From: Candidatus Cloacimonadota bacterium
GTDB taxonomy: Bacteria > Cloacimonadota > Cloacimonadia > Cloacimonadales > Cloacimonadaceae
NCBI GenBank assembly: GCA_017995405.1
Contig: JAGOIY010000004.1
Location: 1 to 35,662, forward strand
DNA length: 35,662 nucleotides
Direction of reading: 5' to 3'
The notes beneath the pieces are model-generated. The model ran no database searches and was not told where the DNA came from. It was given only the letters and a program-made list of their open reading frames with translations. Of this stretch, positions 1 to 35,662 are shown in pieces. Every line of letters begins with the position of its first letter. Position 1 is the first letter of the stretch. Position numbers and translations under genes: made by a program.

Positions 1-13
1 CCAGATCATGCCT

Positions 14-52
14 TACCCATCCCCTATCTGCTTCGGGATGGGTAGGGGATGG
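14..52. repeat. Two mutually exclusive perfect 10-bp inverted repeats
   Basis: TACCCATCCC at 14-23 is the exact reverse complement of 35-44. CCATCCCCTA at 17-26 is the exact reverse complement of 43-52. The two left arms overlap by seven bases and the right arms by two, so only one of the two hairpins can form at a time. No T tract follows on either strand, so a simple intrinsic terminator is not obvious. A repeat element or a structured RNA end are alternatives. Confidence 0.6.
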
Positions 53-209
53 TCCAGAGGGCCAGGAGGGATACGAATAAGGGAGAACCCTCCACCGGTC
101 TGGAGATCAATGTCCATGGTCAGATTATGCGATTAATTCTTTGCTTTATATGGCTTTGACCTTCAAGCTGTACATGTTAGACAGATATCTTAGGGGGTGG
201 GCTGGTTGC

Positions 210-267
210 AGTCCATGCGGCCCGCAAACACGGTGCCATACATAGAGTTATCCTGGCCGCATGAACT
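210..267. repeat. Imperfect 13-bp inverted repeat
   Basis: AGTCCATGCGGCC at 210-222 pairs with 255-267 with 12 of 13 positions complementary. The inner eight bases (ATGCGGCC / GGCCGCAT) are perfect. The arms are 32 bases apart. It sits about 40 bases beyond the stop of the minus-strand secreted-protein gene, where a transcript end would be expected, but no T tract follows. Confidence 0.45.
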
Positions 268-307
268 CCAACGGGGTGATGGTAATCCGCAGCCGTCAGC
301 TCTCAGT

Positions 308-1261
308 TCAGTCGCTGATCACGATTCGGGTATGGAATCTCTGCTGCGGATTGGCGGCCCTGAGGATGTAGATCCCGTAAGGAAGCTCGCCGGGATTGAT
401 CTCAAGCCTGATTTCCGATTCGGAAGGAGGCACGAGATGATTGCCGAAGTCTTTCACTTTCCTGCCGCGTAGATCATAGAGGCTGATATCCCATTGGGAA
501 GAAAGACTTTGCGGAGTGATAACCTTCAGAAAATCCTGGACGGGATTGGGATAGACTTTAAGGCGCGGGATGGGGACCAGACAGGCATCTTCCAGGGCGG
601 TGACGTTCGGAGTGGCCTCTTCCAGGACGTAGAGCATACCACCGTTGAGAGTTATGGCATAGGCTATGATGCCATAGACTTCCGTTTCCCACTGATAAAT
701 GTCGTAGTTGAAATTGGTAGTGTTGTAATGATAACGAACACATAGGGCCTGGTAAGTGCCGAGGGGAGTGGAGATTGTGCCTTCAGAAATCACTTTACCG
801 TTTACCGTGTAGCTGCCATAGCTATAGGCATGATTGCCCTGCCAGGTTTTTCCAGGCGTGTGAGGCAGACCGGTGGGGATGGGAGGATTCCACACCAGAT
901 CGGTGGCAGCGGTGTAGCCCAGACTGAGGATATCGGTGCCGTTGTTTTGATAGTAGAGGGTGCCGCTGTCGTCGATGCCGTTGATGGATTGCGTGTAGTG
1001 GCAAGCGATGTTGGCCGAGGGAAATCCAGTCGCGCCGTTGATCTGGCTGTAGCCGTTGTTCACAAAACCCATGCTGGGCATGGCAAAGCTCCAGGTTTTT
1101 CCACTACCTTCGCTGAGATCGGTGGAAGCTTGATTCCAGGAGCCCTGCTTGAGCTTTCTGACGCTTCCGGAGTGGTAGCCAAAATGCTCCTGGGTAATCT
1201 CCAGGGCGGAAAGTGAGGTAAGATAAATCAGCAGGATAAGACAGAGAATAGGGGGTTTCAT
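308..1261 (-). CDS. Secreted protein with T9SS C-terminal sorting domain
   Basis: A 317-residue exported protein. It opens with a signal peptide (MKPPILCLILLIYLTSLSALE). The central region, about residues 20-230, is rich in Gly, Asn, Tyr and Thr and I recognise no enzyme family in it. The last ~85 residues match the type A sorting domain of the Por / type IX secretion system: a YPNPVQDFL motif, then an ISLYDLRGRKV strand, then a GIYILRA segment ending in VISD. The domain directs secretion across the outer membrane and is normally cleaved. The stop lies beyond a two-base gap after the acetyltransferase gene upstream (stop at 1263), so it is probably the last gene of the minus-strand operon. 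The passenger function is unknown. Family assignment of the sorting domain is firm; everything else is descriptive. Confidence 0.85.
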   Translation of the reverse strand: MKPPILCLILLIYLTSLSALEITQEHFGYHSGSVRKLKQGSWNQASTDLSEGSGKTWSFAMPSMGFVNNGYSQINGATGFPSANIACHYTQSINGIDDSGTLYYQNNGTDILSLGYTAATDLVWNPPIPTGLPHTPGKTWQGNHAYSYGSYTVNGKVISEGTISTPLGTYQALCVRYHYNTTNFNYDIYQWETEVYGIIAYAITLNGGMLYVLEEATPNVTALEDACLVPIPRLKVYPNPVQDFLKVITPQSLSSQWDISLYDLRGRKVKDFGNHLVPPSESEIRLEINPGELPYGIYILRAANPQQRFHTRIVISD

Positions 1262-1262
1262 G

Positions 1263-1700
1263 TCAGCCTCTTTTCACCATCACCCAATAACCCTCGATAT
1301 ATGTAAATCCCGCTGATTCATAGAGATGCCTGGCGCGGGGATTGGCGTGATGCACTTCCAGCTTGGGCTGGATGCCGATTTCCGAAGCGTAGGCCAGTGC
1401 TTCATTGAGGAGCATACGTCCCACACCCTGGTCTCTAAACTCTTCCAGGACAGCCATATGGTGGATGTAGAGACGACGCCAGTCGTGGGTGAGCCAGGTA
1501 GCGCCGATGGCTGTATCTCCATGATAGGCAAGGATTATCAGCCCTCCATGGCTAAGCGTGGTCTGGATGGTTGCGAGGTCATCACCCCGGGCGGGATTTC
1601 CCACTCCCGTGCGAGCCCAAATATCTGTCAGGATGGCATATATGGTCTCATCCGCAACCGCGTAGCGTTTGACGCTGATCTCCGCTCGGGGCTCGCTCAT
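1263..1700 (-). CDS. GNAT-family N-acetyltransferase
   Basis: A 145-residue GNAT protein, predicted to move an acetyl group from acetyl-CoA to an amine; the substrate is unknown. Motif A for CoA pyrophosphate binding is visible at about residues 86-100 as RDQGVGRMLLNEALAYA, preceded by the strand IHHMAVLEEF. The HHANPRARHLYESAGFTYIEGY ending is typical of motif B. The start at 1700 (MSEPRAE) was preferred to the longer frame beginning at 1805 because it follows the preceding stop (1705) by four bases and has a GGAAGGGGA Shine-Dalgarno. The longer form would overlap the DUF4340 gene by about 100 bases with an implausible N-terminus. It is translationally close to the Gld-like operon, but no functional link to it is evident. 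Confidence 0.85.
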   Translation of the reverse strand: MSEPRAEISVKRYAVADETIYAILTDIWARTGVGNPARGDDLATIQTTLSHGGLIILAYHGDTAIGATWLTHDWRRLYIHHMAVLEEFRDQGVGRMLLNEALAYASEIGIQPKLEVHHANPRARHLYESAGFTYIEGYWVMVKRG

Positions 1701-1704
1701 GGCA

Positions 1705-2631
1705 TTATTCCCCTTCCATTTCTTTGAGACGGAAAACCTCCGCGTGACGGGTGAAGCGCTGCACCTGATCGAAGACCATGCTGTAATTTTTGCTCTCATC
1801 GCCATCCACCGTCATCAGATATTCCTTGTCCCACAGATGGAACTTGATGCTGTGAGAGCTTTTATCCGTCATTTCGATTTTGACGTCCGCCACTTCACTC
1901 AGTTGGGCACGGTTGATCTCCTCAGGCCGTTTGTAGGTATAGGCTTCCAGATTGGCGAGCACGTTGAGCAGCTTGCCCATCGTGACATTTCCGGGCGGGA
2001 TTTTGAACTGCTCCCGGCTGTCTGCGTAATGCCAGTCAGGTCCCTGGCGGGTAAGCACATAGCTGTTGTTGGCGTGCTTTACGGAGATCGCGTCCATCTG
2101 GTCCCAGCGGATGCTGAGGATGGTGGGAGAACGCCACGAATCAACTTGGGGCTGCAGACGTCCCCAGATGGGCTGTTTGACCTGATAGACCTTGCTGTCT
2201 TTATCATAGCGGAAATAGTCGTAAGGATTGTCGGTATTGCCAAAGTGACAGTGGGCGATGAGCTTGCCGGCAGTGTCCAACACTCTGATCTGCAAGGCTT
2301 TGCTTTCGTCGAGGCCATAGCGGGCCAGATTGTTGTCCGATTCCGTCATGGGAGTGCCGGAATAGGTGGCGTCTCTTAGAAATTCAAAGAAAACCCTCAG
2401 CATATCAGGATTCACCCTGGCCTGTTCAGGATACTGGAGCATCCACTGGCCGTTCTGTTTAGCCACGACGATGGTATCCGCCACGTTATAGATATGGATG
2501 TGGGCCACTTGGGTGGAATCGGCATCTATCACTTTGCGCAGCTTTTCTTTAGGCTCGCGGTTACGGAGGAAAAAGAAGAGGCCCAGCAGCACCAGGAAGA
2601 CGGCTAAAAGGATGAGATTGCGGTGTTTCAT
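1705..2631 (-). CDS. DUF4340-type membrane-anchored protein of the Gld-like ABC operon
   Basis: A 308-residue protein with one N-terminal transmembrane anchor (LILLAVFLVLLGLFFFL, residues 5-21), followed by a positively charged stretch and then a periplasmic domain. Short beta-rich stretches such as VAHIHIYN, WMLQYP and YSGTPMTESDNNLARYGLD match the DUF4340 family. That family commonly follows GldG-like auxiliary ABC genes, as it does here. The start codon overlaps the stop of the GldG-like gene (ATGA), implying translational coupling. The biochemical role of DUF4340 is unknown; in this context it is presumably an extracytoplasmic accessory of the ABC complex. Family confidence is good from both context and sequence pattern. 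Confidence 0.8.
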   Translation of the reverse strand: MKHRNLILLAVFLVLLGLFFFLRNREPKEKLRKVIDADSTQVAHIHIYNVADTIVVAKQNGQWMLQYPEQARVNPDMLRVFFEFLRDATYSGTPMTESDNNLARYGLDESKALQIRVLDTAGKLIAHCHFGNTDNPYDYFRYDKDSKVYQVKQPIWGRLQPQVDSWRSPTILSIRWDQMDAISVKHANNSYVLTRQGPDWHYADSREQFKIPPGNVTMGKLLNVLANLEAYTYKRPEEINRAQLSEVADVKIEMTDKSSHSIKFHLWDKEYLMTVDGDESKNYSMVFDQVQRFTRHAEVFRLKEMEGE

Positions 2632-4196
2632 GAGGCATGGACTCCTTTGGGCCTTCTGCTGAGCCAGACCAGCAGTCCCATAATCAGCATCATCAATGGC
2701 GGCAAGGCGATGGCGATGGCCTTGAATGTGGCTTTGATGCGGTTCATCACAGGTAAAGGTTCAGCCGGCATGATGTTTTTCTTATACATATAATATGGGA
2801 TGTCCAAACGGCTGGAAAACATCCTGCGAGTGCGGATGCGGATCATGGAGGGATTCTCCAGATAGTGGTCGATGGCATTCAGGACCACATAGCAGCGGTT
2901 GATGAATTCCGGTTTGTCGGGGTCCATATAGAGCTCGCGGTCTCCAAAGATGGTGAAGGCGGCATTGTCACGCGAGGCGATGAATCCCGGTTTCTGGAGC
3001 TGTGGTTTATCCCCGAAATAGCTTTTCAGCTTGCCTTTGACGCTGGCCGCCACGGTGATGGGAGGCTTGCCGAGGGTGTATTGTCCACCCTGAGGAAAGA
3101 GCACGGCCTCGAGGTTGAAATTGGGGCCTGGAAGCTTGCCTGAATCTGCCGAGGTCTGCAAAATAGGCTCAAACTGGATGTTGACGCTATCCAGCGGAGC
3201 GATTTCCGAGGCGAAATACATCACCGTGTTGTCCGTGCCTCTGGTGATGGGGCTGTTTTCCATTCCCCTCACGATGGGGTAGATGGGATAGGGAAGCTGC
3301 TGGCCAAGGCCTCGCCCGCTGCGGACGTCTCCGGTTCTGTCCAGTACCATGTTGGGATGCACCAGCACTCCATAATGGGCCAGGAGGTCGAAGAGATTGG
3401 AATCAAAGGTGAAGGCGCTGTTCTGGTCGCTGTTGATCCTGTCCTGCAAAAACACTACCTTGCCGCCTTTCATGATATACTGGTCCAGGTTGTAGAGCTG
3501 AGTGTCGGAAAGGGAGGCAACCACTCCGGTGAAGAGCATCACGGGATTGAAGCGCGGCAGGGAATCCAGATCGGTGACCACGACGTTGTAGTTGTCGTTG
3601 AGTTCATCTGTGATCAACTGAGTGGGGAAGTATTTGTAGATGGAATCCTGAAAGACGGTCACGCTGGGCAGGAGCTTGCCGTCGATGTTTTGGATTCTCT
3701 TGGTGAGTTCATATTCGAGGGTGGGTTCCAGACCGGGATAGATGTTCATCACGTCAAAGCGGCCCTGGCTTTCGAAGACGACGCCCAGGATCACTTCCTT
3801 CATCACGATCTGATCGTTTTCATACATCTGGACGGGAATCGGCTGCAGGCCATTGATTTGGGCCTGTTCACGCAATTCCGCGGCGTCCTTGAAGCGGGCA
3901 TATTCATAGCTGAATTTGCCCTTGCCGGCACGGCGGAACTCGGTCAGGACATCTTTCAAATAGCGGTGCACAGTGCTGAACTCACCAGGTAAGTCTTTGG
4001 TGGCGTATATTTTGACCACCACACGGTCCTGGAGCTTGGAAGCGGTCTCGCGGCTGTATTTACCCAGTGAATAAGCTTTTCCATGGGAAACATCGACGCG
4101 GAAATACAGATAGGCTGCCACGAGCAACACCATCACGGCAATTCCGATCCTGAGGAGGTATGCGCTGAGGATTTGGTCTCTTTTGCTGCCTTTCAT
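2628..4196 (-). CDS. gldG: GldG-like ABC transporter auxiliary protein
   Basis: A 522-residue membrane protein built like GldG / the ABC_transp_aux family. It has an N-terminal transmembrane helix at about residues 13-31 (IGIAVMVLLVAAYLYFRV), a large extracytoplasmic region, and a C-terminal transmembrane helix at about 495-515 (IALPPLMMLIMGLLVWL) before a basic tail. The segment KIYATKDLPGEFSTVHRYLKDVLTEF is characteristic of the family, as is VMLFTGVVASLSDTQLYNLDQYIMKGGKVVFLQD. In Flavobacterium GldA, GldF and GldG form an ABC complex needed for gliding. Outside Bacteroidota the homologues occur as an uncharacterised export system, so motility should not be assumed. The start has an AGGAGAGG Shine-Dalgarno lying across the end of the permease gene. 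Confidence 0.85.
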   Translation of the reverse strand: MKGSKRDQILSAYLLRIGIAVMVLLVAAYLYFRVDVSHGKAYSLGKYSRETASKLQDRVVVKIYATKDLPGEFSTVHRYLKDVLTEFRRAGKGKFSYEYARFKDAAELREQAQINGLQPIPVQMYENDQIVMKEVILGVVFESQGRFDVMNIYPGLEPTLEYELTKRIQNIDGKLLPSVTVFQDSIYKYFPTQLITDELNDNYNVVVTDLDSLPRFNPVMLFTGVVASLSDTQLYNLDQYIMKGGKVVFLQDRINSDQNSAFTFDSNLFDLLAHYGVLVHPNMVLDRTGDVRSGRGLGQQLPYPIYPIVRGMENSPITRGTDNTVMYFASEIAPLDSVNIQFEPILQTSADSGKLPGPNFNLEAVLFPQGGQYTLGKPPITVAASVKGKLKSYFGDKPQLQKPGFIASRDNAAFTIFGDRELYMDPDKPEFINRCYVVLNAIDHYLENPSMIRIRTRRMFSSRLDIPYYMYKKNIMPAEPLPVMNRIKATFKAIAIALPPLMMLIMGLLVWLSRRPKGVHAS

Positions 4197-4198
4197 CT

Positions 4199-4921
4199 CT
4201 ACCTCTCCTGCATCATATTGCGGGACTGTAGCTTGAGCTCAGCCAGATATTTGAAGACCACGATCAGGATCAGGAAGAACAGCAGGTCCCGGGTATCGAT
4301 CACGCCCTTGAGGAAGTTTTGCAGATGGTAGTCAAAGCTGATAAACTCCAGGGTGCCGGCCAGGCTGGCAGGCAGGAAAGCGGTGATGAACTGCATCAGA
4401 TAAAACACCGCGCTGATCGCCAGACCAAGGATGAAAGCGAGCACCTGATTGGTGGAAAGGCTGGAGGCGAAGACACCGATGCTGATGTAGGCTGCTCCAG
4501 CCAGCAACAATCCCAGGTAGCCAGCGAAGATGGCACCGAGATCGACTCCGGAGCCGAAATGGAGGATCAAGCCCAGGTAAACCAGCGTGAAGACCAGCAC
4601 CGTGGCCAGCAGCATAACAGCTGCCATGATCTTGCCCCACACGATCTGGCCAAGCTTCAGCGGCAGGGTGGAAAGCAGCTCAAAGGTGCCGGAAGCCTGC
4701 TCTTTGGAGATGGCACTCATCGTGATGGCGGGCGCGTAGATCACAAAGATGAGGTGAATGATGCCAAACACGCCTCTCAATTCAGCCAGTCCCACCTTCA
4801 GAGCGGTGTTGGCAAAGTAGAAACCGGTGGCGGTGAGAAAGAGAATGAAGATGATGTAGGTGGTCACGGAGCGGAACGCAAGTGAGTATTCTTTCTTGGC
4901 GATGGTGATGGCGGGGTTCAT
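4199..4921 (-). CDS. gldF: GldF-like ABC-2 type permease
   Basis: A 240-residue integral membrane permease with six hydrophobic segments, at about residues 18-38, 50-75, 98-125, 132-155, 160-188 and 216-232. The N-terminus (AITIAKKEYSLAFRSVTTYIIF) and the cytoplasmic loop AISKEQASGTFELLSTLPL are typical of GldF / ABC-2 permeases that pair with a separate ATPase. Its start codon overlaps the stop of the ATPase gene (ATGA), and the GldG-like gene follows within two bases, so the three are one translationally coupled complex. The substrate is unknown. The length is normal for the family. Confidence 0.88.
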   Translation of the reverse strand: MNPAITIAKKEYSLAFRSVTTYIIFILFLTATGFYFANTALKVGLAELRGVFGIIHLIFVIYAPAITMSAISKEQASGTFELLSTLPLKLGQIVWGKIMAAVMLLATVLVFTLVYLGLILHFGSGVDLGAIFAGYLGLLLAGAAYISIGVFASSLSTNQVLAFILGLAISAVFYLMQFITAFLPASLAGTLEFISFDYHLQNFLKGVIDTRDLLFFLILIVVFKYLAELKLQSRNMMQER

Positions 4922-6000
4922 TTGGCCTCCTCTTCTTCATGGCTGGGAAGTGTATCTTCCTCAACGGAAGAGGATTGCTGCCCCTCGGTAGCATCGGATT
5001 CCGATCCGTCGTCTGTCATTGCATCGTTTTCCCATGATGACGGTTGCGGCTCTTCTGGTGTGTCCGGCAGCTCTTCCTGCATTGTGAGGTTGTGGAAGAT
5101 CTCTTCCAGGCTCTGCTTTTCAGCGTAGATGCTGAGGATTTGCCAGCCTTTTTCCACCACGAAGGCGGAAAGCTCTCTGCGGAGGTCGTTTTCGCCGGGG
5201 ATCAGCATTTTTATCCTGGCGACATTGCCGTGTTGGGTCTGCTCCTGTAACTGGGTATCGGGATAGAGCAAAGACCAATCGCTCAGATCAGGCTGATCGG
5301 CTTCCACTTCCAGCACGAGGTGTTGGGCGTTGCCCATGTAGGCACCCAGGTTTTCCTTGAGCTCATCCACCACGATGCGGCCTTTGTTGATGATGATCAC
5401 GCGGTCGCAGAGGGCCTGCACTTCCTGCATGATGTGGCTGGAAAGCAAGACGGTCTTGGCTTGTCCCAATTCGCGGATCAGCTCTCTGATCTCCATGATC
5501 TGGTTGGGATCGAGTCCACTGGTGGGCTCATCGAGGATCAGGACTTCGGGATCATGAAGGATGGCTTGCGCCAGGCCCACCCGCTGTTTGTAACCCTTGG
5601 AGAGAGTCCCGATGCGCTGATTGAGCACTCCTTCCAGACCGCAGTTGTCGATCACATAGTCCAGCCTCTCAAGATAGCGGCCTTTGGGCATCTTTCTGAG
5701 GGCGGCGATGTAGGCCAGAAACTCCACCACGCTCATTTCAGGGTAGAGGGGATTATGCTCCGGAAGGTATCCGATCCGGGCGCTGGTGGAAATGGGATCG
5801 GCAAAAATACTCTTTCCGTCCAACTCGATGGATCCCTCCTCGGGCTGCAGAAAGCCCACCATCATTCTCATAGTGGTGGTTTTTCCGGCTCCGTTGGGAC
5901 CCAAAAAGCCGACAATTTCGCCCGTGTTGACGGCGAAACTGATCTTGTCCACGGCCCGGATGTGTCCAAAGCCGCGGCTCAGCGATTTTATCTCAATCAT
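4918..6000 (-). CDS. gldA: GldA-like ABC transporter ATP-binding protein with acidic tail
   Basis: A 360-residue cytoplasmic ATPase that should power the GldF-like permease. Visible motifs are Walker A GPNGAGKTT (34-42), Q-loop/helical region to about 125, ABC signature LSKGYKQR (133-140), Walker B VLILDEP (153-159), D-loop SGLDPNQ and switch histidine H189 in LLSSHIMQEV. After a regulatory domain reaching about residue 308, the protein ends in a strongly acidic, Ser/Glu/Asp-rich, low-complexity tail of about 50 residues that the family does not normally have. The start at 6000 has GGAG five bases upstream. The gene is separated from the upstream membrane-fusion gene by 148 bases containing a hairpin array, unlike the overlapping junctions downstream. 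Confidence 0.9.
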   Translation of the reverse strand: MIEIKSLSRGFGHIRAVDKISFAVNTGEIVGFLGPNGAGKTTTMRMMVGFLQPEEGSIELDGKSIFADPISTSARIGYLPEHNPLYPEMSVVEFLAYIAALRKMPKGRYLERLDYVIDNCGLEGVLNQRIGTLSKGYKQRVGLAQAILHDPEVLILDEPTSGLDPNQIMEIRELIRELGQAKTVLLSSHIMQEVQALCDRVIIINKGRIVVDELKENLGAYMGNAQHLVLEVEADQPDLSDWSLLYPDTQLQEQTQHGNVARIKMLIPGENDLRRELSAFVVEKGWQILSIYAEKQSLEEIFHNLTMQEELPDTPEEPQPSSWENDAMTDDGSESDATEGQQSSSVEEDTLPSHEEEEAK

Positions 6001-6011
6001 CTATACTCCAT

Positions 6012-6050
6012 GAAAGTTCTAGGGTTTTAGGGTTTTTGGGTTTTAAGGTT
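6012..6050. repeat. GGGTTTT-type G-rich tract
   Basis: The plus strand carries a telomere-like run with three GGG tracts and two flanking GG tracts, each separated by TTTT, TTTTT or similar spacers (AGGGTTTTAGGG and onwards). It lies just ahead of the ATPase start on the minus strand, so the transcript carries the C-rich complement. A G-quadruplex on the template strand is possible but unproven. No coding potential was seen. Confidence 0.5.
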
Positions 6051-6058
6051 TATGGAAT

Positions 6059-6152
6059 CTCACATGCGCAGCATCTCACCTACCGCAGGTATCTCACCTA
6101 CCGCAGGTATCTCACAGCGCAGCTCTCACAGCTTCAGCTCTCACCTGCTCAC
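6059..6152. repeat. Tandem array of mini-palindromes separated by CTCAC
   Basis: Seven copies of CTCAC (starting at 6059, 6075, 6093, 6111, 6125, 6140 and 6148) enclose short inserts. The first five inserts are each self-complementary: ATGC-GCA-GCAT (6064-6074), TACC-GCA-GGTA (6081-6091), the same again (6099-6109), AGC-GCA-GCT (6116-6124) and AGCT-TC-AGCT (6130-6139). The first four share the core C-GCA-G, while the outer stem bases change together. The last CTCAC contains the stop codon of the membrane-fusion gene (TGA on the minus strand). The array would be transcribed between the membrane-fusion and ATPase genes. It is not a CRISPR: the units are 14-18 bases and the spacers are palindromes. 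Confidence 0.8.
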
Positions 6153-7315
6153 ATCATTCCCGGAAAGCTGGGTGGCTGGTCCGGTTCGGAAAGCGAGATT
6201 TGGTCCCCTTCTTTGAGACCTGAGATCACTTCCACCATCTGCATGTCGTTGGCCCCCAGTTTGACGGGTGTTGCAACCGGTTTTGGCGCCGCGGTGCTTT
6301 TGGATATGGCTTGCTTGTCCGCAGATTTTTTTGCTCCTGCCGGCATCAGATAGACGATATCTTCGTTGTTGTCGTTGCTGAAGACGGCCCGGATCGGGAT
6401 AGTGAGTACGTCCTTCCTGGATTCTCCCAGGATGGAAACGGCTGCCGTCATGCCCGGTTTGGCCTTTTCTCCGCTGGCATTGATACTGATTTCGACGGGG
6501 AAGACCTTGGCATTGTTTTCGGTGGCGGCCATGGGAGCGATTTTAACGATGCTGCCCTCAAAGGCCTCATATGGGAGGGCATCCAGTTTGATGTCGGCAC
6601 TTTGGCCCAGACTGAATTTGGCGATGTCCACCTCGTTGATATTGCTTTTCACGATCATGTGTTTGAGGTCGGCAATCTTCATCACCACAGTGCCTTCGCC
6701 ATAGCTGTTCATGCTGGACTGCACCATTTCGCCCTCGTTGATCTTGCGCTCGATCACCACTCCGGAAGCGGTGGCAAACACGTGAGTTACTTTGCCCGGG
6801 ACGTCCAGTTCGCGGATCATTTCATATTGGGAAGTGGCCTGTGTAAACTCGATCTGAGCATTTCTGAGCTCATCGCTGGCGGCATCGAAGCTTTCCTGGG
6901 AGATATACTTCTTGTCCAGGAGAACCTGTTTGTCCGCCAGGTCTTTTTTGGCGTTGGCGAGGCGGAGCTCCGACCTCTGCAACTGAGCTTTGGTGCTGAA
7001 GAGGGTGTTGGCCTGATTGTAGTCCGGCTCGATATCAGCAATCTTCTGTCCCTGTTTCACATAGTCGTTTTCAGAGGCGTAAAACTTCACGATCTTGCCG
7101 CTCACCTTGCTTTTGATCGAAACCACCGTCTGAGGCTGGACCTCACCGGTTATCTCGATGCGGGATTCGATGTCGCCTCTGGCAACAGTGTGAGTCTGAG
7201 TCGGTTGGGACAGTGTCATTTTTTTCATGGCTGCCTTGCCGCACTGGCCTATGGCAAACACGATCACGACGAGGCCTATCGCGATTCCTGTCACGATCTT
7301 CCATTTCTTACGCAT
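6149..7315 (-). CDS. HlyD/MacA-type periplasmic adaptor (membrane-fusion protein)
   Basis: A 388-residue adaptor that should bridge an inner-membrane transporter and an outer-membrane channel. It has one N-terminal membrane anchor (KIVTGIAIGLVVIVFAIGQ), a lipoyl/biotinyl-like half-motif (GEVQPQTVVSIKSKVSGKIVKFYASENDYVKQGQKIADIEP), and an alpha-hairpin/coiled coil at about residues 105-155 (QLQRSELRLANAKKDLADKQ). The second lipoyl half and beta-barrel follow, around GEMVQ and ADIKLDALPYEAFEGSIVKI. The start at 7315 (MRKKWK) has GAGG upstream; the frame extends further to 7384, but without a signal. A K/A-rich insert (GAKKSADKQAISKSTAA) lies near residue 335. It is the first gene of the minus-strand operon ahead of the GldA/F/G-like genes, an unusual partner for that class. 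Confidence 0.88.
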   Translation of the reverse strand: MRKKWKIVTGIAIGLVVIVFAIGQCGKAAMKKMTLSQPTQTHTVARGDIESRIEITGEVQPQTVVSIKSKVSGKIVKFYASENDYVKQGQKIADIEPDYNQANTLFSTKAQLQRSELRLANAKKDLADKQVLLDKKYISQESFDAASDELRNAQIEFTQATSQYEMIRELDVPGKVTHVFATASGVVIERKINEGEMVQSSMNSYGEGTVVMKIADLKHMIVKSNINEVDIAKFSLGQSADIKLDALPYEAFEGSIVKIAPMAATENNAKVFPVEISINASGEKAKPGMTAAVSILGESRKDVLTIPIRAVFSNDNNEDIVYLMPAGAKKSADKQAISKSTAAPKPVATPVKLGANDMQMVEVISGLKEGDQISLSEPDQPPSFPGMM

Positions 7316-7383
7316 TGATCCTCGCTTGTGCCAAATATTTCCAGCTTTTGCGAACATCGCGCTGGAAGGGCGTGATGCTGTCA

Positions 7384-7428
7384 ATAAAAAAAGACCCCGG
7401 GTGATAAGCCTGCACTGGAAGGTCTGTT
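7384..7428 (-). terminator. Weak candidate terminator after the lipocalin gene
   Basis: Read on the minus strand, AGACC and GGTCT can pair across a long loop and are followed directly by a run of seven T (complement of 7386-7392). The stem is only about five base pairs, so this is a weak call. Its position, between the lipocalin stop (7447) and the adaptor start (7315), is right for a terminator. Confidence 0.35.
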
Positions 7429-7446
7429 AAAGCCGGGAGCGGGAGT

Positions 7447-7977
7447 TTATCTGATCTCACCCGTGATTTTAAGCCTGGATGGCTGCCAGCCGTTGGAAAT
7501 CAGCCAGTTGGCCATATCGGCCCAGGTATCTTTGTCCATGGTGTTGTTTCTTGCCAGGACCCAAAGGTATTTTCTGCCTGGATCGCTCACCACGGCCCAC
7601 TGATAATTCTCATCCAGCCTCACGATCCAATAATCGCCTGTGAAGGGCCAAAAAAAGCGCACCTTCAGTCTGGCGTTGCTTTTGCTCACGCTCCAGGCCT
7701 TTGCCGTGGCGCGTTTTTTGATCTTCTGGCCTTGCGAATCTTCAAAACAAGTGTTCTTGACGATGATCTTGCCTCGGGCGTCCATGCTGTACTCCGCGGT
7801 GGTGAGACCGCAGTCTTTGGGCTGGAAGCTATTGGGGTAGTAGGCGATTTGAAACCATTTGCCCAGGTAGCGGTTGAGGTCCACGTTTTTTACGGTGGCG
7901 ACGGGGGTGGCCTTTTTGGCAAACAGGCTCACCATGGCGATCAGGGCCACGGCAAGAATGAGCACTATCTTTTTCAT
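7447..7977 (-). CDS. Bacterial lipocalin, exported
   Basis: A 176-residue protein of the Blc-like lipocalin family, which forms an eight-stranded barrel that binds hydrophobic ligands. The signature GxW is seen in LGKWFQIAYYPNSFQ at about residues 40-54, close to the canonical GKWYEIAR motif. The third conserved region is DENYQWAVVSDPGRKYLWVLAR. A signal peptide (MKKIVLILAVALIAMVSLFA) is present, but there is no lipobox cysteine, so a periplasmic soluble form is likely, unlike the E. coli outer-membrane lipoprotein Blc. The start at 7977 is backed by AGGAG seven bases upstream; the frame continues to 8040 without a ribosome site. It appears to be monocistronic. Confidence 0.88.
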   Translation of the reverse strand: MKKIVLILAVALIAMVSLFAKKATPVATVKNVDLNRYLGKWFQIAYYPNSFQPKDCGLTTAEYSMDARGKIIVKNTCFEDSQGQKIKKRATAKAWSVSKSNARLKVRFFWPFTGDYWIVRLDENYQWAVVSDPGRKYLWVLARNNTMDKDTWADMANWLISNGWQPSRLKITGEIR

Positions 7978-8059
7978 TTTAACTCCTGAAAAAAGCTCGT
8001 TGGGATGTAAAACTATCAGAGTGTGACATGGGAAGTCCAAGCTCTCAGCCCTGTGGCGT

Positions 8060-8536
8060 TCATATCAGACGACTCATCCTTCCGCTTTGCGGATCATAAT
8101 GGATAATTTCAGTGCCCGCTTCCCTGAAAAGCTGTTCGGCAAGTTTATCCGGATAAGGATGGGCCACATAGACGGTTCGGATTTCGGCGTTGATGATCAG
8201 ACGGGCGCAAATGCTGCAGGGCTGATGGGTGCAATAGAGCACCGCGTTTCTGGTGCTGGAGCCATTGAGACCAGCCTGGATGATGGCGTTTTGCTCCGCG
8301 TGCACACCCCGGCAGAGTTCATGGTTTTGTCCGGAGGGCACATTCTGTTGTTCCCGCAGGCAACCCACATCGGCGCAATGAGCTATACCTTTGGGACTGC
8401 CGTTGTAGCCGCTGGAGAGTATCTGGTTGTCTTTCACGAGGATAGCGCCTACCTGGCGGCGCAGACAAGTGCTGCGTCTGGCGGCCAGAAGGGCCATTTC
8501 CATGAAGTATTGCTGCCAACTGGGGCGTGTTTCCAT
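8060..8536 (-). CDS. Deoxycytidylate (dCMP) deaminase
   Basis: A 158-residue zinc-dependent cytidine-deaminase fold enzyme, expected to convert dCMP to dUMP for thymidylate synthesis. The catalytic set is visible: HAEQNAI around residue 80 (zinc His plus proton-shuttle Glu) and the PCSIC zinc cysteines around residue 105. The long C-rich loop CADVGCLREQ before the active site is typical of dCMP deaminases and the related ComEB proteins. The start at 8536 was chosen because GGGAG lies seven bases upstream; an in-frame TTG four codons earlier would swallow that site. The gene stands alone and is divergently oriented from the PadR operon. Confidence 0.9.
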   Translation of the reverse strand: METRPSWQQYFMEMALLAARRSTCLRRQVGAILVKDNQILSSGYNGSPKGIAHCADVGCLREQQNVPSGQNHELCRGVHAEQNAIIQAGLNGSSTRNAVLYCTHQPCSICARLIINAEIRTVYVAHPYPDKLAEQLFREAGTEIIHYDPQSGRMSRLI

Positions 8537-8562
8537 TGATTCTCCCAAATCTTTATGAGGTC

Positions 8563-8590
8563 ATAAAAGCAGGGGGGTGATATCTGTCAA
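8563..8590 (-). promoter_or_regulatory. Sigma-70-like promoter for the dCMP deaminase
   Basis: On the minus strand a perfect TTGACA -35 box (complement of 8585-8590) is followed after 16 bases by TTTTAT (complement of 8563-8568), four of six matches to TATAAT. Transcription would begin near 8556, about 20 bases before the deaminase start at 8536. Confidence 0.55.
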
Positions 8591-8658
8591 GCGGGGGCTC
8601 GAGAGGATTTGTATCTGTCTGCATCGCGATCAGATGCGATCGTGTGAGAAAAAAAGAT

Positions 8659-8674
8659 TTGCCAGATATGGCAA
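8659..8674. promoter_or_regulatory. Perfect inverted repeat, candidate operator upstream of padR
   Basis: TTGCCA-GATA-TGGCAA is a perfect 6+6 dyad with a four-base spacer. It lies 27 bases upstream of the TATAAT box of the PadR operon and about 120 bases from the deaminase start. PadR proteins bind dyads in their own promoters, so this is a plausible operator; binding is inferred. Confidence 0.45.
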
Positions 8675-8696
8675 TTATGACTACGTTGACTATGAT

Positions 8697-8711
8697 CCAG
8701 TATAATAGTGG
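8697..8711 (+). promoter_or_regulatory. -10 box embedded in a palindrome, padR operon promoter
   Basis: A perfect TATAAT lies at 8701-8706, inside CCAGTATAATAGTGG, an odd-centred dyad with six of seven pairs matching. No good -35 box is found at normal spacing (TGACTA at 8678-8683 is the best). TTGACT at 8686-8691 is too close. A weak promoter with a repressor site over the -10 would fit autoregulation by the PadR protein encoded just downstream. Confidence 0.5.
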
Positions 8712-8742
8712 AGCAAACAATAATATCGCATAGGAGCTTACC

Positions 8743-9324
8743 ATGTCCAAAGCGCATATGGTCGTGCTGAACTTTCTGAACCGTAAACCCATGTACGGCT
8801 ATCAGATCGGTCAGATTATTGAGCAGCATCGCATGCCGGCCTGGTCCGGCGTGAAGCTGGCTGCCATCTACAAATCCATGCAAAACATGGAAAGGCAGCG
8901 CTATATAAAAGGTGAAGAACAGCGCGAGGGCAACAACCCTCCCCGCACTGTCTATCACATCACGTCCCGGGGAAAGGAACACCTGCGCCAGCTTATCATC
9001 AAGGCCCTCGGTGATGTCCAGAGCTTTCCCACCGACTGGTGGATGGCGCTCTCGCTGGCCAGGAACAGCATCTCCCGGCCAGACATGCTCAACAGCGTGG
9101 AGCTCAGGCTGAAGCACCTCACCCAGGTTGTGATGAAAAAATGCAAGGAAGCGGAACATCTCAATGACCTCGTGGAGGATGAGCGGCCCTTTGTGGCAGA
9201 TGAAGCTCTGATGCTCGGGAAAATGTGGATTAAAGACGAAATCAAGGTGCTGAAGGCACTCCGGCAGGCGATCCAGGATGGCAAATACGATGCCGGCTTT
9301 TATGATCGGGGGGAAGGCAAATGA
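8743..9324 (+). CDS. PadR-family transcriptional regulator
   Basis: A 193-residue DNA-binding protein. Residues 1-85 form the PadR winged helix: MVVLNFLNRKPMYGYQIGQII, then KLAAIYKSMQNMERQRYIKGE (the recognition region) and the wing with RTVYHITSRGKEHLRQLI. The rest, to about residue 175, is largely helical and matches the C-terminal dimerisation domain of Vir-type PadR proteins. The start at 8743 follows TAGGAGCTTACC with a good Shine-Dalgarno. The stop overlaps the start of the TolC-like gene (ATGA at 9321), so the regulator and efflux pump are one translationally coupled operon. PadR-type control of RND or ABC efflux is a common arrangement. The ligand is unknown, and the neighbouring dyads are candidate operators. 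Confidence 0.92.
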   Translation: MSKAHMVVLNFLNRKPMYGYQIGQIIEQHRMPAWSGVKLAAIYKSMQNMERQRYIKGEEQREGNNPPRTVYHITSRGKEHLRQLIIKALGDVQSFPTDWWMALSLARNSISRPDMLNSVELRLKHLTQVVMKKCKEAEHLNDLVEDERPFVADEALMLGKMWIKDEIKVLKALRQAIQDGKYDAGFYDRGEGK

Positions 9325-10688
9325 GACAGATCTGCTTGACGATCCTGCTCCTGACGACGCTTACAGCGCTGTTTTCAAACCCCATTCCCACCAATGCCAG
9401 AGTGATAGACCTCGTGGAAGCGGAAGCCATGGCCCTGCAAAACAATCCTGAATACCAATCCTCCCGGGCCTCCTATGAATCCGCCAGCTGGGCCAGGACC
9501 TCAGCACTATCCGCTTTTCTGCCCAGCCTCAGCCTTGGCGGCACCTGGCTCTATATGGACCCCGCCACCACGGTAAGCACAGCGGGGGGCAGCATCACGC
9601 TCAACAACGATATGCGCACCATCAGCCTCAGCCTTTCCCAGCCTCTGTTTGTGGGCGGCAAGCTCTGGAATGCCTACAAGATAGCCGGGCTGGGAAAAGA
9701 CATTGCCAACACCAGCCTCAAAAACGCGGAACTCAGCCTCAAAACCGGCGTGCTGGCCAAGTATCTGGACCTGCTGCAGCTGAAACAGCTCTACGAAATC
9801 GGCAGAGACGACCTCAACAGCGCTCTGATCAACCAGGAACTAGCCCAGATCAAGCTGGAAAACGGACTCATCACCATGGCCGACTTTCTGAGATTCAAGA
9901 GTCGCGTCGCCTCCAAGGAAGTGAGCTTGCTGCAGAGTACGACGGCGCTGCAGATCGGGCTCAAGGACTTTGCCAACTATCTGGGAGCCCAGGAACCCGT
10001 GGTCCCAGCCCCTCTGGCAGATCCGGAGCAGGATGAGCTGCTGGCAGCCCTCGACGCCATGCAGGCCCCTGCCGTGGAAGTGTTTGTGCAAAAGGCCTCC
10101 GCGCTGGGAACTAAAAGCAACCCCAGTCTGGACATCCTCAAGCAAAGCCTGCAGATTTCCAAACGCGGCACCAGTATCGCCAAGGGCTCCTTTCTGCCCA
10201 CCGTGATGCTCACTGGCAGCAGGCAATACAAGGAAAACGGTATCGACCGCTACGAGTTTTCCACCGCGGACCAGATCATGCTGAACGTCTCCATTCCCCT
10301 GCTGCCTCAGATAGGAAACTACGCTGCCTGGAAGAAAGCGGAATGGGAATACAGGAAAGCCCTCTACGACAGCCAAAACGCGGAGCAGGGCATCGTCCTG
10401 GGGATCGAAGCTGCGGTCTTGAATCTGGTGAGCAGCGCCAAACAGGTGAGGGCCGCCAAGCTCACCCTGGAATACACCCAGGTTACTTATGAGCAACTGC
10501 AGGAACGCTTTAAGCTCAATATGCTCTCCACCCTGGAGCTGCTGGACGCGGAACTGATGCTCTCGTCCACCCGCATGGCTTACACGAACAGCCTCTACAG
10601 CTTTTATAAAAACCGTGGAACTCTGGCCGGTCTGTTGGGCACGGCCGATCCACAAGTGCTCAATAATCTTATCATCAACGCGGAGTGA
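9321..10688 (+). CDS. TolC-family outer-membrane efflux protein
   Basis: A 455-residue outer-membrane channel protein. It has a signal peptide (MRQICLTILLLTTLTALFSNPIP), then the repeated outer-membrane efflux protein architecture: two halves, each with long periplasmic helices and a pair of barrel strands. Recognisable pieces are VDLVEAEAMALQNNPEYQSSRASYESASWA (first helix pair) and SLSLSQPLFVGGKLWNAYKIA (barrel to helix). In the second half the tail LEYTQVTYEQLQERFKLNMLSTLELLDAELMLSSTRMAYTNSLYSFYKNRGTL is seen. Length is normal for the family. It forms the exit duct for the adaptor and RND pump encoded next. The start overlaps the PadR stop by four bases. Confidence 0.9.
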   Translation: MRQICLTILLLTTLTALFSNPIPTNARVIDLVEAEAMALQNNPEYQSSRASYESASWARTSALSAFLPSLSLGGTWLYMDPATTVSTAGGSITLNNDMRTISLSLSQPLFVGGKLWNAYKIAGLGKDIANTSLKNAELSLKTGVLAKYLDLLQLKQLYEIGRDDLNSALINQELAQIKLENGLITMADFLRFKSRVASKEVSLLQSTTALQIGLKDFANYLGAQEPVVPAPLADPEQDELLAALDAMQAPAVEVFVQKASALGTKSNPSLDILKQSLQISKRGTSIAKGSFLPTVMLTGSRQYKENGIDRYEFSTADQIMLNVSIPLLPQIGNYAAWKKAEWEYRKALYDSQNAEQGIVLGIEAAVLNLVSSAKQVRAAKLTLEYTQVTYEQLQERFKLNMLSTLELLDAELMLSSTRMAYTNSLYSFYKNRGTLAGLLGTADPQVLNNLIINAE

Positions 10689-10690
10689 AG

Positions 10691-11767
10691 ATGAAACCCA
10701 GATATATAGTCATTAGCGTCATAATGGTCCTGCTGCTGGCCCTGAGTGCCTGCGGAAAAAAAGCCAAAGCCCCCACAGACAAACAAGATGAGCGTCCCGT
10801 CGTGATCGTGGAAGAGCTGGCACTGAGAGACCTGGATGAGTACGTGAGCGTCTCCGGCAAGCTGGAAGGCATCACCGATATCACCATGAGCAGCGAGGCC
10901 AGCGGCCGCATCCTGCAGCTTTACAAGAAATTGGGTGACAGAGTGGCCAAAGGCGAACGTATCGGTCAGGTGGAAAACGACGCCCTGAGACTGCGTCTGG
11001 AGCAGGCGGAAGCGGCTTTGGTATCAGCTCAGTCCAGTTTTGACAACGCTCAGAAGAACCTCAGCTATGCCGAAACCGCCTGGCAGCGCAAGTTGATTTC
11101 CCAGGCGGAATACAACAGCGCTATGGCAGCCTTCAAAGGTGCCAAAGCAGGACTGGACGGCGCCAAAGCGGGGGTGGAATCTGCCTCCCAGGCTGTGAGA
11201 GGATCTTATCTCAGCGCTCCGGAAGCGGGGGTGATTTCCAATCTGCTGGTGGCAGCGGGCCAATACATCGCTCCCGGTACCCCAGTAGCATCGATCACCA
11301 ATGCCAGCCGGCTTATTCTCAAAACCGGGGTGGGAGAATCCCAGATTTCCAAGATCAAACAAGGCCAGGCGGTGGAACTCAGCTATCCCGGGATGGAAGA
11401 GAGCTTCAAAGGCCAGGTGAGGGGGTTTGGCATCCGGCCGGTCCAGAGCGGCAACACCTATCCCATCGAGATTGAGACATCGGGAGGGGGCAAACTGCTG
11501 CCTGGTATGGTGGTTAGCGCCCGCATCCTCAGCACCCGCTACAAAGATCTGCTCTACACCCCCATCACCAACGTTGTCAACGAGTTTGGCAAAAACTATG
11601 TCTACATCGTAGATGCCGCCACCCGGGCCCAGAAAATGGAAGTCACGCTGGGACGCGTGATCGGCGAGAATGTGGAGATCCTCAGCGGACTGCAGGCAGG
11701 CGACAAGGTGGTGACCAGCGGCGCGGACAACCTGGAATCCGGAACTCCCGTGCAGATCAGAGGATAG
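10691..11767 (+). CDS. RND efflux periplasmic adaptor lipoprotein
   Basis: A 358-residue membrane-fusion protein. The lipoprotein signal is clear: IVISVIMVLLLALSAC, with lipobox LSAC at about residue 20, so it is anchored by lipid. Lipoyl halves occur around ITMSSEASGRILQLYKKLGDRVAKGERIGQVEND and SAPEAGVISNLLVAAGQYIAPGTPV. These bracket a short helical hairpin (EQAEAALVSAQSSFDNAQKNL). Beta-barrel and membrane-proximal domains follow, around GQAVELSYPGMEESFKGQVRG and VILSGLQAGDKVVTSGADNLESG-type sequence. The ATG at 10691 with GGAG five bases upstream is preferred to the GTG at 10685. It sits three bases after the TolC-like stop and nine before the RND gene. Confidence 0.92.
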   Translation: MKPRYIVISVIMVLLLALSACGKKAKAPTDKQDERPVVIVEELALRDLDEYVSVSGKLEGITDITMSSEASGRILQLYKKLGDRVAKGERIGQVENDALRLRLEQAEAALVSAQSSFDNAQKNLSYAETAWQRKLISQAEYNSAMAAFKGAKAGLDGAKAGVESASQAVRGSYLSAPEAGVISNLLVAAGQYIAPGTPVASITNASRLILKTGVGESQISKIKQGQAVELSYPGMEESFKGQVRGFGIRPVQSGNTYPIEIETSGGGKLLPGMVVSARILSTRYKDLLYTPITNVVNEFGKNYVYIVDAATRAQKMEVTLGRVIGENVEILSGLQAGDKVVTSGADNLESGTPVQIRG

Positions 11768-11776
11768 GTAAACATA

Positions 11777-14700
11777 ATGTCTGTATCCGAAACTGCCCTG
11801 AAATATTCCATCCTGGTCAACATGCTCACTCTGGGCATCCTGATCTTTGGATTGATCTCGATGGTAAATATGCCCCGGGAAGAATTTCCCGCGGTGGATT
11901 TTGGCCAGACCCTGGTGATTGTGGTCTATCCCGGTGTTTCACCTGCCGAGATGGAGCAGCTGGTGATGCGCAAACTGGAAGTGGAACTGGCCGACCTCGA
12001 CGACCTCGATTACATCACCGGTAGCGCTGAAGAAGGCAGAGTGATGCTGAGAGTCGTCTTCGACACCAGTGTGAGCTCAGAGACGGCTTTCGACCGCGTC
12101 AGCCGTGAATTGAACAAAGTCACCGATCTCCCGGACGATGCCATGGACCCCATCGTGATCAGGCTCAACATGCGTGAAGTAAATCCCATCGCCCAAGTCG
12201 TGGTCGGGGGAGACAAGTACGACGCTCTGGCCCTCAGAGACATCTCCGAAGACCTCAAAGACGGCCTGCTCACCGTGAGCAACATTTCCAAAGCCGAGCT
12301 GGTGGGCGCGCGGGAGCGCCAGGTCTGGGTGGATGTAGATCAAGCCAGAATGGATGCCTACGGCCTCACGCTTTCAGATCTCTCAGCCGCACTGCAGGGA
12401 CGCAATCTCAATATCCCCGGCGGCACCAGCAAGTTTGGCAAGATCGAATTTCTGGTGCGCACCCTGGGCGAGTTTGATTCGATCGAAGAGCTGGGCTCGA
12501 TGATCGTGCAGTCCGATGCCGGTGGAAGGTCCATCCGTCTGGATGAAGTATCCGCCGTGAGAGATACGCTCCAAAAGCCGGAAACCATTGCCAGGCTCAA
12601 CGGCAGTGAATCGATCAGCATCTTCCTCTATAAAAAGGGAGACGGCAACATCATCAGCGTCATGAAAGAAGTCCGCCAGTATATCGACAACTTCAAGCGC
12701 GGCTTTCCGGGCCTGGACGTGAGCGTCCGCAACGACGGCTCCATAGATGTCCGCAACGGGATCAACGCGCTGGGCACCAATGCCATTATCGGTATTCTGC
12801 TGGTATTTCTGGCCCTCTTCTTCTTCCTGGGCTGGAGAAACGCGCTGCTGGCCTCATTTGGCATTCCGCTCAGTCTGCTGATCACCTTTATCGTAGTGCC
12901 GCTCTTTGACGTCACCCTCAACAACCTCACCATCTTCGGCATGATCATCGTGGTGGGAATGGTGGTGGACAACGCTATCGTGGTCCTGGAAAACATTCAT
13001 CGGCTCAGAGAAGAGGGATACTGCCACAAAGATTCCATCACCCTGGGAGTCAATCAGGTGATCTCGCCGGTGTTCTCTTCCACGCTTACCACTATATCGG
13101 CCTTTATGCCTCTGCTGCTGCTGGGAGGCGTGATGGGAGCGTTTCTGGGCGTGTTTCCCATCGTGGTCTCCGTGGCCCTGCTGGGATCATGGTTTCAGAG
13201 CATGGTGGTGCTGCCCAACAACGTGTATCAGTTTGGACGCGGTCTGCCCACCGGCCAGGATCGCACCACCCGGCTGATCGCTCCGTTTGTGGAGAGATAC
13301 AAGCAAATCCTCACCAAGGTGCTGAAACATCGTCAGATAGCCATCTGGAGCTCGGTGGGGATGCTGCTGCTCTCTTTCCTGGTCCTGGGTTCCGGGGCGA
13401 TTCGCTTTGAATTCTTCCCCTCCAGCCAGTCTCAGACCATCCAACTGCAGATGCAGACTCCTGTAGGCACCACCCTCGCCGAGACGGAAGCCGTCGTCTC
13501 TCAGGTGGAAGATTTTATCATGAACATGCCGCAGAAAGAGGACGTCGATTTTGTGGTGGGCAACGTGGGTGCCATCGGTGGAGAGGGCATGCGGGAAGTG
13601 GCCACCAACAACGCTCAGGTCAACATCGATCTGGTGGACCAAGATGAGATGAAATACACTCACGACGATATCCGCGGCGCGATCCGCAAGTTCATGGACA
13701 AGCTGCCCGGCGTGTATTCCTACAAATTCGGGGCCGGCCAGGCCGGTCCTCCTGTCGGCAGCGATGTGGATCTCCGTGTCGTGGGCGACGATCTGGAACG
13801 TCTCACCTATATCTCGGAGGAGATCAAAGCCGTCCTTAAAGGCATCCCTGGCGTGGTGGACATCGACGACAGCTTCGGCAAAGGCAAAAAAGAGGTGAAG
13901 ATCATCCCGAACCAGACCAAGCTCTCTATGAACGGGCTCAGCGTGGCTCAGATCGCCAGCACCGTCAGAATGGCCAGCACGGGTATGGAAGTGAGCAAAT
14001 TCCGCGGCAGCGGAGTGGATGAGTATCCCCTCATCGTCAAGCTGCAGGATCGCTACACCGAAGAGCTGGAAAATCTCAAAAACCTCAAGATCAGGACTCG
14101 CATGGGTGAGATGATCGCCATTAGGGACCTGGCGGAGTTTGAGATTGCCACCTCCCTCTCCCGGATCGAGCACCGCGACCAGAGAAGGGAGCTCAGCGTC
14201 ACCGCGGCCGCGGGTACATATAACAAAGGCGGCAAGCAGGTGAAACGCAGCGCTTCCGAGATCAACTCCCTGCTCTTCGGTGGTGGGATCAGCCGTGAGC
14301 AAGGTCTTCTGTCAGATTTTGATCAACGCTTCCCGGGTTATACCATCACCGCCGGGGGCGTTCAGGAAGAGCAACGCAAGAGCTATTCTTCTCTGGGCTG
14401 GCTGTTCTTGCTGGCTCTGCTGCTCATCTTCACCATCCTGGCCTCTCAGTTCCGCAGCTATGTACAGCCCCTCATCGTGATGATGACCATTCCCTTTGCC
14501 TTCATTGGGGTGATTTTGGGTCTCCTGGTGACGGGACTGCCCTTCTCGCTCAACACCATGATCTCCGTGGTGGCGCTGGCGGGAGTGGTGGTCAACAACG
14601 CCATCATCCTGATCGATTTTATCAACCAGGAACGCGAAAAAGGGGCCGACCGCTGGCACGCCATTCTCAACAGCGGGGCGGTGAGGCTGAGGCCAATCCT

Positions 14701-14947
14701 GCTCACCACAGCTACCACCGTGGCCGGAATGCTGCCGCTGGTGTTTTCCGGAGACCCTTCCGCGCAAGCCTGGAGACCGCTGGCCGTAAGCTTCACCTTT
14801 GGGCTGGTGTTCTCCTCTGTCATCACCCTCTTTATCATCCCGGTGATCTACAGCATGGTGGATTCCTTCTTTGGCCGGTTTAAGATGACCCGCTTCACCG
14901 AGCACCTCAAATTCACCGAGGCCATCGAGTGTAAGACAGACGAATAA
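11777..14947 (+). CDS. RND-family efflux pump, AcrB/HAE type
   Basis: A 1056-residue inner-membrane proton-driven exporter with the full duplicated RND layout: TM1 at about 10-30, a large periplasmic porter region to about 335, TM2-TM6 at 338-470, TM7 near 525, the second porter/docking loop to about 865, and TM8-TM12 at 875-1030. Conserved FFLGWRNALLASFGIPLSLL and TM4 VVGMVVDNAIVVLENIHR are evident. At the TM4 proton relay D398 is kept, but the second acid is N399. In TM10, residues 940-941 are Asn-Asn where AcrB has Lys-Asn. That Asp-Asn/Asn-Asn pattern occurs in other RND subfamilies. It completes the PadR/TolC/adaptor operon and is followed by a strong terminator. The substrate is unknown. 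Confidence 0.93.
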   Translation: MSVSETALKYSILVNMLTLGILIFGLISMVNMPREEFPAVDFGQTLVIVVYPGVSPAEMEQLVMRKLEVELADLDDLDYITGSAEEGRVMLRVVFDTSVSSETAFDRVSRELNKVTDLPDDAMDPIVIRLNMREVNPIAQVVVGGDKYDALALRDISEDLKDGLLTVSNISKAELVGARERQVWVDVDQARMDAYGLTLSDLSAALQGRNLNIPGGTSKFGKIEFLVRTLGEFDSIEELGSMIVQSDAGGRSIRLDEVSAVRDTLQKPETIARLNGSESISIFLYKKGDGNIISVMKEVRQYIDNFKRGFPGLDVSVRNDGSIDVRNGINALGTNAIIGILLVFLALFFFLGWRNALLASFGIPLSLLITFIVVPLFDVTLNNLTIFGMIIVVGMVVDNAIVVLENIHRLREEGYCHKDSITLGVNQVISPVFSSTLTTISAFMPLLLLGGVMGAFLGVFPIVVSVALLGSWFQSMVVLPNNVYQFGRGLPTGQDRTTRLIAPFVERYKQILTKVLKHRQIAIWSSVGMLLLSFLVLGSGAIRFEFFPSSQSQTIQLQMQTPVGTTLAETEAVVSQVEDFIMNMPQKEDVDFVVGNVGAIGGEGMREVATNNAQVNIDLVDQDEMKYTHDDIRGAIRKFMDKLPGVYSYKFGAGQAGPPVGSDVDLRVVGDDLERLTYISEEIKAVLKGIPGVVDIDDSFGKGKKEVKIIPNQTKLSMNGLSVAQIASTVRMASTGMEVSKFRGSGVDEYPLIVKLQDRYTEELENLKNLKIRTRMGEMIAIRDLAEFEIATSLSRIEHRDQRRELSVTAAAGTYNKGGKQVKRSASEINSLLFGGGISREQGLLSDFDQRFPGYTITAGGVQEEQRKSYSSLGWLFLLALLLIFTILASQFRSYVQPLIVMMTIPFAFIGVILGLLVTGLPFSLNTMISVVALAGVVVNNAIILIDFINQEREKGADRWHAILNSGAVRLRPILLTTATTVAGMLPLVFSGDPSAQAWRPLAVSFTFGLVFSSVITLFIIPVIYSMVDSFFGRFKMTRFTEHLKFTEAIECKTDE

Positions 14948-14965
14948 CCTCTGCAACTAATAACT

Positions 14966-15007
14966 CAAGCGCCTCTCATACTGGTCCGGGAGGCGCTTGC
15001 CGTTTTT
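14966..15007 (+). terminator. Intrinsic terminator of the efflux operon
   Basis: A perfect 10-bp stem, CAAGCGCCTC (14966-14975) with 14990-14999, has a 14-base loop and is followed after three bases by TTTTT (15003-15007). It starts 18 bases after the RND stop codon. Confidence 0.85.
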
Positions 15008-15193
15008 ACAGGACTATGTGAGGTGCCGGCTGAAGAGCTGGCGTGAAAGCAGTATATTTACGCCCTTTGCGCACAGGCCAGGAAGAGAAAATACAGCTTC
15101 CAAACACGCTCTTTTTTTATAAATAACGTGCTTCTCATGACATTCATCCTGATTATAATATCATAATCTTATTATATGCTTTAGGAGTCTATT

Positions 15194-15718
15194 ATGGCAT
15201 ACCCGGCACCGGATTCAGATCCCTGCGGCGCCTTCTGCGATCATTACAAACCAAGGCGCAAGCTTGAGGCAAAGATCAGGCAAAACCTTGCCCAGGGAGA
15301 AATCCCCCGCGGTATGGGCTACTTCTATCCGAAAACCTTCAGTTATTCAGCCCCAATCCTGGGCTTGATGATCGGAGTGTATGTCTTCAACGCGTTCGCA
15401 AGCTATCTGGGCGTCAGTGAAATCCAGGCCTTAGGGATTCTTATCCCGGTTATGGCACTGATGTTGTTTCTGGTTTTTCGGGGCCGGAGAGTTATTCTAG
15501 TCACTGATCACCGTCTGTTGTTCATAGGTCCCGGCCGAAAAGGCTTGCCAAGAGACGTCGCCATCCAGTCCGTTAACAGTGCTGCCATGAAAGGCTCCAC
15601 GCTGAAACTGGAGATCGACGGCAGGAAAGAATCCTGGACGGTGGACAACTATTCATCGCTTGTCTGGAAAAAAAGCCGCCGGCAGGAGTTTGTAGAGGCA
15701 ATCCATCAACTCAGGTGA
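15194..15718 (+). CDS. Small two-helix membrane protein with PH-like domain
   Basis: A 174-residue protein, family not firmly recognised. About 50 polar residues, including DPCGAFCDHYKPRRKLEAKI, precede two transmembrane helices at roughly residues 51-72 (SAPILGLMIGVYVFNAFASYL) and 78-96 (IQALGILIPVMALMLFLVF). A soluble domain follows with alternating strands: RRVILVTDHRLLFIGPGRKG, DVAIQSVNSAAMKGSTLKLEIDGRKESWTV, then a terminal helix. The strand-turn pattern 'ILVTDHRLLFI' resembles bacterial PH-like / YcxB-type domains, which is inference only. AGGAG lies upstream of the ATG. The AT-rich stretch 15121-15185, with TATAAT at 15154-15159, is a probable promoter region. The gene stands alone between the efflux terminator and a hairpin element. 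Confidence 0.7.
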   Translation: MAYPAPDSDPCGAFCDHYKPRRKLEAKIRQNLAQGEIPRGMGYFYPKTFSYSAPILGLMIGVYVFNAFASYLGVSEIQALGILIPVMALMLFLVFRGRRVILVTDHRLLFIGPGRKGLPRDVAIQSVNSAAMKGSTLKLEIDGRKESWTVDNYSSLVWKKSRRQEFVEAIHQLR

Positions 15719-15810
15719 TAGCGGCATCGCTTCGGCAGTTTTACCGCCTTCAGAATACATGTCCCTCTATTGACGGTAAATTAGAGCAGCCTCATTATTC
15801 GCTTATCCTT

Positions 15811-15897
15811 GCTTAGTCACCCGCCGTTGAGATGCCGGGCGCTCTCCGGCGAAAAAGGCGGGAGAGCGCACGGCATCTCAACGGCGGGTGACTAAGC
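15811..15897. repeat. 87-bp hairpin: 37-bp near-perfect inverted repeat
   Basis: The left arm 15811-15847 and right arm 15861-15897 are complementary at 36 of 37 positions. The only mismatch is G at 15838 against A at 15870. The loop is 13 bases (15848-15860). With a one-base bulge the stem extends further (TCCT before, AGGA after). It lies between two convergent genes, the 174-residue membrane protein and the Sel1 protein. No T run follows on either side and the stem is far longer than usual for a terminator, so a palindromic mobile or repetitive element is more likely. Confidence 0.8.
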
Positions 15898-15981
15898 AGG
15901 AGTATGGTGAGCCTGACGGACAGGTATATCGAATGGTAGCGTATCTCTTCGCTTGCATCGGTGAAGGAGGACCAGGATTAT

Positions 15982-18345
15982 CTAGAAATAGTCACAAAGG
16001 TCCAGGTATCGGTCTTCTATGTCTATCGCGTCCAACTGGAAATCAGACAATTGGGCCGCGATCGTTCCAGCGTCTTCAGTGGCGAAATCTACCGGGTGAC
16101 CGTCCTCATCTGTCACGAGCGTGGATTTGTTGATCCATAAGTAGGCCTTTTCGAGGTCACGAGGGAGGCCCAGTCCGTAATAATACATGTAGCCAAGCGC
16201 GTAGGCAGCCTTGGGATGATTCAGACAGGCCAGGCCCTCAAAAATAGCGGCTGCCAGCCGGGGATTGGATGGCGTGCCTTTACCCTGGGCGACCATGCAG
16301 GCCAGGTTGTAACTGGCGTCCCGGTAACCGGATATGGAAGCTTTGCGCCACCATTTGACCGCTTCCGTGAAATCCTGTCTGACTCCACTGCCCAGGTAGT
16401 ATTTGACTCCCAGGTTGTGCTGAGCTTCAGGGAGGCCTTGGTCGGCGGCCTCACGAAAGCTTTTCGCGGCCGCGATGAGGTCCTTGGGGTCATCGTTCGT
16501 CTCCATCCTGACACCGATGGTGAAGCTTTCTCTTCGGGAGCCGGGATTGCAGGAATAGCGGATACCCCAGCCGGAATCCTCCTCATTGTCCCACTGCTCC
16601 ACGAGATTGAGGCCATAAGTTATGAAGGGATCGCCACGTAGTTCAGGGCGCGGGCCTGATCTGGCGAGGGGGCTGTGATATTTGCCGGCATCATCTAAAT
16701 AGCTCAGCATCATTAGCGCGCGGGGATGATCCAGTCGAGCGGCGGCTTCCAGCCATTTGACCGCCTCGCGGGTGTCCTGATCGAGGTGAATGCCATAGTA
16801 GTACATCATCCCCAGAAAATATTGGGAATCGACGTCTCCGAGCTGGGCGGCGGCCAGATAGTGAGCTGCCGCCAGCGATTGATCAGGGGCCACTCCATAG
16901 CCGTTGTAATAAATATTTCCCAGCCATTTGCGAGCAGGAGCGTGTCCCTGGTCGGCGGCAAGTTTGAGCCAGAGCAAGGTCTGATTGTCGTCCGGGGGAG
17001 TGATAAAACGGTTCAGATACACCCAGCCCAGCATAAATTGCTCCTGAGCTCCACCTTGGAGGGCGGCCTGCTGAAACCAGTATTCGGCTTTCCTGATGTC
17101 CTGGAGAGGGGGGGGACTGCTCAGGCAGAGATTTGCCAGGGCCGTTTGGGATTCCAGATCACCCTGCTGAGCGGCCAGGCTATACCATTTTATGGCGTTT
17201 TTAAGGTCTTTGGGCACTTGCTTGCCTTCCCGGTAAAGCTGTCCCAGGAGGATTTGAGCTTTTAAAACACCCTGGGCAGCGGGTAGTTCATACAGCTTGG
17301 CTGCGGCGGGGATATCGGTCTGGGTGCCGATCCCGTTGTAATACATATCTGCCAGCAGGAGAGACGATTCGCTGTGGTTAGTGCTGGCTGCCGTCCGCAG
17401 CCATTTGAGTGCCAGATCGAGGTTCACGGGGGTAGCGAGGCCCAGTCGATGAGCTTTGCCGATGATGGCCGCAGCCTGGAGGTCTCCCGCTTCAGCGGAT
17501 CTGGTAAACCACTGCAGCGCTTGGATGGAATCGGCTTTCACCCCCTGTCCGTGACTATACATTTCTCCCAGGCGGTAGCAAGCCCGGGAATTTCTGTCCA
17601 GGGCAGCGGTCTGATACCACGCCAGGGCTGTGGGATAGTCCCGGGATACCTCCCTGCCTTCATAATAGAGGTCGGCAATCAGCATTTGAGCGTCTGTCCT
17701 GCCCTGATTGGCCGCGAGAGAATACCATCCCAGCGCCGCGGGGACGTCTTTGGGAATACCCAGCCCTTTCAGACAGATATTGCCCAACTTCATCTGGATG
17801 TCCACATTGCCGGCCCGGGCGGCCATGCCATACCATTTCAGGGCTTCGGAGGTGTTTTGGTTCACCTTGTTGCCTTTCTCATACATGGTCCCCAGTAGCA
17901 GCTGGGCTTCTTCATTACCGGAATTGGCAGCCAGGGCCAGCATGTTTACGGCTTGGGTCCCGGACCCCTTGAAGCGGCCTCCCTGCAGGTATGATCTGCC
18001 AAGCAGCAGCTGAGCCTTGAGCAATCCGGACCAAGCAGCGCGGATAAAAAAGTTCTCGGCTTTATCAAGGTCGGCTTTGATTCCTTCCCCTTTCAGATAT
18101 ATTTCTCCCAGAGCGTAGCCTGCTTCTGCATGGCCAGCCTCGGAGGCTTTGGTGTACCACTTGATGGCGGCTTTGGGATCTTGCTTCACGCCATATCCCT
18201 TCCGATAGGTCTCAGCCAGAGAGAACTGCGCGGCCGGATCACCTTTTTTGGCCTGTTTGAGCAGGTCTTTGCTAAAGACGGGGCCAGCCCACAGCCCCAA
18301 CGCCAGCGCTAAAATTAACAGGGCGGCCAAGATGGATTTTTTCAT
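15982..18345 (-). CDS. Exported Sel1-repeat protein
   Basis: A 787-residue protein made almost entirely of Sel1-like repeats, about 36 residues each. The signature A-x(2)-G-x-(A/Y)-x-A-x-x-x-L-G-x-x-Y-x-x-G-x-G-x-x-x-D-x-x-x-A-x-x-W recurs roughly twenty times. The first unit is DPAAQFSLAETYRKGYGVKQDPKAAIKWY and a late one begins PEAQHNLGVKYYLGSGVRQDF. A signal peptide is present (MKKSILAALLILALALGLWAGPVFS). A region around residues 565-620 breaks the repeat pattern with a charged, glycine-rich insert. Sel1 solenoids act as protein-interaction scaffolds, but the partner is unknown. The start at 18345 has GGGAGG upstream. It follows the M1 peptidase gene by 27 bases on the same strand and is probably co-transcribed. 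Confidence 0.9.
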   Translation of the reverse strand: MKKSILAALLILALALGLWAGPVFSKDLLKQAKKGDPAAQFSLAETYRKGYGVKQDPKAAIKWYTKASEAGHAEAGYALGEIYLKGEGIKADLDKAENFFIRAAWSGLLKAQLLLGRSYLQGGRFKGSGTQAVNMLALAANSGNEEAQLLLGTMYEKGNKVNQNTSEALKWYGMAARAGNVDIQMKLGNICLKGLGIPKDVPAALGWYSLAANQGRTDAQMLIADLYYEGREVSRDYPTALAWYQTAALDRNSRACYRLGEMYSHGQGVKADSIQALQWFTRSAEAGDLQAAAIIGKAHRLGLATPVNLDLALKWLRTAASTNHSESSLLLADMYYNGIGTQTDIPAAAKLYELPAAQGVLKAQILLGQLYREGKQVPKDLKNAIKWYSLAAQQGDLESQTALANLCLSSPPPLQDIRKAEYWFQQAALQGGAQEQFMLGWVYLNRFITPPDDNQTLLWLKLAADQGHAPARKWLGNIYYNGYGVAPDQSLAAAHYLAAAQLGDVDSQYFLGMMYYYGIHLDQDTREAVKWLEAAARLDHPRALMMLSYLDDAGKYHSPLARSGPRPELRGDPFITYGLNLVEQWDNEEDSGWGIRYSCNPGSRRESFTIGVRMETNDDPKDLIAAAKSFREAADQGLPEAQHNLGVKYYLGSGVRQDFTEAVKWWRKASISGYRDASYNLACMVAQGKGTPSNPRLAAAIFEGLACLNHPKAAYALGYMYYYGLGLPRDLEKAYLWINKSTLVTDEDGHPVDFATEDAGTIAAQLSDFQLDAIDIEDRYLDLCDYF

Positions 18346-18372
18346 ATTGCCTCCCTCCCGGGGGATATATGC

Positions 18373-21282
18373 TTATTTCATGAGAGTGATCAGACGGGTA
18401 AGGCCCACGGGGCCGCAATTCAACCTGAGTATATAGGTCCCCGAGGGCAGCGGAGTGCCTTCCTCCGTCACGCCGTCAAAGACGATTTGCTGCGCTCCGC
18501 GGGGCTGTTCCTGATCCAGTAAACGCTTGACCAGCTGTCCTTTGACGTTGTAAAGGCTGAGCTGAGCGCGACCGGCTTTCGGAAGGAAAAACTCAATGGT
18601 GGTGCTGGGATTGAAGGGATTGGGGTAAGCTCTCATGCTGGCAGAAAGCGCTGGGCTTTCAGAATCCGCAGAAGCCACGTTGGGCGCGATCTGAGGTATG
18701 ATCATCTGGAGAAACGATCTCACTGGGGCAGCATGCATGAAGTAAAGCGGAAAACCACTCATCACCAGGACTCCACCGTTGACCGGTTGGTCTGCTCTGA
18801 ACATAGCGCTCAGGCCGTTTCCCAGGGCGGTGGGAGTCATATTGGCGGTGTAGATGGAGTTGGCGGGGTTCTGGAAAGTATACATGTAGGGCAGCATCCC
18901 GTTCCAGGCGGGCATCATCTTGTCAGCGTCCACCGTGATGCAGGGATAGCTGTTGCTGGTAGCGCCGATGAAAGCGGCGGCGTTGTCATAGACTGGTGTG
19001 ATTCCACCTGCAAAGCGTTGGAAAAATTCATCGTTGAGGGCGGCAGTGGTCTTCCATCCGGAAATGATCACCTTGCCTCCCCCCAGGATGTAACCGCTCA
19101 GAGTTTGAGTGTCGTCCACCAGCAGGTTGTGAGAAAAGTCATCGGCGTGCCAGAGCAGCAGCTGGTAGTTTCCCAGTATATTAAGAGGCGGCATGCCCTG
19201 AGTGGCCACGTCCCACTGGGCATAGGTGATGGGCTGCAAGGCCGCGTCGTAGAAGCTGTCCACCATGGCGTCGTCCGGGCCGATGTTGCTACCGTTTCCA
19301 TCTCTGGTTTCGTCTACCACCAGCAGTCCGTAGTTGAAGCCAAAGCTCTCCGGCGTGGCGCTCATCCAAGGTGAATAAATACTCTGCCAGCCACCCAGAT
19401 CCAGCGCGGCAATGCAGTACTGGTAGGTTACGCTGTTCTGAGCCCCAGTGTCGGAATAGCTGAGCCCTTGGATGGGAGTCTGGTTCACGAGTGTCCAGGC
19501 TTGGCTTCCAGCCACTCTGCGATAAATATTGTATCTGAGGCTGGGGTCGTCCATAAAGCTCTGCCATGCCAGCAGCACGGAGTTGTTGGAAGGCAGGCAT
19601 TCCGTGAGCAGGGGCCGAATCTCTGTTGTCTGGCGCAGAAGGGTCCAGTGGTTGTGGTTGGCGATCACGCTCAGGTCCGGAGGCAAGCTCTGGAAATAGT
19701 GGTTGACGGTCCAGTCCGGCCCGGCTTCCACATAAAGGGAATCGCTGATCCCGCTCACTGTGACCCGGAAGGGGACTTCGATCTGAAAGCTGGTGGTGGT
19801 GGGAGAAGTGGAGCGGGCTATGATCTTGCCGGGGCTGTCGCTCATGTCGTTGTTCCAGATGCTGTATTCGAGGCTGGGGATGCCGGAGCCGAAGATCCAC
19901 TGGTTAAAAAACTGATCCAGGTCCTGGCCGCTGATCTGCTCCGCCAGCGCTTGAAACTCACTGGTGATCACGTTTCCATGCATGTGGGCGGTGAACCACT
20001 GATTGAGGAGGGCAAAGAAGTTGGCGTTGCCGATCTTCAGCCTCAGCATGTGGAGCACGGAGGCGGCCTTTTCATAGGAAGGAGGAGCGAAGTAGTTGTT
20101 GAAGCTGGGGTTATAGATAGTCTGAGGCCCGGCGCTGTTCTCCCAGTTGTTGTAGTATTGATGATAACTGGAGCCCACGTAGGCGCAGGCGGAATCCCAT
20201 CCGAAGCGTTTGTCCGTCCATAAATGCTCGGAGTAGGTGGCAAAGCCTTCCGAGAGCCAGACATCCTTGAAAGTGAGGAAGCTGACGGCGTTGCCGTACC
20301 ACTGATGGGCAAGTTCGTGAGCGATCACCACTTCATAGATGCCGTTGCCGGTGATGATGTAGTTGCCCAGAGTAGTCATGGTCTGATGTTCCATAGCGCC
20401 GTAGGTGCTCATGCTGACCACGGTCTGGCCATATTTTTCAAAGGGATAGGGGCCAAAGACCTGAGAGAAATACTGGATCATGTCTGGCAGATGTTGAAAA
20501 TCAATCAGGGCGTTGTTATACTGGTTTTGCATCACGAAGTTCATGATGGGCAGCGTCCCGGCGGTCTGTGGAATTTCCACATAGGGCCCCGCAGTTACGC
20601 AGACCAGATAGGTGGTCATGGGATGCTGGCCCAGCCAGTGAGTGGTGCTGCTGCCGTTGCCGTGGTCTGTGATGCCGTCCCGCAGACCGTTGGCGGCCAC
20701 TTTCCAATCGGAGCGCATGGTGATATGCAAGTCAACCAGAGCTTTGTCCCAGGGGTGATCATAACAGGGCCACCATTGCCTGGCAGCGTCGGGGTCTGAG
20801 ATAGTGAAGACGGTATTGGCGCTGAAGATCATGCCGATATGATAGATATCCGAGGTCAGCTGCGGAATGCCGGAATAAAAAACCTGAGTGGTGAAGGTCT
20901 GGCCAGCGGGGATGTTGAGAGTGATGGTGATAACTCCGTTTGTATGGGTAAAGGCGGCCGGACTGCCGTTCACCAGCACGCTGGAAACCGTAAGGCTTCT
21001 GAGCTCATACTGGAGAGAACTGAGGCTTTGTTCCGCCAGCACGGTGGCCAGGACGTTCCCCGTGATCACATGGCTCTGATCGTTGATCGACAGCGTGATC
21101 TCGTATTTCTGGACGTCAAATCCGGTCAGAGAATCGGCACGGTCCTGATTGAAGGCTGCCAGTCTGTCCGCGCTCCAGGGCTTGCGCTCCGGTCTGTCCG
21201 CTTGCGAAAAACTAGCGCTCTGGCCTGCAAGCGGCAAGCTCAGTCCCAGGCACAACATCACTATTTGAATCCATCTGGTCAT
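18373..21282 (-). CDS. Secreted M1-family metallopeptidase with T9SS sorting domain
   Basis: A 969-residue exported zinc aminopeptidase-like enzyme. Order: signal peptide (WIQIVMLCLGLSLPLAGQSAS); M1 N-terminal beta domain; exopeptidase-type motif in the form GAMEHQ rather than GAMEN; zinc site HELAHQWYGN with the third ligand in DVWLSEGFATYSEHLW, HELAH at about residue 322; helical C-terminal domain; a fibronectin-III-like segment (VLLAWQSFMDDPSLRYNIYRR...YQYCIAALD); then a beta-rich region. The tail is a textbook type IX sorting domain: YPNPFNPSTTI, LSLYNVKGQLV and SGTYILRL. The start at 21282 (MTRW) has GAGG five bases upstream; an adjacent ATG at 21285 is the alternative. It likely degrades extracellular peptides, feeding the amino-acid fermentation genes nearby. 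Confidence 0.92.
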   Translation of the reverse strand: MTRWIQIVMLCLGLSLPLAGQSASFSQADRPERKPWSADRLAAFNQDRADSLTGFDVQKYEITLSINDQSHVITGNVLATVLAEQSLSSLQYELRSLTVSSVLVNGSPAAFTHTNGVITITLNIPAGQTFTTQVFYSGIPQLTSDIYHIGMIFSANTVFTISDPDAARQWWPCYDHPWDKALVDLHITMRSDWKVAANGLRDGITDHGNGSSTTHWLGQHPMTTYLVCVTAGPYVEIPQTAGTLPIMNFVMQNQYNNALIDFQHLPDMIQYFSQVFGPYPFEKYGQTVVSMSTYGAMEHQTMTTLGNYIITGNGIYEVVIAHELAHQWYGNAVSFLTFKDVWLSEGFATYSEHLWTDKRFGWDSACAYVGSSYHQYYNNWENSAGPQTIYNPSFNNYFAPPSYEKAASVLHMLRLKIGNANFFALLNQWFTAHMHGNVITSEFQALAEQISGQDLDQFFNQWIFGSGIPSLEYSIWNNDMSDSPGKIIARSTSPTTTSFQIEVPFRVTVSGISDSLYVEAGPDWTVNHYFQSLPPDLSVIANHNHWTLLRQTTEIRPLLTECLPSNNSVLLAWQSFMDDPSLRYNIYRRVAGSQAWTLVNQTPIQGLSYSDTGAQNSVTYQYCIAALDLGGWQSIYSPWMSATPESFGFNYGLLVVDETRDGNGSNIGPDDAMVDSFYDAALQPITYAQWDVATQGMPPLNILGNYQLLLWHADDFSHNLLVDDTQTLSGYILGGGKVIISGWKTTAALNDEFFQRFAGGITPVYDNAAAFIGATSNSYPCITVDADKMMPAWNGMLPYMYTFQNPANSIYTANMTPTALGNGLSAMFRADQPVNGGVLVMSGFPLYFMHAAPVRSFLQMIIPQIAPNVASADSESPALSASMRAYPNPFNPSTTIEFFLPKAGRAQLSLYNVKGQLVKRLLDQEQPRGAQQIVFDGVTEEGTPLPSGTYILRLNCGPVGLTRLITLMK

Positions 21283-21486
21283 CATCACCTCACGTGGGGA
21301 TGCCCTCACTCCTCCATCCGTTGGGAAGCACAGTTCCGGGCTGGAATATCAGGCATCCATTATCTTCATTGAGTTATAGCAAGTTTGTTTCCAGAGGCGG
21401 GATAAAGTCAAGCGAAAAAAAACTCTTTACGAAAACGGGGCTTCCAAAGAACTTGTCTGACAGCTCTATTACGAGGTAAAAAACAC

Positions 21487-23733
21487 ATGTCGATCAAGCA
21501 TATTCTGCTGTGCCTTATGCTGCTGGCCGCTACCGTTGGCCTGTCCGCGTATGGCGAGACCATATACGCGATTAAGGTGGAAGGCCAAAAAAGCATTTCA
21601 CCCGAACTGGTGACTTCCGCGATCGGAATCAACGTGGGCGATGCCCTCGATCCCGAACAGGTGGCCCAAGCCATCAAAACCCTGTATAAAATGGGTGTTT
21701 TCAAAGACATCCAGTTTCATTCCGAGGTGTATCGCACCGGAGTGAACCTCATCATCAGAGTGGTGGAAAACCCCGTGCTTTCCCACATCGAGTTTTTGGG
21801 GCTCAAAGTGGTCAAAAAAGACCGGGTGGACGAGCTTTTAAACCTGAGAGTCGGCTCCTTCTGGAATGAGTATCAGAAGGTGCAGGTCCAGCAAAAACTG
21901 GTGAAAGAGTATCAGAGCAAAGGCTTTAGCAACGCCCGGGTGACGGTGTTTGAAAACATCGGAGAAGACAACCGCGTGCGGGTCAAAGTGGAAGTGGAAG
22001 AGGGTAAGCGGGTGGCGATCGCCAAGATCAGCTTCACCGGTAACGCCAATATCGAATCCAAAGCTCTTCAGAAACGCATGAAGACGAAGCCGGCCTCGCT
22101 GTTGCGCTCCGGACGCTTTGAGCAGGAGAAGTTTGACACCGACCTTGGCAATCTGGCATCATACTACAAGCAAAACGGTTATGTGGATGTCGGGATCGGC
22201 CCCTGGGAGTTGAAAACCATCAACGAGCGGGAGCTTGAGTTGCTGATCAACATCAAGGAAGGAGAGCGCTACATCCTGGGACAGATCAGGGTTGAAGGCA
22301 ACACCAGCTTTACCTCCGAAGCCATTCTGACCCAGTTCACGCTCAAAAAAGGCGAGCCCTTTGACGAAGCCAAGTTTGAAAAACAGCTGGCCAAAGTCTA
22401 TTCCATGTACTTTGACGAGGGCTATATCTACACCCAGATCAGCCATGAAAAGATCAAACAGGAGAAGAATCTGGAGGTGGTGCTCAAGGTCGTTGAAGGC
22501 GCCAGGGCCAGAATCCGTCAGATCCAGATTTCCGGAAACCGGCGCACCAAAGAAAAGGTGATCAGACGCCAGCTGGAGATCGCTCCTGGAGATTATTACC
22601 GTCAGAGCCAGGTGATCCGCTCCCAGCAAAACATCTACAATCTGGGCTTCTTCGAGCCGGACATCCAGCTGGACTACACTCCCATCAACAACCAGGGCGA
22701 TATCGACCTCCAGATCGACGTGGTGGATAAATCCTCCGGCATGGCCAATGGCGGTGTGGGCTACAACAGCCAGGACAAGTTTGTGGGCCAGCTCTCGCTT
22801 TCTCAAAACAACCTCTTCGGCAACAACTGGTCCAGCAGCCTGATGTGGGAATTTGGCGGCAGCACTCAGAACTTTGAATTCAGCTTTACCAATCCCAATC
22901 TCTACGATTCCGATGTGTTGCTGGGCACCAACCTCTATTATACCGAAAAAGACTGGAGCTCTTTCTACTACAAGATTTTCACCCGTGGCGCCAGCCTCAG
23001 GCTGGGCCAATATCTGCCCTGGATAGACCGCACCCGTCTGGTGGCCGGATATTCACTTTACTCCAAAAAATACCGCGTCACCAACCGCGACAAGATCCTG
23101 GAAGATCCGCTTGCCAATGCCACTTTGATCGAACTGGATTCTCTCAGCTGGCGCTACACCAGCTCCCTGAACGCCACCGTGACTCGCGACACGCGCGACA
23201 ATATCTTTTTCCCCACCCGGGGCTCTCAGGTGACTCTATTTTCTGAGATCGCCGGTGGACTGCTGGGCGGAGACTTTGACTATTTCAAGCAGATCATGCA
23301 GGTCAACTGGTATGCCGAGGCCTGGGAAAAGCTCACGTTGCGCACCAAGTGGCGCTTTGGCTATGTGAGCCCCTACGGTAAAAGCGATGACGCTCCTCCC
23401 GACGAGAAGTTTTATCTGGGCGGAACCGGAGTGGACGGCATTCGCGGCTTTCCAGACCGTTCTATAGGACCCGCCGGAGGTGGCACCCGTGCCATCATCT
23501 TCTCCACAGAACTGGGCTATCCGATCGCCGGTGATCAGATCATCGCGGTGGGATTCTTTGATGCCGGCAACAGCTTCAACAAGATGCGGGATTTCAACTT
23601 CCTGGAGCTCAAGAAAGGCATCGGAGCAGGCATCCGCATTCGCAGTCCCTTTGGCCTCATTGGTTTTGATTACGCCCACAACCTCAACGACGGCGGCTGG
23701 GAACCTCATCTGCAGTTCGGCACTACCTTCTAA
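21487..23733 (+). CDS. bamA: BamA, outer-membrane protein assembly factor
   Basis: A 748-residue Omp85-family protein that folds beta-barrel proteins into the outer membrane. A signal peptide (MSIKHILLCLMLLAATVGLSAYG) is followed by five POTRA domains of about 75-80 residues each. They start near ETIYAIKVEGQKSISPELV, NPVLSHIEFLGLKVVKKDRV, VAIAKISFTGNANIESKAL, YILGQIRVEGNTSFTSEAI and ARIRQIQISGNRRTKEKVI. From about residue 415 comes the 16-strand barrel with the lid-lock motif IRGF near residue 655. The tail LQFGTTF ends in Phe, as outer-membrane proteins usually do. The length is slightly below the E. coli protein. Shine-Dalgarno GAGGT lies ten bases upstream. The gene starts a plus-strand run and is divergent from the M1 peptidase. 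Confidence 0.95.
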   Translation: MSIKHILLCLMLLAATVGLSAYGETIYAIKVEGQKSISPELVTSAIGINVGDALDPEQVAQAIKTLYKMGVFKDIQFHSEVYRTGVNLIIRVVENPVLSHIEFLGLKVVKKDRVDELLNLRVGSFWNEYQKVQVQQKLVKEYQSKGFSNARVTVFENIGEDNRVRVKVEVEEGKRVAIAKISFTGNANIESKALQKRMKTKPASLLRSGRFEQEKFDTDLGNLASYYKQNGYVDVGIGPWELKTINERELELLINIKEGERYILGQIRVEGNTSFTSEAILTQFTLKKGEPFDEAKFEKQLAKVYSMYFDEGYIYTQISHEKIKQEKNLEVVLKVVEGARARIRQIQISGNRRTKEKVIRRQLEIAPGDYYRQSQVIRSQQNIYNLGFFEPDIQLDYTPINNQGDIDLQIDVVDKSSGMANGGVGYNSQDKFVGQLSLSQNNLFGNNWSSSLMWEFGGSTQNFEFSFTNPNLYDSDVLLGTNLYYTEKDWSSFYYKIFTRGASLRLGQYLPWIDRTRLVAGYSLYSKKYRVTNRDKILEDPLANATLIELDSLSWRYTSSLNATVTRDTRDNIFFPTRGSQVTLFSEIAGGLLGGDFDYFKQIMQVNWYAEAWEKLTLRTKWRFGYVSPYGKSDDAPPDEKFYLGGTGVDGIRGFPDRSIGPAGGGTRAIIFSTELGYPIAGDQIIAVGFFDAGNSFNKMRDFNFLELKKGIGAGIRIRSPFGLIGFDYAHNLNDGGWEPHLQFGTTF

Positions 23734-24681
23734 ATGATTCCCTACCGTCATCTGTTTGGACCTGTCAATTCCAGGCGGCTTGGCCTTTCCCTGGGCGTCG
23801 ATCTGGTCCCGTATAAATACTGCCCTTTGAACTGCGTTTATTGCGAAGTGCAGAATACTACACATCTGATCACGGAGCGCCAGGAGTTCTTTAGCTCCCA
23901 AGAGATTCTCGATGAGCTCGATCTCTTTCTCAAAAACCGTCCGGAGCTGGATTACATCACCTTCTCCGGGGCGGGAGAACCCACTCTGCACAGCGGGATA
24001 GGTAAGATCGTCAAATACATCAAATCCACCTATCCAAACTACCGGCTGGCGCTGCTCACCAACGGAGTGCTGCTCAATGATCCTAATGTGCAGGCGGAGA
24101 TTATACCCTGCGATCTGGTGCTGCCGTCTTTGGATGCCGCCACCCAGACGGGCTATGAGATCATCAACCGTCCCAAACCAGGCCTGAAGGTTCAGGACCT
24201 CATCGCCGGATTGGTGGAATTCAGACGGGCATACGCTGGCCAGATGTGGTTGGAAGTATTTATCATTGCTGGAATCAACGATAGCGAAACAGAACTGGAA
24301 GCCCTCATCGAAGCGATCTCACAGATTGCCCCGGACCGCGTTCAGCTTAACGCTCTGGACCGTCCCGGAGCGGAAGATTGGGTGCAGACCGCCCCGCTGG
24401 ATCTGCTGCAAGGGATTTTGAAGCTGTTTGCGGAGCGCTTGTCCATGCCGGTTGAGATCATCGCCAAAGCGGCGGTCCATCTGAACACTCCCAGTTCCAT
24501 CGATCTGATCCGGGAAATCGAGGCCACGCTGCTGCGCCGTCCCTGCACCGCTGAGGATCTGGCTGTCACTCTCGGCACCCATATCAACGAGATCAGCAAG
24601 GTGTTGAGGGAACTTAGCTATGACGGTAAAGTGGAGGCCAAACGCGAGGCCAGAGGAGTCTTCTATCTATGGAAACCATGA
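23734..24681 (+). CDS. Radical SAM protein with C-terminal winged helix
   Basis: A 315-residue radical S-adenosylmethionine enzyme. The cluster-binding CxxxCxxC is at about residues 30-37 as CPLNCVYC, and the SAM-binding GE motif is in YITFSGAGEPTLHSG. The opening YRHLFGPVNSRRLGLSLGVDLVPYKYCPLNC is typical of the COG0731 group, relatives of the wyosine-type tRNA enzymes. The actual substrate is not known. From about residue 255 the protein carries an extra domain, with helices SSIDLIREIEATLLRRPCTAEDLAVTLG and a wing ending in VFYLWKP, which reads as a winged helix-turn-helix. The start codon directly follows the bamA stop with no spacer. The stop overlaps ispD by four bases. Confidence 0.85.
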   Translation: MIPYRHLFGPVNSRRLGLSLGVDLVPYKYCPLNCVYCEVQNTTHLITERQEFFSSQEILDELDLFLKNRPELDYITFSGAGEPTLHSGIGKIVKYIKSTYPNYRLALLTNGVLLNDPNVQAEIIPCDLVLPSLDAATQTGYEIINRPKPGLKVQDLIAGLVEFRRAYAGQMWLEVFIIAGINDSETELEALIEAISQIAPDRVQLNALDRPGAEDWVQTAPLDLLQGILKLFAERLSMPVEIIAKAAVHLNTPSSIDLIREIEATLLRRPCTAEDLAVTLGTHINEISKVLRELSYDGKVEAKREARGVFYLWKP

Positions 24682-25367
24682 ACACGGCAATAGTTACAGC
24701 GGCTGGTAGCGGTTTGAGGCTGAACTCTGCCGTCAAAAAACAATTTTTGGAACTGGCTGGGATCCCCATCCTGATCCGCACCCTGGAGCGCTTCTTTGCT
24801 TCCCCGCTGATTTCCAGCCTCATCATCACGGCCCCCGAAGCCGATCAAGCCTACACGGAAGAGCTTATCCGGCAATATTTTGAGGCAGAGACCAAACCCT
24901 GGATTGTGATCGCTGGCGGAGCCGAACGGCAGGATTCCGTATTTGCCGCCCTGCAGCATTGCCCTCCGGGCACCAAACTGGTCTTTATCCACGATGCCGT
25001 GAGGCCTTTCATCACTCTGGACCTGATCGCGGACCTGGCCAGTCTGGCGCTGAAACATAAAGCCGCCATCCCAGTTGCCAGGATCAAGCACACCATCAAG
25101 ACCATAGAAGGCGAAGTAGTGGGGGAGACCCTGCCGCGGGACCGTCTGGTGCAGGTTTTCACACCTCAGGTCTTCGATCTGAAGCTCATCCGGGCCGCCT
25201 ATGAAAAGGCCTATGAGGATGGATTTGTGAGCACGGACGATTCCTCCCTGGTGGAGCATCTGGGGCACGCGGTGCCTTATCTTTTCAGCTCCGATCTCAA
25301 TCTCAAGATCACGGATGCCTCAGACCTCTTCTTCGCCTCTCAAATCATTGAAAACAATATGGTATAA
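24678..25367 (+). CDS. ispD: 2-C-methyl-D-erythritol 4-phosphate cytidylyltransferase
   Basis: A 229-residue MEP-pathway enzyme that joins CTP and methylerythritol phosphate to give CDP-ME, the third step of bacterial isoprenoid precursor synthesis. CTP-binding signatures are present: AAGSGLRLNS near the N-terminus with the conserved KKQFLEL lysines, FIHDAVRPF around residue 105, and STDDSSLVE around residue 180. The start at 24678 (MNTAIVTAAG) overlaps the radical SAM stop as ATGA; an ATG three codons earlier is possible. The partner ispF lies downstream, but a large glmS-like gene is wedged between them. The usual order is adjacent ispD-ispF. Confidence 0.94.
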   Translation: MNTAIVTAAGSGLRLNSAVKKQFLELAGIPILIRTLERFFASPLISSLIITAPEADQAYTEELIRQYFEAETKPWIVIAGGAERQDSVFAALQHCPPGTKLVFIHDAVRPFITLDLIADLASLALKHKAAIPVARIKHTIKTIEGEVVGETLPRDRLVQVFTPQVFDLKLIRAAYEKAYEDGFVSTDDSSLVEHLGHAVPYLFSSDLNLKITDASDLFFASQIIENNMV

Positions 25368-25378
25368 AGGATATTTAC

Positions 25379-28138
25379 ATGAAAGCGGAAACCCTTGGCG
25401 GTTGTTACAATTTGGCCCTGAACAAGTTTGCCGGTCGGATCAGGCCTCTCCGCGTCCTGATTCCAGTTCCGGTCTTCGGTATTGGATGTGGAGTCCTGGG
25501 CCTATCTCTGGCAAAAGTATCCCTTAAGATGGGAGAATACGCTTCAACACTCTTAAAAGCTTTGGAATACAGGGGTTACGACTCCACTGGGGCTGCCTTT
25601 CAAGGCGAGGGTGAGCATGTAACCCTGCTCAAAGATGTGGGAGCTCCCAGCACCCTGGTCAAGACCCTGGGCATCGAGAAACAAGCCGGACAGATCTTTT
25701 GCGGCCAGGTCAGATGGGCCACCTTTGGTTTTGTCAACAAAGTAAACGCCCAGCCGCATGAGGTGAAATGCAAACGCCATATCTACGGCGCTCACAACGG
25801 CAATATCACCAACACCCGTGATCTCAAGGTCTTCCTCACCAAAGAGGGCCACACCGTCCTCAGCGACAACGATGGTGAAATGCTGGTGCACAGCGTGGAG
25901 CACTATTTCGATATCGAGCTGAAAAAAGCCGGCGAACCCAGCGATCCCGAAGCCCGGAAAGCCTGCATGCGCAGAGCCATCATCGGGACCGCCGAAAAGA
26001 TGGTGGGTTCCTACGCGGCGGTGATCGTGGATCCCGTCACCCGCACTTCCTGGGCCATCAAAGCTGGCAGCAGTCTCTATTTTGGCATCGGTGAGGCGGA
26101 TGGCGTTGCTTTCAAGCTGGCCTCCTCAGATCTCACAGCCGTGCTGCGCTTTACCAAGATGCTGATCAATCTGCGGGAAGGCGAATTTGTGGAATACACT
26201 CACGAGTATTACCAGGTTTACGCACAGAAAGATCTGCGCTTCAAACACTTGAACCAACCCGATGAAGTCTATGCCACCGGCGCGATGATCACCACCCAGC
26301 CGGTCTATTCAAAACTGAGGGCTGAGGACGTGGAACTGCTGCCGGAGCATGAATACTTTATGGAGCAGGAGATCTACGCCCAGGTGGAATCCACCGGCAA
26401 GCTGATCAAGCTCTTCGCGGGAGGCTCAAACACCGGCAAACGCATGATGGAACTCACTCGCAGAGAAGGTATTTACGAGCTTTTGAAAACCACCATCCCC
26501 CAGCTGGTGGACGCTCCGGACCTGATCACCAAACGCCGCCACTTTGATCAGCTCTGCGCTTCCGAACAGTGGAAAAACTTCTACCAGCTTTCCCGCAGCC
26601 GCTATCCCGAAATCTTTGACGTGGCGGTCAAGGAAGACTTTGACAAGAAATACTTCTTTTCCAATGAAAAGAATATCTTTATAGACCTGATCGGTCCTGA
26701 GTTTGACCTCAGCCGCATCGCTCTCGCCAAGGCCCTGGACAGCATCTCAGAGCTGGACAGTGTGGAGGAATTCGAGCATGAGGTGCGGGATTTTCTGGCC
26801 CTGATCAAAAACACCGTCAGCAACAACCGCAACGCCTACACCATCGCCTGCGGGACCAGCTTTCACGCCACCAAAGTGGGTGCCCTCTTCTTCAACGAGA
26901 TCGCCGGGGTGGAGATCATCCCCATCCTGCCGGGTGATTTCAGAGGAGAATACTCCAACTGCATCAAAAACAACGACCTCATCATCGGGGTCTCCCAATC
27001 CGGCGAAACCAAAGACCTCATCGATATCTTCAACGACATCGACGCTTCCGGCCTGAACGTCCGTAAAGCTGTGCTGGTCAACAATATGAACTCTACCCTC
27101 GGCCAGGAAAAGAGCGACGTCGCCATCCCCATTCTCTGTGGACCGGAGATCGCTGTTCCCGCCACCAAGAGTTTCATGAACCAGATCACCCTCTTCTATT
27201 ATCTGGCCATCCGCACCGCGCAGGCTATCCTCGACGAGCTCCCCAACGGTTGGGACGAGGCTACGTTAGCCCAAAAAAGACAGCAGCTCGAGAAGCGCAA
27301 ACAGAGCCTCCACCGCATCCCAGACCTGATCAGAGAGACCCTGGACAACACCGCGGACGTGATCGATGCTATGGCCGCCAAAATCTATATGGAGCCGTCT
27401 CTGCACATTCTGGCCACCAAGATCAGCGGAGTGGCCATGGAAGGCGCCCTCAAGATCAGAGAGACCGTGCTCAACCATGCCGAAGGCCGCGAAGCCAGCG
27501 AGTTTAAACACGGTCCCAACACCATCCTGGGCAAGAACACCGTCTTTGGTATCAAGCATGTGCGCAACTTTGTGAGGTCCTTCGGCGATCTGATCGACAG
27601 CATCGACAGCGAGTCCCAGCGCCACTCCATCAGTCGCGAAGAGACCAAGGAAATGATCAAAGCCGTGGGCACCTATCTCTTTACCGGCAACATGCCATTC
27701 AACCTCAGCGAAGCGGGCAGCAAGCTCTTTAAAGGCATCGTGAAGGACAAGGATTTCTTTGAGCCCCTCTATCGCAATTATCCTCTCATCTACGTCACCG
27801 GACCGGACGAACGCGACGTCAATCTCACCGTCTCGCAGATCAATACCCACAAGATCCGCGGCGCCAATACCTATGTGATTGCCGAGGAAGACGATAAGCT
27901 GATGAAAAACGCCAGCTCAAATCCCAACGAAGGCCAATACTACGGATGGGCTTATATCATCCTGCCCAAAACCGGTGACAGCCTGCTCACCTGTTTTTCG
28001 GCTACAGCTGTGTTGCAGCTCCTGGCCCTCAGAATGAGCGTCCGCAAGATGAAAAAGCTGGACCGCATCAACATGCTGGACCATGGTGTCCATCCCGACG
28101 TTCCCAAAAACGTCTCCAAATCGATCACGGTGGATTGA
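25379..28138 (+). CDS. Enlarged GlmS-like glutamine:fructose-6-phosphate aminotransferase
   Basis: A 919-residue protein with the two-part design of GlmS, which makes glucosamine 6-phosphate from fructose 6-phosphate and glutamine. Glutaminase landmarks are CGVLG at C37, LEYRGYDSTG, VRWATFG, NAQPHE, HNGNITN and DNDGEM. Isomerase (SIS) landmarks are ACGTSFHATK near 489, SQSGETKDL near 540, ATKSFMNQ, EGALKIRET, EFKHGP and the C-terminal VSKSITVD with the catalytic lysine. Two oddities: the protein is about 300 residues longer than E. coli GlmS (609), with inserts of roughly 110-120 residues before SIS1 and within SIS2; and the nucleophile C37 is preceded by a 36-residue leader instead of a single Met. 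The ATG at 25379 has AGGA upstream. A diverged substrate is possible. Confidence 0.82.
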   Translation: MKAETLGGCYNLALNKFAGRIRPLRVLIPVPVFGIGCGVLGLSLAKVSLKMGEYASTLLKALEYRGYDSTGAAFQGEGEHVTLLKDVGAPSTLVKTLGIEKQAGQIFCGQVRWATFGFVNKVNAQPHEVKCKRHIYGAHNGNITNTRDLKVFLTKEGHTVLSDNDGEMLVHSVEHYFDIELKKAGEPSDPEARKACMRRAIIGTAEKMVGSYAAVIVDPVTRTSWAIKAGSSLYFGIGEADGVAFKLASSDLTAVLRFTKMLINLREGEFVEYTHEYYQVYAQKDLRFKHLNQPDEVYATGAMITTQPVYSKLRAEDVELLPEHEYFMEQEIYAQVESTGKLIKLFAGGSNTGKRMMELTRREGIYELLKTTIPQLVDAPDLITKRRHFDQLCASEQWKNFYQLSRSRYPEIFDVAVKEDFDKKYFFSNEKNIFIDLIGPEFDLSRIALAKALDSISELDSVEEFEHEVRDFLALIKNTVSNNRNAYTIACGTSFHATKVGALFFNEIAGVEIIPILPGDFRGEYSNCIKNNDLIIGVSQSGETKDLIDIFNDIDASGLNVRKAVLVNNMNSTLGQEKSDVAIPILCGPEIAVPATKSFMNQITLFYYLAIRTAQAILDELPNGWDEATLAQKRQQLEKRKQSLHRIPDLIRETLDNTADVIDAMAAKIYMEPSLHILATKISGVAMEGALKIRETVLNHAEGREASEFKHGPNTILGKNTVFGIKHVRNFVRSFGDLIDSIDSESQRHSISREETKEMIKAVGTYLFTGNMPFNLSEAGSKLFKGIVKDKDFFEPLYRNYPLIYVTGPDERDVNLTVSQINTHKIRGANTYVIAEEDDKLMKNASSNPNEGQYYGWAYIILPKTGDSLLTCFSATAVLQLLALRMSVRKMKKLDRINMLDHGVHPDVPKNVSKSITVD

Positions 28139-28144
28139 GTGGTG

Positions 28145-28621
28145 ATGAGAATCGGCCACGGCTACGACGTCCACAGATTGGTGGAAGGCAGGCCTCTCAT
28201 CCTGGGAGGAGTCCATATCCCTTATGAGAAGGGGCTTTTAGGCCACTCGGACGCGGATGTATTGATCCACGCCGTCATGGATGCCTTGCTGGGAGCATTG
28301 GCATTGGGAGACATAGGCTTACACTTTCCGGATACTGATACCAGGTGGATGAATGCCGACAGCCGAAAACTGCTGAGCCAGGTTGTCTCCCTGCTTAACA
28401 AACATAATTATCAAGTAGTTAACCTGGACGCCACGCTCATCTGCCAGGCCCCCAAACTGCGTCCCTTTATTGACGCCATGAGGACCAATCTGGCCTCCGA
28501 CCTCGCTACCGACATTTCCAATCTATCCGTCAAAGCCACTACCGAAGAAGGTCTTGGCATCAGTGGCGCGGGAGGTATAGCGGCACATTGTGTAGTCCTG
28601 CTCGAGGAGCGGAAGCCATGA
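28145..28621 (+). CDS. ispF: 2-C-methyl-D-erythritol 2,4-cyclodiphosphate synthase
   Basis: A 158-residue zinc enzyme that cyclises CDP-ME 2-phosphate in the MEP isoprenoid pathway. The hallmark [11 protein letters not shown] (zinc ligands Asp and His) opens the protein. [21 protein letters not shown] supplies the third zinc histidine and the phosphate site, and the end motif [11 protein letters not shown] is intact. It begins six bases after the glmS-like stop; ATG at 28145 was chosen over two upstream in-frame GTG codons because the family starts at MRIG. The stop overlaps the MobB-like gene (ATGA). Confidence 0.94.
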
Positions 28622-29373
28622 AAGCTTTAGGAATCATCGGTTATCATCACACCGGCAAGACCACTCTGGCCACCTTCCTCATCTCCAGACTCTGGGAACG
28701 CGGATATAAGATCAACTCCATCAAAGACATCCACAACGAGGCCTACAGAGCGGACACGGAAGGTTCCAACAGCTGGAAACATGCACGTGCAGGCGCTTCC
28801 AGAGTGCTGGCTATCGGCACCCGTGACGCCGCCCTGGTGATGACCCCTCAGCCCAATCTGAGATCCGCCCTGCAGCTGTTTGACTGCGACTGGCTGATCG
28901 TGGAAGGCATGAAGGAAGCGGCCTTGCCCAAGCTCGTCTGCGCGGTCAGCGAAGCGCAGCTTGAAGAGCTCGTGGATGACAGCTGCATCGGCATTAGTGG
29001 CCCCATCGCCGGATCCATCAGCCATTTTAGGGGCTTGCCTTGCTTCTGCCTGGAGCGGGACGCGGTTCAGCTAATAGACACGGTATTGGAGAAGACCTTC
29101 AATATCCTGCCGCAGAGCGATCCAGAGTGTTGCAGCGCTTGCGGTTACGACTGCAACGCTATGGCCGCCCGGATCGTGCAGGGCACCTCAAAGCGTGAGG
29201 ACTGCGTGCTGGATGGAAAGCAGGAGCTAAAGCTGTTTGTGAATGACCGGCAGGTCTCGATCGTTCCCTTCGTTCAAAACATCCTCCGCGACACCATCAG
29301 AGCGCAGGTGGGCAACCTCAAAGACCTCGATCCCGATGGAGCGATCCGCGTTGAGATCAAAGCCAGAACTTGA
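28618..29373 (+). CDS. MobB-like GTPase with added iron-sulfur-type cysteine domain
   Basis: A 251-residue protein. The first ~150 residues match MobB, which helps attach a nucleotide to molybdopterin: Walker [12 protein letters not shown] at the start, KDIHNE, and the conserved WLIVEGMKE segment. A C-terminal addition follows. C172-x2-C175-x3-C179 with C196 further on, in a G/A-rich context ([18 protein letters not shown]), resembles a 4Fe-4S binding domain of the PF04060 type. The last ~50 residues ([24 protein letters not shown]) form another small conserved-looking unit. Start 28618 overlaps the ispF stop as ATGA with GAGGAG upstream. The thiF and thiS neighbours suggest a sulfur-dependent molybdo- or tungsto-cofactor job, but no molybdoenzyme is in the window. 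Confidence 0.8.
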
Positions 29374-29995
29374 GGGGCTGAGGAGGCGTTTCTTCGCCGC
29401 TCACGATCCCGTCATGCTGAAAGCCTGGCAAAACGCCTGCGTGGGAATCGCCGGAGCGGGAGGTCTGGGCTCAAATGTGGCGGTTTCACTCACCCGGGCC
29501 GGCATCGGCAAACTGGTGATCGCTGATTTTGACGTGCTCAGCGTGTCCAATCTCAACCGCCAGCAATACTTTATGGACCAGGTGGGGCAGACCAAGGTGA
29601 CCGCCCTCAAGGATAATCTCTGCCGCATTTCACCTTTCACCATGATCCTCACCCACGCGCTCAGAATCACGCCGGATAATCTGGATCAGCTCTTTGGAAA
29701 CTGCGACATCCTCATCGAGGCCTTCGACCTGGCAGACCAGAAAACCATGCTGATCGAATCCTGGCAGGAGCTCTATCCCCGGCGGCCTGTCATCGCCGCA
29801 TCCGGACTTGCCGGAGTGGGCAACAATCAATCTATCGTAACCACAAGCTGTGAAGGACTATACCTGATCGGAGACCAGTCCTCGGAGTTGAAACCGGGCG
29901 TCAGCCCAGTTTCCGCGCGAGTAGCCATTGTGGCAAATATGCAAGCCAATCTATGCCTGGATTTGCTCTTACAGATACCAAGGAACCTTTCATGA
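29336..29995 (+). CDS. thiF: ThiF-family (family 2) sulfur-carrier adenylyltransferase
   Basis: A protein of about 219 residues from the E1-like ThiF/MoeB/HesA superfamily, expected to adenylate the C-terminal glycine of the ThiS-like protein encoded downstream. Features are the nucleotide-binding loop GIAGAGGLGSNVA, the acidic strand VIADFDVLSVSNLNRQQYF with its arginine, the crossover region TPDNLDQLFGNCDILIEAFD, and ASGLAGVGNNQ. The Zn CxxC pairs of MoeB are absent, as in the short ThiF family 2. The start is uncertain: ATG at 29336 overlaps the MobB-like gene by 38 bases without a good ribosome site, and TTG at 29351 with GGAG nine bases upstream is an alternative. The stop lies in ATGAGCAC, the left copy of a repeat bounding an inserted element. 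Confidence 0.88.
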   Translation: MERSALRSKPELEGLRRRFFAAHDPVMLKAWQNACVGIAGAGGLGSNVAVSLTRAGIGKLVIADFDVLSVSNLNRQQYFMDQVGQTKVTALKDNLCRISPFTMILTHALRITPDNLDQLFGNCDILIEAFDLADQKTMLIESWQELYPRRPVIAASGLAGVGNNQSIVTTSCEGLYLIGDQSSELKPGVSPVSARVAIVANMQANLCLDLLLQIPRNLS

Positions 29996-30274
29996 GCACG
30001 GTCAGAGAGCTGCACGACGATTTCCCGCAGATTTCGCGGGTTTTGGCGCGGATTTCGCAGATGGTACAGAGAGCGGTGCTACAACAAGCACTGGTACCTC
30101 TCAACCCTCTCAACTCATGTAGCGTCGGATTCCAATCCGGGGCGTCTCTAAACCTTCTCAACCATATCAATATCTGCGTAATCAGCGCCAAAATCTGCGC
30201 AATCTGCGGGAAATACATCGCCGATTTGGAAATCGATGTTACGGGGTCCGGCGCTTCGGAGAATAAATGAGCAC
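29992..30274. mobile_element. Inverted-repeat element inserted between thiF and thiS
   Basis: ATGAGCAC occurs at 29992-29999 and again at 30267-30274, exactly where thiS begins. Between them lie 267 bases of non-family sequence. Its core has two 43-base arms, 30020-30062 and 30172-30214, that are inverted copies of each other with 38 of 43 positions matching. Both contain CCCGCAGATT and TTTTGGCGC blocks. Between the arms are further small dyads (GTGCT-ACAACA-AGCAC; CGGATT-CC-AATCCG), and beyond the right arm GATTT-GG-AAATC. The simplest reading is a short MITE-like or modular repeat insertion that duplicated eight bases of the former ATGA thiF/thiS overlap. No transposase or clear terminal inverted repeat is visible. 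A 92-codon frame crosses the whole element by chance. Confidence 0.6.
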
Positions 30275-30470
30275 CATCATTGTAAATGGCCACACGATTC
30301 CCTGGGAGGATGGAATGACCGTCCGCAGGGTATTGCAGGTGATGAACTACAGCTTCAGAATGCTGGTGATCAAGATCGACGGCAAGCTGGTGAAACGTGC
30401 CGATTATGACCACACTTTGGTGCCAGCCGGTTCCGATGTGATGGTCTATCACATGATCAGTGGCGGTTGA
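30267..30470 (+). CDS. thiS: ThiS/MoaD-like sulfur-carrier protein
   Basis: A 67-residue ubiquitin-fold sulfur carrier. The opening strand STIIVNGHTIPWEDGMTV, the middle LVIKIDGKLVKRADYDHTLVPAGSDVMVYHMISGG, and above all the C-terminal Gly-Gly are family hallmarks; the terminal glycine is the site of adenylation by ThiF and conversion to thiocarboxylate. Length is normal. No thiG, thiH or other thiamine gene is present in the window, so the sulfur may go to molybdopterin or tungstopterin, as suggested by the upstream MobB-like gene. This use is inferred. The start codon lies in the right copy of the 8-base duplication and overlaps the chance frame through the inserted element. Confidence 0.88.
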   Translation: MSTIIVNGHTIPWEDGMTVRRVLQVMNYSFRMLVIKIDGKLVKRADYDHTLVPAGSDVMVYHMISGG

Positions 30471-30496
30471 GTGAGATTGGCCAAAAAAATCCTTGA

Positions 30497-30521
30497 CCAA
30501 TTAAGCGTAAGTTTTAATTGG
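30497..30521. promoter_or_regulatory. AT-rich 8-bp inverted repeat after thiS
   Basis: CCAATTAA at 30497-30504 pairs perfectly with TTAATTGG at 30514-30521 across a nine-base loop. It overlaps a TTGACC hexamer (30493-30498) that could be a -35 box for the next gene, with only a poor -10. No T run follows, so an operator or promoter feature is as likely as a terminator. Confidence 0.35.
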
Positions 30522-30548
30522 GTGGAATATGACTAAATGGAGTTATGA

Positions 30549-30860
30549 ATGAATATTCACTTCCGTGATGTTCAGACAGGAAACGTGGAAGCCCGCGCGA
30601 TCTTGGAGATCGCCGACGGGGTCTTTTTGAACGAGATCACTATCCTCAACTACGAAGGTCAGATCACGGTGGAGTTTCCCCGTAAGAGCTTTGTGGGCAA
30701 GAATAAACGCACCTTTTACCTCGATATCCTCAGCTTTGAGGACAACGACAAACGCATCGTCTGGGAGTTGGAAATCAAATCCGCTTACAACGAATGGCGC
30801 AAGAGCAATAAAAAGATCCTGATTTATAACAAAAGTAACATAGATGGAGGATCGTCATGA
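30549..30860 (+). CDS. Small SpoVG-like protein, function unknown
   Basis: A 103-residue soluble protein with no signal or membrane segment. The pattern ARAILEIADGVFLNEITILNYEGQITVEFPRKSF followed by a lysine-rich loop and a terminal helix (RIVWELEIKSAYNEWRK) resembles the beta-sheet core of SpoVG, a small DNA/RNA-binding regulator whose core reads F-x-V-x-D-I-R-x-I-...-G-x-F-V-x-M-P-x-K. The match is by pattern only and the resemblance is modest. Start 30549 has GGAG six bases upstream; an ATG four bases earlier is out of frame. The stop overlaps the aminotransferase start (ATGA at 30857), so the two are coupled. Confidence 0.6.
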   Translation: MNIHFRDVQTGNVEARAILEIADGVFLNEITILNYEGQITVEFPRKSFVGKNKRTFYLDILSFEDNDKRIVWELEIKSAYNEWRKSNKKILIYNKSNIDGGSS

Positions 30861-32077
30861 TCACCGATTTGCAAGCCACGCTTTCCACCAACATCAAGGG
30901 TATGAAGCGTTCCGCTATCCGCGAGCTGCTCAAGTTTTTGGGCCAGCCTGGTCTGATCTCCTTGTCAGGAGGTTTCCCTTCACCGCTCACCTTCCCCACC
31001 GTCGAACTCAAAGAGATCATGTGTGAGGTAATGGACACCGAAGCCGCTTTCGCGCTGCAGTATGGCGCCACGGAAGGTGACACCCTGCTGCGTTCCCTGC
31101 TGGTAAACCGTTACAAGGCCGCCGGCGTGGATATGAGCATCGAAAACATGATCATCACTACCGCCAGCCAGCAGGCTCTGGACCTGATCGCCAAAATCTT
31201 CATCAACCGGGGCGACAGCGTAATCGTGGGCCTGCCATCTTATTTGGGAGGCCTCAGTGCCTTCAATTCCTATGGCGCCAATATGATAGGCATCCCGATG
31301 GATGATGAGGGCGAAGACGTCCAGATCATGGAAGAAAAGATCAAAGAACAGATCGCCCAGGGCAACAAACCCAAATTCATCTACGTGATCCCGGATTTTC
31401 AAAATCCGGCTGGTATGACGATGAGCGAACGTCGTCGCAAGGAAGTGATCGACATCGCCCATCGCTATGATATTCTCATCTTGGAAGACAGCCCCTATCG
31501 CGAGCTTCGCTACGAGGGCAGCCACCAAAAAACCATCTATGAACTGGAAGGCAATGGACAGGTGATCCTGCTGGGCACTTTCTCCAAGATCTTCTGCCCC
31601 GGTTTCAGGATCGGTTGGGTGGCAGGCCATCCGGACGTTCTGGATAAGATCGTGGTCGCCAAACAGGCCACCGATCTTTGCACCCCTCCCTTCACGCAAC
31701 GCATTGCCGCCCGCTACATCGAAAAAGGGCTCCTGGAACCCAAAATCCAGCAGATCCGCGAAATGTACAGCGTCAAACAGCAGGGCATGCTGAAAGCCCT
31801 GGCGGAGTTTATGCCGGAGGAATTTAGCTGGACTCATCCGGAAGGCGGCCTTTTCCTGATGGCCAAAGGACCTGAGTGGATCGATACCAACGCCATGTTG
31901 CTGGATTGCATCAAAAACGCCAATGTCGCTTATGTGGCTGGCACTTCCTTCTTCTGTGACGGTGGTGGCCAAAACACTATGCGCCTCAACTTCTCCTACG
32001 AGACCCTGGACACCAACCACGAAGGCGCCAGACGCCTGGGCAACTACTACAAAGACGTGATCGCCAAGCATAAATAA
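30857..32077 (+). CDS. PLP-dependent class I/II aminotransferase
   Basis: A 406-residue fold-type I transaminase of the group that includes 2-aminoadipate and aromatic/branched amino-acid aminotransferases. Conserved pieces are SLSGGFPSPLTFP at the N-terminus and the ALQYGATEGDTLLRSLL cofactor region. Further on are FIYVIPDFQNPAGMTMSERRR, ILEDSPYRELRYEG (the pyridine Asp) and GTFSKIFCPGFRIGWV with the Schiff-base lysine. The substrate-carboxylate arginine is in NTMRLNFSYE. It probably moves amino groups from amino acids to 2-oxoglutarate, supplying 2-oxoacids for the ferredoxin oxidoreductase downstream; exact substrate is unknown. GGAGG precedes the ATG, which overlaps the SpoVG-like stop. 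A terminator-like hairpin separates it from the oxidoreductase genes. Confidence 0.88.
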   Translation: MITDLQATLSTNIKGMKRSAIRELLKFLGQPGLISLSGGFPSPLTFPTVELKEIMCEVMDTEAAFALQYGATEGDTLLRSLLVNRYKAAGVDMSIENMIITTASQQALDLIAKIFINRGDSVIVGLPSYLGGLSAFNSYGANMIGIPMDDEGEDVQIMEEKIKEQIAQGNKPKFIYVIPDFQNPAGMTMSERRRKEVIDIAHRYDILILEDSPYRELRYEGSHQKTIYELEGNGQVILLGTFSKIFCPGFRIGWVAGHPDVLDKIVVAKQATDLCTPPFTQRIAARYIEKGLLEPKIQQIREMYSVKQQGMLKALAEFMPEEFSWTHPEGGLFLMAKGPEWIDTNAMLLDCIKNANVAYVAGTSFFCDGGGQNTMRLNFSYETLDTNHEGARRLGNYYKDVIAKHK

Positions 32078-32092
32078 GCAACGCAAGGACTT

Positions 32093-32135
32093 TCTCCCCT
32101 GGTCAGTAGCGAAGCCGGACCGGGGGAGAGTTTTA
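32093..32135 (+). terminator. Hairpin with T run between aminotransferase and oxidoreductase genes
   Basis: A 12-bp stem with one T-G wobble, TCTCCCCTGGTC (32093-32104) with 32118-32129, has a 13-base loop and is followed after one base by TTTTA. It lies 16 bases after the aminotransferase stop. It could end that transcript or attenuate read-through into the oxidoreductase operon. Confidence 0.7.
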
Positions 32136-32172
32136 TATGAAAACAAATACAAATAAGATAAATGGAGGAATG

Positions 32173-32472
32173 ATGCCTAAAAAGGTCGAGAAAGACAAAA
32201 TGGGCATGATCATTCGAGAAGAAGACGCCCGGGAAAAGATGGAAGTGGAGATCACCGAAGTCAAAGACCCGGGTGATACCGACTCTCCCGTATTGATTTA
32301 TTACAACTGGTGCAAAAAGTGCGGAATCTGCGTGGCTTTTTGTCCCACAGGCTGTTTGGGACGTAAAGCGGACGGCTCGCCATACGTGGCAGCCCCCGAA
32401 AAGTGCATTCACTGCGAAACCTGTGACCGTCTGTGTCCGGATTTTGCCATAACCGGCGCTAAAGACCGCTAA
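32173..32472 (+). CDS. korD: 2-oxoacid:ferredoxin oxidoreductase, ferredoxin (delta) subunit
   Basis: A 99-residue ferredoxin-type subunit with two 4Fe-4S clusters, CKKCGICVAFCPTG and CIHCETCDRLCPDFAI, each in the CxxCxxCxxxCP form. It carries electrons from the thiamine-diphosphate site to soluble ferredoxin. An N-terminal charged extension of about 45 residues precedes the clusters. ATG at 32173 was chosen (GGAGG with four bases' spacing) rather than an earlier in-frame ATG at 32137. It is the first gene of a delta-alpha-beta-gamma operon. Confidence 0.9.
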   Translation: MPKKVEKDKMGMIIREEDAREKMEVEITEVKDPGDTDSPVLIYYNWCKKCGICVAFCPTGCLGRKADGSPYVAAPEKCIHCETCDRLCPDFAITGAKDR

Positions 32473-32482
32473 GGAGATGAAC

Positions 32483-33748
32483 ATGCCAAGTCCCAAGATA
32501 ACTGCCATTGCCAAACCCCGCGGCAAAGCGTCCAAGACTGTCAAACTCCCCAAGGCCACTGAGGAGACCCCCAAAGTGGAAAGTCCTCTCAAAGAGCTGG
32601 AAGCCAAGCGTGAACGCAAAAATGTGCTCATGCAGGGCAACGAGGCGGTTGCTTTTGGCGCGCTCGATGCCGGCTGCAACTTCTTCGCCGGATACCCCAT
32701 CACCCCGTCCACCGAAATAGCCGAAATCCTGGCTTTGGAACTGCCCAAGCGTGGTGGAACCTTTGTGCAGATGGAAGACGAAATCGCCAGCATCTGTGCC
32801 ATCACCGGAGCCTCTCTGGCCGGCGCGAAGGCTCTCACTGCCACAAGCGGTCCCGGCTTTTCGCTGATGCAGGAAGGCATAGGTTTTGCCAAGATCACCG
32901 AGACTCCCTGTGTGGTCGTAAACGTCCAGCGCATGGGTCCCTCCACCGGAATGCCCACCAGCCCGGCCCAGGGAGACATCATGCAGGCCAAATGGGGCAG
33001 CCATGGTGACAGCCCTGCCATCGTGCTCTATCCTGACAGCGTCAAGGAGAGCTACGAGCTCACCATCCGTGCCATCAATCTTAGCGAAAAATACCGCACC
33101 TGCGTGATCCTTTTGTTGGATGAAGTGCTGGGCCACATGCGTGAATCCGTCATGCTGCCCGATATGGCAAATGTGAGAGTGATCAGCAGGATCAAGCCCA
33201 CTGTTCCGCCTCACTGGTACAAGCACTACGACGAAAACCAGAAGTATCTTTCGCCCCTGGCCAGTTATGGCGAGGGCTACCGCTTCCACGTGACCGGCCT
33301 CACCCACGACGCTTTGGGATTTCCCACCAATAAGGCCACCGAAGCCGCTGAAATGATGGAACGCCTGCGCAAGAAAATCTCCTACAACATCCGTGATCTG
33401 GTGCAGATCGAGAGCCATCAGATGGAAGATGCCACCATTGCTCTGTTCGCGGCCGGCATCACAGCCCGCAGCGCAAAAGCCGCGGTGGCCATAGCCAGAA
33501 GCGAAGGCGTCAAGGTGGGCCTCCTCAGGCCGCTCACTATTTGGCCCTTCCCGGACGACGCGGTCCGCAAGATGCTCCAAAACGTTGAAACCGTTATAGT
33601 TCCCGAGCTCAATCAGGGCCAGCTGATCAACGAGATCAAGCGCCTCACCAAGAATAAGAGCGACAGCAACGTGATCGGGCTTCAGAGAGTGAATGGCAAG
33701 CTCATCACTCCCAACGACATCCTGCGCAAGATCAAGGAGGTGATGTAA
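32483..33748 (+). CDS. korA: 2-oxoacid:ferredoxin oxidoreductase, alpha subunit
   Basis: A 421-residue subunit that binds part of the thiamine-diphosphate site and CoA. The core starts near residue 48 with VLMQGNEAVAFGALDAGCNFFAGYPITPSTEIAEIL, the characteristic YPITPSTE motif, and continues with MEDEIASICAITGASLAGAKALTATSGPGFSLM. The C-terminal half has the VLLLDEVLGHMRE and VIVPELNQGQLINEIKRL segments. The first ~45 residues are a Lys/Pro/Ala-rich extension that the family generally lacks. ATG at 32483 with AAGGAG six bases upstream was preferred to 32477. The set of subunits fits 2-oxoglutarate oxidoreductase best, but other 2-oxoacids (branched-chain) cannot be excluded. The stop overlaps the beta gene start by one base. 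Confidence 0.9.
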   Translation: MPSPKITAIAKPRGKASKTVKLPKATEETPKVESPLKELEAKRERKNVLMQGNEAVAFGALDAGCNFFAGYPITPSTEIAEILALELPKRGGTFVQMEDEIASICAITGASLAGAKALTATSGPGFSLMQEGIGFAKITETPCVVVNVQRMGPSTGMPTSPAQGDIMQAKWGSHGDSPAIVLYPDSVKESYELTIRAINLSEKYRTCVILLLDEVLGHMRESVMLPDMANVRVISRIKPTVPPHWYKHYDENQKYLSPLASYGEGYRFHVTGLTHDALGFPTNKATEAAEMMERLRKKISYNIRDLVQIESHQMEDATIALFAAGITARSAKAAVAIARSEGVKVGLLRPLTIWPFPDDAVRKMLQNVETVIVPELNQGQLINEIKRLTKNKSDSNVIGLQRVNGKLITPNDILRKIKEVM

Positions 33749-34590
33749 TGGCCAACATTCCACAACGCGTGATTCACGACTATCTGCGCCACGATAAAAA
33801 GTTTCCCCATGTCTGGTGCGCGGGCTGCAGCAACGGTATCGTGCTGGGTTCCATCATCCGTGGGATCGCCAGCATGCAGATCGACCGTGACGACATCGTG
33901 ATGGTCTCCGGTATCGGATGCTCATCCCGCATGCCGGTCTATGTCGATTTCAACACCCTGCACACTCTGCATGGACGCTCAATTGCTTATGCCACAGGCG
34001 TCAAGCTTCATAAACCGCATCTCAAAGTGATCGTGATCACCGGAGACGGCGATTGCACGGCCATCGGTGGCAACCACCTCATCCATGCCGCCCGCCGCAA
34101 TATCGATCTCAGCGTGATCCTCATCAACAACAACATCTACGGCATGACTGGCGGACAGTGTTCTCCCACCACCCCTCACGACGCTATCGCCACCACCGCT
34201 CCCTACGGAAACATCGAGCCGGATTTCAATATTTGCGAGCTGGCCTTAGGCGCTGGGGCCACTCATGTGGCCCGCACCACCGCTTTCCATACTCAGGAAG
34301 TGCAAAAAATGGTGGTGGAAGCCATCGAACATCCCGGCTTTTCGCTGATCGAAGTGGTGAGCGCCTGCCCGGTGATCTTTGGACGCCTCAACAAGAAAGG
34401 CGGTCCGGCCCAGATGATGAAAGACATGCGCGACGGCTCCATTCCTCTCACCGCGGTGGATAAACTCCCCCCTGAAAAGGTGGAAGGAAAGATCATCCGC
34501 GGCACCCTTCGCAAGGACGTCAAACCGGAATTCTGCGCTGCCTATGGAGAGCTCCAAAAGCGCGCCCAGGCTATGGGAGATGTGAAATGA
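33748..34590 (+). CDS. korB: 2-oxoacid:ferredoxin oxidoreductase, beta subunit
   Basis: A 280-residue subunit carrying the thiamine-diphosphate fold. The cofactor motif GDGDCTAIGGNHLIHAARRNIDLSVILINNNIYGMTGGQCSPTTP is present (GDGD...NNN), and the WCAGCSNGIVLG segment near the N-terminus is conserved in this family. It follows korA with a one-base TAATG junction, and its end overlaps korC by four bases (ATGA), so subunit synthesis should be balanced. The enzyme oxidatively decarboxylates a 2-oxoacid to acyl-CoA plus CO2 in the cytoplasm, reducing ferredoxin. Confidence 0.92.
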   Translation: MANIPQRVIHDYLRHDKKFPHVWCAGCSNGIVLGSIIRGIASMQIDRDDIVMVSGIGCSSRMPVYVDFNTLHTLHGRSIAYATGVKLHKPHLKVIVITGDGDCTAIGGNHLIHAARRNIDLSVILINNNIYGMTGGQCSPTTPHDAIATTAPYGNIEPDFNICELALGAGATHVARTTAFHTQEVQKMVVEAIEHPGFSLIEVVSACPVIFGRLNKKGGPAQMMKDMRDGSIPLTAVDKLPPEKVEGKIIRGTLRKDVKPEFCAAYGELQKRAQAMGDVK

Positions 34591-35129
34591 AGAACTATGA
34601 GATCAGACTTTCGGGCAGTGGCGGTCAGGGACTCATCCTGGCCGGCATCATCCTCGCCAGGGCTGCCGTGATCGACAAACGCAAGGTCACTCAGACCCAG
34701 AGCTACGGTCCCGAATCCCGGGGCGGTTCTTCCCGGGCCGACGTGATCATCAGCGATCACGATATCTATTTCCCTGAGGCGATGAACTTTAACTGCCTGC
34801 TGGCCCTCACTCAGGAAGCCTGTGACAAGTATCTCTTTGACCTGCGGGAAGAAGGGGTCCTGATCATCGACACCACCTTTGTCAAAAACCTCGCCCTGGC
34901 GGCAGAAAACACCTATGAACTGCCCTTCACAGACATCGCCATCGATAAGCTGGGCAGTGCCATCAGCACCAACATCCTCTCGCTGAGCTTCCTGGTCCGC
35001 CTCACCAAAGTGGTCAAAGAATCCTCGTTGGAGCAATCCATCCGCGAAAGCGTGAAGCCGGCCTTCATCGATCTCAACCTCAAAGCCATGCACATCGGCT
35101 TTGAACTGGCCGACAACTACAAGAAGTAG
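34587..35129 (+). CDS. korC: 2-oxoacid:ferredoxin oxidoreductase, gamma subunit
   Basis: A 180-residue subunit with the family opening RLSGSGGQGLILAGIILARAAV and the diagnostic TQTQSYGPESRGGSSRADVIISD stretch. The C-terminal region (NILSLSFLVRLTKVVKESSLEQSI) matches the helical end of the gamma domain. Length is typical. With korD, korA and korB it completes a four-subunit enzyme. It is separated from the methylmalonyl-CoA epimerase gene by eight bases that carry the next Shine-Dalgarno. Confidence 0.92.
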   Translation: MKNYEIRLSGSGGQGLILAGIILARAAVIDKRKVTQTQSYGPESRGGSSRADVIISDHDIYFPEAMNFNCLLALTQEACDKYLFDLREEGVLIIDTTFVKNLALAAENTYELPFTDIAIDKLGSAISTNILSLSFLVRLTKVVKESSLEQSIRESVKPAFIDLNLKAMHIGFELADNYKK

Positions 35130-35137
35130 GAGCGCTT

Positions 35138-35539
35138 ATGGTGAAGCATATCAGTCACATAGGCATAGCGGTAAAGGACCTGGACGCCGGCATCGAGTTC
35201 TATAAAAAACTCGGGCTGGAACTGGAAGCTGTGGAAGAAGTGCCTTCCCAGATGGTGAAGGTGGCCTTTTTCCCCTGTGGTGACACCCGCATCGAGCTCC
35301 TGGCCCCCACCTCGGAAGAGAGCCCTGTGGCCAAATTCATCGAGAAAAAGGGCGAAGGCATCCAACACATTGCCTTCGCGGTGGATGACCTGCCCGCTGC
35401 CCTGCAGGAATCATCTGACAAAGGCATCACCCTCATCGACAAGGAACCGCGTCCCGGTGCCCATCATGCCGATATCGCCTTCCTGCATCCCAAATCCTCG
35501 ATGGGAGTGTTGATCGAGCTCTGCAAAGAGAAGCACTAA
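35138..35539 (+). CDS. mce: Methylmalonyl-CoA epimerase
   Basis: A 133-residue vicinal-oxygen-chelate enzyme that interconverts (R)- and (S)-methylmalonyl-CoA. Metal-ligand motifs of the family are in place: SHIGIAVKDLDAG at the N-terminus, QMVKVAFFPCGDTRIELLAP in the middle, IQHIAFAVDDL, and GVLIELCKE at the end. Length is normal. TAGGAG, sharing the korC stop, lies five bases upstream of the ATG. Placed after the oxidoreductase, it fits a route from 2-oxoglutarate via succinyl-CoA and methylmalonyl-CoA to propionyl-CoA; the mutase and decarboxylase are not in the window. Confidence 0.93.
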   Translation: MVKHISHIGIAVKDLDAGIEFYKKLGLELEAVEEVPSQMVKVAFFPCGDTRIELLAPTSEESPVAKFIEKKGEGIQHIAFAVDDLPAALQESSDKGITLIDKEPRPGAHHADIAFLHPKSSMGVLIELCKEKH

Positions 35540-35561
35540 ACTTATATCATTGTAATGACAT

Positions 35562-35590
35562 AGAGCGGACCTGAAGAGGGTCCGCTCTTT
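35562..35590 (+). terminator. Intrinsic terminator of the oxidoreductase/epimerase operon
   Basis: A perfect 10-bp stem, AGAGCGGACC (35562-35571) with 35579-35588, and a seven-base loop, ending in a short TTT. It begins 22 bases after the epimerase stop. The T run is short, so efficiency is uncertain. Confidence 0.7.
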
Positions 35591-35633
35591 GCGTAACTCA
35601 AGCTTTAGAGCTAGTGCGAATATGGCGTAATGA

Positions 35634-35646
35634 GTCCCATCGGGAC
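35634..35646. repeat. Short GTCCC-ATC-GGGAC hairpin near the right edge
   Basis: A five-base perfect dyad with a three-base loop lies in the gene-free right edge (35591-35662), where I see no coding frame. It could be part of a dispersed repeat that continues beyond the window. Confidence 0.35.
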
Positions 35647-35662
35647 GGTAGTTTAGCTAGAT

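What the first reader, a model, noticed from the sequence alone, without database searches (positions are those of the whole stretch)
6059..6152. Array of covarying mini-palindromes set between CTCAC spacers
Seven CTCAC pentamers at 14-18 base spacing enclose inserts that are each self-complementary, yet the stems differ: ATGC/GCAT, TACC/GGTA (twice), AGC/GCT, AGCT/AGCT. Four inserts keep an identical C-GCA-G centre. Stem bases that change while complementarity is kept suggest selection for structure, or a generator that makes palindromes, rather than simple slippage. C-GNA-G triloops are known to form unusually stable DNA mini-hairpins. On the transcript the array lies between the adaptor and ATPase genes and contains the adaptor's stop codon. 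It could be an mRNA-stability or translational-tuning element, a recombination substrate, or an undescribed repeat family.
Basis: partly seen in the sequence, partly recalled or inferred. Interest (0 to 1): 0.75.

Follow-up and report, generated by a model that had tools for sequence, protein, structure and literature searches.

The report
Polar DNA mini-hairpin arrays at gene boundaries
A short stretch in a Cloacimonadota bacterium is one of many scattered arrays of tiny self-folding DNA hairpins that sit flush against the ends of genes, and in related species the same arrays surround a small protein gene of unknown role, hinting at a simple mobile element nobody has described.

Summary
Window 6059-6152 has seven CTCAC pentamers around five palindromic inserts; 1 of 200,000 shuffles matches their pairing. 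It belongs to a dispersed family: 54 spaced units in the source genome against 0 for the reversed control. Besides the source genome it is common in four species of one related genus, sparse (4 units) in one species of another genus, near background in other Cloacimonadota, and present in phage contigs. Over 242 distinct units the stems covary within each insert, not across CTCAC. Loops are GNA on the CTCAC strand, closed by C-G or T-A, never G-C or A-T: the rule of ultra-stable DNA mini-hairpins. Arrays are polar: the 3' end of the CTCAC strand abuts a facing stop codon (35/48, against 3/29 on the other side) or a TTGACA box (12 against 0). Five congeners lack this array. In all four array-rich sister species the arrays flank one clade of PF05635 four-helix-bundle genes, and 35/46 PF05635 genes sampled have inverted short tandem repeats on both sides. 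Best reading: a gene-less terminal array of a PF05635-linked repeat element, constrained as DNA hairpins. That PF05635 drives the spread is inferred.

The parts
6059..6152 (+). Polar CTCAC/mini-hairpin array (the GNA loops are on this strand)
6064..6074 (+). Mini-hairpin 1: ATGC-GCA-GCAT
6080..6092 (+). Mini-hairpin 2: C-TACC-GCA-GGTA-T
6098..6110 (+). Mini-hairpin 3: copy of mini-hairpin 2
6116..6124 (+). Mini-hairpin 4: AGC-GCA-GCT
6130..6139 (+). Hairpin 5: AGC-TTCA-GCT (tetraloop; the same insert is the last hairpin of an array at C164 and recurs at C137 in the same genome)
6149..6151 (-). Stop codon TGA of the adaptor gene, supplied by the last GTGAG; congeners use another stop here
6016..6055 (.). 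Second short tandem repeat (GGGTTTTA type) on the 5' side of the array; absent from the congeners, and recurring 5' of the array in L033
6149..7384 (-). HlyD-family adaptor (PF16576); its 3' end abuts the array
4918..6000 (-). ABC transporter ATPase (PF00005), next gene of the operon
4199..4921 (-). ABC-2 permease (PF12679)

Best explanation
The array is one gene-less copy of a dispersed repeat family whose unit is a fixed pentamer plus a cGNAg-type DNA mini-hairpin. Shown: it is a lineage-specific insertion at the stop codon of the adaptor gene; units stay palindromic by paired changes within one insert; the constraint is strand-specific and fits DNA hairpins; arrays are polar and flush with gene boundaries; the same family surrounds one clade of PF05635 (23S-rRNA-IVP, Avd-like four-helix bundle) genes in four related species. 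Inferred: the family is the terminal array of a PF05635-linked mobile element; copies spread by a process that acts on the folded CTCAC strand while it is single-stranded; tandem copy number then changes by ordinary slippage or unequal exchange; copies survive where they break nothing, right after a stop codon or before a promoter. The least certain step is that the PF05635 protein itself recognises the hairpins.
For: Family: 54 units v 0 control in the source genome; 114, 26, 29 and 53 units in G024, G042, G043 and G044; 4 in G010; nearly all of the other 119 genomes 0-2. Structure: mean best stem 2.72 v 1.88+-0.04 shuffled; triloops GNA 112, complement TNC 12, reversed ANG 2. Stem position 2 uses all four pairs, 120/160 Watson-Crick v 43.8 expected (maximum of 2000 permutations 63); closing pair CG 98, TA 33, GC 0, AT 0. 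Pairing within inserts 188/238 v 11/119 across CTCAC. d(GCGAAGC) melts at 76-78 C, and GNA or GNNA loops on at least two G-C pairs define that class (PMC4686876, PMC10527192). Polarity: 35/48 facing stops within -40..+15 nt on the 3' side v 3/29 on the 5' side; TTGACA 12 v 0. Empty sites. PF05635: one clade (100/96 support) of PF05635 genes lies among CTCAC arrays in four genomes; 35/46 PF05635 genes have inverted repeats on both sides v 9.2% of random windows, and the layout recurs in cyanobacteria and Riemerella. The flanking arrays of L051 form a stem of roughly 100 bp as RNA, z = -16.
Against: No CTCAC-flanked PF05635 gene was found in the source genome: one of its two PF05635 genes was read and it has none; the assembly is 83% complete and several arrays lie at contig ends. 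PF05635 is in 102 of 125 genomes, most of them without CTCAC arrays, so it is not sufficient alone. In one of the four genomes (G044, L117) the arrays next to the gene are not a clean inverted pair. I know of no catalytic domain in PF05635. Most arrays have no gene inside, so PF05635 genes might instead have landed in pre-existing arrays. The energy model used here does not credit GNA loops, so hairpin stability rests on published measurements.
Confidence: 0.58

Rival explanations
1. Selfish or neutral minisatellite without a dedicated protein: the arrays grow by slippage helped by hairpins, and replication template switching at quasi-palindromes repairs stems into perfect palindromes. PF05635 genes merely land in or near such arrays.
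For: Higher-order repeats of alternating units inside arrays look like tandem duplication. No candidate enzyme is shared: Y1 transposase is not found in array-rich G000 and G043, Y2 in none of 18, reverse transcriptase not consistently. Congeners do without the array.
Against: Template switching would not favour GNA loops, C-G closure or one strand. No link to GC skew, although power is low. It does not explain the boundary polarity, the appearance in phages or the single PF05635 clade in four genomes.
Confidence: 0.25
2. Functional boundary elements: the CTCAC-sense RNA, C-rich with evenly spaced YC steps, acts as a Rho loading site that stops read-through or antisense transcription from entering the neighbouring unit.
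For: The array points into the unit it abuts, at stop codons and promoters. Inserts of 9-13 nt between pentamers resemble descriptions of Rho sites (own knowledge; the Rho papers were listed but not read for this).
Against: Congeners and orthologous sites lack the arrays. In phage L178 the CTCAC sense runs along the operon and abuts a ribosome-binding site. It does not explain covarying 2-bp stems with GNA loops. In this operon the RNA carries the G-rich strand.
Confidence: 0.1
3. mRNA element: the hairpins in the 3' UTR stabilise the transcript or tune translation of the downstream gene.
For: Many arrays lie between a stop codon and either the next gene or an intrinsic terminator.
Against: The constraint is on the strand opposite to that RNA, stems are often 2 bp, arrays also lie upstream of promoters, and sites are not conserved between species.
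Confidence: 0.05

Closest known systems
REP / BIME elements with RAYT (IS200/IS605-like Y1) transposases
   Same: Short extragenic palindromes, strand-tagged, recognised as single-stranded hairpins (PMC3733652)
   Different: REPs carry a GTAG or CGTC tag, have longer stems (6-13 bp in the GTAG families) and occur mostly as singles or dimers; here 2-5 bp stems, a CTCAC pentamer and long tandem arrays; Y1 transposase is not found in the source genome
Cyanobacterial STRR heptamer repeats
   Same: Intergenic short tandem repeats; heptamers such as GGGAGTA flank a PF05635 gene in inverted order in Nostoc
   Different: Those units are constant heptamers; here each unit holds a covarying mini-hairpin
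23S rRNA intervening sequences (IVS) that encode IVP (PF05635)
   Same: A PF05635 gene bracketed by inverted sequence that pairs into a long stem as RNA
   Different: The ones seen here lie between protein genes, and the stem is made of short tandem repeats; most arrays have no gene
Avd accessory protein of diversity-generating retroelements
   Same: Homologous to PF05635 by published comparison (PMC10053308); weak bAvd hit below cut-off here
   Different: No reverse transcriptase, template repeat or variable repeat was seen beside the arrays read
d(GCGNAGC) extraordinarily stable DNA mini-hairpins
   Same: Same loop (GNA, also GNNA), same C-G closure, 2-3 bp G-C stem; exact GCGAAGC units occur
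   Different: Known as isolated oligonucleotides and aptamer parts; here as evolving genomic arrays

Membership tests
REP elements | GTAG or CGTC tetranucleotide at one end of a longer (6-13 bp) stem | tested here: not met
   Spacer is CTCAC or CTCCC, stems 2-5 bp
REP elements | RAYT / Y1 transposase in the genome | tested here: not met
   PF01797: 0 matches in the source genome and in G043, both incomplete
cGNAg DNA mini-hairpin motif | GNA loop closed by C-G on a stem of at least two pairs, on one strand | tested here: met
   112 GNA v 12 TNC; closing CG 98, TA 33, GC 0, AT 0
cGNAg DNA mini-hairpin motif | High thermal stability of the actual units | not testable with these tools
   ViennaRNA DNA parameters showed no GNA bonus
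PF05635-linked element with inverted terminal repeats | PF05635 gene between arrays of the same repeat, in relatives | tested here: met
   G024 L051, G042 L089, G043 L098 as inverted pairs; G044 L117 as a more complex cluster
PF05635-linked element with inverted terminal repeats | PF05635 gene inside or beside the array in this window | tested here: not met
   The window array is gene-less
PF05635-linked element with inverted terminal repeats | Mobility | tested here: inconclusive
   Lineage-specific insertions and non-orthologous positions, but no transposition event seen
CRISPR array | Constant repeats with unrelated unique spacers and cas genes | tested here: not met
   Inserts are palindromes recurring within and between loci
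STRR heptamers | Invariant 7-nt unit | tested here: not met
   Unit about 12-21 nt with variable stems

The most novel reading that the evidence does not exclude
PF05635 four-helix-bundle genes and their inverted short-tandem-repeat arrays form a widespread, undescribed class of minimal mobile element, each protein lineage with its own repeat; the CTCAC family is a branch whose repeat unit is recognised as a folded DNA mini-hairpin, and gene-less arrays such as this one are its non-autonomous copies. Many bacterial short-tandem-repeat families, the cyanobacterial heptamers among them, would then be traces of such elements.
Probability: 0.35. Interest if true: 0.93.

Novelty: new variant of a known kind. 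Interest (0 to 1): 0.8.

Why it matters
It is a natural, evolving record of DNA (not RNA) hairpin thermodynamics: hundreds of genomic units follow the cGNAg rule known from oligonucleotides. It gives a testable candidate for two open puzzles: what the very common IVP/four-helix-bundle proteins do outside rRNA, and where intergenic short tandem repeats in bacteria come from. It may also explain why IVP genes turn up as apparent partners of CRISPR genes: in two cyanobacterial plasmids they sit between cas6 and cas4, and in one beside cas10.

Tried and rejected
Y1 transposase (PF01797): 99 of 125 genomes, but none found in array-rich G000 and G043. Reverse transcriptase (PF00078): no pattern with arrays. 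Y2 transposase (PF04986): none in 18 genomes, and no control rang, so absence is not proven. Replication-strand bias: no GC-skew association (short contigs, low power). Alternative hairpins with CTCAC in the loop: rejected. ViennaRNA energies cannot separate the strands because the GNA bonus is missing. PF05635 presence alone does not predict CTCAC arrays. Paper searches for hairpin or tandem arrays of this kind, for Cloacimonetes repeats and for PF05635 with tandem repeats showed no earlier description in the open-access library.

Full report
1. What is there. Window 6059-6152 carries seven CTCAC pentamers (starts 6059, 6075, 6093, 6111, 6125, 6140, 6148). The first five intervals enclose palindromic inserts; the sixth encloses only CTG. 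Summed pairing of the four distinct inserts is reached by 1 of 200,000 shuffles, and nowhere else in the window do more than two CTCAC or GTGAG fall within 94 nt. The array lies between an HlyD-type adaptor and an ABC ATPase, both on the minus strand, and its last GTGAG supplies the adaptor's stop codon. A second tandem repeat of GGGTTTTA type lies on its 5' side (6016-6055).

2. It is a genome family. CTCAC-N-CTCAC-N-CTCAC has 50 matches in the source genome against 0 for the reversed pattern. The five congeners and nearly all others are at or near background. Across 84,980 genomes an exact unit pattern hits Cloacimonadota plus two single matches, about what chance would give. The arrays also occur in IMG/VR contigs; L178 carries terminase, portal, capsid and protease genes.

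3. The unit is a DNA mini-hairpin. From 89 arrays I took 498 units, 242 distinct. Mean best stem is 2.72 against 1.88+-0.04 for shuffled inserts. Triloops are GNA 112 times, the complement TNC 12 times and the reversed ANG twice. In 160 distinct GNA inserts the closing pair is C-G (98) or T-A (33), never G-C or A-T. Position 2 uses GC, CG, AT and TA (50, 33, 22, 15), 120 paired against 43.8 expected. Positions 3 and 4 are also far above expectation, 83 v 40 and 45 v 18. Where neighbouring units differ, pairing at position 2 holds within an insert (188/238) and not across CTCAC (11/119). This matches the class described as GNA or GNNA loops on at least two G-C pairs, with d(GCGAAGC) melting at 76-78 C (PMC4686876, PMC10527192). 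Two-base-pair stems with a strand-specific GNA loop fit DNA rather than RNA. The energy programme lacks the GNA bonus and cannot confirm this.

4. Polarity and placement. Reading 5' to 3' on the CTCAC strand, 35 of 48 facing stop codons lie within -40 to +15 nt of the array's end, against 3 of 29 on the other side. TTGACA lies within 40 nt in 12 arrays, against 0 on the other side; there is no GC-skew bias. The next base after the array is T or C in 92% and never G. In phage contigs arrays abut a ribosome-binding site or start codon. The 5' side is mostly other repeats or an inverted array; shared sequence between loci is common on the 5' side and rare on the 3' side. Gene calls here are simple ORF calls, so single distances are approximate.

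5. Lineage-specific insertions. In five congeners the adaptor ends at the same place and the ATPase starts about 10-40 bp later; the source genome has the array and the GGGTTTTA-type repeat there instead. Fifteen further gene ends compared with orthologues tell the same story in most cases: the protein end is the same or nearly so, the stop is followed or supplied by GTGAG, and orthologues run straight on. At L036 the array directly precedes a conserved TTGACA promoter.

6. The PF05635 link. In all four array-rich species of the sister genus, one PF05635 four-helix-bundle gene lies among CTCAC arrays (61-74% identical proteins). In three it is bracketed by outward-pointing inverted arrays; in G044 the cluster is more complex. 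Their positions differ between genomes. These four proteins form one clade with support 100/96. Reading 47 PF05635 genes across the phylum showed tandem repeats on both sides of most, with many different repeats: 35 of 46 share three or more inverted 8-mers between 200-nt flanks, against 9.2% of 5000 random windows, while direct sharing (14/46) is much weaker. Proteins at least 55% identical in unrelated genomic contexts share the repeat in 18 of 27 pairs, against 23-32% for more distant pairs. Plasmid copies in Nostoc, Anabaena, Stanieria, Geminocystis and Riemerella show the same layout; Calothrix, Aulosira and Nostoc C052 copies show it weakly or not at all. In G024 the site orthologous to the G042 element holds another PF05635-like gene between inverted TTGAGAA heptamers, both flush with stop codons, while three array-less relatives have only a short gap there. 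The arrays around the L051 gene pair into a stem of roughly 100 bp as RNA, z = -16, much as IVS ends do in 23S rRNA (own knowledge).

7. A parallel family. Genomes G116, G119 and G120, of a distant family, have arrays of GNA hairpins with a TGAC spacer: 21 distinct inserts, mean stem 2.76 against 2.10+-0.16. They also carry many PF05635 genes, 30, 29 and 12. Mini-hairpin arrays thus arose more than once or diverged deeply.

8. Reading. Shown: a real, lineage-specific, strand-polar repeat family constrained as hairpins on one DNA strand, and a specific association with one PF05635 clade in the sister genus. Inferred: this array is a gene-less copy of such an element's end, and the protein or a partner acts on the folded single strand. 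Rivals are a protein-free minisatellite kept palindromic by template switching, a Rho-type boundary element, and an mRNA element; the first is the serious one.

9. Limits. Metagenome assemblies break at repeats. The source genome is 83% complete and no CTCAC-flanked PF05635 gene was seen in it. Loci were fetched because they carry arrays, so neighbour counts describe arrays and not genomes. The PF05635 sample favours high-scoring members. No experiment bears on function.

Noticed in passing
window 6016-6055: Telomere-like GGGTTTTA tandem repeat beside the array, absent from congeners; a similar repeat lies 5' of the array in L033
   Followed up: partly
L428 (G000 C126): PF05635 gene of the source genome whose ends carry TATAGTTTTA / TAAAACTATA-like inverted sequence instead of CTCAC units
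   Followed up: partly
L469, L473, L475 (cyanobacterial plasmids): PF05635 genes inserted between cas6 and cas4 and between cas10 and a Cmr3-family gene, with repeats at their ends; probably hitchhikers rather than CRISPR parts
   Followed up: partly
L090, L094 (G042) and L114, L116 (G044): Paralogous pair of small genes (about 146 and 150 aa) repeatedly found beside head-to-head CTCAC arrays
   Followed up: no
L416-L419 (G087): Dispersed near-identical repeat with two GCGAAGC hairpins (CCGTGAAATCCTGCGAAGCAGGAACAGCGAAGCTGTATTTAACGGGG), apparently a separate family
   Followed up: no
L423-L425 (G012): Intergenic CTAACTG-type repeats mixed with GCGNAGC hairpins
   Followed up: no
window 30097-30208: Two short tandem repeats (CCTCTCAAC twice; a 21-bp unit twice) in a small ORF region
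   Followed up: no
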